DNA of 59,776 nucleotides, from NCBI GenBank assembly GCA_020851235.1, contig JADZDD010000037.1, positions 1-59,776 of the forward strand. Reading direction: 5' to 3'. This document shows, piece by piece, positions 1 through 59,776 of this stretch. The notes under the pieces were generated by a model, which was given only the letters and a program-made list of their open reading frames with translations, was not told where the DNA came from and ran no database searches. How positions within the stretch are numbered: position 1 is the first letter of the stretch; the number at the start of each line of letters is the position of its first letter. The position numbers and the translations under genes were made by a program. This DNA is from Burkholderiales bacterium (GTDB lineage: Bacteria > Pseudomonadota > Gammaproteobacteria > Burkholderiales > Casimicrobiaceae).

Positions 1-1009
1 AGGCGCGAACTCCTTCGACGGTCCTGGGCGCGATGTACTCGGATGCCTCGACGTAGACGAATCGCCCCGCCGGATCGACGGCGATTCTCCCTTCCCCGAC
101 GACCGGTGTCCCGATTGGCGCAAGCGCCCCGGTCGCCGCGTTGATGGCATACGCCTGCAAAGTGCCGCTCGCGCTCAGGTAGACGTAGCGCCCCAGCGGG
201 TCCATGGCCAGCGCGTAGGCGGAGTCCGGCACCTTGTAGGGCGACCCGGGCAACGGGGTGAGCGCTCCCGTGGCGGCGTCTATCGCGTAGGCGGAGATGG
301 TGCTGGCGAAGGTCTTGTTGGCCGACGTGGCAACGTAGACGAAGCGTCCGGATGGATCGACTGCGAGCGACATCGGGTTGGCCGCAGTCGGGTACGGCGA
401 GCCGGCGAGCTTGGTCAGTGCACCGGTGGTCGGATCGATCGTGAATGCGACTGCCGCGCTGTTGTCGTTGCCGACGGCATAGAGAAATGTGCCGGAGGGA
501 TCGATGGCGAATGAGCGCACCGGTTCGCCGCCGGTGGCGAACGGCGAGCCCGGCGCCGGCGTCAGCGTCAGCGCGACCGGGTCGAAGCGGAACGCACAGA
601 TGAATCCTTGCGGTCCCCCGGAGGTCGCGATGTAGATCAGGCGCTGGCTCGGATGGACCGCGGCGAACCTCTGCGGGGAGCAGGCTTTGGGAAAGGCGAC
701 CGGCACCGGGATGGGCGAACCATCCGCCGGCTCGTCACGCGGCTCCAATGCCGGGGGACTTTGGACCGGGTTAGGTGAACTGGGATCGATGTGCCACGCT
801 TCTCCGAGCCCCGTGTGCAGTAGGACGAAGACCCAGGAATAAAACACGTCCCCTTCGTCCAATTCGCTATCGTTCCACAGCAACATGCCGCGCTCGTACC
901 GATCGCCCTTGGCGACGCTGGGAGCCTCCCGCGTCACGCCGTAGGCGGTGTTGGCTGCAAAAAGGAACAGGTATGCAACCAGCGCCAGCAGCGCGGCGCA
1001 ACCGCGCAT
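1..1009 (-). CDS. Secreted beta-propeller (lactonase-like / YVT-type) protein, C-terminus cut off
   Basis: Reading the minus strand from an ATG at 1009 gives an open frame of 336 codons that runs off the left edge. The N-terminus (MRGCAALLALVAYLFLFA) is a typical signal peptide. After about 100 residues come at least four repeats of the pattern AIDPSGTFLYAV / DPTTGALTKLAGSPY, as in seven-bladed lactonase-like (PF10282) or YVT propellers. Such domains are exported and bind or cleave small ligands, or serve as surface scaffolds; no catalytic residue can be assigned here. A GTG four codons upstream is an alternative start. Function unknown; fold call fairly safe. Confidence 0.75.
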   Translation of the reverse strand, partial: MRGCAALLALVAYLFLFAANTAYGVTREAPSVAKGDRYERGMLLWNDSELDEGDVFYSWVFVLLHTGLGEAWHIDPSSPNPVQSPPALEPRDEPADGSPIPVPVAFPKACSPQRFAAVHPSQRLIYIATSGGPQGFICAFRFDPVALTLTPAPGSPFATGGEPVRSFAIDPSGTFLYAVGNDNSAAVAFTIDPTTGALTKLAGSPYPTAANPMSLAVDPSGRFVYVATSANKTFASTISAYAIDAATGALTPLPGSPYKVPDSAYALAMDPLGRYVYLSASGTLQAYAINAATGALAPIGTPVVGEGRIAVDPAGRFVYVEASEYIAPRTVEGVRA

Positions 1010-1322
1010 TCCCGGCCGCACAGGACCGCGAGGCTTGACTGCTGAAACGCGCGCTCCGTCGGGTCGATGCATGAACGGGGGGCAGTCGCCCAGGCAAACT
1101 CGCGGCGGCCATGCTATCAGATTCGGCCGAAGGACGCTCGACGCGGCGCTGGCTCGATGTAGGGAAGCAATCCGAGCGGAAGGACCGACGACGAGCTCAC
1201 CGACTTCCTACACCACGTCCTGGGACACAACCCGGCTTCATGATCTCACTCGTCTATGGATGGCATCCGTTGCTCGAGGGCGCGCGGTGGTTGAAGGCCG
1301 AGTCGAGCGACTTGCCGCCCGA
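1010..1322. other. Intergenic stretch, nothing recognised
   Basis: Lies between two minus-strand genes. Short open frames on both strands show no recognisable protein and no convincing ribosome binding site. I see no RNA gene or repeat. Confidence 0.5.
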
Positions 1323-2318
1323 TCAGTCCGCCTTGATGTTGGCCGCCGTGACGATCGTCTGGTAGCGCGCCACCTCGCTATCGATGAACTTGGCGAAGTC
1401 CGCGGAATTGCGATACACGGCTTCAAAGCCCTGCGCGGCCATGCGCTCCTTCCACGCGGGGGTGGCGACGATGCGTTGCACGGTCGTCTCGAGCTTCTGG
1501 CGAATCGGCGCCGGCAGGTTCGCCGGGGCCCACAGCCCGTACCAGGTGTAGAACTCGAAGTCCTTGAAGCCGGACTCTCGCATCGTCGGGACATCCGGCA
1601 GGAGCGGGCTGCGCTCGCGGCCGGTGATCGCGAGCGCCCGCAGCTTGTTGCCCTTCACGAGCGGCATCGAGGTGAGGATCGCGTCCATCTTGGCCGAGAC
1701 CTGGCCGCCCATGAGGTCGGACAGCGCGGGTGCGCCCCCCTTGTAGAGCGCGATCGGAATGCCCGTCTGCTTGATCTCGTGGAGGAAGTACGCCGAAGCG
1801 AGATGGTCGGCGGCGCCGAAGCCGCCCGTCGCGAAGGTGAACTTCGACGGATCGGCCTGGATCATCGCCGCGAAGTCCTTGGCGTTGGTCGCGGAAACCT
1901 GCGGGCCGACCACGAAGAGCAAGGGCCCTTGCGCCAGCATGCTGATCGGCGTGAAGTCCTTGACCGCGTCGTACTTCATCGTCTTCTTGTACAGCAACGG
2001 GTTGATCGAATGGATCGACGCGTTGATGTAGAGCGTGTAGCCGTCGGGTGCGGCCGCGGCGACCTGGGCGGCGCCGATCATGCTCGATGCACCGGCGCGA
2101 TTCTCGACGACGACGTGCTGTCCGAGTTCGGCCCCCAGCTTCTCGGCGAGGAGGCGGCCGACCGCGTCGACCGGACCCCCCGCGGCGTGCGGTACCACGA
2201 GAACGATGGACTTGGTCGGATACGTGTCCTGGGCGAGGCTCGGTCCGGCGCACACGGCGATGCTCACGCCGGCAACGATGCCGCCCAGTAGACGGCGACG
2301 ATGGAGTGGACGGTTCAT
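1323..2318 (-). CDS. Bug/TctC-family tripartite tricarboxylate transporter solute-binding protein
   Basis: 331 residues, the usual size for the Bug (Bordetella uptake gene) family. An export signal with an SLAQ-type cleavage site is followed by YPTKSIVLVVPHAAGGPVDA, the family's opening strand and phosphate/carboxylate loop, and later by FATGGFGAADHLA and MRESGFKDFEFYTWYGLWAP. These periplasmic proteins bind organic acids and normally deliver them to TctAB permeases. No tctA or tctB gene is nearby, as is common for the many orphan Bug genes of Burkholderiales. An AAGGAA ribosome site sits 5 bases before the ATG. It lies 35 bp behind the DapA-like gene, so the two are probably co-transcribed and the ligand may feed that enzyme (inference). 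Confidence 0.9.
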   Translation of the reverse strand: MNRPLHRRRLLGGIVAGVSIAVCAGPSLAQDTYPTKSIVLVVPHAAGGPVDAVGRLLAEKLGAELGQHVVVENRAGASSMIGAAQVAAAAPDGYTLYINASIHSINPLLYKKTMKYDAVKDFTPISMLAQGPLLFVVGPQVSATNAKDFAAMIQADPSKFTFATGGFGAADHLASAYFLHEIKQTGIPIALYKGGAPALSDLMGGQVSAKMDAILTSMPLVKGNKLRALAITGRERSPLLPDVPTMRESGFKDFEFYTWYGLWAPANLPAPIRQKLETTVQRIVATPAWKERMAAQGFEAVYRNSADFAKFIDSEVARYQTIVTAANIKAD

Positions 2319-2353
2319 GCGATTCCTTCGGGTCGGGAGGATGGGCGGGGCGA

Positions 2354-3289
2354 TCAGGCGGCTTTGAGCGCGTGCGAGCTCCAGCCGTACTTCCGGTCGA
2401 GCCCGAGTTCGCGCACGATGCGCAGGCCGTTTTGCAGCGGTGCGCCTTCGAGTGCCTTCAGCGGCTTGCGCAGTTCGCCGGCGGGCATGCCGACCGCACG
2501 CAGCAGCGACTTGATCGCCACGGGATTGATCGCTGAGTACGAGTAATGCAGCATCGGCAGCATGCGCAGGTACTCTTCACGGAAGCCCACCGAGACTTCC
2601 GGCTCGACCCATGGCCGCGAGATCCACGTCATTTCCGCGGGCGCGATGTTGCCCGTCATGTTCGCCGTGCCGTGGCCGCCGAGGCTCATGGTGGGGACCA
2701 CGAGGCCGAGATTCGGCGAATCGCAGCACATCACGGCGACGTCGGGCCGCGCGCGCAGCACCTGCGCGACCTGGCCGACGCGGGTCGTCGATTCCTTGTG
2801 CACGACGTAGTTCGGGTGCTTGAAGATGCGCAGCAGATTGTCCCAGTGCAGATCGGTCTTCACGCGCGGCGGGTTGTTGTAGATGCCAAGCGGCAGATCG
2901 GTCGCATCCGCCACTTCGAGGAAGTAATCCTCGATGTCGGCCTCCGACCCGCAGATATACGCGGGGGCGGCCAGGATCGCGCCGTCGGCGCCGTTGCCAC
3001 GCGCGAACTTGAGGTACTCGATGGTGGCCGCCGTGTTGTTGCCGGTGCAGCCGTAGAAAAAGCGCATCTTGCCGGACTTCATCCGCGCGGTCTCGACGAT
3101 GATCTGCTGCCGTTCGGCGGGCGACAGCATCGAGACCTCGCCGGTCGAACCCATGATCAGGACCGCGGCGGTGCCGTGGTCCTCCTGGAAGCGCAGGAGC
3201 GTGCGGAAGCCTTCGAAATCGACGCTGCCGTCCTTGTTGAAAGGGGTGATGAGCGCGACGAAGGAGCCTTCGATTCGGGTCTTGGACAT
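2354..3289 (-). CDS. Dihydrodipicolinate synthase (DapA) family aldolase/lyase
   Basis: 311 residues, full length for the class I aldolase family PF00701. Visible landmarks are GSTGEVSML (residues 48-56, the pyruvate carboxylate loop), Tyr137 in GIYNNPPRV, Lys165 in VVHKEST (the expected Schiff-base lysine) and GGHGTANMTGN. The lysine context differs from true DapA (IKEATG), so I expect a catabolic paralogue acting on a 2-keto acid or aldonate rather than the lysine-pathway enzyme. The neighbouring Bug binding protein supports a carbon-uptake role. Exact substrate unknown. Confidence 0.85.
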   Translation of the reverse strand: MSKTRIEGSFVALITPFNKDGSVDFEGFRTLLRFQEDHGTAAVLIMGSTGEVSMLSPAERQQIIVETARMKSGKMRFFYGCTGNNTAATIEYLKFARGNGADGAILAAPAYICGSEADIEDYFLEVADATDLPLGIYNNPPRVKTDLHWDNLLRIFKHPNYVVHKESTTRVGQVAQVLRARPDVAVMCCDSPNLGLVVPTMSLGGHGTANMTGNIAPAEMTWISRPWVEPEVSVGFREEYLRMLPMLHYSYSAINPVAIKSLLRAVGMPAGELRKPLKALEGAPLQNGLRIVRELGLDRKYGWSSHALKAA

Positions 3290-3340
3290 GGCGAGTCTCG
3301 TTCGGGAAGCCGGGATCGGCCGAGCATAGGAGATCCGGCG

Positions 3341-5764
3341 TCATTTGTGCAAGCGCGGCGCCGACACCTGGCGCAGGAGCTGCGCGTAGCGAGGGTTCTC
3401 CGGATCGAGATCGCGCAGCGTCTTCGCGTACTCGATCGCCGCCGCGGTCCGGCGATCCCGTGCGGCGTAGGTGGCGAGGGCTTCGAGGACGTCGCGGTCG
3501 TAGGGGTGCAAGCGGTGCGCGGTTTCGAGCGCGGCCAGCGCCTTGGCCGGCTCGCCCGTATCGTTGAGCGCGATCGCCTGGACATAGGCGAAGCGCGCGT
3601 CGGCGGGAGCGAGCCGTGTCGCCAGCGCGAATTCGGCGAGCGCCTCCTTCGCGCGCTTGCTGCGCACCAGCGTGAGCCCAAGGCCGTAGTGCAGCGCCGC
3701 GGCAGCAGGATTGCGTGCGATGCCTTCGCGCAGGACGACCTCCGCGGCGTTATCCATGCCGCGCGAGCGCTGGAGGTCGGCGAGGTTCGCGTACGCCGGA
3801 ACGAAGGTGGGATCGACGGCGATGGCCTTGCGGTACTCGACGATCGCGCGTTCGGCCTCGCCGCGTCGCGCCTGTAGGTTGCCCAGGTTGACGCGACTCT
3901 CCGGGCGGTCCGCATTGTAGATCTGCGCCGCGATGTATTCGTCGAGCGCCTTGGCGAAGTCGCGACGCGCCTGCGGGGTCAGCGCGGATTCATCCGGCCC
4001 GGCGAGGACGTTCGCAGCCTCCATGCGTACGACCCGTGCCGGATCACGCAGCATGCGCGGCAGGGCGCGCTCGCGCACCGCGGCGTCGGCACCGGCAAGC
4101 GCCGTGACCGCTGCCGTGCGCACCACCGGGTCGGGATCGTCGAGCGCGCGCACCGCGGCTTCGGACGTGGTCGGCGTCATCCACGCCACGAGTCGCTCGA
4201 GCGCGCTCGCGCGCACGAGCGCCGGCTGGCTGCGATCGTCGACCAGCGCGAGGAGCTTGCCGCGCGTGCCCGGCGCGCCCGCGGCCGCTCCGGCAAAGGC
4301 CGCCGCGAAGCTCTGGTAGCCCTCCCGTGCGCGCTCCCCCCATAGCCGTAGCGCTGCCTGCGCCGCCCATTGCGGCGACTTGTCGCGGTGACAGGCATTG
4401 CAGGCGTTGGGTACACCGAGCGTCACCGTGAGGTCGGGCCGGGGGATGCGCAGCGAGTGATCGTGCCGCGGATCGACGACCATGTACGTCGTCGTCGGCA
4501 TGTGGCAGGAAACGCACTGCCCTCCCGCGCTTCCCGGCGCGTGGCGCGTGTGCGTCGACCGGTCGAACGCCGAGGCGAGATGGCACTGCGCGCACACGGC
4601 GTTGCCCGCCGCGCGCAGCTTGAGCGAATGCGGCTCGTGACAATCCGAGCAGGTCACGCCTTGCGCGTACATGCGGCTTTGCAGGAACGAACCCCAGTTG
4701 TAGACCTCGTCGCGCATCTGCCCATCCGGGTAATACAGCTCGTCGGTGAGCGTCGCGCGACGATGCGTATCGGCGAACGACGCGGTGCTGGCGTCGTCGT
4801 CGGCAAAGCGCCCGGCACGGGCGTGGCAGCGGCCGCAGACGTCGATTTCGCGCGTCGTCGTGCGCGGGACGCTGCGCCGCGCGGTGGTGGCATCCGGTGC
4901 GCGCTGCCAGGTCACGCCCTTGCGCTCGTCGAGCGCGACAGGGAGGCCCTTGCGGGCATCGGTCGCGCTGCGGTCGGGCGCGCGCGCCCATGCAACGTGA
5001 TTCGATCCCGGACCGTGACACGCCTCGCAGCCGACGTTGATCTCCGCCCAGGTCGTGTGGAACACGCCCTGGGCGGCGTCGAAGTTCTTGCGCAGATCGG
5101 TCGAATGGCATTCCGCGCATTGGAAGTTCCAGTTCTGGTCGATGCCGGTCCAATGCAGTGGATCACCGGGGGCGAGCTTGCGCCCGGGATACAGGTGGAA
5201 CCAGCGCTGGCCACCGCTCGCCTTGGGCCGCGAATCCCAGGCCACACCGAACGCCTGGAGCCGGCCGCCGGGCATTTCGATGAGGTACTGCTGCAACGGT
5301 CGCACGCCGAACGTGTACTTCACCTCGAACTCGCCGCGCTTGCCGTCCGGGCCCTCGGTGTCGACGAAGTACTTGCCGTCGCGCGTGAGGAAGGTCGTCG
5401 TCGTGCCGGCGCCCGTGAAATGCGCGTTGGCGAAGTCGCCCAGGACCGAGGTCGCGTCGGCGCGCTGCATCGCGAGGTCGTGATCGGAACCGCGCCAGGC
5501 GCCGCCTTCGCTCGCGTGGCATCCGCTGCAGGTCGCGGTGCCGACGAACGTCGCCGCCGGTGGCGCCGCTGCGGGCTTCGCGACACGTGGGCTGGCCGGC
5601 CGTTCATGGCCGAGGTATGCGACGAGGGCAAATGCCGCAACCGCGACGCTCGCCGCTGCCGCCACGAGCCACGGCCAGCGTCGTCGGCTCGGCATGTGCG
5701 GCGCCGCGGCGGCCGGCGGTGCCGGGCGCACGGGCTCGCGCGGGGCGCGCTTTCGTTTACTCAT
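3341..5764 (-). CDS. Eight-heme cytochrome c with HEAT-like and TPR domains
   Basis: 807 residues. A basic N-terminus precedes one membrane segment (about 31-51), which should leave the rest in the periplasm. Eight CXXCH heme sites are visible, starting at residues 79, 216, 246, 310, 372, 391, 417 and 455, in the style of cytochrome c554-like or paired-CXXCH proteins. From about 480 to 600 the sequence resembles HEAT-type helical repeats (DDPDPVVRTAAVTALAG). From about 640 to 800 it carries TPR units such as FVPAYANLADLQRSRG. Probably an electron carrier or scaffold on a respiratory branch. No oxidoreductase partner is encoded beside it. The ATG start has no obvious ribosome site. Confidence 0.88.
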   Translation of the reverse strand: MSKRKRAPREPVRPAPPAAAAPHMPSRRRWPWLVAAAASVAVAAFALVAYLGHERPASPRVAKPAAAPPAATFVGTATCSGCHASEGGAWRGSDHDLAMQRADATSVLGDFANAHFTGAGTTTTFLTRDGKYFVDTEGPDGKRGEFEVKYTFGVRPLQQYLIEMPGGRLQAFGVAWDSRPKASGGQRWFHLYPGRKLAPGDPLHWTGIDQNWNFQCAECHSTDLRKNFDAAQGVFHTTWAEINVGCEACHGPGSNHVAWARAPDRSATDARKGLPVALDERKGVTWQRAPDATTARRSVPRTTTREIDVCGRCHARAGRFADDDASTASFADTHRRATLTDELYYPDGQMRDEVYNWGSFLQSRMYAQGVTCSDCHEPHSLKLRAAGNAVCAQCHLASAFDRSTHTRHAPGSAGGQCVSCHMPTTTYMVVDPRHDHSLRIPRPDLTVTLGVPNACNACHRDKSPQWAAQAALRLWGERAREGYQSFAAAFAGAAAGAPGTRGKLLALVDDRSQPALVRASALERLVAWMTPTTSEAAVRALDDPDPVVRTAAVTALAGADAAVRERALPRMLRDPARVVRMEAANVLAGPDESALTPQARRDFAKALDEYIAAQIYNADRPESRVNLGNLQARRGEAERAIVEYRKAIAVDPTFVPAYANLADLQRSRGMDNAAEVVLREGIARNPAAAALHYGLGLTLVRSKRAKEALAEFALATRLAPADARFAYVQAIALNDTGEPAKALAALETAHRLHPYDRDVLEALATYAARDRRTAAAIEYAKTLRDLDPENPRYAQLLRQVSAPRLHK

Positions 5765-6153
5765 GCGTCACGAACCGGTGATGGTGCCCGCGCTCGCCTG
5801 CGCGGCAGGCCCGGGCATCGCAGCCGGCACCGGGCGTAACCCGGCGACACTCCACGGGGATCGGGGCAGGCAAGGGTCGAGGTCTGCGAGTGGGAGGCCG
5901 GCGGTCCCTCCATCCATCAAAACGTGGGCAGCCCCCACGCCGACGTGACTAGCGCACCGAAAATTTCTAGTCCTCACTCGCAGGCGACGGATTGTGGCAG
6001 CGGATCCGGCAGGCGGCAAGGTCGAAGGGCGCGCCGGTGCGCCTCGCGCACCACGTAGTCGGGGCCGGTGACGACCCGTGGCACCATGACCGAAGTCATG
6101 TCCCTGCGCGCACACCCGTCCTACCCTTGACCCGTGACTCCCGGAGGCCCCTC
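5765..6153. other. Divergent intergenic region with small hairpins
   Basis: Separates the minus-strand multiheme cytochrome from the plus-strand PAS gene. No convincing gene. A perfect 6-bp stem with a CGAA loop (CATGAC-CGAA-GTCATG) lies at 6085-6100, about 54 bases before the PAS start. A GTGGG/CCCAC stem lies near 5930. Their function is unknown. Confidence 0.4.
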
Positions 6154-6621
6154 ATGAGCAATATCGCCGATCCCTCGTACAACGTGCCGTGGGAAGAACT
6201 CGTCGCGGGCACGCCCGACGCGGTCATCTACGCCGACCGTGAGGGGACGATCCGCGTGTGGAACGACGGCGCGGCGGCGGTCTTCGGCTTCAGCGCGGCG
6301 GAGGCGCTAGGTCAGAATCTCGACCTCATCATTCCCGAGCGCCTGCGCGCGGCCCACTGGGCGGGGTTCGATCGCGCGATGGAAACGGGGAAGACGAAGG
6401 GCGGGGCCGAGGTGCGCGTGACGCGAGGCCTGCACAAGGATGGGCGCCGGCTCTACGTGGAGATGAGCTTCGGCGTCGCGGTGGACGCGAAAACCGGCAA
6501 GGCGATCGGCTCGGTGGCGATGGCGCGCGACGGGACCGAGCGCTATCTCGCGAGTCGGGCCGCAGCGATGGCGGCGCCGGCGGCGTCGACACCGTCGAGC
6601 GTACCGCCGGCGGCGGCCTGA
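6154..6621 (+). CDS. Single PAS-domain protein
   Basis: 155 residues from an ATG with CGGAGG 6-7 bases ahead, which decides this start against longer in-frame options. The PAS core is clear: GTPDAVIYADREGTIRVWN, then AAAVFGFSAAEALGQNLDLI and IPERLRAAHWAGFDRAM, ending in the VAMARDGTERYL strand. There is no kinase, GGDEF or other output domain. The last 25 residues are Ala/Pro-rich. It may be a stand-alone sensor or adaptor that passes a ligand or redox signal to a partner. Ligand unknown; no Cys or heme-binding motif is apparent. Confidence 0.85.
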   Translation: MSNIADPSYNVPWEELVAGTPDAVIYADREGTIRVWNDGAAAVFGFSAAEALGQNLDLIIPERLRAAHWAGFDRAMETGKTKGGAEVRVTRGLHKDGRRLYVEMSFGVAVDAKTGKAIGSVAMARDGTERYLASRAAAMAAPAASTPSSVPPAAA

Positions 6622-6726
6622 TCGCCGCCCCGCAGCCGCCGGCCGCAGGTCGACGCGACCGCCGCGCGGCGTCGTGCACCGGAGCCTTGCCGCCCGGTGC
6701 GATCCGCGGCGACGCGCGACGCCCGG

Positions 6727-7911
6727 CTAACGCAGCGCCTGCGCGAGGTCGGCAATGAGATCGCGCGCATCCTCGAGCCCGATCGACAGGCGCACGAGAC
6801 CATCGACGATGCCGCGCCGCTGGCGCTCCGCCGGTTCGAGGTCGTGGTGCGTCGTCGTGATCGGCTGCGTGGCGAGTGTCTCGACCCCGCCCAGGCTCGG
6901 TGCGATGGCGATGAGCCGCAGGCGGTCGATCACCGCGGCGGTCGCGGCGGCGTCGCCGTCGTAGACGAAGCTCATCATCCCGCCGAAGCCGCGCATCTGC
7001 CGTGCGGCGAGCGCGTGTCCGGGTGCGCTCGCAAGGCCCGGATAGTTGACCTTGCGCACCCTGGGGTGCGTCGCGAGGAATTCGGCCACCGCCTGCGCAT
7101 TCTCGTTTTGCTGGCGCACGCGCACGGTGAGCGTGCGCAGGCTGCGCAGGAGGAGGAAGGCCACCTCCGGTGCCATCGCCTGGCCGAGGTTCTTGCGCCA
7201 CGGCACGAGTGTACGCACGAGCGGCTGCGCGCCGATCACCACCCCGCCGGTGAGATCACTGTGCCCGCCCAGGTACTTCGTCGCACTGTGCATGACGAGA
7301 TCGGCGCCCAGCGCGAGGGGCGACTGGTTGACCGGCGAGGCGAAGGTGTTGTCGACCACCGTGAGCGCGCCGCCGGCACGGGCGACCGCCGCGATCGCGG
7401 CGATGTCGATCACCTCCAGGTTGGGATTGGTCGGCGTCTCGAAGAACACGAGGCGCGTGCGTGCGGTGAGCGCGGCACCGAGCTGCGCGATCTCGTCACC
7501 GACGAGGAACGTCGTGGTGATCCCGAACTTGGGCAGGTTGCGGGCCAGGAGTTCGAACGTGCCGCCGTAGACGTCACCGATGCAAACGAGATGATCGCCG
7601 CTCGCGCACTGCGCAAGAAAGAGGGCCGATGCCGCGGCCATCCCGGAGCCGAAGACGAGCGCCTCTTCGCCGCCTTCGATCAGCGCCAGTTTGCGTTCCA
7701 CCGCGCGCAGCGTCGGATTGAGGCCGTAGCGCGTGTAGAGGTTGCCTTCGGTGCGTCCTTCGACCACGTCGAGCAACGCCTGCGTCGAAGGAAAGCCGAA
7801 CGTCGAATGGTTGTACAGCGGCGTGTGGAGCGCGCCTTGCGCATCCATCGCTTCACCGCCGTGGATGCAAAGTGTGGCGAGGCCGCGGCGCGGCCCGGGG
7901 TCGGATGGCAT
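6727..7911 (-). CDS. Cys/Met metabolism PLP-dependent enzyme (cystathionine gamma-synthase/beta-lyase family)
   Basis: 394 residues, normal for PF01053. Landmarks are ATLCIHGGEAMD at the N-terminus, YTRYGLNPT, SGMAA, DNTFASPVNQSPL and SATKYLGGHSDLTGG, which holds the PLP lysine. The C-terminal SLGGVETLATQPITTTH loop fits cystathionine gamma-synthase, beta-lyase or methionine gamma-lyase. It acts in cytosolic sulfur amino-acid metabolism, but the sequence does not separate synthase from lyase. The frame stays open upstream; the ATG at 7911 is chosen because the family begins here and the extension looks non-coding. Divergent from the five-heme cytochrome. Confidence 0.9.
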   Translation of the reverse strand: MPSDPGPRRGLATLCIHGGEAMDAQGALHTPLYNHSTFGFPSTQALLDVVEGRTEGNLYTRYGLNPTLRAVERKLALIEGGEEALVFGSGMAAASALFLAQCASGDHLVCIGDVYGGTFELLARNLPKFGITTTFLVGDEIAQLGAALTARTRLVFFETPTNPNLEVIDIAAIAAVARAGGALTVVDNTFASPVNQSPLALGADLVMHSATKYLGGHSDLTGGVVIGAQPLVRTLVPWRKNLGQAMAPEVAFLLLRSLRTLTVRVRQQNENAQAVAEFLATHPRVRKVNYPGLASAPGHALAARQMRGFGGMMSFVYDGDAAATAAVIDRLRLIAIAPSLGGVETLATQPITTTHHDLEPAERQRRGIVDGLVRLSIGLEDARDLIADLAQALR

Positions 7912-8128
7912 TGGGAGTCCCTTGTCGACGATCGGTGGTCGTGGCCGTTCGCGTGTGCGGCGCTGGCCGCGCGCGGTACGGCATCGCCCTCGTCGCCATG
8001 GTAGCCGAGAGCGCGAGGGACAGACGCCTTGCGCACATGCGGTACGATCGGCACTGTTGCGACCGTCGCTGCCATGTCTTCCTTCGTTCCAGCTTGTCTT
8101 GCCCCGACGCGCGGGTGCCGGGGCCTCG

Positions 8129-10012
8129 ATGCGGGCACCCGGTAGCGCGGCACCGCCGCGCTCGCGCGCGTGGCCATCGACACCAAGGTGCTGGCGCAGG
8201 CTCGTGGCGGCGCTGTTCGCCATCGTGTGCAGCGCGGCGCACGCGGTTCCCGACACCAGCGAAGTCCGGGCCAAGGCGTGCACCGGTTGCCATGGGCCGC
8301 AAGGACAGGCGCGGCCGGACGGCTACGTGCCGCGCCTGGCCGGCAAGCCGGCGGGCTATCTCCTCGTGCAGATGCAGAATTTTCGGGACGGGCGGCGCAC
8401 GCACGTCACGATGGCGCGTCAGTTGGAGAACCTGGACGACGCGATGTTGCACGAACTCGCGACCTACTTCGCGGCGCAGGACGTGCCGTATCCGAAGCCG
8501 GCCGTCGCGCTGCCCGCCGCCGACGCCGCGCGGCGCGCCGAGACGCTGGTGCGCAAGGGCGATGCGGCGCTCGACGTGCCCGCGTGCAGCGCCTGTCACG
8601 GCGAGCGGCTCACGGGGATCGCCCCGTACGTGCCGGGCCTCGTCGGCCTGCCACGCGACTACCTCGTCGCGCAACTGGGGGCGTGGCGGCAGGGTGCGCG
8701 ACGCGCACGACGACCCGACTGCATGGCAACGATCGCGCATCGGCTGGCACCCGCCGACATCGCAAGCCTCAGTCAGTGGCTCGCGGCGCAACCGGTCCCC
8801 GTCGTGTCGGCGCCGGCGACGGTGCCGCCGTCGCAATGGCCGCTGCAATGCGGGGCATTGACCCCGGAAGCGCCCGCGCCATCCGACCAAGTCACACAAG
8901 CCGCGGCCGGCACGGCCGACATCGTCACGCGCGGCGCGTATCTCGCGCGCATCGGCAACTGTGCCGGCTGTCACACCGCGCCGGGTGGGGCGCGCTATGC
9001 CGGCGGGCGCGGCGTTCGCACGCCGTTTGGAACCGCGTACGCGGGCAACCTCACGCCGGACGACGCGACCGGCATCGGGCGCTGGACGCGCGACGATTTC
9101 TGGCGCGCGCTGCACGAGGGCAGGGCGCCCGACGGGCGGCGGCTCATTCCGGCCTTTCCCTACACGTCGTACACGCGCGTCACGCGCGACGATGCCGACG
9201 CGATCTACGCCTATCTGCGCAGCCTCCCGGCCGTGGTGCAGGCACCGCGACCGCAGGCGCTGCGCTTCCCGTTCGGCACGCAGGCGGCGCTCGCCGCGTG
9301 GCAGTGGCTCTTCTTCACGCCGCAGGCACCGCGCGCGGCGCCCCTCGACCGCGGCGAGTACCTGGTTCGTGGGTTGGGGCATTGCGATGCGTGCCACGCG
9401 CCGCGCAATCGCTGGGGTGCGCCCGCCGACGCGCTCACCGGCGGGGTCATTCCGGGGCAGGGCTGGTACGCGCCTTCACTGCACCCCGCGGCATCGGGTT
9501 CGCGCGTGGAGGATACGGTGGCGCTGCTTCGGACCGGGCGCAATGCGCACGGCAGCGTCACGGGGCCGATGGCCAACGTCGTGCGCGAGAGCACGCAGTT
9601 CTGGACCGACGCCGATCTGCGCGCTGCCGCGGATTATCTTGCGAGCCTCGCGCCGGCGGCGAAGGCAGGCGCGGCGCCTTCCACCGTGGCCAACGACGTC
9701 ATCGCGCAAGGCGAGCGTGTCTACGTCGAGCGCTGCGCCGACTGCCACGGTCGGGACGGCCGCGGTGCCGCGGGCGCGTATCCGCCGCTCGCCGGCAACC
9801 CCACGGTGCAGGCGTCCAACGCCGACAACCTCGTGCAGATCCTGCGCCACGGCACGTTTGGGCCGACCACCCGCGCCGTCCCGCGCCCGTATGGCATGCC
9901 ACCCGCCGACCTCGACGACGTGCAGGCCGCGGCGCTCCTGAGCTACATCCGGCAGGCGTGGGGCAATGCGGCACCGGGAGTGATGCCGGTGGACGTGGCA
10001 CGCACGCCGTAG
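8129..10012 (+). CDS. Five-heme exported cytochrome c (c4-like module fused to dehydrogenase cytochrome subunit-like module)
   Basis: 627 residues with a signal peptide whose core is RRLVAALFAIVCSAAHA. CXXCH motifs start at residues 51, 153, 278, 419 and 536. The first two heme segments resemble a cytochrome c4/c553 pair. The last three follow the layout of the triheme cytochrome subunit of membrane alcohol/aldehyde dehydrogenases (GAYLARIGNCAGCHT, YAGNLTPD, GGRLIPAFPY-like, then YVERCADCHGRDGRG). It should transfer electrons in the periplasm, but no dehydrogenase gene is adjacent. A downstream GTG at about 8204 would leave a shorter signal sequence and is an alternative start. Confidence 0.87.
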   Translation: MRAPGSAAPPRSRAWPSTPRCWRRLVAALFAIVCSAAHAVPDTSEVRAKACTGCHGPQGQARPDGYVPRLAGKPAGYLLVQMQNFRDGRRTHVTMARQLENLDDAMLHELATYFAAQDVPYPKPAVALPAADAARRAETLVRKGDAALDVPACSACHGERLTGIAPYVPGLVGLPRDYLVAQLGAWRQGARRARRPDCMATIAHRLAPADIASLSQWLAAQPVPVVSAPATVPPSQWPLQCGALTPEAPAPSDQVTQAAAGTADIVTRGAYLARIGNCAGCHTAPGGARYAGGRGVRTPFGTAYAGNLTPDDATGIGRWTRDDFWRALHEGRAPDGRRLIPAFPYTSYTRVTRDDADAIYAYLRSLPAVVQAPRPQALRFPFGTQAALAAWQWLFFTPQAPRAAPLDRGEYLVRGLGHCDACHAPRNRWGAPADALTGGVIPGQGWYAPSLHPAASGSRVEDTVALLRTGRNAHGSVTGPMANVVRESTQFWTDADLRAAADYLASLAPAAKAGAAPSTVANDVIAQGERVYVERCADCHGRDGRGAAGAYPPLAGNPTVQASNADNLVQILRHGTFGPTTRAVPRPYGMPPADLDDVQAAALLSYIRQAWGNAAPGVMPVDVARTP

Positions 10013-10119
10013 CCGGCGAGCAGCAAGCGGTGCTTGCGCGCGTCGTCACGACCGGTGGTCGCCGCGCTGTGACCTGCGCCGCGCGGCCTCGTCGCGGCCG
10101 CCTTCTCGTTCCGCCGGCT

Positions 10120-10791
10120 TCAGGGCGCGCCGCGTAGCGGCGCCGCACGCACGAGCGACGGATAGTCGCGCTTGAGCGCCTCGAGCTTGGGCAGGTCGTT
10201 GTAGACGATGTACGGCTGCGTGGGGTGACGCGCGAGGTAGTCCTGGTGATACGCCTCGGCACGATAGAACGCGGTCAGCGGCGCGAGTTCGGTGACGATC
10301 TTCGCGGGATACGCCTTGGCGCCGTCGAGCTGCGCGATGTACGCGCGCGCAATGCGCTGCTGCTCGTCGTTCACGAAATACAGCGCCGAGCGATATTGGG
10401 TGCCGACGTCGGGCCCTTGCCGGTTGAGCTCGGTGGGATCGTGCGCGGCCGACATGAAGACGCGCAGCAGCTCGCCGTACGTCACCTGCGACGGATCGAA
10501 CTTCACCTCGACCGCTTCGGCATGGCCGGTCATGCCGGTGCTCACGTCCTCGTAGGTGGGATTCTTGGTGCGGCCGCCGGCGTACCCGGACACGGCGCTG
10601 TGCACGCCCTTCATGTGGCGGAAGACCGCCTCCACCCCCCAGAAGCAACCGCCGGCAAAGACTGCCGTCTGCGTGCCCGGGGCCGTCGCGCGCGGCAGGT
10701 CGACGGCAGGCGACGGCAGCGGCGCGCCGCTCGCGGTGGTGGCGAGTGCGGCGAAGGCGCCGGCGACGAGGAGGGCAAGCAGGGTACGCAT
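10120..10791 (-). CDS. msrA: Peptide-methionine (S)-S-oxide reductase, exported form
   Basis: 223 residues. Signal peptide MRTLLALLVAGAFAALATTA, then the MsrA catalytic motif GGCFWGVE with nucleophile Cys49, GYAGG, and the downstream EAYHQDYL motif. It repairs oxidised methionine in proteins, here apparently in the periplasm. GGAG stands 9 bases before the ATG. The gene starts only 13 bp after larB on the same strand, so it may be the last gene of the lar operon. A frame extending further upstream is open but lacks the signal peptide at its start. Confidence 0.92.
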   Translation of the reverse strand: MRTLLALLVAGAFAALATTASGAPLPSPAVDLPRATAPGTQTAVFAGGCFWGVEAVFRHMKGVHSAVSGYAGGRTKNPTYEDVSTGMTGHAEAVEVKFDPSQVTYGELLRVFMSAAHDPTELNRQGPDVGTQYRSALYFVNDEQQRIARAYIAQLDGAKAYPAKIVTELAPLTAFYRAEAYHQDYLARHPTQPYIVYNDLPKLEALKRDYPSLVRAAPLRGAP

Positions 10792-10804
10792 CGATCGATC
10801 TCCG

Positions 10805-11506
10805 TCAGGTTCTGGCGTCGCTTGCGGCGGCCGTCGTCGCGTCACCCGTCGTCGCCGTTGCGCCCAGGATGCGCAGCGCGACGTGCGCCGCGCCGAAGCC
10901 ATTGTCGATGTTGACGACCGCGAGCCCCGACGCGCAGCTCGCGAGTGCGGCGTTGAGTGCGGCGTGCCCGCCGGCCGCGACCCCGTAGCCCACCGAGGTC
11001 GGCACCGCGATCACCGCGCTCGCCACGAGGCCGGTGAGGACGCTGAAGAGCGCGCCCTCCATGCCGGCGATGCACAGCACGACGCGATGCGCGCGGATGT
11101 CGTCCAGATGCTCCATGAGGCGCCACAGTCCCGCCACCCCGACGTCGACGTAACGCGACGCGGCCTCACCGGCAAAGCGCAGCGTGCGCTCGGCCTCGCC
11201 CGCGACCGGCACATCCGACGTGCCGCCGCAAACGATCGCCACCCGTGGCCGCGCACGCAGCGGCGGCAGCGGACCCAGGACGGCGGTGCGCGAGACCGCG
11301 TCGTAATCGAGCACGGCGCGCGCGCTCGACGACAACTGCGCGAGCTTGTCGGCGGCAAGTCGCGTGAGGAGGAGTCGCCCGGCGCCGGCCACCACGTGCT
11401 GCACGATTGCATCGATCTGCGCGGCGCTCTTGCCGTCGCACAGGAGCGCCTCGCTCGTGCCGGTGCGCGCGAGGCGATCCCAGTCGAGACGGAAGTCCGC
11501 GGCCAC
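10805..11506 (-). CDS. larB: LarB, pyridinium-3,5-biscarboxylic acid mononucleotide synthase
   Basis: LarB carboxylates and hydrolyses nicotinic acid adenine dinucleotide to start the nickel-pincer cofactor of LarA. The frame shows the PurE-like core of the family: VAIVCGGTSDVPVAGEAERT, GVAGLWRL, CIAGMEGALFSVLTGL and VPTSVGYG, with a GKSAAQI segment ahead. The start is uncertain. A GTG at 11506, one base after the larE stop, gives 233 residues. Another in-frame GTG at 11575 gives 256 with a 68-bp overlap into larE. I prefer the first because it leaves almost no overlap. It lies last of the four lar genes. Confidence 0.88.
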   Translation of the reverse strand: MAADFRLDWDRLARTGTSEALLCDGKSAAQIDAIVQHVVAGAGRLLLTRLAADKLAQLSSSARAVLDYDAVSRTAVLGPLPPLRARPRVAIVCGGTSDVPVAGEAERTLRFAGEAASRYVDVGVAGLWRLMEHLDDIRAHRVVLCIAGMEGALFSVLTGLVASAVIAVPTSVGYGVAAGGHAALNAALASCASGLAVVNIDNGFGAAHVALRILGATATTGDATTAAASDART

Positions 11507-11507
11507 G

Positions 11508-12314
11508 TCAGTGCTCGTGCAGGAATGCGGCACCGCGCACGTAGGGTCGCACGCCGGAAAGACGCCGTCCGGCACGCGCGCATTCCGCGCTCGCGATCGC
11601 GCGGGCGAGCGACGCGCTCCCGGCGAAGTCGGCGGCGCCCAATTCGACGACGATGCCGTCGTGCGTCACGCGACAGCGCAGCGTCGCTTCGCTCCCGAGC
11701 CGGGCGGCGAGCGCGCGCTCCATCGCATCGATGAACGCGAGATCGCCGGGGTCGATCGCAATGCCCGTCTCGACCCGGCTCGCGAGGCACGGCTGCGCCG
11801 GCAGTCGCTCGAGGTCGGCGAGCCCGAAGTCGTGGGCGAGCGCGTAGATCTCGTCCTTGCCGACGTTGGCCTCGACGTACGGGTGGACGACCGCACGCTC
11901 GGCCGCAGCGCGCAGCCCCGGACGAAAATCACCCAGGTCGTCGCGATTGGTGCCCGACGCGATGGGGTCGGTCGTCATCGCCGCGATGCGCGCGTACAGA
12001 TTCGTCTTGCAGTAGTAGCAGCGGTCGATCGGATTGGCGCGGTAGTTGGGGTCGGCGAGTTCCTGCGCATCGACGACGACGAGGCGCCAGCCGTGCGCGG
12101 CGGCGTGCGCCTCGACGCGCGCCCGCGCCGCGACGGGCACCGCCGGGCTTGCCGCGTGGTACATCGTCGCCTCGGTGCGCGCGTGCCGCGCCGCAATGTG
12201 CGCGAGCGTGAGCGAGTCGACGCCGCCGCTCACGGCGATGGCAAGGCGCGGATGACGCTCGAGCGCCGCGACGACGGCGGCGAGCGCGGATGGCCCGGCG
12301 GCGCGCGCGTTCAT
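11508..12314 (-). CDS. larE: LarE, pyridinium-3,5-bisthiocarboxylic acid mononucleotide synthase (three-cysteine type)
   Basis: 268 residues of the PP-loop ATPase family. SGGVDS (29-34) is the AMP-forming loop. Cys176 in PAQPCLASR aligns with the sulfur-donating cysteine of Lactiplantibacillus LarE. A CYYCK pair (Cys99, Cys102) is also present, as in LarE proteins that bind a [4Fe-4S] cluster with three cysteines and take sulfur from it rather than sacrificing a protein cysteine (family knowledge; assignment here is inference). The ATG overlaps the larC stop in an ATGA, implying translational coupling. Confidence 0.92.
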   Translation of the reverse strand: MNARAAGPSALAAVVAALERHPRLAIAVSGGVDSLTLAHIAARHARTEATMYHAASPAVPVAARARVEAHAAAHGWRLVVVDAQELADPNYRANPIDRCYYCKTNLYARIAAMTTDPIASGTNRDDLGDFRPGLRAAAERAVVHPYVEANVGKDEIYALAHDFGLADLERLPAQPCLASRVETGIAIDPGDLAFIDAMERALAARLGSEATLRCRVTHDGIVVELGAADFAGSASLARAIASAECARAGRRLSGVRPYVRGAAFLHEH

Positions 12315-13612
12315 CGCTCCTCCGGCGGAGGTGGCGGTGACGCGTCACCCGACAGCGCCGCGGCCACGGCGCGTTCGCGCCTCTGCCGCCGCGCCGCGAG
12401 CGAGGCGCCGTCGGCGGTGTCGTCGTGCGCGGCCTTGCCGCTCGTCTCGCCGTCGGGCCGCTGCGCGAGTTTCACCGTCACCGCGCGCTCGTCGAGTTGC
12501 AGGCGCACGTCGCTACGCCGCAGGATCTGGCGCCTCTCCTCGCGCAGGCGCAGGCCGAGCGTCGAGGTCTCGCGAAAGCACGCCTGCGCGACCGCGGTGG
12601 CGGCGGCGGGTGCGCTCAGCAGGCGCATCTCGGTGACCGGGCGCCCCTTCTTGCCGCTGCGATTCGCGAGCGACACGTCGAGGACGCCGGCGAGCGCACG
12701 CAGGCGCTCGGCGGCAAGCGCGATCTCTTCGCCCGTCATGTCGTCGATGTCGAATTCGAGCACGGCAACGCTGTCGGTCTCGGCCTCGTCCAGGGGCAGC
12801 GGCGCGCTCGTCGCGAAGACGAGCGCGCGGGTGACGTTGGGCAGCCCCGGCAAGGCGCGGGTTCCCGCCCCGGTGCCGACACCGACGAGGCGACCGGCGG
12901 CGCGCGCGCCGCCGCAGCGTGGTGGCGGCACGAGGTGGCGCAGGATGGCCGCCCCCGTGGGCGTCACTCGCTCGCCGCCGACGCCGTCGTCGTGCCAGGC
13001 ATAACCCGTGAGGAGCGCGGCGGTCGCGGGGGTGGGCACCGGCAGCAGCCCGTGCGCCGTTCGCACCTGGCCGTTGCCGAGCGGCGGCGCCGACGCCGAC
13101 CAGCGCGCGCCGGCGAGTTCGGCTGCGATGCACCCCGCGGCCGCGAGGTCCATGAGCGAATCCCAATCGGCGAGCTCGTGGAAGTGCACGGCATCGGGCG
13201 CCACGCCGTGGACGCCCGCTTCGGCTTCGGCGAGCAGCGTGAGGAGCGCGAGCGCGTGGTCGCGCGTGGCCGGCGGCAGTGGCGCCGCCGCGATGCGCGC
13301 GCGGATCGCGGCACTCGACGTGCCGTGGGCGGTGTCCTGCCCGGGCGGCATCGCCGGGCGGCGGGTCGCGTGCCGGTAGCCCGTCGCGAGTCCGAAGCGG
13401 CGGGCGCGCAGCCCCGCGCTGTCGTGCGTCGTGAAGGCCGGCCGCGCGCTGTCCGCCGGCCGCAGCGCCTCGACTGCGGCGAGCACCGGCGGCTCGAGCG
13501 CGGGCAAGGCATCGACCAGTGCGGCGACGAACATGTCGCCGGCGAGGCCGCCGACGAGATCGAGATGGATGGCGAGGCCCTCCCCGTGGAGGGCGTCACC
13601 GGCAGCGCTCAC
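12311..13612 (-). CDS. larC: LarC, nickel-insertion cyclometallase, uninterrupted reading frame
   Basis: 433 residues of the DUF111/LarC family. LDLVGGLAGDMFVAALVDAL is the family opening, followed by HFHELADWDSLMD, RVTPTGAAIL and FDIDDMTGEEIALAAERLR. LarC uses CTP to insert nickel into the pincer cofactor. In Lactiplantibacillus the protein is made by a programmed frameshift joining larC1 and larC2; here both halves are in one frame. The start is GTG in a GTGA overlap with the larA stop. The last 40 residues are low-complexity (Arg, Ala, Pro) and probably dispensable. Confidence 0.92.
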   Translation of the reverse strand: MSAAGDALHGEGLAIHLDLVGGLAGDMFVAALVDALPALEPPVLAAVEALRPADSARPAFTTHDSAGLRARRFGLATGYRHATRRPAMPPGQDTAHGTSSAAIRARIAAAPLPPATRDHALALLTLLAEAEAGVHGVAPDAVHFHELADWDSLMDLAAAGCIAAELAGARWSASAPPLGNGQVRTAHGLLPVPTPATAALLTGYAWHDDGVGGERVTPTGAAILRHLVPPPRCGGARAAGRLVGVGTGAGTRALPGLPNVTRALVFATSAPLPLDEAETDSVAVLEFDIDDMTGEEIALAAERLRALAGVLDVSLANRSGKKGRPVTEMRLLSAPAAATAVAQACFRETSTLGLRLREERRQILRRSDVRLQLDERAVTVKLAQRPDGETSGKAAHDDTADGASLAARRQRRERAVAAALSGDASPPPPPEER

Positions 13613-14895
13613 GCCACCACGGGCACGACGTACGGCCCTTCGGGGATCACCGCGACGTCGTCATCGGCGGCGCTCACCAGTGCATCGGCGATCGCCGTGT
13701 CGACCGCCGCGATCGTCTCCACGCCGGTCAGCGCGCGTTCCTCGTGATCGAGCCCCGTCGTGTAAAGCTGCACGCGGCCCGCGCGCATCGGCTTGAGCTG
13801 CATTTCGGTCTGCCATTCGTCGATGTCGGCGAAGCGCTTGGCGAGCAGCGTGTCGAGGAAGGCATCGGGTCCGAGGCGGTTGAGCCGTGCCTGCGCATCG
13901 CGGAACTCCGCCGAGCCAAAGCCTTCCGAGCAGGCGGAGGCGACGATGAGACGGCCTCCGGGCGCCAGGATGTCGAGGGGGGTGACCATGCCCTTGATCG
14001 TCTGGTAGTACGTCTTGTCGAGCGGATGTCCGGCTGCGGAAGTGACGACGGTGTGGAAGCGCCGGCCGACGGGTACCCGCGTCGACGCGGCGACGAAGTC
14101 GACGGCCGCGAGGTGGCTTGCGATGACTTCCCCGAAATTGACGTGGATGAGGTCGCGATCGTCGTCGATCACGGTGTTGAGCGCGTACACCTCGCCCAGC
14201 ATGCGCACGATGGCGAGCTGCTCGTCGTGCAGCGGGTTGCCCGCGAGGTTGCACTGGATCGCGAGCGGGTCCTCCATGAAGCGTGCGCTGTGGAAGGTGC
14301 GGATCGTGTCCTCGTGCGCGACCCCCGGCGCGATGACCTTGCGTCCGCCCGAGTAGCCCGCCATGAAGTGCGGTTCGACGAGGCCCGTTGCGATGCGCAG
14401 GTCCGCCTCGACGAAACGGCGATCGAGCTTGACCGGGGTGTTGCGGCCTGGGGTCGTGCCGAGGTCGACGTGCGCCGCCTCGTCGCGGGCGAAATGATTC
14501 TCGACGCGCGCATGCGCGAAGACCCACGGGTCGCCGATCACCTCGGCGAGCTCGGCGCCCTCGTTGGGACGGTGCAAGCCGGTGGCCACGAGCACGCTGA
14601 TCCGCTCGCCCGGCACGCCCGCCGCGAGCAGCGGCTCGATGAGCGGGCGCAAGAAGAGGTGGTTGGGCACCGGCCGCGTGATGTCGCACACGAGGATGCA
14701 GGCGCTTTGCCGCCCCCGGATGAGCTCGGCGTACGGTCGCGCCTGCACCGGCGCGGCGAGCGCGGCGGCGACCGCACCGCGCGGGTCGGTCAGTTTGGCG
14801 AGCGGGCGCTTGCCGATGACCGTGGGGCGCGCGCCGTCCGGCAGGCGCACCGCGAGCCCGGTCCGTCCGTAGCGCAGTTGAATTGCGGCAGCCAT
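13609..14895 (-). CDS. larA: LarA-family nickel-pincer-dependent 2-hydroxyacid racemase
   Basis: 428 residues. The catalytic and metal residues of Lactiplantibacillus LarA are all present with a constant offset of two: His108 (ATGLHRP), His176 (LVEPHFMAGYSGGRK), Lys186 and His202 (RTFHSARF). The family interconverts enantiomers of lactate and other short 2-hydroxyacids such as malate or phenyllactate; substrate cannot be read from sequence. It leads the overlapped larA-C-E-B operon, which supplies its own cofactor. A GTG two codons earlier (14901) is an alternative start. Divergent from ppk2 with about 70 bp between them. Confidence 0.92.
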   Translation of the reverse strand: MAAAIQLRYGRTGLAVRLPDGARPTVIGKRPLAKLTDPRGAVAAALAAPVQARPYAELIRGRQSACILVCDITRPVPNHLFLRPLIEPLLAAGVPGERISVLVATGLHRPNEGAELAEVIGDPWVFAHARVENHFARDEAAHVDLGTTPGRNTPVKLDRRFVEADLRIATGLVEPHFMAGYSGGRKVIAPGVAHEDTIRTFHSARFMEDPLAIQCNLAGNPLHDEQLAIVRMLGEVYALNTVIDDDRDLIHVNFGEVIASHLAAVDFVAASTRVPVGRRFHTVVTSAAGHPLDKTYYQTIKGMVTPLDILAPGGRLIVASACSEGFGSAEFRDAQARLNRLGPDAFLDTLLAKRFADIDEWQTEMQLKPMRAGRVQLYTTGLDHEERALTGVETIAAVDTAIADALVSAADDDVAVIPEGPYVVPVVA

Positions 14896-14966
14896 GGGCA
14901 CATGTTACTCGCGTCGCGCGCCGGTGCCTGCTCTATAGTGCCGGCACACGTCACTCGGGAGGGAGC

Positions 14967-16046
14967 ATGGTCGATTTCAGGAAGGAACTGCGGCAGATCG
15001 CCCGGATGGCGCGCGACACGGCGGCGCCGTATCGCATCGATCGACCCGGGAAGTTCCGCCTCCGGGACCATGACCCCCGCGACACCGGGCACCTCGACGC
15101 CGAGGACCGCCCGGCGGCACAGGAGATGCTTGTCGTCAGCCGGTCGGCCCTGGCCGAGATGCAGGACCGGCTGTATGCCCAGAACCGCTGGTCGCTCCTC
15201 CTCGTCTTCCAGGCGATGGACGCGGCCGGCAAGGACAGCGCGATCAAGCACGTGATGTCGGGAATCAATCCGCAGGGTTGTCAGGTCTTTGCCTTCAAGG
15301 CGCCGACGGTCGAGGAGCTCGACCACGACTACCTGTGGCGTTGCGCGAAGAGCCTGCCCGAGCGCGGTCGCATCGGCATCTTCAACCGCAGCTATTACGA
15401 GGAAGTGCTCGTGGTGAAGGTGCACGCGGCGATCCTCGCCGGGCAGCGGCTGCCGCCACAACTCGTGACCAAGCGGATCTGGGCGGAGCGCTACGAGGAC
15501 ATTCGCGGCTTCGAGCGCTACCTGAGCCGCAACGGCACCGTGGTGCGCAAGTTCTTCCTCAACGTGTCGCGCGAGCAGCAGAAGCGGCGCTTTCTCGAGC
15601 GCATCGAGGAGCCCGACAAGAACTGGAAGTTCTCGGCCGCCGACGCGCACGAGCGCTCGCATTGGGATGCGTACATGGACGCCTACGAGACGATGATCCG
15701 CGAGACGTCCACGCCGCAGTGCCCTTGGTACGTGGTGCCGGCCGACAACAAGTGGTACACGCGTCTGGTGGTTGGCGCCGCCGTCGTCGACGCGCTCGCC
15801 TCGCTCGGCGTCGACTATCCGGTGATCGACGCGCACCAGCGCGCCGAACTGGTCGAAGCCAAGGCGATCCTCGATGCCGAGGACGAAGGCGGCCGGCACG
15901 CCGGGCGTCAGCGGAAGGCGGCGGATCGAGCGGACGCGAGCGGCACCGGGGACAAGGCAGGCAAGACGCGCAAGGCGGGGAAAATGGGCAAGGCGGGCAA
16001 GGGGCGGAAGGCGAAGCGAAAGGACGATGATGGGAAGCAAGACTGA
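14967..16046 (+). CDS. Polyphosphate kinase 2 family protein
   Basis: 359 residues from an ATG preceded by GGGAGGGAG. PPK2 enzymes move phosphate between polyphosphate and nucleotides. Visible are the Walker A motif around AMDAAGKDSAIKHV (83-96), FNRSYYEEVLVVKVH, the arginine-rich lid QLVTKRIWAERYEDI, and YVVPADNKWYTRLVV. The core ends near residue 305 and is followed by a Lys/Gly/Ala tail of about 45 residues (KAGKTRKAGKMGKAGKGRK) that is not part of the fold and may bind polyphosphate or nucleic acid (inference). Whether it acts on AMP, ADP or both is not clear. Confidence 0.92.
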   Translation: MVDFRKELRQIARMARDTAAPYRIDRPGKFRLRDHDPRDTGHLDAEDRPAAQEMLVVSRSALAEMQDRLYAQNRWSLLLVFQAMDAAGKDSAIKHVMSGINPQGCQVFAFKAPTVEELDHDYLWRCAKSLPERGRIGIFNRSYYEEVLVVKVHAAILAGQRLPPQLVTKRIWAERYEDIRGFERYLSRNGTVVRKFFLNVSREQQKRRFLERIEEPDKNWKFSAADAHERSHWDAYMDAYETMIRETSTPQCPWYVVPADNKWYTRLVVGAAVVDALASLGVDYPVIDAHQRAELVEAKAILDAEDEGGRHAGRQRKAADRADASGTGDKAGKTRKAGKMGKAGKGRKAKRKDDDGKQD

Positions 16047-16230
16047 CGCGGCGATCGGCAGCGTCGTCGCGCGGCTGCGCGGGCGGCGCTGGCGAACGGG
16101 CACCCGGGCGCGCACGCTGCCCGCCGCCCATGCGAGCGCACCCGGCACCGCCCGTCGTGTCGCAGCGCGGGCCAAGGCCGATTCGCCGTTACCATGGCGC
16201 CCCGCATCCCCCGAGCCCTCCGCCGCACCG

Positions 16231-16989
16231 ATGCAGTTCAGCGTCGTCACCTACAACATCCACAAGGGGTTCTCGCATCTCACGCGCCGGATGGTCATCC
16301 ACGAGCTCAAGGAGAAGCTCCACGTGATGTCCGCCGACGTTCTCTTCCTGCAGGAAGTGCAGGGCATGCACCACCGTCACGCGGCGCGGCACCGTGACTG
16401 GCCCGGCAAGCCGCAGCACGAGTTCATCGCCGACTCGATGTGGCGTGAGGTGGCCTACGGGCGCAACGTCGTGCATCGTCACGGCCACCACGGCAATGCG
16501 ATGCTGTCGCGCTTTCCCATCGTTGCGCAGGAGAACTCCGACATCTCGGCGCACGCCTTCGAAAGCCGCGGTCTCCTGCACTGCGAGATCGATCTCGGCG
16601 CAGGGGCGCCGGTCCTGCACTGCCTCAATGTCCATCTCGGTCTTTTCGAGCGCGGACGCCGCTTTCAGATCCAGGCGCTGGTCGACCGGATCAACGAGAC
16701 GGTGCCACGCGACGCGCCGATGGTGATCGCCGGCGACTTCAACGACTGGCGACGCAAGGGCGATCGCACGCTCACCGATGCGCTCGGTGTGGTCGAGGTC
16801 TTCGACGAGGTGAGGGGGCGCCCGGCGCGCACGTTTCCAAGCGTCCTTCCGGTCTTTCGTCTCGACCGGATCTACGTGCGCGGGCTCGCCGTCGTCGACG
16901 CCCGCGTACACTACGCGTTCCCGTCGTCGCGCATGTCGGACCACGCCGCGCTGGCCGCGACGTTCGAGATCCTGCCACCGACACGATAG
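16231..16989 (+). CDS. Endonuclease/exonuclease/phosphatase (EEP) family protein, YbhP-like
   Basis: 252 residues. The N-terminus MQFSVVTYNIHKG, then FLQEVQG, HCLNVHLGLF, VIAGDFNDWR and RMSDHAALAATF give the full EEP metal-dependent hydrolase signature (Asn, Glu, His, Asp-x-Asn, Asp-His). The order EEP gene then cardiolipin synthase copies ybhP-clsB of E. coli, so a role near phospholipid or cyclic phosphodiester metabolism is likely but unproven. Coding-like sequence upstream of the ATG remains open but lacks the fold. No clear ribosome site. Confidence 0.88.
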   Translation: MQFSVVTYNIHKGFSHLTRRMVIHELKEKLHVMSADVLFLQEVQGMHHRHAARHRDWPGKPQHEFIADSMWREVAYGRNVVHRHGHHGNAMLSRFPIVAQENSDISAHAFESRGLLHCEIDLGAGAPVLHCLNVHLGLFERGRRFQIQALVDRINETVPRDAPMVIAGDFNDWRRKGDRTLTDALGVVEVFDEVRGRPARTFPSVLPVFRLDRIYVRGLAVVDARVHYAFPSSRMSDHAALAATFEILPPTR

Positions 16990-17027
16990 GAGGCGCGACG
17001 ACGGCCCAGGGGGAGGTCGCGTCGTTC

Positions 17028-18209
17028 GTGTTCCGCTTCACGCCGGGGAACGCTGTCGAACTGTTGCGCAGCGGCCGGGAGCTCTTTCCGGCGCTGGTTG
17101 CCGCCATCGATGCCGCGCAGGGCGAGGTCTGGCTCGAGACGTACATCTACGCCGACGACCCGACCGGCAACCTGATCGCCGACGCGCTCGTGCGCGCGGC
17201 GAACCGTGGCGTGACGGTGCGCGTGCTGGTCGACGGCTGGGGCGCGCGGCATTACCTCACGGACGCGCTCGAGCGTCGGTTGCGCGACGGCGGCGTCAAG
17301 CTCCTCAAGTACCGTCCCGAAGTCGCGCTGTGGCAGTTCCGCTCGCATCGGCTGCGGCGCATGCACCGCAAGGTCTGTCGCGTGGATCGCGCGGTCGCGT
17401 TCGTCGGCGGCATCAACATCATCGACGACATGAACACGCCAGGGCACACGCCGCCGCGGCTCGATTTCGCGGTGCGTGTGCGCGGCCCGGTCGTGGGCCA
17501 GATCATCTACGCGACCGAGCGGCTCTGGGCGCTCGTCGAGCTCCTGCAGTTCGAGACGAGCGACGTGCCGTTGTTTCCCGACGTTCCTGCGGTGCCGCGC
17601 GTCGGCATGCAGACCGCCAAACTCGTGACCCGCGACAATCTGCGCCATCGCCGCGACATCGAGCGCGCGTACCTCGCGGCGATCCGCACCGCGAAGCGCG
17701 AGATCATCATCGCCAACGCCTACTTCTTCCCTGGCGTGCGCTTTCGCCACGCGCTCATCGCGGCCGCGGGCCGCGGGGTGAAGGTGACGCTGCTCTTGCA
17801 GGCGCGCGTCGAGTACCGCCTCTTGCACTACGCCTCGCGGGCGCTCTACGGCCAACTTCTCGCGGCCGGTGTCGCCATCGCCGAATATCACCGCTCGTTC
17901 CTGCACGCGAAGGTGGCGGTGATCGACGAGCGCTGGGCCACCGTCGGCTCGTCGAACATCGATCCGTATTCACTCCTGATGGCGCGCGAGGCCAACGTCT
18001 TCGTGCGCGATGCGCGCTTTGCCGACGAGCTTCGCGTCGAGTTGATGGCGCTGCTCGCCACCGGGACGCGTCACGTCGAGCACGAGCAGTGGAGCGGTCG
18101 CAGCCGCGTGGTGAAGGTCTTGACGTGGATGGCCTACGGCTGCGTGCGCGGGTTGATGCTTCTCGTCGGTTACGGCGGCGCCGAGTGGTTCGCCCGGCGG
18201 CGACGCTGA
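17028..18209 (+). CDS. clsB: Cardiolipin synthase B-like phospholipase D family protein
   Basis: 393 residues with two HKD motifs: HRKVCRVDRAVAFVGGINI in the first half and HAKVAVIDERWATVGSSNID in the second, the phospholipase D pair that forms the phosphatidyl-enzyme. It should join phosphatidylglycerol with a second lipid at the membrane. It follows the YbhP-like gene by 38 bp, as in E. coli. The start is a GTG with GGAGG about 12 bases ahead; the frame is open further upstream, so a slightly longer protein is possible. A hydrophobic stretch near the C-terminus may touch the membrane. Confidence 0.88.
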   Translation: MFRFTPGNAVELLRSGRELFPALVAAIDAAQGEVWLETYIYADDPTGNLIADALVRAANRGVTVRVLVDGWGARHYLTDALERRLRDGGVKLLKYRPEVALWQFRSHRLRRMHRKVCRVDRAVAFVGGINIIDDMNTPGHTPPRLDFAVRVRGPVVGQIIYATERLWALVELLQFETSDVPLFPDVPAVPRVGMQTAKLVTRDNLRHRRDIERAYLAAIRTAKREIIIANAYFFPGVRFRHALIAAAGRGVKVTLLLQARVEYRLLHYASRALYGQLLAAGVAIAEYHRSFLHAKVAVIDERWATVGSSNIDPYSLLMAREANVFVRDARFADELRVELMALLATGTRHVEHEQWSGRSRVVKVLTWMAYGCVRGLMLLVGYGGAEWFARRRR

Positions 18210-18311
18210 ACATGCCCCGGGGCGGGCCGGCGCGCAGGCCCACGGTGCGCCACGTTTACCTCCGGCGACCCGGCACCGGGCCGCGCACCGACCCGAAGTT
18301 CGCCGAAGCGG

Positions 18312-18392
18312 GGCCGCGGGCCTCGCCCTGCCCCCGGCCGGGGCACCGCCGAACCGTGGCCGCGGGCCTCGCCCCGTTCCCGGCCGGGGCAC
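18312..18392. repeat. Two direct copies of a 35-bp GC-rich repeat, 46-bp period
   Basis: Copies at 18312-18346 and 18358-18392 share GGCCGCGGGCCTCGCCC and CCCGGCCGGGGCAC with about three differences. Each contains the palindrome CCCGGCCGGG. They fill the gap between clsB and the endopeptidase gene and may form hairpins in the clsB 3' end. No coding potential. Confidence 0.7.
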
Positions 18393-18421
18393 AGGGGAGA
18401 ACCCGAGCTGGAACGATGGGA

Positions 18422-18450
18422 TTGACCGCACCGGTCGAACCGTGCGATAA
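18422..18450 (+). promoter_or_regulatory. Candidate sigma-70 promoter for the endopeptidase gene
   Basis: TTGACC as -35 and CGATAA or GATAAC as -10, with 17 or 18 bases between. The spacer holds an imperfect dyad (GCACCGGTCGAACCGTGC) that could be an operator. It ends about 33 bases before the ATG. Confidence 0.45.
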
Positions 18451-18482
18451 CCGCCCAGTGCATTTTTGCTCGACGCGGTGTC

Positions 18483-19418
18483 ATGAATCGTCTCTTTCCT
18501 CTTGTTTTTGCTGGTTTCCTTGCGGCGCCGGTGCTGGCAGCACCCGCTCTTGACGGCTCCAAGCTCAAACTTGCCTCCGCCAACGCCATCGTCGTCGACG
18601 CCACGAACGGTGACGCGGTCTACAGCAAGGCCGCCGACGAGGTCACGCCGATCGCCTCGGTCACCAAGCTCATGACCGCGATGGTGGTGCTCGACGCGAA
18701 CCAGCCGATGGACGAGGAGCTCGAGGTCGACATGGACGACTTCGACTACATCAAGGGGAGTCGCTCCCGCCTGCACATGGGCGCGACGCTCTCGCGCGAG
18801 CAGATGCTGCGCCTGGCGCTCATGGCCTCGGAGAACCGCGCGGCATCGTCGCTCGGCCGGCATTACCCGGGAGGGCAGTTGGCATTCGTCGCGGCGATGA
18901 ACGAGAAGGCGCGCGCGCTCGGCATGACGAACACGCACTACGACGACGCGACCGGCCTGTCGCCCAAGAACGTGTCGACGGCGAACGACCTCGCCAAGCT
19001 CGTGCGCGCTGCAGCCTCGTATCCCAGGATCCGCGAGTTTTCGACCACGCTCGCGCATGAGGTCGAGGTGGCGCCGACCGGCGAGACGCTCGGCTACAAG
19101 AACTCCAACGCGCTCGTAAAAAACGACGCCTGGGACATCCAGCTCCAGAAGACCGGCTATATCCGCGAGGCGGGGCGCTGCGTCGTCATGCTCGCGAACA
19201 TCGCGAGCCGTCCGATGGTGATCGTGCTCCTGGATTCGATCGGCAAGCTCGCACGCGTGAACGATGCGCAGCGCGTCAAGTATTGGCTGGAGACCGGTGA
19301 GGCGGCTCCCGCGACGATGTTTCGCACCGTCGCGCAGAAGTCACGCGCGACGAGCGGCGGCAAGGCGAAGGCGAAGTCGCGGGCCAAGGGCGTTCGCAAG
19401 CGCTCATCGCGGCGCTGA
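18483..19418 (+). CDS. pbpG: D-alanyl-D-alanine endopeptidase (penicillin-binding protein 7 type)
   Basis: 311 residues with a signal peptide (MNRLFPLVFAGFLAAPVLAA). The three active-site motifs of S11 peptidases are present: SVTK (Ser59-Lys62), SEN (116-118) and KTG (223-225). The protein cuts D-Ala-mesoDAP cross-links in peptidoglycan. It lacks the long C-terminal domain of DacA-type carboxypeptidases, hence the PbpG call. The final 25 residues are Lys/Arg/Ser-rich. It converges on recN. Confidence 0.92.
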   Translation: MNRLFPLVFAGFLAAPVLAAPALDGSKLKLASANAIVVDATNGDAVYSKAADEVTPIASVTKLMTAMVVLDANQPMDEELEVDMDDFDYIKGSRSRLHMGATLSREQMLRLALMASENRAASSLGRHYPGGQLAFVAAMNEKARALGMTNTHYDDATGLSPKNVSTANDLAKLVRAAASYPRIREFSTTLAHEVEVAPTGETLGYKNSNALVKNDAWDIQLQKTGYIREAGRCVVMLANIASRPMVIVLLDSIGKLARVNDAQRVKYWLETGEAAPATMFRTVAQKSRATSGGKAKAKSRAKGVRKRSSRR

Positions 19419-19422
19419 TCGG

Positions 19423-19440
19423 GCCGCCCGCCGGGGCGGC
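19423..19440. terminator. Hairpin between convergent pbpG and recN
   Basis: GCCGCCC-GCCG-GGGCGGC, a perfect 7-bp stem with a 4-base loop in the 33-bp gap between two convergent stop codons. There is no T-run on either side, so it may only support Rho-dependent ending or protect 3' ends. Confidence 0.4.
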
Positions 19441-19451
19441 AAGGATGTCCC

Positions 19452-21131
19452 CTACGGCGGCGCGACCCCGCGCCGGTGCTGCGCAAAGAGCTCTCCGGCG
19501 TGCGCCCGCGTCTTGGCGGTGATCGCGGCGCCCCCGAGCATGCGCGCCAGTTCCTCGATCCGGTCGGCGGCTGCGAGCGGCACGACCTCGCTCGTTACGC
19601 CGTCCGCGGTGCCGGCCTTCGCCACGCGGTAGTGCGCGTCGGCGAACGCGGCGACCTGCGGCAGATGCGTCACGCACAGCACCTGGCGCGTGGCGCCCAG
19701 CGCTTGCAGGAGTTGTCCCACCGTCGCGGCGACCCCGCCGCCGATGCCGCTGTCGACCTCGTCGAAGACGAGCGTCGGGACCGAGCCCGCCTCGCTGGCC
19801 ACGACCGAGAGCGCGAGCGCGATGCGTGACAGCTCGCCCCCCGACGCCACCCGGGCGAGCGGGCCCACGGGCTGCTTCGGATGCGCGGTGACCCGGAACT
19901 CGACGTCGTCCATCCCGTGGCTCGCCGGATTGCCGAGGGGTGCGAGGCTGACCTCGAAGCGCCCGCCCGTCATCGCCAGCGCCTGCAGCGCGGCCGTCAC
20001 GCGGTGCGCGAGTTCGTTGCCGTGGAAGCGGCGCTTCTTCGACAGTTGCGTGGCGGCGTCGCGGTAGTCGCGCTCCGCCTTTTCCGCGCGCTCGGCGAGC
20101 GCCGTCGCATCGGCCGACTCGGACAGCGCCGCAAGCCGCGCTTCGGTTTCGGCGAGCAGCGTGGGCAGCGCCTCGGGCTTGACCCGATGCTTGCGCGCGA
20201 CCTCGTGCAGCGCGGCGAGCCGGGTCTCGACGCGCGCGAGCTCGCCGGGGTCGAGGTCGAGATGGCGTTGGTAGTCGCGCAGCGCGCGCGCTGCTTCCGC
20301 GAGCTCGATGTGCGCAGGCTCGAGCAGGGCGACGACGGCACCGAGTGCCGCGTCGTGCGCGACCGCGGCACGCAAGCGCGCGAGGAGCTGCGCGAGGCGG
20401 GTCGCGAGCGAGTCGTCGGCGTCGACGAGGGCGCCCGCCGCTTCGGTGGCAAGGCCGATCAACTCCGCGGCGTGGGCGAGACGCGACTGCGCCGTCGCGA
20501 GGTCGCGCCATTCGGCTTCGGTGACGGCGAGGGCGGCGAGCTCGCGGCGTCGCTCCTCCAGGAATTCACGCTCGCTCGCCGTCGCCACCGCTGCCGACTG
20601 CGCGGCATCGCGCCGTTCCACCGCGCTGCGCCACGCACGCCAGCGCGCGTTGACCTCGGCGGTGAGGGTGGTGAAGCCGCCGAAGGCGTCGAGCAGCGCC
20701 CGCTGCGTCTCGGACTGCCCCAGCGTCTGGTGCGCATGCTGCCCGTGCAGCGCGACGAGCATTTCGCCCAGCGTCTTGAGTTGCGCGAGCGTGGCAGGGC
20801 GGCCGTTGATCCACGCACGACTGCGCCCTTGGGCGTCGAGGACGCGGCGCAGGAGGACGTCGGTGCCGTCGGCGGCGAGCGCCTGGTCGGTGAGCCAGAC
20901 GGCCGCGGTCGGCACGTCGCCGACGTCGAAGGTTGCGGCAAGCTCGGCGCGTTCGGCGCCGGCGCGCAACTGGCCGACGTCGAAGCGATCACCGAGGAGG
21001 AGGCCCAGCGCATCGAGGAGGATCGACTTGCCGGCACCGGTCTCGCCGGTGAGCACGGTGAACCCGGCGGCAAAGTCGACGTCGAGCGCCGATACCGTGA
21101 CGAAATCGCGGATCGTGAGCGAGCGCAGCAT
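19452..21131 (-). CDS. recN: DNA repair protein RecN
   Basis: 559 residues, normal length. SMC-like ATPase: Walker A GETGAGKS (29-36), a Q-loop region (LVALHGQHAHQTLG), a long central coiled coil rich in Arg, Ala and Glu, the signature VASGGELSRIALAL and Walker B LVFDEVDSGIGG. RecN acts early in double-strand break repair. It lies 23 bp after nadK on the same strand, an arrangement common in beta- and gammaproteobacteria. No LexA box was recognised ahead of it. Confidence 0.96.
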   Translation of the reverse strand: MLRSLTIRDFVTVSALDVDFAAGFTVLTGETGAGKSILLDALGLLLGDRFDVGQLRAGAERAELAATFDVGDVPTAAVWLTDQALAADGTDVLLRRVLDAQGRSRAWINGRPATLAQLKTLGEMLVALHGQHAHQTLGQSETQRALLDAFGGFTTLTAEVNARWRAWRSAVERRDAAQSAAVATASEREFLEERRRELAALAVTEAEWRDLATAQSRLAHAAELIGLATEAAGALVDADDSLATRLAQLLARLRAAVAHDAALGAVVALLEPAHIELAEAARALRDYQRHLDLDPGELARVETRLAALHEVARKHRVKPEALPTLLAETEARLAALSESADATALAERAEKAERDYRDAATQLSKKRRFHGNELAHRVTAALQALAMTGGRFEVSLAPLGNPASHGMDDVEFRVTAHPKQPVGPLARVASGGELSRIALALSVVASEAGSVPTLVFDEVDSGIGGGVAATVGQLLQALGATRQVLCVTHLPQVAAFADAHYRVAKAGTADGVTSEVVPLAAADRIEELARMLGGAAITAKTRAHAGELFAQHRRGVAPP

Positions 21132-21154
21132 GGGGCAGGGTGCCGCGGGCTCGA

Positions 21155-22081
21155 TCAGGCGCCGCCCTGGCGCAACTCCTCGGGCGTCGCCGTCCAGTGG
21201 AGCTTCTCGCGCAGCGTCGCGAAATCGTCGTGGCCTTCGGGGTAGAGCAAGCGGGCCCGGCAGTGCGCGCGCTCGACGACGACGCGGTCACCCGCGGCAA
21301 GCGCGAAATGGCCCTGTCCGTCACAGTGCACGCCGGCGTCGCGGCCGTTGATCACCGTGATCGCGATGGATGCATCGTCATCGATGACGATGGGCCGGTG
21401 CGTCAGCGCGTGCGGGGCGACCGGCACGAGCAGCAGCGAGGCGAGCTCGGGGGCGAGGATCGGCCCGCCCGCCGAGAGCGCGTAGGCGGTCGATCCGGTG
21501 GGGGTGGCGACGATGATGCCGTCGGCGCGCATCGCGTAGCCGAAGCGGCCATCGATGACCACGGCGATTTCGATCATGCTGCCGATCGAGCCCCGGTTGA
21601 CGACCACGTCGTTGAGCGCGAGCCCGCGGTCGCTGCGCTCGTCGGCGCGCTCGACGGCGATCTTGAGCATCGTGCGCTGTTGCTCGACGTGGCGGCCGTC
21701 GAGCATCGCCGCCAGCGTCGCCGTCATCTCGCGCAGCGGGATGTCGGTGAGAAAGCCGAGTCGCCCCTGATTGACGCCGACGAGCGGCACGTCGAAGGGG
21801 GCGAGCTGGCGGGCGAGCGCGAGCATCGTCCCGTCGCCACCCAGCACCACCGCGAGGTCGACCATCGGTGCGAAGTCCGCGGGCGCGGCGGTCGCATATC
21901 CTGGCAGCGGCGCGTACTGCGCGGTGCTGGCATCGACCACGACGTGATGCCCGCGAGCGGCAAGGAACGCGGCGAGTTCAGCGAGCGGCGCGGCGATGCC
22001 TGGCGTGGCCTGCCGACCGACGAGCGCGATCCGCGGGAAGCGGTGGCCGGAGGCCGCGGCGGAAACGCGCGCATGGGGCAT
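21155..22081 (-). CDS. nadK: NAD kinase
   Basis: 308 residues. The GGDGT motif (81-85) in LAVVLGGDGTMLALAR, the LNDVVVNRGS motif, and TPTGSTAYALSAGGPI mark ATP-NAD kinase, which makes NADP in the cytosol. The ATG is followed by a short hydrophilic leader (MPHARVSAAASGHRF). It is divergent from hrcA with 111 bp between and leads recN. Confidence 0.96.
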   Translation of the reverse strand: MPHARVSAAASGHRFPRIALVGRQATPGIAAPLAELAAFLAARGHHVVVDASTAQYAPLPGYATAAPADFAPMVDLAVVLGGDGTMLALARQLAPFDVPLVGVNQGRLGFLTDIPLREMTATLAAMLDGRHVEQQRTMLKIAVERADERSDRGLALNDVVVNRGSIGSMIEIAVVIDGRFGYAMRADGIIVATPTGSTAYALSAGGPILAPELASLLLVPVAPHALTHRPIVIDDDASIAITVINGRDAGVHCDGQGHFALAAGDRVVVERAHCRARLLYPEGHDDFATLREKLHWTATPEELRQGGA

Positions 22082-22192
22082 GGCCGATTAAACCACAGCC
22101 CTGCTTCGGGCCGCCTCGACCGCATGGTCGAGCGGCGCGCCGCGTGCGGCATCCGCAGGGACGACGCACGCCGGTAGCGCTAGAATGAGGGC

Positions 22193-23221
22193 ATGCTCGA
22201 GCCCCGCGCCCAGCACCTGCTCAAGACGCTCATCGAACGCTACGTGAGCGAAGGCCAGCCGGTGGGCTCCCGCGCGCTGTCACGACATTCCGGCCTCGAC
22301 CTGTCGCCGGCCACGATCCGCAACGTGATGGCGGATCTGGAGGAGATGGGCTTCATCGCGAGTCCGCATACGTCGGCCGGGCGGGTTCCCACCGCCAAGG
22401 GGTATCGCTTCTTCGTCGATACGCTCATGGTGGCCAAGGCGCTGGCGCAAGACGAGATCCACCGCCTGGAGGGCGAGCTCGTCGCCGATCGCCCGCGCGA
22501 GCTCGTCAATGCGGCTGCGGGGCTGCTCTCGCAGCTCACGCAGTTTGCCGGCGTCGTCATGACGCCGCGGCGGCACGACGCCGCGTTTCGCCACATCGAG
22601 TTCCTGCGCCTGGGCGAGCGGCGCGTGCTCCTGATCCTGGTCACGGCGCAAGGCGACGTCCAGAATCGCATCCTGCACACCGACCGTCCATACACGCAGT
22701 CGCAACTCGTCGAGGCCGCCAACTTCTTCAACCAGAACTTCACCGGCCTGCCGTTCGCCGCCATCCGCGCGCGCATCAGCGAGGAACTGCGCCGGCTGCA
22801 GGAGGACGTGGCGAAGCTCATGGCCGCCGCGGTCGACGCGGGCGAGGGTGCGCTCGCCGAAGGCGAGGAGCTCGTCGTCACCGGGGAGCGCAATCTGCTG
22901 CACGCCGCGGACATCGGCTCGGACATGGAACGTTTGCGCCGGCTCTTCGAGCTCTTCGAGCAGAAGACGTCGATCCTGCACCTGCTCGACCTGTCGCAGC
23001 ACGCGCAGGGCGTGTCGATCTACATCGGCACCGAATCGGGTCTCGTGCCGCTCGACGAATGCAGCGTCGTCACGGCGCCATACGGCGTGAAGGGGCAGGT
23101 CGTCGGGACGCTGGGCGTGATCGGTCCGACCCGCATGGCGTACGAGCGCGTCGTGCCGATCGTCGACCTCACGGCGAAGCTCCTGTCGCAGGCGATGAGC
23201 CAGCAGCTCGCCGACGAATAG
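22193..23221 (+). CDS. hrcA: Heat-inducible transcription repressor HrcA
   Basis: 342 residues. The N-terminal winged helix (LDLSPATIRNVMADLEEMGF, then SPHTSAGRVPTAKGYRFFVD) and the C-terminal GAF-like part (GVSIYIGTES) are complete. HrcA with GroEL represses chaperone genes through CIRCE elements (TTAGCACTC-N9-GAGTGCTAA). I find no CIRCE in front of hrcA, grpE or dnaK, so its target is probably elsewhere, for example groESL. A TAGAAT -10-like box sits 7 bases before the ATG. Confidence 0.95.
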   Translation: MLEPRAQHLLKTLIERYVSEGQPVGSRALSRHSGLDLSPATIRNVMADLEEMGFIASPHTSAGRVPTAKGYRFFVDTLMVAKALAQDEIHRLEGELVADRPRELVNAAAGLLSQLTQFAGVVMTPRRHDAAFRHIEFLRLGERRVLLILVTAQGDVQNRILHTDRPYTQSQLVEAANFFNQNFTGLPFAAIRARISEELRRLQEDVAKLMAAAVDAGEGALAEGEELVVTGERNLLHAADIGSDMERLRRLFELFEQKTSILHLLDLSQHAQGVSIYIGTESGLVPLDECSVVTAPYGVKGQVVGTLGVIGPTRMAYERVVPIVDLTAKLLSQAMSQQLADE

Positions 23222-23242
23222 TCCCGCCCGATCGACGCAGTC

Positions 23243-24355
23243 TTGGCGCAGCACGCACCCGCACCGCCGTTTGCCCACGACCGCACGCCGCGCGCGGGCG
23301 TGTTGCTCGTCAACCTCGGTACCCCCGCGGCCCCCACGTCCCGGGTCGTACGCCGTTACCTTGCGCAATTCCTCTCCGATCCGCGCGTGGTCGAGCTGCC
23401 GCGGGCACTGTGGCAGCCGCTCCTCCACGGCGTGGTCCTCAACGTGCGTCCGGCGCGCTCGGCGCAGCGCTACGCCGCGATCTGGACGCAGGACGGCTCG
23501 CCGCTGCTCGTGCACAGCCTGCGCCAGCGCACGCTGCTCCTGGGCTACCTCGGGCAGCGCCTGAAGCGGGCAGGGCTCGCGGCAGACGCGTGCCCGGTCG
23601 AGGTCGGGATGCGCTATGGGTCGCCGTCGATCGCGTCCGCGCTCGACAAGCTCGCCGCGGCACAATGCGAGAAGATCCTCGTGCTGCCGCTGTATCCGCA
23701 GTACGCGGCAAGCACGACCGCGTCCGCGTTCGACGCGGTTGCCGCGCATTTCGCGCACGTGCGACGCGTTCCGGCGCTGCGCTTCGTCGAGACCTTCCAC
23801 GCCGATGCGGGCTACATCAAGGCGCTCGCGCGCAACGTCAACGATTACTGGATGCAAAACGGGCATCCGGACAAGCTCGTGCTGTCGTTTCACGGGGTGC
23901 CGCGGCGCACGCTGGACGCGGGCGACCCGTACCATTGCTACTGCCACGTCACGGCGCGCCTGCTTGCCCGCGAGCTCGGCCTCGAAGCGACGCAGTGGAT
24001 CCTCAGCTTCCAGTCGCGCTTCGGCCGCGCGAAGTGGCTCACGCCGTACACGGCCGACGTGCTGCGCGAACTCGGCGCCGCGAAGACCGGACGCGTCGAC
24101 GTCTTCTGCCCCGGCTTCGTCGCCGATTGCCTGGAAACGCTCGAGGAGATCGCCATCGACGGGCAGGCGCGCTACCGTGCCGCCGGCGGGGCGGCCTTTC
24201 ATCTCATCCCGTGCCTGAACGAGCATCCGGCGTGGATCGCCGCCTTGGCCGATCTCGCCTATCGCAATCTCGCCGGCTGGTTGGAGGCGCCACCCGACAT
24301 CGACGCCCGTCAGCAGACGCAGGCGCGGGCGCGCGCCATGGGAGCGAAGCTGTAG
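23243..24355 (+). CDS. hemH: Ferrochelatase
   Basis: 370 residues. Inserts ferrous iron into protoporphyrin IX, the last step of heme synthesis. GVLLVNLGTP, YPQYAASTTAS, LVLSFHGVPRRTLDAGDPY (catalytic His in SFHG), TWILSFQSRFG-like (QWILSFQSRFGRAKWL) and FCPGFVADCLETLEEI are all present. The start is TTG, 21 bp after the hrcA stop, so the two are co-transcribed. Heme demand is plausible given 13 CXXCH motifs encoded earlier in the window. Confidence 0.95.
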   Translation: MAQHAPAPPFAHDRTPRAGVLLVNLGTPAAPTSRVVRRYLAQFLSDPRVVELPRALWQPLLHGVVLNVRPARSAQRYAAIWTQDGSPLLVHSLRQRTLLLGYLGQRLKRAGLAADACPVEVGMRYGSPSIASALDKLAAAQCEKILVLPLYPQYAASTTASAFDAVAAHFAHVRRVPALRFVETFHADAGYIKALARNVNDYWMQNGHPDKLVLSFHGVPRRTLDAGDPYHCYCHVTARLLARELGLEATQWILSFQSRFGRAKWLTPYTADVLRELGAAKTGRVDVFCPGFVADCLETLEEIAIDGQARYRAAGGAAFHLIPCLNEHPAWIAALADLAYRNLAGWLEAPPDIDARQQTQARARAMGAKL

Positions 24356-24427
24356 TCGTCGCCGAACGGTCGTTCCGGTCGCTGGCGGACCTTCGCGGCG
24401 CAGCCGGCGGTGCCGGCGAGCCACCCG

Positions 24428-24450
24428 CTTGAAATGTCGCGCATGACCCC
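24428..24450 (+). promoter_or_regulatory. Sigma-32 heat-shock promoter of grpE
   Basis: CTTGAAA at 24428-24434 and CCCCAACG from 24447, with 12-13 bases between. This matches the RpoH consensus (CTTGAA, 13-17 bases, CCCCAT-T) at both boxes. It lies about 45 bases before the grpE ATG. Confidence 0.75.
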
Positions 24451-24497
24451 AACGTGCGAGCGGTTAGTCCGTTCCTCCATCCAAGACGAAGCGAGCA

Positions 24498-25037
24498 ATG
24501 AATCCGGAAACCGATCCCGCCGTGACCGACGAGACCGTCGCCGGCGCTGCCAACGCCACCCCGGCCCCCGCCGACGATCCCCTCGCCAAGGCGCAAGCCG
24601 AGGCGGCCGAGTACAAGGACGCCTGGCTGCGCGCGAAGGCCGAGACCGAGAACGTGCGCCGCATCGCCCGCGAGGACGTGGCGAAGGCGCACAAGTTCGG
24701 CATCGAGAAATTTGCCGAGGACCTGCTGCCGGTGAAGGACGCGCTGGAGAAGGCGCTCGCCACCCAGGTGCAGACGGTGGACGACATCAAGGCCGGGACC
24801 GAGTTGACGCTGAAGGCGCTGGACAACGCCTTCGCCCGCGCCAACATCGTCGAAGTCAATCCGGTCGGCGACAAGTTCGATCCGCACCAGCACGAGGCGA
24901 TGCAGATGGTGGCGTCGGCGCAGCCGGCGAATACCGTCGTCGACGTGTACCAGAAAGGCTATCTCATCAGCGACCGGGTGTTGCGGCCCGCGCTGGTGAC
25001 CGTTGCCAACGGCAATGCCGCAGGCGGCAGCAGTTGA
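24498..25037 (+). CDS. grpE: Nucleotide exchange factor GrpE
   Basis: 179 residues. An acidic, Ala/Pro-rich N-terminal tail leads into the long dimerisation helix ([20 protein letters not shown]) and the C-terminal beta-domain ([34 protein letters not shown]). It releases ADP from DnaK. It begins the grpE-dnaK-dnaJ group behind the sigma-32 promoter. Confidence 0.96.
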
Positions 25038-25061
25038 TCGGCGGCCGAAAAATCCCCATCT
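25033..25061 (+). promoter_or_regulatory. Possible second sigma-32 promoter before dnaK
   Basis: GTTGATC overlaps the grpE stop codon and CCCCATCT follows after 14 bases. The -10 half is close to the RpoH consensus; the -35 half is weaker. It would allow dnaK to be made independently of grpE. Confidence 0.45.
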
Positions 25062-25105
25062 GACGGTCAGGATTACTTTTCGAGCATCACGGAGAACGAC
25101 AAATC

Positions 25106-27052
25106 ATGAGCAAGATCATCGGCATCGACCTTGGCACCACCAACTCCTGCGTCGCCATCATGGAAGGCGGCAAGCCCAAGGTCATCGAGAATTCCGAAGG
25201 GGCGCGGACCACGCCTTCGATCGTCGCGTACATGGAGGATGGCGAGATCCTCGTCGGGGCGCCGGCCAAGCGCCAGGCGGTGACCAACGCGAAGAACACG
25301 ATCTACGCGGTGAAGCGGCTCATCGGCCGCAAGTTCGACGACGCCGAGGTGCAGAAGGCGCGGCAGCTGTCGCCTTTCAGCATCGTCAAGGCCGACAACG
25401 GTGACGCGTGGGTCGAGGTGCGCGGCAAGAAGATCTCGCCGCAGCAGGTCTCGGCCGAGATCCTGCGCAAGATGAAGAAGACCGCCGAGGACTACCTGGG
25501 CGAGGAAGTCACCGAAGCCGTCATCACCGTGCCCGCGTACTTCAACGACTCGCAGCGCCAGGCCACGAAGGACGCCGGTCGCATCGCCGGCCTCGACGTC
25601 AAGCGCATCATCAACGAGCCGACGGCGGGCGCGCTCGCCTTCGGTCTCGACAAGAAGGAAGGCGACCGCAAGATCGCGGTCTACGACCTGGGTGGCGGCA
25701 CGTTCGACATCTCGATGATCGAGATCGCCAACGTCGACGGCGAGCACCAGTTCGAGGTGCTCTCGACCAACGGTGACACGTTCCTGGGCGGGGAGGACTT
25801 CGACCAGCGCCTGATCGACTACATCGTCACCGAGTACAAGAAGGAATCGGGCGTCGATCTCAAGAACGACGTGCTCGCTCTGCAGCGCCTCAAGGACGCG
25901 GCGGAAAAGGCGAAGATCGAGCTCTCGTCCTCGCAGCAGACCGAGATCAACCTGCCGTACATCACGGCCGACCAGTCGGGCCCGAAGCACCTGTCGCAGA
26001 AGATCACGCGTGCGAAGCTCGAGTCGCTCGTCGAGTCCCTCGTCGACCGGTCGATCGAGCCGTGTCGCGTCGCGCTCAAGGATGCCAAGGAGACGGTCAG
26101 CGACATCTCCGACGTGATCCTCGTCGGCGGCCAGACGCGGATGCCGAAGGTGCAGGACAAGGTCAAGGAATTCTTCGGCAAGGAGCCTCGCCGCGACGTC
26201 AATCCGGACGAGGCGGTGGCGGTGGGTGCGGCGATCCAGGGCGGCGTTCTCAAGGGCGACGTCAAGGACGTGCTGCTCCTCGACGTGACGCCACTGTCCC
26301 TCGGTATCGAGACGCTGGGCGGCGTGATGACCAAGCTCATCCAGAAGAACACGACGATCCCGACCAAGGCGCAGCAGGTGTTCTCGACCGCCGACGACAA
26401 TCAGGGTGCGGTGACGATCCACGTGCTGCAGGGCGAGCGCGACATGGCCTCGGGCAACAAGAGTCTGGGCCAGTTCAACCTCGAAGGCATCCCGCCGGCA
26501 CCGCGCGGCATGCCGCAGATCGAGGTGACCTTCGACATCGACGCCAACGGCATCCTCCACGTGTCGGCGCGCGACAAGGCGACCGGCAAGGAGAACAAGA
26601 TCACGATCAAGGCGAACTCGGGCCTGTCCGAAGACGAGATCCAGCGGATGGTGAAGGATGCCGAGTCGCACGCGGCCGAGGATCGCAAGCTCATGGAGAC
26701 GGTCCAGGCGCGCAACCAGCTCGACGGCCTCGTGCACAGCGTGCAGAAGTCGCTCGCCGAGTACGGCGACAAGGTCGGCGACGAGAAGGGGAAGATCGAG
26801 GCCGCGCTGAAGAGCGCCGAGGCGCTCCTGAAGGAGAAGGATGCGTCGAAGGAAGCGCTCGAGGCCAAGGCAGAGGAGTTGGGCAAGGCGGCGCAGAAGC
26901 TCGGCGAGGCGATGTATGCCCAGCAGCAGGCGGCCGGAGCCGGCGCCGCCGGTGCCGGAGCAGGGGCGCAAGGCGGCGCGCAAGCCGGTGGCGGCGCGCA
27001 GGACGAGAAGGTGGTGGACGCCGAGTTCACCGAGGTGAAGAGCGACAAGTAA
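25106..27052 (+). CDS. dnaK: Chaperone DnaK (Hsp70)
   Basis: 648 residues. [36 protein letters not shown] and [14 protein letters not shown] are the ATPase motifs. The substrate domain begins at [14 protein letters not shown]. The C-terminal lid ends in a Gly/Ala-rich linker and [15 protein letters not shown] precedes the ATG. It works with GrpE and DnaJ encoded on either side. Confidence 0.98.
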
Positions 27053-27114
27053 CGAACGTGGCAGGGCGCCACGGCCGGGCGCAGCCTGGCCCAGGGCGCC
27101 GCAGCGGAGAATGC

Positions 27115-27162
27115 GCCGGAACGCGTCAGGTGCCGCGAAGGTACCGGGCGTTCCGGCTTTTT
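27115..27162 (+). terminator. Strong intrinsic terminator between dnaK and dnaJ
   Basis: GCCGGAACGC (27115-27124) pairs perfectly with GCGTTCCGGC (27148-27157), followed directly by TTTTT. The 23-base loop holds an inner stem, GGTGCC with GGTACC. dnaJ is therefore likely to need its own promoter or readthrough. Confidence 0.85.
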
Positions 27163-27231
27163 CCGTTGCCAGACGAGGCCGGTCCGCGATCGCGCGATCA
27201 CGACCGGTGGCGCTGATGCTCGCGAAGGGAG

Positions 27232-27253
27232 GGGCACCGGGAGTCCGGTGCCC
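27232..27253 (+). promoter_or_regulatory. Hairpin in the dnaJ leader
   Basis: GGGCACCGG-GAGT-CCGGTGCCC, a perfect 9-bp stem with a 4-base loop ending 29 bases before the dnaJ ATG and not followed by T residues. It could influence dnaJ translation or mRNA stability, for example as a thermosensor (inference). Confidence 0.5.
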
Positions 27254-27282
27254 GGGAATCAACGCAGGATCGAGCGGTATCC

Positions 27283-28413
27283 ATGTCGAAACGCGACTAC
27301 TACACGGTACTGGGCGTCGAACGCGGCGCTTCGGAGGACGAGCTCAAGAAGGCGTATCGCAAGCTCGCCATGAAGCATCACCCGGACCGCAACGCGGGAG
27401 ACAAGGAGGCCGAACACAAGTTCAAGGAAGCCAAGGAGGCCTACGAGGTCCTGACCGACGCGCGCAAGCGTGCGGCGTACGACCAGTTCGGTCACGCCGG
27501 CGTCGATCCGTCGCTCGGCGGCGGGCGCGCCGGGCCTGAGGGTTTCGGCGGCTTCGCCGACGCCTTCGGCGACATCTTCGGCGAGATCTTCGGCCAGCAG
27601 GGCCGCGGCAGCCGCGCCAACGGCGTCTATCGCGGCGCCGACCTGCGCTACAACCTCGAACTCTCGCTCGAGGACGCCGCACGTGGCGCCGAGGTGAAGA
27701 TCCGCATCCCCACCCTCGAGGAATGCGAGACCTGCCACGGCACCGGCGCCAAGCCCGGCACCCAACCCAAGCAGTGCGGGACCTGTCACGGCCGCGGCGA
27801 GGTCCGCGTCTCGCAGGGCTTCTTCTCGATCCAGCAGACCTGCCCGACGTGTCACGGCAAGGGCAAGGTCGTCGCCGAGCCGTGCGGCACGTGCCACGGT
27901 CAGGGGCGCCTGAAGAAGTCGAAGACGCTGTCGGTGAAGATCCCTCCTGGCGTCGATCAGGACGATCGCATTCGCCTCACCGGCGAAGGCGAGGCGGGGC
28001 TCAACGGCGGGCCGCACGGTGACCTGTACGTCGTCGTCAACCTGAAGCAGCACCCGGTGTTCCAGCGCGACGGCGCCGACCTGCACTGCGAGATGCCGAT
28101 CAGCTTCGCGACCGCCGCATTGGGGGGCGAGCTCGAGATCCCCACGCTCGACGGCCACGCGACGATCACGATTCCCGCCGAGACGCAGACCGGACAGACG
28201 TTTCGCCTGCGCAACAAGGGCATCCGCCCCGTGCGCGGCTCGGCGGCAGGCGACCTCTATTGCCACGTCTCGGTCGAGACGCCGATCAAGCTCACCGCGC
28301 GGCAGAAGGAGTTGCTGCGCGAGTTCGAGTCGATCAACCAGGAAGATCCGGGGAAGCACAATCCCAAGGCCAAGGGCTGGTTCGAGAAGGTCAAGGAATT
28401 CTTTGGCGATTGA
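27283..28413 (+). CDS. dnaJ: Chaperone DnaJ (Hsp40)
   Basis: 376 residues. The J domain has HPD in [12 protein letters not shown]. Then come a Gly/Phe-rich stretch, four zinc-binding CxxCxGxG repeats ([32 protein letters not shown]) and the C-terminal substrate domains. It stimulates DnaK and delivers clients. It is separated from dnaK by a 230-bp gap with a terminator and a leader hairpin. Confidence 0.98.
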
Positions 28414-28527
28414 CGGCGCACGCGTGGTCGTGGCCGCCGTCACGCACCCGGTCCTCGTGTCGCGGCCGTGCCTCCTGACGGCGCCGCGCGTGCCCACGTC
28501 CGCAGCGTGCATGCACGCGGACCTGCC

Positions 28528-29424
28528 GTGAGCGATCCCGCGCGGACGCACGAGAATCGTCGCGGGGTCGTCATGATGACGACCGCGATGGCGTGTTTCG
28601 TCGTCAACGATGCGCTGGTGAAGTACGCCAGCGAGAGCCTGCCGGCCGGACAGCTCATCTTCGTGCGCAGCGCACTTGCCACGGCGCTCCTGGGCGCGAT
28701 TGCCGTCGGCACCGGGCAGATCCGTCACGTTCACGCCGTGGCCCAGCGCTGGGTTGCGACGCGCTCGATCCTCGATGTCGCGACGACCTTTCTCTACCTC
28801 TTTGCGCTCTTCCAGCTGCCGATCAGCACCGCGGTGGCGATCAATTCGACGTCGCCGCTGATGATCACCCCGCTGGCGGCGTGGCTCGCGGGGTCGCGCA
28901 TGCGCGGCGCACTGTGGGTCGTGACCGCGATCGGCTTCCTCGGCGTCCTGCTCATCGTGCAGCCGCGGGCGGACGGTCTTAATGCCTACGCTCTCCTCTG
29001 CCTCGGCTCCGCGGTCATGCTGGCGCTGCGCGACGTGCTGACGCGTCGCGTGCACGCCGGCGTGCCGTCGATCGTCGTGACGCTCTCGGCCACGCTCACG
29101 GTCACGGCGATCGCCGGAATGCTGTCGCTGGCCGAGGGCTGGGCGCCGCTCGATGCCGCGCTCCTCGCCGTGCTCGCCGGGGCCGCGCTCGCGGTGGCCG
29201 CAGCCTACGTGCTGACCGTGCGCAGCACGCGCCACGGGGACCTCGCGATCATCGTCCCGTTTCGCTACTCGGCGCTGCTGTTCGCGGCGGTTGCCGGCTA
29301 CCTCGTGTGGGGCGACATCCCCAACGTCCTCGCCTGGATCGGCATCGCCCTCGTGATCGGCGCCGGCATCCACGTGCTGCGCGCGGATCGACGCGCGCGC
29401 GACGCCACGCCGGCCAGCGATTGA
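28528..29424 (+). CDS. EamA/DMT-family inner-membrane transporter
   Basis: 298 residues from a GTG (MSDPARTHENRRG...). About ten hydrophobic segments fall in two EamA halves, with FVVNDALVKYASE near the start and FRYSALLFAAVAGYLVWGD in the second half, both typical of drug/metabolite exporters. Substrate unknown. A longer frame from 28468 exists but its extra residues look untranslated; an ATG at 28573 would remove part of the first membrane segment. Confidence 0.87.
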   Translation: MSDPARTHENRRGVVMMTTAMACFVVNDALVKYASESLPAGQLIFVRSALATALLGAIAVGTGQIRHVHAVAQRWVATRSILDVATTFLYLFALFQLPISTAVAINSTSPLMITPLAAWLAGSRMRGALWVVTAIGFLGVLLIVQPRADGLNAYALLCLGSAVMLALRDVLTRRVHAGVPSIVVTLSATLTVTAIAGMLSLAEGWAPLDAALLAVLAGAALAVAAAYVLTVRSTRHGDLAIIVPFRYSALLFAAVAGYLVWGDIPNVLAWIGIALVIGAGIHVLRADRRARDATPASD

Positions 29425-29496
29425 GGTGATCGGCGCCACCTCCGGGCGGGACCCTGGGTTAGCATTACGTCCCATCTCATTTCCGGATCGCTCACC

Positions 29497-30639
29497 GTGC
29501 CTGCCCGTCTCCTCCTGACAGTTTCGCTGCTCCTTGCGGCCTCGGTCGCGTCGGCCCAGATCAAGATCGGCCTCATGGTCTCGGCGACCGGCCCCACCAC
29601 CGCGATCGGCATTCCGCAAAAGAATACCGGCGACCTCCTGCCACGCAAGATCGGCGACGCGAGCGTCGAGTACATCCAGCTCGACGACGGCGGCGACACG
29701 ACGCGCGCCGTGCAGAACATCAAGAAGCTCATCCAGGAGAACAACATCGACGCGATGATCGGGCCGTCGACGACGCCGAACGCGTTTGCGATCCTCGACA
29801 TCATCGCGGAGGCCAAGGTGCCGGTGATGGCGACGGTCGGGACCTCGGCGGTCGTCGAGCCGCTCGACGCCAAGAAGCGCTGGGTGTTCAAGACGACGCA
29901 AAACGACGACCTCATCGCCGCCGCGCTCATCAAGCACATGGTGAAGAGCGGCGTGAAGACCGTCGGCTTCATCGGCTTCAACGATCCGTATGGCGAGAAC
30001 TGGTACAAGGTGTTCGGGCCGCTCGCCGAGAAGGCGGGGATCAGGATCATCGCCAACGAGCGCTACGCCCGCACCGACCAGAGCGTCACGGGGCAGACCC
30101 TGAAGCTCATCGCGGCCAAGCCCGATGCGATCCTCATCGCCGCGGTCGGCGGTCCCGCCGTCTTGCCGCAGGCGACACTCCACGATCAGGGTTACAAGGG
30201 CAGGATCTACCAGACGCACGCGGTCGCCACCGACGACTACATCAAGCTCGGCAAGGAGAAGGTCGAAGGGACGGTGCTCGCGGCCGGGCCGATGCTCGTG
30301 ATCGACGAGATCCCCGATTCGAATCCGACGAAGAAGGTGGCGCAGGAGTACATCGCGGCGTACGAGAAGCGCTTCGGCAGCAAGCCTGCGACGTTCGGCG
30401 CCAATACCTGGGACGGCGGCATCCTCCTCCAGCGCGCGGTGCCCGCCGCGCTCAAGGCCGGCAAGCCCGGCACCGAGGCGTTCCGCGTCGCGCTGCGCGA
30501 CGCGCTCGAAAAGGAGCGCGATGTCGTCGGCACGCAGGGCGTGTTCAACATGTCGCCCTCCAATCACAACGGGATGGACGAGCGCGCGCGCGTGCTCGTG
30601 ACGGTCAAGGACGGAAAGTTCCGCCTGCTGCCGGAGTGA
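29497..30639 (+). CDS. ABC transporter substrate-binding protein, branched-chain amino acid type
   Basis: 380 residues with a GTG start and a signal peptide (MPARLLLTVSLLLAASVASA). The mature part has the type I periplasmic-binding fold of LivJ relatives: IKIGLMVSATGPTTAIG, DGGDTTRAVQNIKKLI, DAMIGPSTTPNA and FIGFNDPYGENWYKVF. It should bind an amino acid or small aromatic or carboxylic compound in the periplasm. No permease or ATPase genes are adjacent, so the transporter partner lies elsewhere. The stop overlaps the next gene's start. Confidence 0.9.
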   Translation: MPARLLLTVSLLLAASVASAQIKIGLMVSATGPTTAIGIPQKNTGDLLPRKIGDASVEYIQLDDGGDTTRAVQNIKKLIQENNIDAMIGPSTTPNAFAILDIIAEAKVPVMATVGTSAVVEPLDAKKRWVFKTTQNDDLIAAALIKHMVKSGVKTVGFIGFNDPYGENWYKVFGPLAEKAGIRIIANERYARTDQSVTGQTLKLIAAKPDAILIAAVGGPAVLPQATLHDQGYKGRIYQTHAVATDDYIKLGKEKVEGTVLAAGPMLVIDEIPDSNPTKKVAQEYIAAYEKRFGSKPATFGANTWDGGILLQRAVPAALKAGKPGTEAFRVALRDALEKERDVVGTQGVFNMSPSNHNGMDERARVLVTVKDGKFRLLPE

Positions 30640-31232
30640 TGCGCATCGTCGGCGTGCTGCTGGCGGCGGGGCGCGGCGTGCGCTTCGGCGGCGGCAAGCT
30701 CGCCGCGGCACTGCCGCAGGCCTCGCACGGGGTCGCTGCCGGTACGCCGGTGGGGCTTGCGAGCGCGCATCATCTGCTCGCGGCACTGCCCGAGGTCGTC
30801 GCCGTCGTGCGGCCGGAGGACAGCACGCTTGCGACAGGCCTCGCCGCGGCGGGAGCCCGCGTCGTCGCCTGCGCTCGGGCCGACGAAGGCATGGGAGCAA
30901 GTCTCGCCTGCGGTGTCGCCGCCGCGCGTGACGCCGACGGTTGGGTCGTCGCGCTGGGTGACATGCCGTGGATCGCACCTGCAACAGTGGACGCCGTTGC
31001 CGCCGCGCTGCGCGCGGGAGGCGAAGTCGTGGCACCGTGGTATCGCGGCCAACGCGGGCATCCGGTGGGCTTTGCGGCGAGTTGCGGTGCGGCGTTGACC
31101 GCTCTGGGCGGTGACGAGGGCGCGCGCTCGATCCTGCGCGAGCGCAAGGACGCGGTGCGGCTCGTGAATGTCGACGATCCCGGCGTCCTGGGCGATGTCG
31201 ATCGTGTCGAGGATCTTCGGCGTCCCCCGTGA
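30639..31232 (+). CDS. MobA-like nucleotidyltransferase (MocA/molybdopterin cytidylyltransferase type)
   Basis: 197 residues. GVLLAAGRGVRFGGGKL is the NTP-binding loop, followed by DEGMGASLACGVAAARD, VVALGDMPWIAP and RGQRGHPVGFAA, as in MocA-like proteins that attach CMP to molybdopterin for xanthine-dehydrogenase-type enzymes. No molybdoenzyme gene is nearby, so specificity is inferred only. The ATG overlaps the preceding stop codon (TGATG); a GTG one codon earlier is possible. Confidence 0.85.
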   Translation: MRIVGVLLAAGRGVRFGGGKLAAALPQASHGVAAGTPVGLASAHHLLAALPEVVAVVRPEDSTLATGLAAAGARVVACARADEGMGASLACGVAAARDADGWVVALGDMPWIAPATVDAVAAALRAGGEVVAPWYRGQRGHPVGFAASCGAALTALGGDEGARSILRERKDAVRLVNVDDPGVLGDVDRVEDLRRPP

Positions 31233-31293
31233 CGATCTTTCCAGTGGACGTGCAACGCGCGGCGTCTGCCGGTGTCGGGCCCGACGGTGGCCC

Positions 31294-31307
31294 TTGAGCG
31301 ATATCAA
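31294..31307 (+). promoter_or_regulatory. FNR/ANR-like box upstream of ubiUVT
   Basis: TTGAG-CGAT-ATCAA matches the FNR/ANR consensus TTGAT-N4-ATCAA at nine of ten positions. It lies 212 bases before ubiU. A weak -10 (TAACGT, from 31330) sits at the spacing expected for activation from -41.5. The linked genes serve anaerobic ubiquinone synthesis, which fits oxygen-responsive control. Confidence 0.65.
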
Positions 31308-31518
31308 GACGCACGTGCACCCGGGGTCGTAACGTGCAGCACCGACCCTTTGCGGTCGTCCTCGTTGCCTATCGATCCATGGACGTCTTTCTTGCTCCTC
31401 GCTCGTCTGTCGGGGAGCGTCGTCGTGACCGCCGTGCCGGCCCCGCGTCGTGCCGGATTCCTTCATTGCACCGCGGGCCGGGGTCGCGCCGCGTGTTTCG
31501 GGTCGGGAGCGCGTCGTG

Positions 31519-32574
31519 ATGGATGCCGTCGTGGCCGATTCCCACCCGGCGGCGCGCGGGTCGGTGGCGTGTCGCGCGCCCGATCTCGTCTGCCCGGCGG
31601 GCAGCCTCCCCGCACTCAAGGCGGCGGTCGACCACGGCGCCACGTGCGTCTATACGGGCTTTCGTGACGCGACCAATGCCCGCAACTTCGCGGGCTTGAA
31701 TTTCTCCCTCGCCGATCTCGAGATCGGCGTGCGTTACGCGCGCGATCGCGGCGTGCGGGTGCTGATCGCGCTCAACACGTATCCGCAGGCGCAGAACTAC
31801 GCGGCCTGGTGCGCGGCGGTCGATCGTGCCGCGGCGGTGGGCGCGCACGCGATCATCGTCGCCGACGCCGGGCTCATGGCGTACGCGGCGAAGCGTCACC
31901 CGAACCTCGCGCTGCACCTTTCGGTGCAAGGATCGGCGACGACGTACGAGGCGATCAACTTCTACGCCGATCGCTTCGGCATCAAGCGTGCCGTGCTGCC
32001 GCGCGTGCTCACGCTGGGCCAGGTGGCGAGCGTGGTGGCGCATGCGCGCACGGAGATCGAGGTGTTCGCCTTCGGCAGCCTGTGCGTGATGGTCGAGGGG
32101 CGCTGCCAGCTGTCGTCGTACGTGACGGGGCAAGGGCCCAATCTCAACGGTGTCTGCTCACCGGCATCCGCGGTGCGTTGGACCGAAACCGCGGCCGGTC
32201 GCGAAGTGCGGCTCGCCGGCGTGCTGGTCGATCGCTTCGCCCCCGGGGAGAACGCCGGGTATCCGACGCTGTGCAAGGGACGCTATGAGGTCGAAGGGGC
32301 GACGGGATACGCGATCGAGGAGCCGGTCAGCCTCAATACGCTCTCGCTCCTGCCCAAGCTGTGCGCGATGGGCGTGCGTGCCGTGAAGATCGAGGGGCGC
32401 CAGCGCAGCGTCGCGTACGTCGCCGAGGTGACCGCGGTGTGGCGTGCCGCCATCGACGCCTGCATCTGCGACCCCGAGCATTTCGAGGTCGACGCCGCCT
32501 GGGATGCTCGTCTTGCCCGGCTCGCCGAGGGGCGCCAGGTCACGCTCGGCGTGTATCACCGGAGTTGGCGATGA
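31519..32574 (+). CDS. ubiU: UbiU, U32-family subunit of the O2-independent ubiquinone hydroxylase
   Basis: 351 residues. The four cluster cysteines fall at 189, 196, 213 and 252, the same spacing (7, 17, 39) as Cys169, 176, 193 and 232 of E. coli UbiU. LVCPAGSLPALKAAVDHGA and VYTGFRDATNARNF are U32 signatures. With UbiV and UbiT it hydroxylates ubiquinone precursors without oxygen, using prephenate. The ATG has GGGAG nine bases ahead; the longer frame upstream is not needed. The stop overlaps ubiV by four bases. Confidence 0.95.
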   Translation: MDAVVADSHPAARGSVACRAPDLVCPAGSLPALKAAVDHGATCVYTGFRDATNARNFAGLNFSLADLEIGVRYARDRGVRVLIALNTYPQAQNYAAWCAAVDRAAAVGAHAIIVADAGLMAYAAKRHPNLALHLSVQGSATTYEAINFYADRFGIKRAVLPRVLTLGQVASVVAHARTEIEVFAFGSLCVMVEGRCQLSSYVTGQGPNLNGVCSPASAVRWTETAAGREVRLAGVLVDRFAPGENAGYPTLCKGRYEVEGATGYAIEEPVSLNTLSLLPKLCAMGVRAVKIEGRQRSVAYVAEVTAVWRAAIDACICDPEHFEVDAAWDARLARLAEGRQVTLGVYHRSWR

Positions 32575-33530
32575 ACGTGTCGGGGATGGACGGAGCCGCG
32601 ACGTCGGTCAGCCGCGGCAGCGATGCGCAACAGGCGCGCTTGCGCCTCGCGTTGGGCCCCCTTGCGTACTACTGGCCGCGGGCGCAGGTCCACGCCTTCT
32701 ACGAGGCGGTCGCCGGATTCGCGGTCGACGTCGTCTACCTGGGCGAGGTGGTGTGCGGCAAGCGCCACGAGGTCGGCTTTGCCGATTGGATGGCGATCGC
32801 TCGCGCGCTCGAGGCGGCGGGCAAGGAGGTCGTGTTGTCGGGTCTCGCGCTCCCCGAGTCGGAGACCGACCTTCGCATCTTGCGTCGCGTCGTCGGCAAC
32901 GGCGCCTTCGTTGTCGAGGCGAACGACATGGGCATGGTGCGGCTCGCCGCCGAGGCGCACGTGCCGTTCGTCGCCGGTCCGCATGTCAATGCCTACAACC
33001 TCGCCACGCTCGGGTTGCTGCGCGATGCCGGCGCGCTGCGCTGGGTGATGCCGATCGATCTGGGCGCCGACGCGCTCCGCGCGATGGCGCCGCTGCCCTT
33101 GCCGGTCGAGGTCTTCGCCTTCGGCCGGCTTCCGCTCGCGTGGTCGGCACGTTGCTTCACCGCGCGCGCACGCGATCGCGCCAAGGACGACTGCGGCTTC
33201 ACCTGCCGCGACGACCCCGACGGCCTTGCACTCGCCACGCTCGACCGCGAGTCGCTGTTCGTCTTGAACGGCATCCAGACGCAGTCGGCGCGTCCGTCGA
33301 GCCTCGCCAGCGTCATCGACGAGGCGGCAGCACTCGGCGTGTCGGTGCTGCGCGTCATGCCGCAATCGCAGCACACCGCCGAGATCGTGCGCAGTTTCCG
33401 CGACGGGATCGACGGCCGCGTCACGCCGGAAGAGGCGGCGCGCACGCTCGAGGCGCTCACCGGCGCGACGCGACCCGGTTACTGGCGTGGCGCCGCAGGG
33501 ATGGGACCACGCACCGAGGCGCGTGCATGA
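32571..33530 (+). CDS. ubiV: UbiV, U32-family partner of UbiU
   Basis: 319 residues. Cysteines at 62, 195, 208 and 212 correspond to Cys39, 180, 193 and 197 of E. coli UbiV, with identical spacing in the C-terminal triplet (13 and 4). LALGPLAYYWPRAQVHAFYE and YLGEVVCGKRHE are the family opening. It forms a heterodimer with UbiU, each carrying a [4Fe-4S] cluster. ATGA coupling to ubiU. An N-terminal extension of about 23 residues precedes the family's usual start. Confidence 0.95.
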   Translation: MNVSGMDGAATSVSRGSDAQQARLRLALGPLAYYWPRAQVHAFYEAVAGFAVDVVYLGEVVCGKRHEVGFADWMAIARALEAAGKEVVLSGLALPESETDLRILRRVVGNGAFVVEANDMGMVRLAAEAHVPFVAGPHVNAYNLATLGLLRDAGALRWVMPIDLGADALRAMAPLPLPVEVFAFGRLPLAWSARCFTARARDRAKDDCGFTCRDDPDGLALATLDRESLFVLNGIQTQSARPSSLASVIDEAAALGVSVLRVMPQSQHTAEIVRSFRDGIDGRVTPEEAARTLEALTGATRPGYWRGAAGMGPRTEARA

Positions 33531-33588
33531 ACGCGGGCGTGCAGCCTCGCGACGTGCGGCGTCGATGCGGGCGAGGCCGCGCCCGGTC

Positions 33589-34044
33589 ATGAATCCCGGG
33601 GTTGCGACGCCGACCTGGCGGGTGCCGGCACCCGTGGCCGCCGTGCTCGCGCGCCTGCCGACGCTGCCACCCTCGGCACTGGCCGCCGCGGCGCTGAACC
33701 GGGTCGCCGCGCGCTACGCCGACGCCGAATCGCTCGCCCCCCTCGAGGGCAAGGCGGTGCGCGTGAGCGTGACCGACGCCGGTGTCACGATCACCGTGCG
33801 CTGCGTGCGCGGCAAGTTCACCCCGGGAACTCGCGGTGTCACGCCGACCGCGACGATCGCCGCCTCGCTTGCCGACTTCGTGGCGCTCGCGACGCGGCGC
33901 GAGGATCCGGACACGCTCTTCTTCGCCCGTCGGCTGATGCTCGAAGGCGACACCGAGGCGAGCCTTGCCATGCGTAACCTGCTCGATCGCGTCGACGTCG
34001 CGCCCCTCGCCGCGTGGCTCACGCGCGTCGTCGCGCGTCGCTGA
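33589..34044 (+). CDS. ubiT: UbiT, SCP2-domain ubiquinone biosynthesis accessory factor
   Basis: 151 residues. The SCP2 lipid-binding domain spans most of the protein (ALNRVAARYADAESLAPLEG, then IAASLADFVALATRREDPD, FFARRLMLEGDTE). UbiT takes the place of UbiJ in oxygen-independent ubiquinone synthesis, binding hydrophobic intermediates. It follows ubiV by 58 bp. An in-frame ATG eight codons earlier is an alternative start. Confidence 0.9.
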   Translation: MNPGVATPTWRVPAPVAAVLARLPTLPPSALAAAALNRVAARYADAESLAPLEGKAVRVSVTDAGVTITVRCVRGKFTPGTRGVTPTATIAASLADFVALATRREDPDTLFFARRLMLEGDTEASLAMRNLLDRVDVAPLAAWLTRVVARR

Positions 34045-34117
34045 CCCCCCGCGCCGCGCCTGCGGTGGCGTACGCTTCGCTCGGCAGGCCCCGGGCGGTC
34101 TTGCCGCGATACCCGGG

Positions 34118-34576
34118 ATGGCCAGGCTCGAACTCAAGATTCCACCGCCGCTCGTCGCGCTGCTCGTCGCCGCGCTGATGGCGCTCGTGGCGTCGTGGCC
34201 GCCGCTCTTCGCCTTGCCGGCGGCGGCGCGAGTGGGGATCGCGGTGGCGCTGGCCGCCGTGGGTGCGGCGTTCGACGTCGCCGGACTCGTCGCCTTCCGC
34301 CGTGCGTCGACGACGATCAATCCATTGCATCCGGAGCGGGCGTCGGCGCTGGTCACCGGTGGCGTGTATCGCATCACGCGCAATCCGATGTACGTGGGGC
34401 TCGCCTTCGCGTTGCTGGCGTGGGCGGCGTACCTCGGCTCGCCCTGGGCGCTGCCGGGACCGGTGGCCTTCGTCGGCTACATCACCCACTTCCAGATCGT
34501 TCCGGAGGAGCGCATCCTGCGCGCCCGCTTCGCGCAGTTCGACGCCTACGCGGCGCGGGTGCGTCGCTGGCTGTGA
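34118..34576 (+). CDS. Isoprenylcysteine carboxyl methyltransferase (ICMT)-like membrane protein
   Basis: 152 residues with four hydrophobic segments and the ICMT/PEMT-like end of the family: GGVYRITRNPMYVGLAFALL, then VPEERILRARFAQFDAYAAR and VRRWL. Family members methylate small hydrophobic or lipid-linked acceptors in the membrane using S-adenosylmethionine; the bacterial substrates are mostly unknown. It lies 73 bp behind ubiT, which hints at a link to lipid or quinone chemistry but does not prove one. Confidence 0.85.
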   Translation: MARLELKIPPPLVALLVAALMALVASWPPLFALPAAARVGIAVALAAVGAAFDVAGLVAFRRASTTINPLHPERASALVTGGVYRITRNPMYVGLAFALLAWAAYLGSPWALPGPVAFVGYITHFQIVPEERILRARFAQFDAYAARVRRWL

Positions 34577-34620
34577 GCGCCGGCAGCCAGCGACGGTAAG
34601 GCGTGCCCGCCTCGCACCCG

Positions 34621-36921
34621 TCACCCACGGTTCGAGCGCTGCCACAACTCGCCCTGAGCGACGATCGCATCCGGCAGCGTTTCCTGCTTGCGCCACCAGG
34701 ATTGCACGTCGGCGGCAGCGAGCGGTCGCGCGATGAGGAATCCTTGCGCCTCGTCGCAGCCGTGATCGCGCAGGAATTGAAACTGGGCAGGGCTCTCCAC
34801 GCCTTCGGCGATGCAGCGCAGCCCGAGGGAGTGCGACAGCGCGACGATTGCCTGCGTGATCGCCTCATCGCTGCGGTTGCGATGCAGCCCGTGCACGAAG
34901 CGCTGGTCGATCTTCACGCCCTGGATCGGCAGGCGCGCGAGGTATGACAGGCTCGAGTATCCCGTTCCGAAGTCGTCGATGGTGATCGACACGCCCATCT
35001 CCTTGAGCTTCATGAGGGTGGCGACGACCTTGTCCGGGTGCGTGATGATCACGCTCTCGGTGATCTCGAGTTCGAGATGGCGGGCGGCAAGGCCGCTGCC
35101 GCGCAGCGCATCCTCGACCACCGCGAGCCAGTTCTCGTGCTGCAACTGCTGGACCGACAGGTTGACTGACAGGCGCAGCGGCATGTCCATGCCGTGCCAC
35201 TGCACCATCTGGCGGCAGGCGTCGCGCAGCACGCGCGCGCCCAGCGCCTGGATCATGCCCGACTCCTCGGCGACCGAGATGAACTCGTCGGGGCCGATCA
35301 CGCCGCGTACCGGATCGCGCCAGCGCAGCAGCGCCTCGACGCCGCGTGCGCGACCCGTCCGCAGCTCGATCTGCGGCTGGTAGACGAGGAAGAACTCGTC
35401 GTCGATGAGCCCGCGCCGCAAGTCGGTTTCCAGTTGCAGGCGCAGCTGCACCTTGGCATTCATGTCAGCGGTGAAGAAGCGATACGAGTTGCGGCCGGCG
35501 TCCTTCGCGGCATACATCGCGGTGTCTGCCTGCTTGATGAGGGTCACCGCGTCCGGCGCGTCGGTGGGGAAGATCGCCACCCCGATCGAGCAGGTGAGCG
35601 TGGGGGTCTGATCGGCGAGCCGGAACGGCGCGTCGAAAGCCTGGCGCACGCGGGCGAGGACCGCCATCACCTCGTAGCCGTCGTGCGCGGGGTCGATCCC
35701 CGGCAGGATGACGACGAACTCGTCGCCGCCCAAGCGCGCAACCGTGTCGGATTCGCGGACCGCGCCGGTGAGGCGCTGCGCGATCGCCTGGAGCAGGTGG
35801 TCGCCGGCGTCGTGGCCGAGCGTGTCGTTGATGCGCTTGAAGTGATCGAAGTCGAGGAAGAGGCATGCGACCTGCGTTCCGTCGCGCTGTGCCTGGGCGA
35901 GGATCTGCCGCAGTCGCTGGTTGAGCAGCGACCGGTTGGGCAGGCCGGTGAGGATGTCGTGCTGCGCGAGCTTGTACGCCTGGGCTGTGGCGAGCTCGAG
36001 CTCGCGGGTGCGCTGCGCCACCTTGTCCTCGAGCGTGCGCTGGTAGCTCGTCACCTGCGATTGCGATTCGGCGAGCCGTTGCGTCATGTGGTTGAACGTA
36101 TGCGTGAGGAGCCCGAGTTCGTCACGCGAACCCGCCGGCACGTACACGTCGAGCCGGCCGGCGCCGACCGCGCGTGCGGCGCGCATCAGGTGGCGCATCG
36201 GCGCGACGAGCCGTCGCGTGACGAGCAGCGTCGTGAGCACGGCGACGATCACGAGGAAGCCGACGACGGCGCCGGCGCCGGCCATCTGCCGGCGAAACTG
36301 CTCGTGCTGCATCTCGAGCGACAGTCCGAGGCGGATGTAGCCCACGACGGTGGGCGTCGAAGCGGCGGCAGCCCGCGCGCCGCCGCTCGTGGCGTTGCGG
36401 TGGTGGCCCGGGCGCGTCACCGGAACGATGACTTCCAGCACGCTTCCCCCGGGCAGCGAATGATCGACCGTGACGTGCCCACGCTCACCCGGCAGCGCGA
36501 GATCCGGCGGCAGCGGCGGCAACTGCGTCTCGCCGCGCGCGGGGGGATAGAGCCGCTCGACGAGCGGCTTCAACTCGCCATCGACCACCGCCACGAAGGC
36601 GACCGCAGGATCGGTGGCGATGCCGTTGAGCAGTTGTTCGAGCGATGCGTTGTCCGACGTGTACAGCGCGTATTCGGCAAGCTCGGTCATGACGCCCGCG
36701 AGCGCCGCTCCCTGGCGCTCGAGCTGCGCCTCGTCGGCGCGCCAGCGCTGCTGCGCGTAGAAGAGCGTGATTGCCAGCGCGGTGAGGATGATGAGCCCGA
36801 TCGTGAGCACGTTGAGCTTGCTCATGAGCCCGATTCGCACCGGCGGCAGGTCGAGCATCGACGCCGTGTCGCCGGTCAGCGGCGACAGGTGCCTGCGCCA
36901 CGTCCAGCGCAGCCGGCTCAC
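34621..36921 (-). CDS. Membrane GGDEF-EAL protein with periplasmic sensor and HAMP
   Basis: 766 residues. Two membrane segments (about 33-52 and 215-235) frame a periplasmic sensor region. A HAMP linker (RRLVAPMRHLMRAARAVGAG) and a coiled coil follow, then GGDEF with an intact active site (RLGGDEFVVIL) and an EAL domain (GVEALLRWRDP, NLSVQQL, DDFGTGYSSLSYL) with its metal-binding acids. It could make or degrade cyclic di-GMP; which dominates is not evident. It starts at a GTG, 87 bp after the periplasmic binding protein gene, which may feed it a ligand signal. Confidence 0.93.
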   Translation of the reverse strand: MSRLRWTWRRHLSPLTGDTASMLDLPPVRIGLMSKLNVLTIGLIILTALAITLFYAQQRWRADEAQLERQGAALAGVMTELAEYALYTSDNASLEQLLNGIATDPAVAFVAVVDGELKPLVERLYPPARGETQLPPLPPDLALPGERGHVTVDHSLPGGSVLEVIVPVTRPGHHRNATSGGARAAAASTPTVVGYIRLGLSLEMQHEQFRRQMAGAGAVVGFLVIVAVLTTLLVTRRLVAPMRHLMRAARAVGAGRLDVYVPAGSRDELGLLTHTFNHMTQRLAESQSQVTSYQRTLEDKVAQRTRELELATAQAYKLAQHDILTGLPNRSLLNQRLRQILAQAQRDGTQVACLFLDFDHFKRINDTLGHDAGDHLLQAIAQRLTGAVRESDTVARLGGDEFVVILPGIDPAHDGYEVMAVLARVRQAFDAPFRLADQTPTLTCSIGVAIFPTDAPDAVTLIKQADTAMYAAKDAGRNSYRFFTADMNAKVQLRLQLETDLRRGLIDDEFFLVYQPQIELRTGRARGVEALLRWRDPVRGVIGPDEFISVAEESGMIQALGARVLRDACRQMVQWHGMDMPLRLSVNLSVQQLQHENWLAVVEDALRGSGLAARHLELEITESVIITHPDKVVATLMKLKEMGVSITIDDFGTGYSSLSYLARLPIQGVKIDQRFVHGLHRNRSDEAITQAIVALSHSLGLRCIAEGVESPAQFQFLRDHGCDEAQGFLIARPLAAADVQSWWRKQETLPDAIVAQGELWQRSNRG

Positions 36922-37008
36922 CAGCGGCTCCTGCGGGCCCCGACGGGGCGCCGGAACGCTCCCTTGGCGCGCGCTGCGGATGCGAGGTCGGTGTGGGTGC
37001 CCATGGGT

Positions 37009-37917
37009 CTACGGGTACAGCTTGTCGATGAGCCGCAACTGCTCGGCGTCCCAGTGGATGCTCAGTTGTTCGGCCGTGCGCCGATTCGCGGTGACGCGCG
37101 TGCGCGCGGGGCGCGGCGTGGTCGTCGCGCCGGCGAGCTTGCGCAGGGCGAGCGCGCCGCAGTAGCGCCCGAGGTCGGTGTAGTCCCAGTCGACCGCGAA
37201 CAGGGCGCCCGCCTTCACCCACGACTCGGTCGGGCCAACGAGCGGGATGCGGTGCCGAAACGAGAAGAGGAGCAGCGCGCGAGCATGTTCCTGCGTATAG
37301 ATCGTCGGATCGGGCAGCGCGAAGAGCGCGTCCGCGTGGTCTTGCATGCGTTGCAGCGCGACCGGCAGCGTGGCCGGATTCGGCACCGCCTCGCGCACCG
37401 TGTCGAGCCCGGCGCTCGCCATGGCGGCGGCACTGTCGGCGGCGCGCGCTTCGCTGCGCACCGGATCGTAGAGGATGCCCACCGTGTGCGTCTGCGGGAG
37501 GAGGCGACGGATCCACGTCGCTGCCACCTGCGCCGGAATCGTGAGCGGAACATCGACGGTGCCCGTGGTCGCCGGGGTGTCATCGAGCACCATGCAGTTC
37601 ACGATGGGACTTCCGTTCGGCGCGGACTTCGCGTGCGCGACCGTCTCCGCGGCAGCGGCACCGAGGGCGACGATCGCGGTGTCGCGGCCGTTGCGCCTGA
37701 TCGCCGCCATGACCGCACGCTCCTGGTCGGGGGCGAGCAGAAAGCGCTCGACCGGCACGCCGAGTTGCGTCATCCCTTCGGCCGCACGCTGGTAGGGCTC
37801 GCTCGGCGCCGAAGCGACGACGATCAGGCGTTGCGCGCTCGCGATCGGCGCTGCGAGGATGCCGAGCGTGAGGCACACGCCGCACGCGAACCAGAAAGGA
37901 TCGACCGTTTGCCTCAC
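37009..37917 (-). CDS. ABC-type substrate-binding protein family (PF04392-like), signal input candidate
   Basis: 302 residues with a signal peptide (CGVCLTLGILAAPIASA). The fold follows PF04392: IVALGAAAAETVAHAKSAP, VDVPLTIPAQVAATWIRRLL, VGILYDPVRSEARAADS, ALFALPDPTIYTQ and VGPTESWVKAGALFAVDWDY. No permease or ATPase accompanies it. It is placed between a TonB receptor and a GGDEF-EAL membrane protein, and overlaps the receptor stop by four bases (GTGA). It may deliver a periplasmic ligand to the cyclic di-GMP enzyme rather than to a transporter. Confidence 0.85.
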   Translation of the reverse strand: MRQTVDPFWFACGVCLTLGILAAPIASAQRLIVVASAPSEPYQRAAEGMTQLGVPVERFLLAPDQERAVMAAIRRNGRDTAIVALGAAAAETVAHAKSAPNGSPIVNCMVLDDTPATTGTVDVPLTIPAQVAATWIRRLLPQTHTVGILYDPVRSEARAADSAAAMASAGLDTVREAVPNPATLPVALQRMQDHADALFALPDPTIYTQEHARALLLFSFRHRIPLVGPTESWVKAGALFAVDWDYTDLGRYCGALALRKLAGATTTPRPARTRVTANRRTAEQLSIHWDAEQLRLIDKLYP

Positions 37918-39908
37918 CGGAATGTGTACTCGACCTTGAGCCAGAACCCACGTCCCGGCTGCGCGATGCGATCCATCGCATGCTCCGGACGGCTGACATC
38001 GGCCAGTGTCACGTCGAAGAGGTTCGTCACGGCCGCGGTGAGGCGCAGGCCGCCCGCAACGTGCGCCAGCGTGCCGACGAGATTGGTCGAGGCCTGCGCC
38101 GGGATCGTCGTGTCGAAGAGCGTGCGCCGGCTCGTCTGGTAGACCGTCTCGAGTGCGACGCTCGCGCGATCGGCGAGGAACGATTGCGCGAGCCTCGCCT
38201 TCAGCTGCGTGCGCGGGATCGCGACGGCGACCTCACCCAGCTGTGTCGTCACTGCGGCGAACACGTCGAGGCCGAACGGCGTACGGCCTTCGATTTCCGC
38301 TTCGACGCCGCGGCCGATCTGCGATTGCGCATTGACGTTGGTGAGGAGCCCCGTGGCCGGGTCGGCGAGCGTCGTGATGAGATCGGTGATGCGATTGAAA
38401 TAGAACGCACCGACGGTGCGCCACTGCGGTGCCGGCTGCCACTCGACGAGGATCTCGGAGGTGCGGATGCGCTCGGGGACGAGGTTGGGGCTCGCCTGGA
38501 TCGAGGTCCCGCCGTCGTTGTAGTAGAGCTCGTAGTCGTTGGGTGCGCGAAACGCCTGCCCGTACAGCGCCTTCACGGTGAGCGTGTCGGTCGGCCGGAC
38601 CGTGATCGCCAGACGCGGATCGGTCACCCCACCGAACGTGCTGTACTGATCGTGGCGCACGCCGAGAGTTGCACTCGAGCGCGGCGCGAACTGCCACTGC
38701 GCCTGCGCGAAGAGCGCCCAGTAGCGCGTGGTGTTCGTGTCGAGGAAGAGACGTGTGTACTCGAGATCGGCATTGCCGTCGAGCGTGCGATCGCCGTTCT
38801 CCTGGCGGTTGCGGATGTCCGATTGCACTTCGGCGCCGACGATGAGCGTGAGGTCGTCGCGCAGTGCCTGCGTGTACGCGGCCTCGCCGGACCACCATCG
38901 CGCGTGCGAACGGTCCTGGTTCACGACGCGTGGCTCGACGCCGTACAAAAGATCGCCCTGGTAGCGATAGTCGTCGACCGCGAATCGCACGCGCAGGTTG
39001 CCGTGACCGACGGCACCGTCGTACTTGCCCTCGACCCACCAGCGCGTGTCGGTGGTCTCGTTGCCCGGTGCATCGACGATCGAGTTGAACGGGGCGGTCG
39101 GGATTTCCTTCTTCCGTTCGCTCACGACGCCGGTGACGGTGAAATCGTCGATGCGCAGCCGCCCGAACGCCTGCACCCAGCGGTCGGCGTCGCTGTCGTG
39201 GGCGACGCGATCGCCGCCCGCGAGGCCGGGGATCGGGAAGTCGCGCTCGCCCGCGGTGCGCCCCAGCGTGATCGAGGCGAGGTATTCGGTCCCGCTCGTG
39301 ATGCGCCGGCCGGTCGTCAAGCGCCCCCCGTAGGTTTCGCGCGTTCCCCCGAGGCCGGCGACTTCCACTCCCGCGACGTCGCGGCCGCGGCGCGTGATGA
39401 GGTCGATGACGCCGAGGAAGGCATTGCTTCCGTACAAGGACGAGCTCGCCCCGCGGACGATCTCGATGCGTTCGACGAGGTCGAGGTCGACCGGGCCCTC
39501 GGTCCCGAGCAGGGCCTGGTCGTAGGTCGTGTCGTTGGTCCGGTGCCCATCGACGAGAACCAGGATGCGCGCGTTGTAGTCTCCAGTGCGCGCGAAGCCA
39601 CGCATGCCGGCGTAGCTGTAGTTGCGGTCGTCGGTGACGAGGAAGCCGCGCACGCCGCGCAGCACGTCGGCGAGCGTGCGCCAGCCGTAGCGCTGGATCT
39701 CGGCACGCGTGACGACGGTCACGTCGGCGGGTGCATCGGCGAGCGGCTGGTCGTACTTCGAGGCGGCAAAGACGCTGGGAACGTCACCCAGGAGCGCCCG
39801 CTCGTCGGGCACCGGGGCATGCGTCGCGAGCGCCGAGGTCACGGTCGCGGCGAGGAGGCTCGCGGTGGCGAGGCGGCGGCGGCGGGCGAGGATCGAGGCG
39901 GCAGGCAA
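37914..39908 (-). CDS. TonB-dependent outer-membrane receptor
   Basis: 664 residues. The plug domain is clear: DVTVVTRAEIQRYGWRTLAD, RNYSYAGMRGFARTGDYNAR, then VERIEIVRGASSSLYGSNAF. A beta-barrel of repeated aromatic strands follows and ends in VEYTFR. The plug and barrel resemble colicin I/BtuB-type receptors; cargo (siderophore, vitamin or other) is unknown. The start is a TTG with a signal-like N-terminus (RRRRLATASLLAATVTSALA). It heads the three-gene unit with the binding protein and the GGDEF-EAL protein. Confidence 0.92.
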   Translation of the reverse strand: MPAASILARRRRLATASLLAATVTSALATHAPVPDERALLGDVPSVFAASKYDQPLADAPADVTVVTRAEIQRYGWRTLADVLRGVRGFLVTDDRNYSYAGMRGFARTGDYNARILVLVDGHRTNDTTYDQALLGTEGPVDLDLVERIEIVRGASSSLYGSNAFLGVIDLITRRGRDVAGVEVAGLGGTRETYGGRLTTGRRITSGTEYLASITLGRTAGERDFPIPGLAGGDRVAHDSDADRWVQAFGRLRIDDFTVTGVVSERKKEIPTAPFNSIVDAPGNETTDTRWWVEGKYDGAVGHGNLRVRFAVDDYRYQGDLLYGVEPRVVNQDRSHARWWSGEAAYTQALRDDLTLIVGAEVQSDIRNRQENGDRTLDGNADLEYTRLFLDTNTTRYWALFAQAQWQFAPRSSATLGVRHDQYSTFGGVTDPRLAITVRPTDTLTVKALYGQAFRAPNDYELYYNDGGTSIQASPNLVPERIRTSEILVEWQPAPQWRTVGAFYFNRITDLITTLADPATGLLTNVNAQSQIGRGVEAEIEGRTPFGLDVFAAVTTQLGEVAVAIPRTQLKARLAQSFLADRASVALETVYQTSRRTLFDTTIPAQASTNLVGTLAHVAGGLRLTAAVTNLFDVTLADVSRPEHAMDRIAQPGRGFWLKVEYTFR

Positions 39909-40294
39909 GGGTCACACGATCATCCGGGGCGACCCGACAACGTAGCATGGTCCGTGCCATGCAGCTTGCCGCGGCGAGCGTGCGCCGTCCCCTCCTTGGC
40001 GCACCCGGTCCCTCGCGGCGTGTCGGGCGGCCGTGGGCGTCCAGCCGGCGCGCGCGGCGCAACCTCGCGCCGGCGCGGGGGCGACAAGCGCCCGGGGGCA
40101 CCCGGCCGGGTGATAATGCGAACTGAATCGGGCCGCTCGAACCGCATGTTCGATGTGGCGTCGCCGGCCGATCACGGTCATTGCGGTTCCTGTTCACCGT
40201 TGCAGCGGCGTCCCAGGGTGCGTTGCGATGCCGCAAAGCGATTCGGTAGACTTCCCGCGCCCAGTCCACACCCCGTTCGAGGAGGAGAAGTGCC
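39909..40294. other. Divergent intergenic region between the TonB receptor and acs
   Basis: Should contain the promoters of both genes. A GATAAT box at about 40113 is the only promoter-like element I see, without a clear -35. AGGAGGAG immediately before the acs ATG is a strong ribosome site. No gene recognised. Confidence 0.4.
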
Positions 40295-44369
<4,075 letters not shown>

Positions 44370-44393
44370 GCGCGCGCCTTCGCGCCGTGAAGC

Positions 44394-45332
44394 CTACGGC
44401 AGGATCTTGTCGGCGCTGCTCGTCCTGCGCTCCGGCTTCACGAGGTCCTCGCGCGACACGCCCATCCACATGACGAGTGCCGCCATGACGAGCGCCGAGG
44501 AGTAGATCCCGAAGCAGATGCCGATCGCCAGGGCGAGGGCGAAGTGGTGCAGCGTCTCCCCGCCGAAGAAGTAGATCGACATGACCATCAGCAGCGTGCT
44601 GCCGTGCGTGATGATCGTGCGCGAGATGGTGCTCGTGATGCCGTTGTTGATGACCGTCGTCACGCTCGCCTTGCGCATCTTGCGGAAGTTCTCGCGGATC
44701 CGGTCGGCGATCACCACCGATTCGTTCACCGAATAGCCGAGGACGGCGAGGACCGCGGCGAGCACCGGCAGCGAGAACTCCCACTGGAAGAGCGCGAAGA
44801 ACCCCAGGATGATCACGACGTCGTGCAGGTTGGCGGCGATCGTTGCGACCGCGAAGCGCCACTCGAAACGCAGCGCGAGGTACGCGACGATGCCGAAGCA
44901 CACGAGCAGCAATGCGAGTGCGCCGTTCTCGTAGAGCTCCTTGCCGACCTGCGGGCCGACGAATTCGACGCGCTGCTGCGTCACCGACGGATCGTCGGCC
45001 TTGAGCGCGCCCATCACCCGTTCGGAAAGCTGCGCGCTCGACACGCCTTCCTTGAGCGGCAGGCGGATGAGCGCGGTATCCGACCGCCCGAATGCCTGCA
45101 CCGAGAATTCACCGAGCTGGAGCTTGTCGATCGCGGTGCGTACGCGATTGAAATCGACGGCGTGCGCGTATTGCACCTCGATGACCGTCCCGCCGCGGAA
45201 GTCGACGCCGAAATTGAGGCCGCGGGTCGCAAGGAAGATCACGGCGAGCACGAAGGTCACCACCGAGATCACGTTGAACAGCAGCGCGTGCCGCATGAAC
45301 GGGATGTCGCGCTTGATGCGGAAAAATTCCAT
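44394..45332 (-). CDS. secF: Protein translocase subunit SecF
   Basis: 312 residues with six expected membrane segments. The D1-type motif GLNFGVDFRGGTVIEVQY, the LSVLGYSVNESVVIADRIRE-like stretch (VLGYSVNESVVIADRIREN) and TIITHGSTLLMVM fit SecF. With SecD it uses the proton gradient to pull preproteins through SecYEG. It lies 111 bp after secD. Confidence 0.97.
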   Translation of the reverse strand: MEFFRIKRDIPFMRHALLFNVISVVTFVLAVIFLATRGLNFGVDFRGGTVIEVQYAHAVDFNRVRTAIDKLQLGEFSVQAFGRSDTALIRLPLKEGVSSAQLSERVMGALKADDPSVTQQRVEFVGPQVGKELYENGALALLLVCFGIVAYLALRFEWRFAVATIAANLHDVVIILGFFALFQWEFSLPVLAAVLAVLGYSVNESVVIADRIRENFRKMRKASVTTVINNGITSTISRTIITHGSTLLMVMSIYFFGGETLHHFALALAIGICFGIYSSALVMAALVMWMGVSREDLVKPERRTSSADKILP

Positions 45333-45443
45333 CGTGTCGCCCTTGTCGTTCCGGTGCCGGCGCCGCTACGGGGCGCGGCGGTCACCGCGAAGTCGTGTCG
45401 ATGCCTCGGGGTCGGTTGCCGCGTCGTCGTTCCGGGCGGTCGT

Positions 45444-47303
45444 CTATGCCTTCGTCGGCGCGGCCGCGGCGACGCCGGGCTTCCACACCTGCCCGATCGA
45501 GATGCGCTCGAGCTTCTTGCGGCCGCCGTAGATCATGGCGACGACGCCGCGCGAGACGAATACCGCCGAGAAGAGCGAGGTCAGGATGCCGAGGCAGTGG
45601 ACGACGGCGAAGCCGCGGACCGGGCCGGAGCCGAAGATGAGCAGCGCGAGGCCGGCGATGAGCGTCGTCACGTTCGAGTCGACGATCGTGCGCCATGCAT
45701 GCTCGTAGCCGGCCGTAAGCGCGGCGTGGGGCGTGGCCCCCCAGCGCAACTCCTCCCGGATGCGCTCGTTGATGAGCACGTTGGCGTCGATCGCCATGCC
45801 GAGCGTGAGCGCGATCGCGGCGATGCCCGGCAGCGTCAGCGTCGCCTGCAGCATCGACAGCAGCGCGACGAGGAGCATCAGGTTGACGCTGAGCGCGAAC
45901 GTCGAGATGACGCCCATGAGCTGGTAGTACACGCACATGAAGATCGCGAGCACGATGAACCCGTACATCACCGAGTCGAAGCCCTTGGTGATGTTCTCCG
46001 CGCCGAGCGACGGGCCGACGGTGCGCTCCTCGACGATCTCCATCGGCGCGGCCAGCGCGCCGGCGCGCATCAGGAGGGCGGTGTCGTTGGCCTCGCGCGT
46101 CGTCATGCGCCCGCTGATCTGCACGCGCCCGCCGCCGATCTCCTCGCGGATGACGGGGGCGGTGATGACCTCGGCCTTGCCTTTCTCGACCAGCACGATC
46201 GCCATGCGCTTGCCGACGTTCTCGCGCGTGACTTCCTTGAAGATGTTGGCACCGGCGCCGTCGAGATTGATGTGGACCGCCGGCTCGTTGGTGCGTTGAT
46301 CGAACCCTGGTTGCGCGTCGTTGATGCGATCGCCGGTCAGCACGACCTGGCGTCGCACGACGAGCGGCTGCCCGCCGCGCTCGGTGAACAGGTCGCTGCC
46401 GATCGGCACGTGTCCCGCGAGTGCCGCCTCGAGCACACCCGGATCGTCGTTGACCATGCGGATCTCGAGCGTCGCGGTGCGGCCCAGGATGTCCTTGGCG
46501 CGCGCCGTGTCCTGCACGCCGGGCAACTGCACGACGACGCGTTCGGCGCCCTGCTGCTGGATGATGGGCTCGGCCACGCCGAGTTCGTTCACGCGATTGC
46601 GCAGGATCTGGATGTTCTGCGCCACGGCGCCGTCCTGGATCCGCTTTTGCGCCTCGGGCTTCAACGTCGCGATCAGGCGCAGGTCGCCGGTACCGTCGGC
46701 CTCACGGAAGGCGAGGTCCGGGAAGTTCTGCATGATGACCGCGCGTGCCTTGTTGCGCTCGGCATCGTCGCGGAAGCGCATCACGACGTTGCCTCCCTCA
46801 CGCGAGATGCCACCGTACTGGATCTTCTCCTTGCGCAGCAGCGAGCGCAGGTCCGCGGTGTAGCGGTCGGCCGCCTTGTCGAGCGCCGCCTTCATGTCGA
46901 CCTGGAGGAGGAAGTGCACGCCGCCGCGCAGGTCGAGGCCGAGGTACATCGGCAGCGCGCCGATCGCCGCCAGCCACTGCGGCGACGAGGAGAGGAGGTT
47001 GAGCGCGACGATGTAGTTGTCGCCGAGCTTCGTCTGCAGGACGTCGCGTGCCTTCAACTGCGTGTCCGGATCGTTGAACCGGACCTTGATGCCGGTGGCA
47101 TCGAGCGCCGCGCCGCGGAACGCCACGTTGGCTGCCTTGAGCGCTTCCTCGATCGTGCCGAGCGTTGCCGTATCGATCTTGGCCTTCGTCGACGACACCT
47201 GCACCGCCGGGACGTCAGGGAAGAAATTGGGCAGCGTGTACAGCGCGCCCAACAGGAGCGCGACGACGATGACGACGTATTTCCAGGCGGGATAGCGATT
47301 CAT
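45444..47303 (-). CDS. secD: Protein translocase subunit SecD
   Basis: 619 residues. MNRYPAWKYVVIVVALLLGA is the first membrane segment. LGLDLRGGVHFLLQVDM, the large periplasmic P1 region with LGRTATLEIRMV, and TLPGIAAIALTLGMAIDANV complete the SecD layout. It follows yajC by 72 bp in the usual yajC-secD-secF order. Confidence 0.97.
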   Translation of the reverse strand: MNRYPAWKYVVIVVALLLGALYTLPNFFPDVPAVQVSSTKAKIDTATLGTIEEALKAANVAFRGAALDATGIKVRFNDPDTQLKARDVLQTKLGDNYIVALNLLSSSPQWLAAIGALPMYLGLDLRGGVHFLLQVDMKAALDKAADRYTADLRSLLRKEKIQYGGISREGGNVVMRFRDDAERNKARAVIMQNFPDLAFREADGTGDLRLIATLKPEAQKRIQDGAVAQNIQILRNRVNELGVAEPIIQQQGAERVVVQLPGVQDTARAKDILGRTATLEIRMVNDDPGVLEAALAGHVPIGSDLFTERGGQPLVVRRQVVLTGDRINDAQPGFDQRTNEPAVHINLDGAGANIFKEVTRENVGKRMAIVLVEKGKAEVITAPVIREEIGGGRVQISGRMTTREANDTALLMRAGALAAPMEIVEERTVGPSLGAENITKGFDSVMYGFIVLAIFMCVYYQLMGVISTFALSVNLMLLVALLSMLQATLTLPGIAAIALTLGMAIDANVLINERIREELRWGATPHAALTAGYEHAWRTIVDSNVTTLIAGLALLIFGSGPVRGFAVVHCLGILTSLFSAVFVSRGVVAMIYGGRKKLERISIGQVWKPGVAAAAPTKA

Positions 47304-47375
47304 GGCGGCGTTTCGCCTTTGGCGGCAGGGCGGGACGAACGAGCGGCGACCCCGGCGGCAGCGGTGGGGGGTGCG

Positions 47376-47693
47376 CTACAGCGCTTTGATCGTGCCCTTG
47401 GGCAGGAGTTGCGCGACGGCGCCGCGCTGGACCGTGATCTCGACGTTCGGCGCGACCTCGACCACGGCGTACTGGGCGTCGAGCTTCGAGATCTTGCCGA
47501 CGACCCCACCTGCGGTCACCACCTCGTCACCCTTCTGGAGGGCGGCGAGCATGGCCTTCGTTTCCTTCGCGCGCTTTTGCTGCGGCCGGATGAGCAGGAA
47601 GTAGAAGACGATGAAGATCGCGATGATGGGCAGGAACGACATGAGGTCGCCACCGGCGGGAGCGGCGGCCTGCGCGTAGGCGGGACTGATCAC
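47376..47693 (-). CDS. yajC: Preprotein translocase accessory protein YajC
   Basis: 105 residues from a GTG start. GGAGG about nine bases upstream decides this start over the longer open frame. One membrane helix (FLPIIAIFIVFYFLLIRPQQ) is followed by the YajC domain (KRAKETKAMLAALQKGDEVV, TAGGVVGKI). It associates with SecDF. Confidence 0.94.
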   Translation of the reverse strand: MISPAYAQAAAPAGGDLMSFLPIIAIFIVFYFLLIRPQQKRAKETKAMLAALQKGDEVVTAGGVVGKISKLDAQYAVVEVAPNVEITVQRGAVAQLLPKGTIKAL

Positions 47694-47856
47694 GGAAGCA
47701 TTCCTCCAAAGGGTCGTGGGCGCGGCGCGGCGGTACGGCGTTCGCCGGGGCAGGAACCGCCGCTGCACCGGAGCTTGCGGCCGCGGTCGAGGGGTTTCGT
47801 GCGGACGGTCGGGAAACGCCGGGTGCTCGCGACGAATCCTCTTTGCGAACAACTGG

Positions 47857-49918
<2,062 letters not shown>

Positions 49919-50127
49919 GGAATGCGCAAAATCCAATCACGCAAGCATCGGTGGTGGATTTCGCCAAGAATTCAGTTGCCGTCAGATTAGCGCGTCGGCC
50001 GTCTCCTGCCAATCGAAATCCCGTCACGGAGGCGCTGCGCGGCGACTATTGTTGTGCATTGGCAGGGTTTGGCCCTCGTTTGTCGTGATGTGACGACGCT
50101 CGCGCAATTGACTGTCGGGCAGCGACG

Positions 50128-51174
50128 TCAATCCTGCACCGCGTCGCAGGGCCGGGCCCGGTCGAGCAGCATCGCATCGCCGTAACTGAAGAAGCGGTAG
50201 CGCGCCGCCACGGCGTGCGCGTACGCGGCGCGAGTGCGCGCCGTGCCGGCGAAGGCGCTGACCAGCATGAGCAGCGTCGAGCGGGGCAGGTGAAAGTTGG
50301 TGACGAGCCGATCGACGATCCGGAAGCGGAATCCCGGCGTGATGAACAGCGACGTTGCCGCCCATCCCGCCGTGGGCCCCTCGGGCGCCTGCGCCGCCGC
50401 CTCGAGAGCCCGCAGCGTCGTCGTGCCCACGGCGATCACCTTCGCACCCCGCGCCCGCGCCGCGGCGAGGGCATCGACGGTCGCCGCCGGCAGTTCGTAG
50501 CGCTCCTCGTGCATGCGATGCCGGGTGATGTCGTCGTCGCGCACGGGAAGGAACGTTCCAGCGCCGACGTGCAGCGTCACGAACGCGTGCTGCACGCCGC
50601 GCTGCGCGAGTGCCGCAAGGGTTGCTGCGTCGAAATGCAGCCCCGCCGTCGGCGCTGCGACCGCACCGGGTGCGCGCGCGTAGATCGTCTGGTAGCGCTC
50701 GCGATCGGTCGCGGTCGCGGCGCGCTGCACGTACGGCGGGAGCGGCATCTCACCGTGCTGCGCGAGCCACGCGTCGAGCGGCGTGTCGATGTCGAAGACG
50801 AGGTGGAAGAAGCGCTCGTTGCGCGCCAGCATGCGCGCGCTCGCCCCGCCCGGCAGGTCGATCGTCGCGCCCTCACGCAGGGCGTGGCTCGCGCGCACCT
50901 GCACCCAGGCTTCCCGTTCACCGACGATGCGCTCGACGAGGAGTTCGACGCGCCCGCCGCTCGGCTTGCGCGCGTGCACCCGCGCGGCGAGCACGCGCGT
51001 GTCGTTCATGACGATGAGGTCACCCGGGCGCACGAGGTCCGGCAGCGCGGTGAACTCGCGATCGACCAGGCGTTCGTCGTCGACGTGCAGCAGCCGCGCC
51101 GCGGCGCGCGCGGCCGGCGGTTCCTGCGCGATCAGTTCGCGCGGGAGGTCGTAGTCGAAGTCGGTCAGGCGCAA
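50128..51174 (-). CDS. queA: S-adenosylmethionine:tRNA ribosyltransferase-isomerase
   Basis: 348 residues. Start is TTG ([19 protein letters not shown]). [41 protein letters not shown] and [19 protein letters not shown] are QueA signatures. It adds the epoxycyclopentane ring of queuosine precursors to tRNA modified by Tgt. tRNA-Leu lies 41 bp upstream on the same strand, so readthrough from the tRNA promoter is possible. Confidence 0.96.
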
Positions 51175-51215
51175 CGGCGTTGCTGTACGGGCGCGGGTGC
51201 GCGGCGCAGCTTGCG

Positions 51216-51302
51216 TGGTGCCGGGAGGGGGAATCGAACCCCCACGGTGTTGCCACCGGCGGATTTTGAGTCCGCTACGTCTACCAGTTCCGTCATCCCG
51301 GC
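51216..51302 (-). tRNA. tRNA-Leu (anticodon CAA)
   Basis: On the minus strand the acceptor GCCGGGA pairs with TCCCGGC, followed by A and an encoded CCA (51216-51218). The anticodon stem GCGGA/TCCGC encloses CTCAAAA, giving anticodon CAA for TTG codons. A long variable arm of the leucine class and the T-arm (GGGGGTTCGAATCCCCC) are present. It sits between folA and queA. Confidence 0.96.
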
Positions 51303-51348
51303 ACGGGTCCCACGCGCCACGCGTCGATCACCGGCGTGGCGAGTGCGC

Positions 51349-51357
51349 ATTATCGCA
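51349..51357 (-). promoter_or_regulatory. Candidate extended -10 promoter for tRNA-Leu
   Basis: On the minus strand TGC-GATAAT forms an extended -10 element, 46 bases before the mature tRNA 5' end. No good -35 is seen. A perfect 16-bp palindrome, CGGCGGCGCGCCGCCG (51365-51380), lies just upstream, beside the folA stop. Confidence 0.4.
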
Positions 51358-51387
51358 AACTGCACGGCGGCGCGCCGCCGCCGCACG

Positions 51388-51906
51388 TCACGGCGCTCGC
51401 GCATAGGTCACGAACGCGTACGGCAGGCCATCGTCGGTCAAGCGCGCGTCGCGTGCGATCTCGACGAAGGCGGTGCGCTCCCACGCGGGAAAGCGAACGT
51501 CACCCGGGAAATCGCGGTCGATCTCGGTCAGGTGGAGGACGTCGGCGTGCGGCAGCGCGGCCGCGTACAACTGCGCCCCGCCGATGCAAAAGTGCGGCAG
51601 CGGGTGCGTGGCGCGTTGCAATGCATCGTGCAGCGAGCCGGCGACGATCGCGCCGGGTGCGACGAAGTTCGGGTCGCGCGTGACGACGATGTTCTCGCGA
51701 TGCGGCAAGGGGCCGCGCAGCGACTGCCATGTCCGCCGTCCCATCACGACCGCGTGTCCGGTCGTGAGCGCACGGAAGTGCGCGAGATCGGCCGGCAGGC
51801 GCCACGGCAATGCGTTGCCGGCACCGATCACCCCATTGCGGGCGATGGCGGCGATGATCGCGAGCGCGGCGGGTCGCGCTGCGCCGCCGGGCGGGGGCGA
51901 TGCCAT
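51388..51906 (-). CDS. folA: Dihydrofolate reductase
   Basis: 172 residues. IIAAIARNGVIGAGNALPWR, ADLAHFRALTTGHAVVMGRR, ENIVVTRDP and CIGGAQLYAAALPHADVLHL are complete DHFR motifs, with the catalytic Asp in LPADLAHF. It makes tetrahydrofolate. Start choice: ATG at 51906, or ATG at 51918. The latter falls inside a TATAAT box, so if that box is the promoter only the shorter form can be translated. Divergent from glrK. Confidence 0.93.
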   Translation of the reverse strand: MASPPPGGAARPAALAIIAAIARNGVIGAGNALPWRLPADLAHFRALTTGHAVVMGRRTWQSLRGPLPHRENIVVTRDPNFVAPGAIVAGSLHDALQRATHPLPHFCIGGAQLYAAALPHADVLHLTEIDRDFPGDVRFPAWERTAFVEIARDARLTDDGLPYAFVTYARAP

Positions 51907-51916
51907 AATGCGCGCC

Positions 51917-51922
51917 ATTATA
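51917..51922 (-). promoter_or_regulatory. Perfect -10 hexamer overlapping the folA start region
   Basis: TATAAT on the minus strand, about 11 bases before the folA ATG at 51906, with no recognisable -35. The mRNA would begin only a few bases before that ATG, giving an almost leaderless message. Nearly palindromic, so it could also serve the divergent glrK. Confidence 0.4.
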
Positions 51923-51936
51923 AGAGGGCATCTCGC

Positions 51937-53430
51937 GTGTATTACCCGCGCTCCTTCCTCAAGTTCATCCTGTTGGGGTTCCTGCTCGTGAGCCTGCCGC
52001 TCGTGTACGCGCTCGCCGAGCTCCTGCTCTCGCTCGACCGGCTCGCCACGCAAAGCCGTGCCGAGGTGTTGCAGGCATCGCAGGCGGCGCGCTCGTCGCG
52101 CCTGCTGTTCGAGCAGGTCACGACGCTCGAGCGCATCGCGCGTCAGGAGATCATTCTCGAAGATCCTGCACTCATCGAGGATTACGGGCGCTTGCGCCAG
52201 GAGTTCGCGCGGACGACCGAGCAACTCGCGCTGCTGCCGCTCGAGCCGGCACAGCGGGAGAACCTCGACCGCATGCGCGAGCGCGAAGGCGCGCTTTTTG
52301 CGCTGCTGCGCGATGGACAGCGCACGCCCGACCTCGCACGCCGCCTGACCGGGGGTTACGCGACGCTGGTCGAGGAGACGCAGGGGATGCTGAGCGCGAC
52401 CACGCAGCTCACGCAGGGCGCGATCGAGCGCTTGCAGGAGACGGCGTCCGAAGGGCGCGAGAAGTGGCTGTGGCTCGCGCTCGCCTCGGTGGCGATCGCG
52501 CTCGTCCTCGCGCTGACGTTTGCGCTGCTGATCGCACGCCCGATCCGCCAGCTCGACCACGCAGTGCGACAACTGGGCACCGCCGACTTCAAGCACGCGA
52601 TCGAGGTGGGCGGGCCGCAGGACCTGCGCTACCTGGGACAGCGTCTCGAATGGCTGCGCGCGCGGCTGCACGAGCTCGAGCAGCAGCAGACGCGCTTCCT
52701 GCGCCACGTCTCGCACGAGCTCAAGACGCCGCTCACCGCGGTACGCGAAGGCGCCGAGCTCCTGCGCGACAACGTCGGTGGCCGCCTTACCGCCGAGCAG
52801 CAGGAGATCGTGCGTATCGTGCGCGAGAACACGCTGTCGCTGCAAAAGCTCATCGAGGATCTGCTCACGTATCACCAGTCGCGCGCTCTCGAATCGGCGA
52901 CCATCGCGCCGGTGGCGCTGGCCGAACTCGTGCGGCGCGTGCTGCGCGAGCAGAAGCTCGCTGCCTCGGCCCGCGCCATCGACGTCGAGACGACACTGGC
53001 ACCCATCGTCGTCGCGGGCGACCTGGAGCGCATCCGCACCATCGTCGACAACCTGCTGTCGAATGCGATCAAGTATTCGCCACGCTCGGGCGTGATCGAG
53101 ATCGTGCTGACGGCGCAGGAGGGATTTGCGGTACTCGACGTTTCCGATCATGGGCCGGGCATCACGGCCGCCGAGCGCACGCGCGTGTTCGATTCCTTCT
53201 ATGCGGGCAAGCCGCCGCCTGACGGCAAGGTCAAGGGGTCGGGGCTCGGCCTTGCCATCGCCCGCGAGTACGCGCTCGCGCAGTCCGGGCGGCTCGAGGT
53301 GCTCGATCGCGTCGACGGCGCGCAGGGCGTGCGCTTTCGCCTCTTGCTGCCGCTTTCGCTCGGTGCCGCCCGCGCCGCCGACGGCCACGCGGTCGCGCGC
53401 GATCCGGTCACGGTCGGAGATCGCTCGTGA
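51937..53430 (+). CDS. glrK: Sensor histidine kinase GlrK (QseE)
   Basis: 497 residues from a GTG with GAGGG about eight bases ahead; the long frame open upstream is not coding. Two membrane segments (10-30 and 178-200) enclose a helical periplasmic sensor, followed by HAMP (ARPIRQLDHAVRQLGTADF). The phosphoacceptor is His260 in HVSHELKTPLTAV. The ATPase boxes are DNLLSNAIKYSP, DHGPGI and GSGLGLAIA. With the lipoprotein and glrR it forms the glrK-qseG-glrR operon known for envelope stress and GlmY control in enterobacteria. Its stop overlaps the lipoprotein start (GTGA). Confidence 0.94.
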   Translation: MYYPRSFLKFILLGFLLVSLPLVYALAELLLSLDRLATQSRAEVLQASQAARSSRLLFEQVTTLERIARQEIILEDPALIEDYGRLRQEFARTTEQLALLPLEPAQRENLDRMREREGALFALLRDGQRTPDLARRLTGGYATLVEETQGMLSATTQLTQGAIERLQETASEGREKWLWLALASVAIALVLALTFALLIARPIRQLDHAVRQLGTADFKHAIEVGGPQDLRYLGQRLEWLRARLHELEQQQTRFLRHVSHELKTPLTAVREGAELLRDNVGGRLTAEQQEIVRIVRENTLSLQKLIEDLLTYHQSRALESATIAPVALAELVRRVLREQKLAASARAIDVETTLAPIVVAGDLERIRTIVDNLLSNAIKYSPRSGVIEIVLTAQEGFAVLDVSDHGPGITAAERTRVFDSFYAGKPPPDGKVKGSGLGLAIAREYALAQSGRLEVLDRVDGAQGVRFRLLLPLSLGAARAADGHAVARDPVTVGDRS

Positions 53431-54320
53431 GCCAACGTGCGGCGCGCGCGCTCGTCGCGATGGCGGCGTGCCTGTGGCTCGCGGGTTGTGCGGCACCGGG
53501 AAGCGTCGTCGTCATGACGCCGATCGAGGAGCAAGCCCCCGAAGAGGTGCAGGTGCCGTCCCCGCTCGTCGACTATCCGCCGGTCGAACCCGTCGAGCCG
53601 CCGCTCGACATGGCGGAAGTCGAGCCGCCACCCGCGCCGCCGCCAACGGTCAGCGCCGCTTCGCCGGCAGGCGGTGCCGCTTCGCCGGCAGGCGGTGCCG
53701 CGCCGGAGCCGCTACCCGACCCGGCGGCCGCCTCCAGCGTGACGCCGGTGCCGGCCGAGGCGCCGCCGGCGACATTTTCGGCCGCGCCCGCGCCGATCGC
53801 CGCGGCCATCCCGACTCCGGCGCGCGCCGCACCGCCAAGTCCAGCGCCGCCGCCACCGCCACCGCAGGATCAGGAGCTCCTCGCGCTGCTGTCGGACTTG
53901 CAACGCTACGGCAGTCTCGGCAGCGACGACGTGCGGCGCGAGTTGACGAACGCAACGAACGCGCTCGCCCGTCACCGCAGCGATTCCAACCGGATCCGCC
54001 TCGCCGTGCTGTATTCGCTGTCGCGCGGCAACCCGCAGGACGACCAGCGGGCGATCCTGCTCCTCGACAACGTGGTCAAGGGCAACGGCGCCAACGCGGG
54101 CATCAAGGAGCTCGCCATGGTGCTGCACGTGCAGATCACGAGCCGGCAGCGCGCGGTGCGCGACGAGCAACAAAAGGCGGACGCCGCGCTCCAGAAGCTC
54201 GAGGCGCTGCGCGAGATGGAACGCAGCCTCATCCGCGACCGCGTCCGCAGCGGCGGTGGCGGCAGCGGCGGCGGCAGCGGGGGTGGCAGCGGCGGTGGCG
54301 GTGGGGGTGGAGGTGGGTAA
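53427..54320 (+). CDS. qseG: QseG-like outer-membrane lipoprotein between glrK and glrR
   Basis: 297 residues. The lipobox LAGC puts the lipidated Cys at 21. Residues 40-145 are Pro/Ala-rich, containing a duplicated AASPAGG. A helical domain follows (ELLALLSDLQRYGSLGSDDV, RRELTNATNALARHRSDSNR). The C-terminus is a pure Gly/Ser tail. Similarity to E. coli QseG is judged mainly by position, lipobox and the helical domain that QseG uses to control QseE, so the symbol is tentative. Start is GTG, coupled to glrK. Confidence 0.8.
   Translation: MSQRAARALVAMAACLWLAGCAAPGSVVVMTPIEEQAPEEVQVPSPLVDYPPVEPVEPPLDMAEVEPPPAPPPTVSAASPAGGAASPAGGAAPEPLPDPAAASSVTPVPAEAPPATFSAAPAPIAAAIPTPARAAPPSPAPPPPPPQDQELLALLSDLQRYGSLGSDDVRRELTNATNALARHRSDSNRIRLAVLYSLSRGNPQDDQRAILLLDNVVKGNGANAGIKELAMVLHVQITSRQRAVRDEQQKADAALQKLEALREMERSLIRDRVRSGGGGSGGGSGGGSGGGGGGGGG
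53655..53696 (+). repeat. Tandem duplication of a 21-bp unit in the lipoprotein gene
   Basis: Two identical units beginning GCCGCTTCGCCGGCAGGCGG encode AASPAGG twice. In-frame, so repeat number could vary without breaking the protein. Confidence 0.85.
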
Positions 54321-54403
54321 GGCATCGCATCGGCTTTTTCCACGCCCGCGGCTGCGTTCCGGTCGCCCAAGGTTGACGACAGCTCCATAGAGGAACGACA
54401 CGC

Positions 54404-55756
54404 ATGTCCAGCGACATCCTTCTCGTCGACGACGATCCCGATCTGCTACGGCTCATCAGCCTGCGCCTGACGTCCGCCGGTTACCGCGTGCGCACCGCGG
54501 AGAGCGCCGAGACGGCGCTTGCGGCCATCGCCGTGCGTCGCCCGGCGGTCGTCGTCACCGACTTGCGCATGCCGGGGATCGACGGCCTGCAGCTCTTCGA
54601 CGCCATCAACCGCCAGCACGCCGGTCTGCCGGTGCTCATCCTGACCGCGCACGGCACGATCCCCGATGCCGTGGCAGCGACGCAGCGCGGCGTGTTCGGC
54701 TTTCTCACAAAGCCGTTCGACAGTCAGGAGTTGCTGCAAAAGGTCGCCTCGGCGCTCAAGCTCGCCGGTGACGACGCCGGCCGCGGCGACGGCGCGCCGG
54801 GCGAATGGCGCGAAGGGATCATCACGCGCAGCGCGGTGATGGAGGACCTCCTGCGCCAGGCGAAGCTCGTCGCCGAATCCGACGCGAGCATCCTCATCTA
54901 CGGCGAATCGGGAACCGGCAAGGAGCTCCTCGCACGCGCGGTGCACCGGGCGAGTCCGCGTCGCGACAAGCCCTTCGTCGCGGTGAACTGCGGCGCGATT
55001 CCGGCCGAGCTCCTGGAGTCCGAGCTCTTCGGCCACGCGCGCGGCGCGTTCACCGGTGCGGTGCAGGCGCACAAGGGACTGTTTCAGGCAGCCGACGGCG
55101 GCACGCTCCTCCTCGACGAGATCGGCGATATGCCGCTTCCCTTGCAGGTGAAGCTCCTGCGCGTGCTGCAGGAGGGCGAGGTGCGCCCGGTCGGCGCGAC
55201 GCAGGCGATCCCCGTCGACGTGCGCGTGATCTCGGCGACGCATCGTGACCTCGATGCGCACAAGGCGTCCGGGCAGTTTCGCGAAGACCTCTACTACCGG
55301 CTCAACGTCGTGTCGCTCAAGCTCCCGTCGCTTGCCGAGCGCCGCGAGGACATTCCGGTGCTTGCCGCGCACTTCCTGCGCAAGCTCGGCGAGCGCTACC
55401 GCAAGCCGACCACCACGCTCGCGCCGGATGCGATGGCGCTGCTCGTCGCCGCGCCCTGGCCCGGGAACGTGCGCCAGCTCTTGAACCTGCTCGAGCAGGC
55501 GCTCGCGCTGACGACGACGTCGGTGATCTCGGCCGCGCTCGTCCAAAGCGCGCTCAAGGAGGACGCGGCCGCGCTCGTCCCCTTCGAGGAGGCGCGCAAG
55601 TCGTTCGAGCGCGACTATCTCGTGCGGCTCCTCAAGATCACCGGCGGCAACGTCACCCAGGCGGCGCAGCTCGCCAAGCGCAATCGCACCGAGTTCTACA
55701 AGCTCTTGCAGCGGCACCGGCTGGAGCCCGCGATGTTCAAGGAACCGAAGACGTAG
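54404..55756 (+). CDS. glrR: Sigma-54-dependent response regulator GlrR
   Basis: 450 residues. The receiver domain has the phosphorylated Asp53 ([10 protein letters not shown]). The AAA+ domain has Walker A GESGTGKE (167-174), the sigma-54 contact loop GAFTGA (214-219) and Walker [12 protein letters not shown] Fis-type helix-turn-helix lies near the C-terminus ([20 protein letters not shown]). GlrR activates sigma-54 promoters from TGTC-N10-GACA sites. Such sites and a sigma-54 promoter stand directly downstream of the gene. Confidence 0.94.
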
Positions 55757-55827
55757 GGCGCGCGCCGCATCCGCGCGCGAGGCGGGCGCCCGGCGTCTGC
55801 CGGCCCGCGCAACCTGCCGAAGATGGT

Positions 55828-55845
55828 TGTCGTCCCGCGACGACA
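55828..55845 (+). promoter_or_regulatory. GlrR-type activator site 1
   Basis: TGTC-GTCCCGCGAC-GACA is an exact TGTC-N10-GACA match, and the inner bases are also symmetric. It is the activator motif described for GlrR upstream of glmY. It lies about 170 bp before the -24 element of the sigma-54 promoter, a normal enhancer distance. Confidence 0.75.
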
Positions 55846-55860
55846 GCCATTTCGTCGCGT

Positions 55861-55873
55861 AATCATCAGCTTA
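55861..55873 (+). promoter_or_regulatory. IHF-like site
   Basis: AATCATCAGCTTA matches the IHF consensus WATCAR-N4-TTR at all but one position. It lies in an AT-rich patch between the two activator sites and the sigma-54 promoter, where bending is needed. Confidence 0.5.
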
Positions 55874-55892
55874 ATGCTTTTGTCATGATTGG

Positions 55893-55910
55893 CGTCGGCG
55901 TTCTGCGACA
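55893..55910 (+). promoter_or_regulatory. GlrR-type activator site 2
   Basis: CGTC-GGCGTTCTGC-GACA, seven of eight conserved positions of TGTC-N10-GACA, 65 bp from site 1, so on a similar face of the helix. Confidence 0.6.
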
Positions 55911-56011
55911 GCCGGCCCGCGACGTGCGTGCCACGGGCGGCGCAGCTTTGCGCAGCGAACGCGGGCGGCTCCCTATGTAGACGGACTCGTTCGCTCTCGT
56001 TGGTCGTCGGA

Positions 56012-56027
56012 TGGCATGGCACTTGCT
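56012..56027 (+). promoter_or_regulatory. Sigma-54 promoter
   Basis: TGGCATG-GCAC-TTGCT fits TGGCACG-N4-TTGCW with a single C-to-T change and exact -24/-12 spacing. Transcription should begin near 56038. Confidence 0.8.
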
Positions 56028-56079
56028 ATGCCTTGGATGTCTCCCTGCGCTGACGCGCTGCCAAACTCAGGACGCCCCG

Positions 56080-56241
56080 ATGGACATGCTCGCTCCGGAA
56101 TTCGCCAGGCACTGGCTCGCCGATCACGCGGAGGACGCGGCGGCGCCGGTCGAGTCGAAGGCGGCGGTCGACGAGGCAAGCGAGGAGGCGGCCCTCGAAG
56201 ATCTCGCCGAGCGCGTGCAGGCGGCGCGTCTCGTGCGCTAG
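56080..56241 (+). CDS. 53-residue acidic small protein, unrecognised
   Basis: ATG with AGGA eight bases upstream, inside the predicted sigma-54 transcript. The protein begins MDMLAPEFARHWLADHAEDA and is rich in Ala and Glu, predicted helical, with no membrane segment or cysteine. I recognise no family. It could be a true microprotein or an incidental frame within a regulatory RNA. The same frame extends upstream, but its earlier ATG (56011) overlaps the promoter and could not be transcribed from it. Confidence 0.45.
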   Translation: MDMLAPEFARHWLADHAEDAAAPVESKAAVDEASEEAALEDLAERVQAARLVR

Positions 56242-56338
56242 TCGCAAGCGTTCGCTGAATTTCGCAAGACGCCACCGGACGGCGCAAGGTCCGGGTCCCG
56301 CGGAGTGGGCCAATGCTCCGGTCATCGGAATCCCCCTT

Positions 56339-56372
56339 GCCCGCTACATTTCCTCCCGGCGGGCTTTTTTTT
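56339..56372 (+). terminator. Intrinsic terminator with eight-T run
   Basis: GCCCGC and GCGGGC form a stem across a 14-base loop, followed by TTTTTTTT. It would end the sigma-54 transcript at about 335 nt, roughly 130 nt after the small ORF. Confidence 0.8.
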
Positions 56373-56497
56373 GGCTCTTCGCGACGCTGCGCGACGGCCG
56401 TGGCCCGAACGCGACGATGACCTCGCGGCTCGCATTCGCGGGCGCGCTCGTGGTGCGTCGTAGAATGGGCCTTCGCGGGGTACGTTGGAGTCGTGTC

Positions 56498-57166
56498 ATG
56501 GGCAAGTCCATCGCTTTGCAATCCGCGGGTGCCGTTCGGATCGGTGCGTACCGGGCCGATCCCGCCGGCAAGCCGCGTGGCGGTCTCGTCGTGGTGCAGG
56601 AGATCTTCGGCGTCAATTCGCACATCCGCGCCGTGTGCGATGGCTACGCCGCCGAGGGCTACCTCGCGGTCGCGCCGGCGCTCTTCGACCGCATCGAATC
56701 CGGCATCGAACTCGGGTACACCGCATCAGACATCGCGAAGGCCCGCGGCTTGCGCAGTCGCAGTGACGTCGATGCGGCGTTGGCTGACCTCGCGGCGGCG
56801 CGTGACGTGGCGGCGGAAGCAGGCAAGGTCGGCATCGTCGGCTACTGCTGGGGCGGCTATCTCGCCTGGCTCGCGGCGGCGCGCCTTCCCGGCTTCACGT
56901 GCGCGATCGCCTACTACGGCGGCGGCATGCACGAGGCGGTCGCCGAAACGCCGAAGGTGCCGGTCTTGGGACACTTCGGGCGCAAGGACGCGATGATCCC
57001 GGTGGCCGGGATCGAAGCACTCGCCAAAGCGCACCCCGCGCTGACGGTGCACTTCTACGACGCCGACCACGGTTTCAACTGCGACCAGCGCGCCTCGTAT
57101 CACGCCGCGTCGGCGACGCTCGCGCGCGAGCGCACGCTCGCCTTCTTGCACCAGCACGTGGGCTGA
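56498..57166 (+). CDS. Dienelactone hydrolase family protein
   Basis: 222 residues of the alpha/beta-hydrolase family PF01738. The nucleophile is Cys117 in GIVGYCWGGYLAWLAA, with Asp in FGRKDAMIP and His in DADHGFNCD, the Cys-Asp-His triad of dienelactone hydrolases. VVVQEIFGVNSHIRAVCDGY is the family's substrate-loop region. Probably a cytosolic esterase or lactonase; no chlorocatechol genes are nearby, so the substrate is open. A TAGAAT -10-like box is at 56461. It is the last ordinary chromosomal gene before the cassette region. Confidence 0.9.
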   Translation: MGKSIALQSAGAVRIGAYRADPAGKPRGGLVVVQEIFGVNSHIRAVCDGYAAEGYLAVAPALFDRIESGIELGYTASDIAKARGLRSRSDVDAALADLAAARDVAAEAGKVGIVGYCWGGYLAWLAAARLPGFTCAIAYYGGGMHEAVAETPKVPVLGHFGRKDAMIPVAGIEALAKAHPALTVHFYDADHGFNCDQRASYHAASATLARERTLAFLHQHVG

Positions 57167-57328
57167 CTAGCTCTGAAGTGTCAAGCGGTTGTTTCTGGAC
57201 TGAGGGAGGCGGCTGATAGGTCAGAAGCCCGTAGAGACGACAAACCAGGCGCTGAACAACGCCCGAGAAACTGAATGCCGTTGGAAAAAGCATGGGCCAG
57301 ATAAAGCGGTTTCTGCGAAGGACCTGAC
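57167..57328. other. Boundary between chromosome and cassette array
   Basis: No gene recognised. Base composition falls here compared with the sequence to the left. Short frames on the minus strand show no family likeness. Confidence 0.4.
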
Positions 57329-57378
57329 CCCGAGTTCAGCCGACCCCGTAGGCGGACGGCCGCGACGAACAGTTAGAC
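57329..57378 (-). repeat. Truncated attC site of the SnoaL cassette
   Basis: On the minus strand GTCTAAC (57372-57378) is a perfect first core box and contains the TAA stop of the gene. About 40 bases later CGGCTGAAC resembles the inner box, but no GTTRRRY follows, so the distal end is lost. This looks like the old left end of the array. Confidence 0.6.
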
Positions 57379-57789
57379 TGCACTGTGGCCAAGCTGCTTG
57401 AGCCCAGCAAGGTTGTCCCACTCGGCCCATGCCTCAACGATGCGCCCGTTCTCGAGACGGTAGATCGCGAGATAGGTGGCTTCAAGCACCTTTTCCGACG
57501 GCGGGAACTGACCCATGGGACCAAGCTGTGTGCCACGAAACAGATGGCGTGCGGCAACCTTGTCTCCCTCCGCCACGAGGTCGAGCAGAGTTTCGTGGGC
57601 GTCGGGAAACGTTGCGTACTCCGCCACCAGGAAAGCAACAAGATCCTCAGCCGAACGAACACCCGGTTCGCCGGCGGCGACGCTGTGACGCCTGAACTCG
57701 GGAGCAAGAACAGCGTGGAGGCGAGCCCAGTCTTTCGCATTGATCGCCTCAACGAAGGCGCGGACGACGGACTTGCTGTCTACCTGCAT
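57373..57789 (-). CDS. SnoaL-like / ester-cyclase family protein (cassette gene)
   Basis: 138 residues. VVRAFVEAINAKDWARLHAV, LAPEFRRHS, TFPDAHETLLDLVAEGDKVA, FRGTQLG and RIVEAWAEWDNLAGLKQLG are the SnoaL-like polyketide cyclase (PF07366) pattern, an NTF2-type cone fold with a His/Asp acid-base pair. These small cytosolic proteins often have unknown substrates. The TAA stop lies in its attC core box. Codon use is less GC-rich than in the neighbouring chromosome. Confidence 0.85.
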   Translation of the reverse strand: MQVDSKSVVRAFVEAINAKDWARLHAVLAPEFRRHSVAAGEPGVRSAEDLVAFLVAEYATFPDAHETLLDLVAEGDKVAARHLFRGTQLGPMGQFPPSEKVLEATYLAIYRLENGRIVEAWAEWDNLAGLKQLGHSAV

Positions 57790-57813
57790 GGATGCGCTGA
57801 CGTGGATTGTGCC

Positions 57814-57903
57814 GCGTAACGTTCAGCGTGAGCGGCGCGCCACCACCGAAGTGACGAGCAAGAAGCCGCGCGTCGGCGCGTCCGCTCGAACCCGAGGTCA
57901 GGC
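57814..57903 (-). repeat. attC site of the DUF4160/DUF2442 cassette
   Basis: 90 bp. On the minus strand it opens GCCTGAC, then GTTCGAGCGGACGC, and closes with CCGCTCACGCTGAAC followed by GTTACGC. The inner boxes pair with each other, as needed for the folded recombination substrate. The TGA of the DUF2442 gene is within the first box. Confidence 0.75.
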
Positions 57904-58143
57904 GGCAACTTGAAGAGCCGAGCGTAGAAACCCAGGGGCGAAGTCGGCGCCATTCGGCCACACCAACGTACGCAACTCCGGATGAAGTACGAATTGCCGA
58001 AATGCCTCAACGCTTCGCAACGGTTCAAGTATGGGGCCATGCAATTCGTCGGAAAGGTCCAGCTCACCCTCGGCTCCATCAGTGAAACGCAGCCAGATAG
58101 TGTGGCCGGAGACATGCCGAGCTTCAATGACATGCGGCAACAT
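57898..58143 (-). CDS. DUF2442 domain protein (cassette gene)
   Basis: 81 residues from an ATG with GGAG eight bases ahead; a GTG three codons earlier overlaps the stop of the DUF4160 pseudogene. VIEARHVSGHTIWLRFTDGA, EGELDLSDEL and GADFAPGF-type (WPNGADFAP) match the DUF2442 family. DUF2442 is usually encoded with DUF4160, and the pair is often listed with toxin-antitoxin-like modules, without firm proof. Here its partner is broken. Confidence 0.85.
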   Translation of the reverse strand: MLPHVIEARHVSGHTIWLRFTDGAEGELDLSDELHGPILEPLRSVEAFRQFVLHPELRTLVWPNGADFAPGFLRSALQVAA

Positions 58144-58148
58144 GGAGG

Positions 58149-58405
58149 TCACTCCAGTGGTTCAATGCGCGGCAACGGCCGGCTGGCACGTGCCAATGGC
58201 CAAGCTTGAAGAAGTTCGATCCGATGCAAATCCTTCCACTCGAGCACGTGAGACAACGCGCGTTGCGGAAAGTCGCCATTCACTCGACCGACTCGATCTC
58301 CACTGTGATCTCGAAGTCGCCGTAAATCGCGTGGAAATGCGCAGGTCTGTGATCGCGGTAACACATGGCAATGACAATACCGAGGAAGCGGCTCAGTTCA
58401 GGCAT
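58149..58405 (-). pseudogene. DUF4160 gene broken by a one-base deletion
   Basis: The frame begins MPELSRFLGIVIAMCYRDHR, the family's N-terminus, and runs through RPAHFHAIYGDFEITVEIES before stopping at 58280-58282. The family's second half (NGDFPQRALSHVLEWKDLHR through PRIEPLE) continues in the next frame to a TGA beside the DUF2442 start. One added base at about 58282 restores an unbroken protein of normal length. A sequencing error or programmed frameshift are the alternatives. Confidence 0.75.
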
Positions 58406-58441
58406 GCATCATTGTAGTGCCGAAGGCTTGGTCTCGTTGAC

Positions 58442-58567
58442 GTCTAACGTACGAGGTGGCCAGCGCGCGAGGGCGGACGGTCATGCCCGCGCGGAACATC
58501 ATGGACCTATGCGCCGTCCCGGCATGGCTGGCTGCCGTAGTGCGTCCGGTTGAACGACATGTTAGGC
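58442..58567 (-). repeat. attC site of the GNAT cassette
   Basis: 126 bp. On the minus strand it opens GCCTAAC, then GTTCAACCGGACGC, and closes with GTTAGAC. Both outer boxes fit RYYYAAC/GTTRRRY exactly. The TAA of the GNAT gene is in the first box. Confidence 0.85.
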
Positions 58568-59005
58568 CTCAGCCCTTGCCGCGCCGAGTTGCTTGACCAT
58601 GTGGTACTTGACGATGCCGTGCGGAAGCCCGCGACGGACGTACTCAGCGCGGTAGCCAAGCCGCTCGTAGAGCTGCGGAGCTTGAAAGCTGAACGTCTCC
58701 AAGTAGCAGGAAGTGCAGCCATGGCGCCGCGCGCTGATCTCGAACTCGGTGATCAACGCCGCGCCGAGGCCTTGCCCCCGATGCGCCTCTGCGACCCAGA
58801 GTTGCTGCAGCTCGTAGTTGCTACCCCACCAGCGACCGATGGCACCCCCGAGCAGCTGGCCGCAGTCGTCGTGCGCGAAGCACGAGAGGAGCCGTACTTC
58901 GTGCAAGGGTGCAGCGCGGTCGTTGAACTGACCCAGGCCGAGATCAACGGCGCGCGATTCTTGGTCCGGGTGGCTGTCGTGGTTGCTGAGCCTGAACGTG
59001 ACCAT
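58562..59005 (-). CDS. GNAT-family N-acetyltransferase (cassette gene)
   Basis: 147 residues. GQLLGGAIGRWWGSNYELQQ, then LWVAEAHRGQGLGAALITEF, the acetyl-CoA loop (R-G-Q-G-L-G), and FQAPQLYERLGYRAEYVRRG place it among GNAT enzymes. The aromatic LWV pattern resembles cassette acetyltransferases that modify small molecules or antibiotics, but the substrate cannot be read. Complete, with an ATG start. Confidence 0.9.
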   Translation of the reverse strand: MVTFRLSNHDSHPDQESRAVDLGLGQFNDRAAPLHEVRLLSCFAHDDCGQLLGGAIGRWWGSNYELQQLWVAEAHRGQGLGAALITEFEISARRHGCTSCYLETFSFQAPQLYERLGYRAEYVRRGLPHGIVKYHMVKQLGAARAEA

Positions 59006-59019
59006 GCGCGGTCCTTGAG

Positions 59020-59100
59020 GCCTAGCGCGAAAGGTGGCCGGCGCGCGCGAGGCGGGCGAAGCCTCGCCGGGGTGCGTCCGCGTTGACCGCAGGGTTAGCC
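59020..59100 (-). repeat. attC site of the DUF433/DUF5615 cassette
   Basis: 81 bp. On the minus strand it opens GGCTAAC, then GGTCAACGCGGACGC, and closes with GCTAGGC, one base from GTTAGGC. An inner GGCGAGGCTTCGCC hairpin is present. The TAA of the PIN-like gene is in the first box. Confidence 0.75.
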
Positions 59101-59415
59101 TTCACAGCGCAGAAGTGTCTTCGGCTCAAGTCCATCGAGGCGACCGACGAGTTCTTGGGCCGGTGCAAGCAGCGACTGAAATCGATTGTCTCGTGCCACC
59201 AGGACAGCGATAGCCAGTGGCAAGGCGCCAAGATTCTGCTGGTACTGCAGGTTCTGGTCGGCAGTGACAAAGACGTCGAACTGCTCCGCTGCCACCCGAA
59301 GCAATTCACCGTTCTTGAGACCGGACCAGCCTGCCTCGACCACCGTGACAACATCGTGACCAGAGAACGCACCTCGCAGGCGACGGGGCAACGACTCGTC
59401 AAGAAGTATGCGCAT
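59095..59415 (-). CDS. DUF5615 PIN-like protein, putative toxin (cassette gene)
   Basis: 106 residues. MRILLDESLPRRLRGAFSGH with the first catalytic Asp, VVEAGWSGLKNGELLRVAAE, and FVTADQNLQYQQNL match the DUF5615 PIN-like family, relatives of VapC RNases. Probably the toxin partner of the DUF433 protein encoded 17 bp in overlap upstream. Such pairs are common in cassette arrays and may stabilise them. Activity is inferred only. Confidence 0.85.
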   Translation of the reverse strand: MRILLDESLPRRLRGAFSGHDVVTVVEAGWSGLKNGELLRVAAEQFDVFVTADQNLQYQQNLGALPLAIAVLVARDNRFQSLLAPAQELVGRLDGLEPKTLLRCEG

Positions 59416-59617
59416 GCGGTATCACCGCTTCACGCGCTTGCTCCAAGACGGCAACGGCGACTTCACGGGCAACACTGGGAAAGTCGCTCAGGAACTGATC
59501 CAGAGACTCACCTGCCTCGAGATAGTCGAAGAGGTTCTTCACGGGCACGCGCGTTTGCGCGAACACTGGCGTGCCCCCCTGAATCTGTGGATCAACCGCA
59601 ATGAGTTCCCGGCCCAT
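59399..59617 (-). CDS. DUF433 protein, putative antitoxin (cassette gene)
   Basis: 72 residues, the usual DUF433 size. IAVDPQIQGGTPVFAQTRVP, VKNLFDYLEAGESLDQFLSD and FPSVAREVAVAVLEQA are the family pattern, a VapB-like helix-turn-helix. It precedes and overlaps the DUF5615 gene, the normal antitoxin-first order. The ATG lies about 30 bases inside the cassette start. Confidence 0.88.
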   Translation of the reverse strand: MGRELIAVDPQIQGGTPVFAQTRVPVKNLFDYLEAGESLDQFLSDFPSVAREVAVAVLEQAREAVIPHAHTS

Positions 59618-59642
59618 GCGCGAATGATACGCCGCCGCCTTC

Positions 59643-59654
59643 GTGAAGGCTAAC
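59643..59654 (-). repeat. Outer core box and start of the DUF433/DUF5615 cassette
   Basis: On the minus strand GTTAGCCTTCAC is the recombination box that starts the cassette. It is the perfect inverted repeat of GTGAAGGCTAAC at the cassette's own attC (59094-59105). The rest of the preceding attC is not visible to its right; the IS110-type sequence begins instead. Confidence 0.7.
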
Positions 59655-59664
59655 GAATAATAGG

Positions 59665-59742
59665 GACTTCCCCGTCACGGTCACGGCATCGAGGTGCCAA
59701 GATTGAAGTGTCGATGTTCAATCTGAAACCGGAGGGGAAGTC
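59665..59742 (+). promoter_or_regulatory. Inverted repeat covering the transposase ribosome site
   Basis: GACTTCCCC (59665-59673) is the exact inverse complement of GGGGAAGTC (59734-59742), which contains the ribosome site of the transposase gene. It may hide that site in the mRNA, or may be a subterminal inverted repeat of the element. Confidence 0.45.
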
Positions 59743-59776
59743 ATGGATAAGGTTACTACCGTTGGCTTGGATCTCG
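59743..59776 (+). mobile_element. IS110-family transposase gene, first 11 codons only
   Basis: ATG preceded by GGAGGGG. The visible peptide MDKVTTVGLDL is the usual opening of IS110/IS1111 transposases (VGLDLAK, with the first acidic residue of the DEDD site). The element starts next to an integron attC core box, as expected for the IS1111-attC group, which targets such sites. The remainder is outside the window. Confidence 0.65.

Follow-up and report, generated by a model that had tools for sequence, protein, structure and literature searches.

The well-known RNA output of the response regulator GlrR is the enterobacterial GlmY. The DNA considered here, a stretch of 59,776 nucleotides from a Burkholderiales bacterium of the family Casimicrobiaceae (GenBank assembly GCA_020851235.1, contig JADZDD010000037.1, forward strand; called the window below), carries a short unit directly downstream of a glrR-like gene, and the question it raises is what this unit delivers. 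A first-pass annotation had offered two answers: the unit might be the betaproteobacterial equivalent of GlmY, or it might give the GlrKR system a new output in the form of a small protein. The reading preferred here, to which we give a probability of about 0.68, is that GlrR and sigma-54 would drive an RNA with two roles, which serves as the mRNA of a microprotein and also carries a 3′ anti-Shine-Dalgarno (anti-SD) small RNA. Both kinds of output are thus favoured in one transcript, in the form of a selected protein and a conserved anti-SD element, and what falls away from the earlier proposal is homology to GlmY.

The genes that precede the unit are all encoded on the plus strand. A sensor kinase with HAMP, HisKA, and HATPase_c matches occupies the glrK position (51961-53430; the frame is read from 51961 and the start is provisional). 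It is followed in the qseG position by a lipoprotein-like ORF (53427-54320) with a lipobox seen by eye, for which searches of Pfam and NCBIfam gave zero matches. Its C-terminal tail is glycine-rich (window positions 54250-54317, GGGGSGGGSGGGSGGGG...). The third gene (54404-55756) encodes a sigma-54 response regulator with Response_reg and Sigma54_activat domains. Its earlier naming as glrR agrees with the top NCBIfam match, GlrR (NF011695, best of 126 families), which reaches 637.9 bits and stays under the model cut-off of 763; the gene order and the sites at the locus are consistent with the GlrR identity. The genome also encodes a second GlrR-like regulator (L046, C15:10608-11921) that is 58% identical to GlrR. 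On the minus strand of the window (57373-59617), a row of small ORFs is found that look, by eye, like an acetyltransferase and like pairs of the toxin-antitoxin type.

The control region begins with an exact TGTC-N10-GACA site (55828-55845, site 1) that is followed 65 bp later by a second copy matching at seven of eight positions (CGTC-N10-GACA, 55893-55910, site 2). Between them lies an IHF-like site (AATCATCAGCTTA, 55861-55873) that matches eight of nine positions of the IHF consensus. A sigma-54 promoter of the form TGGCATG-N4-TTGCT (TGGCATGGCACTTGCT, 56012-56027) scores 10.5 out of 11 against a rough consensus built for this analysis and has a predicted start near 56038. A weak Shine-Dalgarno sequence, AGGA (56069-56072), precedes the ATG at 56080 of a 53-codon ORF (56080-56241). 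All of these elements had been named in the first-pass annotation, and each was recovered at its stated place on the plus strand. The 3.93-Mb genome has a single site pair with a gap of similar length and no instance of the pattern in reverse, which served as control. Because the pair is unique in the genome and the whole array is kept at near-constant spacing in relatives, the array as read from the DNA is more than chance.

The conservation in relatives, which had been proposed as a check, is found as follows. A GlrR search covered 61 genomes, all of which matched when paralogues are counted, and the comparison used the 33 family loci that have an orthologue. In 28 of them, the unit follows glrR directly. 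The spacing of the two sites is 65 bp in 25 of these 28 units and 64, 66, or 67 bp in the remaining three, and the distance from site 1 to the start of the promoter is 177-204 bp. Of the IHF-like matches in the interval between the sites, the best one sits at offset 15-16 in 25/28 loci and reaches eight of nine positions in 21/28, with a mean of 7.75 versus 6.25 for shuffled segments. At L019 both sites are seen before the contig breaks off 221 bp past glrR; at L026 the unit lies about 5 kb further on from glrR (as seen in L190), and at L029, L030, and L032, which belong to the genus g2, it does not adjoin glrR. A midpoint-rooted GlrR tree with 57 rows places the family in one clade (support 100/98), in which the genus g6 is sister to the rest (94/98). 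The nearest neighbor of the family is an f11 genome, with modest support (94/75).

The site pair itself is not restricted to this unit. Among 300 genomes of the order, 45 carry such a pair, compared with two for the reversed control, and a sigma-54-like promoter follows the pair in 46 of the 50 loci examined, often ahead of genes unrelated to the unit. The pair was therefore rejected as a signature of GlrR only, and the TGTC-N10-GACA motif may be common to paralogous activators. Since the pair is found at other promoters, the assignment of GlrR as activator of the unit rests on adjacency. In place of GlrR, the unit could be driven by a different sigma-54 activator with the same motif, for instance the paralogue encoded in the same genome, and the promoters before unrelated genes as well as the 58% identity of that paralogue speak for such a case. 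We regard it as improbable, as the unit adjoins glrR in most family loci and the inspected region downstream of the paralogue L046 is without a comparable array.

Two side observations concern these sites elsewhere. At L138, L143, L145, L151, and other loci, TGTC-N10-GACA pairs about 65 bp apart stand with sigma-54 promoters before unrelated genes, some of which look exopolysaccharide-like by eye. In named betaproteobacteria (L230, L232-L237, L241, L252, L258, L267, and L268), a similar site and a sigma-54 promoter frequently accompany the gene that follows glrR. This gene varies by clade and is by eye BON-domain-like, OpgG/OpgH-like, or EF-hand-like; the target adjoining GlrR seems to be swapped between clades.

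The first product of the transcript is the 53-residue protein. Its family follows the consensus MDxFxPEFxxxWL...ALEELAERVxAARSVx (25 rows) and is present in 45/64 genomes of the bacterial family (0/11 in g6, 13/17 in g2, and 32/36 in the rest). In 250 genomes drawn from the order, the search matched nine, of which six belong to this family; the three outside it (E 0.0013-0.0051) are weak, lie within longer reading frames, and were set aside. dN is lower than dS in all of 12 hand-chosen pairs, some of which share a member; the ratios lie between about 0.1 and 0.7. Five members were checked for charge, and all are acidic (pI 4.05-4.84). The window protein finds no match in Pfam or NCBIfam at E<=1, and a single-sequence AlphaFold2 model places helices at residues 5-15 and 32-52 (mean pLDDT 75.9, pTM 0.42). 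Judged by its conservation and substitution pattern, the ORF is a real, family-restricted microprotein under purifying selection.

The second product is expected from the 3′ end of the transcript. After the stop codon, two hairpins are predicted (56248-56316 and 56317-56329), followed by a conserved CCCCCUU that is predicted to be single-stranded (56332-56338), a terminator hairpin (56339-56364), and a run of eight Ts at the predicted 3′ end (56365-56372). The loop of the terminator (56345-56358) holds the anti-SD sequence UUCCUCCC (56350-56357) and reads UUCCUCC(C); CCUCC is the core of the ribosome’s anti-Shine-Dalgarno. In an alignment of 24 transcripts, the 3′ end is the most conserved part, and it has the order CCCCCUU, GCCCGC, a loop with UCCUCC or a close variant, GCGGGC, and a U-run. 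Since conservation along the transcript is highest in the loop and the bases that precede it, the hairpin with eight Ts reported by the first-pass annotation is present and is more than a terminator, the conserved loop having been overlooked.

A model of the 24 members matched the 3′ element in 37/64 family genomes at E<=1.6e-5, not counting weaker matches of E 0.0026 and above. The 24 are matched by construction, so 13 are new. glrR lies within 1.5 kb of 28 of the 30 element loci inspected; no glrR is seen in the remaining two, whose stretches are truncated by contig ends. Across 27 members, the loop is predicted to be unpaired with a mean of 0.96 and CCCCCUU with a mean of 0.81; the lowest values, 0.43 for the loop (L005) and 0.40 for CCCCCUU (L015), denote partial pairing. 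Anti-SD-type loops occur in one of 119 comparison terminators (three sets not chosen by the model). Over the loci collected, they occur in 30 of 181 distinct terminators (22 family units, five membrane-protein units, and three others, two of which had been retrieved by the 3′-element model itself). In the main form, the stem of the terminator shows variation at a single pair, confined to two rows from the same genus. The RNA of the window shows no extra stability relative to shuffled sequences (z +2.14 for the whole and -0.19 for the 3′ part), and fold stability was discarded as evidence for it. By its conservation and predicted accessibility, the 3′ element is a conserved anti-SD sequence that should stand unpaired in a hairpin loop, as in anti-SD small RNAs as a functional class.

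An alternative account would take the unit as an ordinary GlrR/sigma-54 mRNA for the microprotein, with a 3′ hairpin that is merely its terminator and a loop kept for termination or stability. The 3′ element does end in a canonical terminator, dN<dS indicates that the protein matters, and one family genome (G017) has the ORF and lacks the anti-SD hairpin. Against this account stands the conservation of the loop beyond what a terminator needs, given its rarity among the comparison terminators, together with the two genera g6 and g2, in which element and ORF, or element and terminator, come apart. We consider it rather unlikely, and the dual-function RNA is preferred.

In g6, the 3′ element is found in seven of 11 genomes. 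All seven have a sigma-54 promoter ahead of the element and none has the microprotein; the predicted RNA measures about 100-210 nt and carries the stem GCCCACC/GGUGGGC. In g2, the unit is relocated, and all 13 ORF-bearing members have the site pair and a sigma-54-like promoter. In each of them a 12-bp hairpin with the loop UUUUCCUCCCCCGGU stands right after the stop codon, with L352 differing by one base. A short-loop terminator comes after this anti-SD hairpin in 11 of 13 stretches, and the other two stretches end before that point; the loop is thus borne by a hairpin that is not the terminator. The stem pairs in 96/96 cells of eight distinct rows and has compensatory changes at three of its 12 pairs, a result matched by six of 500 shuffles. 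Two g2 RNAs (z -5.48 and -5.87) and one g6 RNA (z -4.20) fold more stably than their shuffles. Read from these genomes and folds, the anti-SD hairpin outlives the loss of the ORF in g6, and in g2, where the unit has moved, the loop is borne by a different stem. As g6 has the RNA element without the protein and g2 has both at a new site with a new hairpin, the two functions are separable for testing.

The anti-SD loop could also act in cis on the microprotein’s own ribosome site, which would account for a loop that is tied to an mRNA. In 24 members, however, the longest complementarity to that site averages 4.6 nt versus 4.5 nt for shuffles, which is no more than chance, and the element persists in g6 without the ORF. 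Pairing in cis was rejected, and a cis role is very improbable. Feedback of the RNA on the ribosome site of glrR was likewise rejected, as no conserved pairing is seen: 22 of the 25 loci tried gave a start, and the longest complementarity is at most 6 nt in 21 loci and 8 nt in L021.

For the preferred dual-function RNA, the following course is proposed. The adjoining unit would be a direct target of the GlrK/GlrR pair, and the trigger would presumably be that of the pair, which in enterobacteria is an envelope signal. GlrR would bind the two sites 65 bp apart while IHF bends the DNA between them, and would open the sigma-54 polymerase at 56012-56027. The resulting transcript of about 335 nt would have a dual function. 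Its 5′ part would encode the family-specific acidic microprotein of 53 residues, and its 3′ part (about 56242-56372) would act either within the full RNA or, after release by RNase E, as an Hfq-type small RNA; an Hfq gene is present in the genome. CCCCCUU and the UUCCUCC(C) loop would pair with Shine-Dalgarno regions of target mRNAs and block their translation. Because the hairpin mimics the sequence with which the ribosome reads mRNAs, it could shut down other genes. The action predicted is such direct pairing to ribosome-binding sites and not that of a decoy for RapZ, although RapZ is encoded in the genome and might therefore play a role.

How does this unit compare with known systems? In enterobacteria, the cited passages describe a GlrR-type regulator (QseE/QseF = GlrK/GlrR), IHF, and a sigma-54 promoter that drive GlmY beside the regulator genes (PMC6075780, PMC8745638). 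The unit resembles GlmY at the sequence level in the GlrR sites, the sigma-54 promoter, and the IHF-like site before it. GlmY, however, lies before the kinase gene and sequesters RapZ, whereas the window unit lies after glrR and has an ORF and an anti-SD loop. In an Rfam search over the window, the one hit to reach its gathering score is a tRNA located away from the unit, and GlmY/GlmZ are absent from the E<=10 Rfam lists for the window unit and a g6 relative (L027). As neither Rfam model matches the unit, homology to GlmY/GlmZ was rejected; the control logic read from the DNA would be that of GlmY, and descent from GlmY is not supported.

The CcsR RNAs of alphaproteobacteria have loops with C/U-rich anti-SD sequences. 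They come from the CIN1 locus, for which the cited passages report a stress-induced small-protein mRNA (ccaF1) whose 3′ UTR yields the CcsR small RNAs (PMC8625941, PMC10253847). The window unit, in which a small-protein ORF is followed by a conserved anti-SD element that may be released as a 3′ small RNA, is reminiscent of CIN1 of Rhodobacter. They differ in that CcaF1 is a DUF1127 RNA-binding protein, the promoter is of the RpoHI/RpoHII kind, and four tandem RNAs are made, whereas the window unit has an acidic protein without a Pfam match at E<=1, including DUF1127, a sigma-54-type promoter, and one RNA. GlnZ is under NtrC/sigma-54 control. It is released, according to the cited passages, from the 3′ UTR of the regulated glnA mRNA (PMC9731577). 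GlnZ thus parallels the 3′ release that is predicted for the window unit and differs in that its parent gene encodes a metabolic enzyme. We know of no anti-SD loop in GlnZ.

Anti-SD RNAs proper were compared as well. The betaproteobacterial toxic sRNA family RF02278 (bdhR1, ncS27) and Bordetella S17 are portrayed in the cited passages as short RNAs whose unpaired C/U-rich segments show complementarity to ribosome sites (PMC5688073, PMC11722255). In the RF02278 copies inspected, the anti-SD loop sits on a hairpin before a plain terminator, whereas in the window unit the terminator hairpin bears the loop; an order of two hairpins does occur in g2. The RF02278 covariance model does not list the unit at E<=10 and has no match in the window’s own genome, and membership was rejected. 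RF02278 exceeds its cut-off in three of 18 genomes, in no case at the unit, and copies below the cut-off are seen in the family genomes G007, G015, G024, and G034 (L345-L348), again elsewhere than the unit. For the alpha-r14/cuckoo RNAs (NfeR1) and the Neisseria NmsR siblings, the cited passages describe an anti-SD motif conserved in loops on varying stems (PMC10746234) and repression through anti-SD sequences (PMC5362039, PMC9973317). Their control differs from that of the unit, and a microprotein ORF is not among the features described for them in those passages; the alpha-r14 model (RF02344, ar14) gives the window unit 14.2 bits, below its gathering threshold of 58.8. As judged by these models, the unit falls outside every RNA family tested. 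Its upstream part resembles GlmY (regulator, IHF, and sigma-54) and its downstream part the anti-SD RNAs NmsR, alpha-r14, RF02278, and S17. The titles and abstract openings of the open-licence literature searched do not describe it.

Similar loops are found beyond the family. In the families f11, f12, f24, and f48, a membrane protein is encoded by the gene that follows glrR or such sites, and the terminator of this mRNA has a loop of the CCUCC type. The protein is of the glycine-zipper kind in f12 and f48, while those of f11 and f24 resemble its N-terminal and CxxCG parts by eye. Outside the family, four of nine glrR-linked membrane-protein mRNAs with a detectable terminator have the anti-SD loop (L310, L312, L033, and L034) and five are without it (L316, L318, L336, L338, and L339), compared with none of five unlinked homologues with a terminator and one of the 119 comparison terminators. 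L313 has the loop, the sites, and the promoter, with no glrR within its available stretch. Among named relatives (26 loci), similar sites are frequent downstream of glrR, together with other genes and no anti-SD loop, and the RNA is therefore not universal. We tentatively suggest, at somewhat less than even odds, that in part of the Betaproteobacteria an RNA output of GlrK/GlrR is a 3′ anti-SD hairpin of a GlrR-driven mRNA beside glrR, an independent counterpart of the GlrR-GlmY pair that acts by Shine-Dalgarno mimicry. The coding parts that carry the hairpin would then be unrelated, namely a glycine-zipper-kind membrane protein or relative in four families, the microprotein in this family, and none in g6. 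As the hairpin would ride on unrelated coding parts, the RNA, not the protein, would be the constant output.

If true, this would be a second, unrelated RNA output of GlrR in another group of bacteria, and an envelope regulator would have been coupled to riboregulation more than once and by a different mechanism. The unit would also provide a clean case of a dual-function RNA, as g6 has the RNA element alone and g2 has both parts relocated with the loop on a new hairpin.
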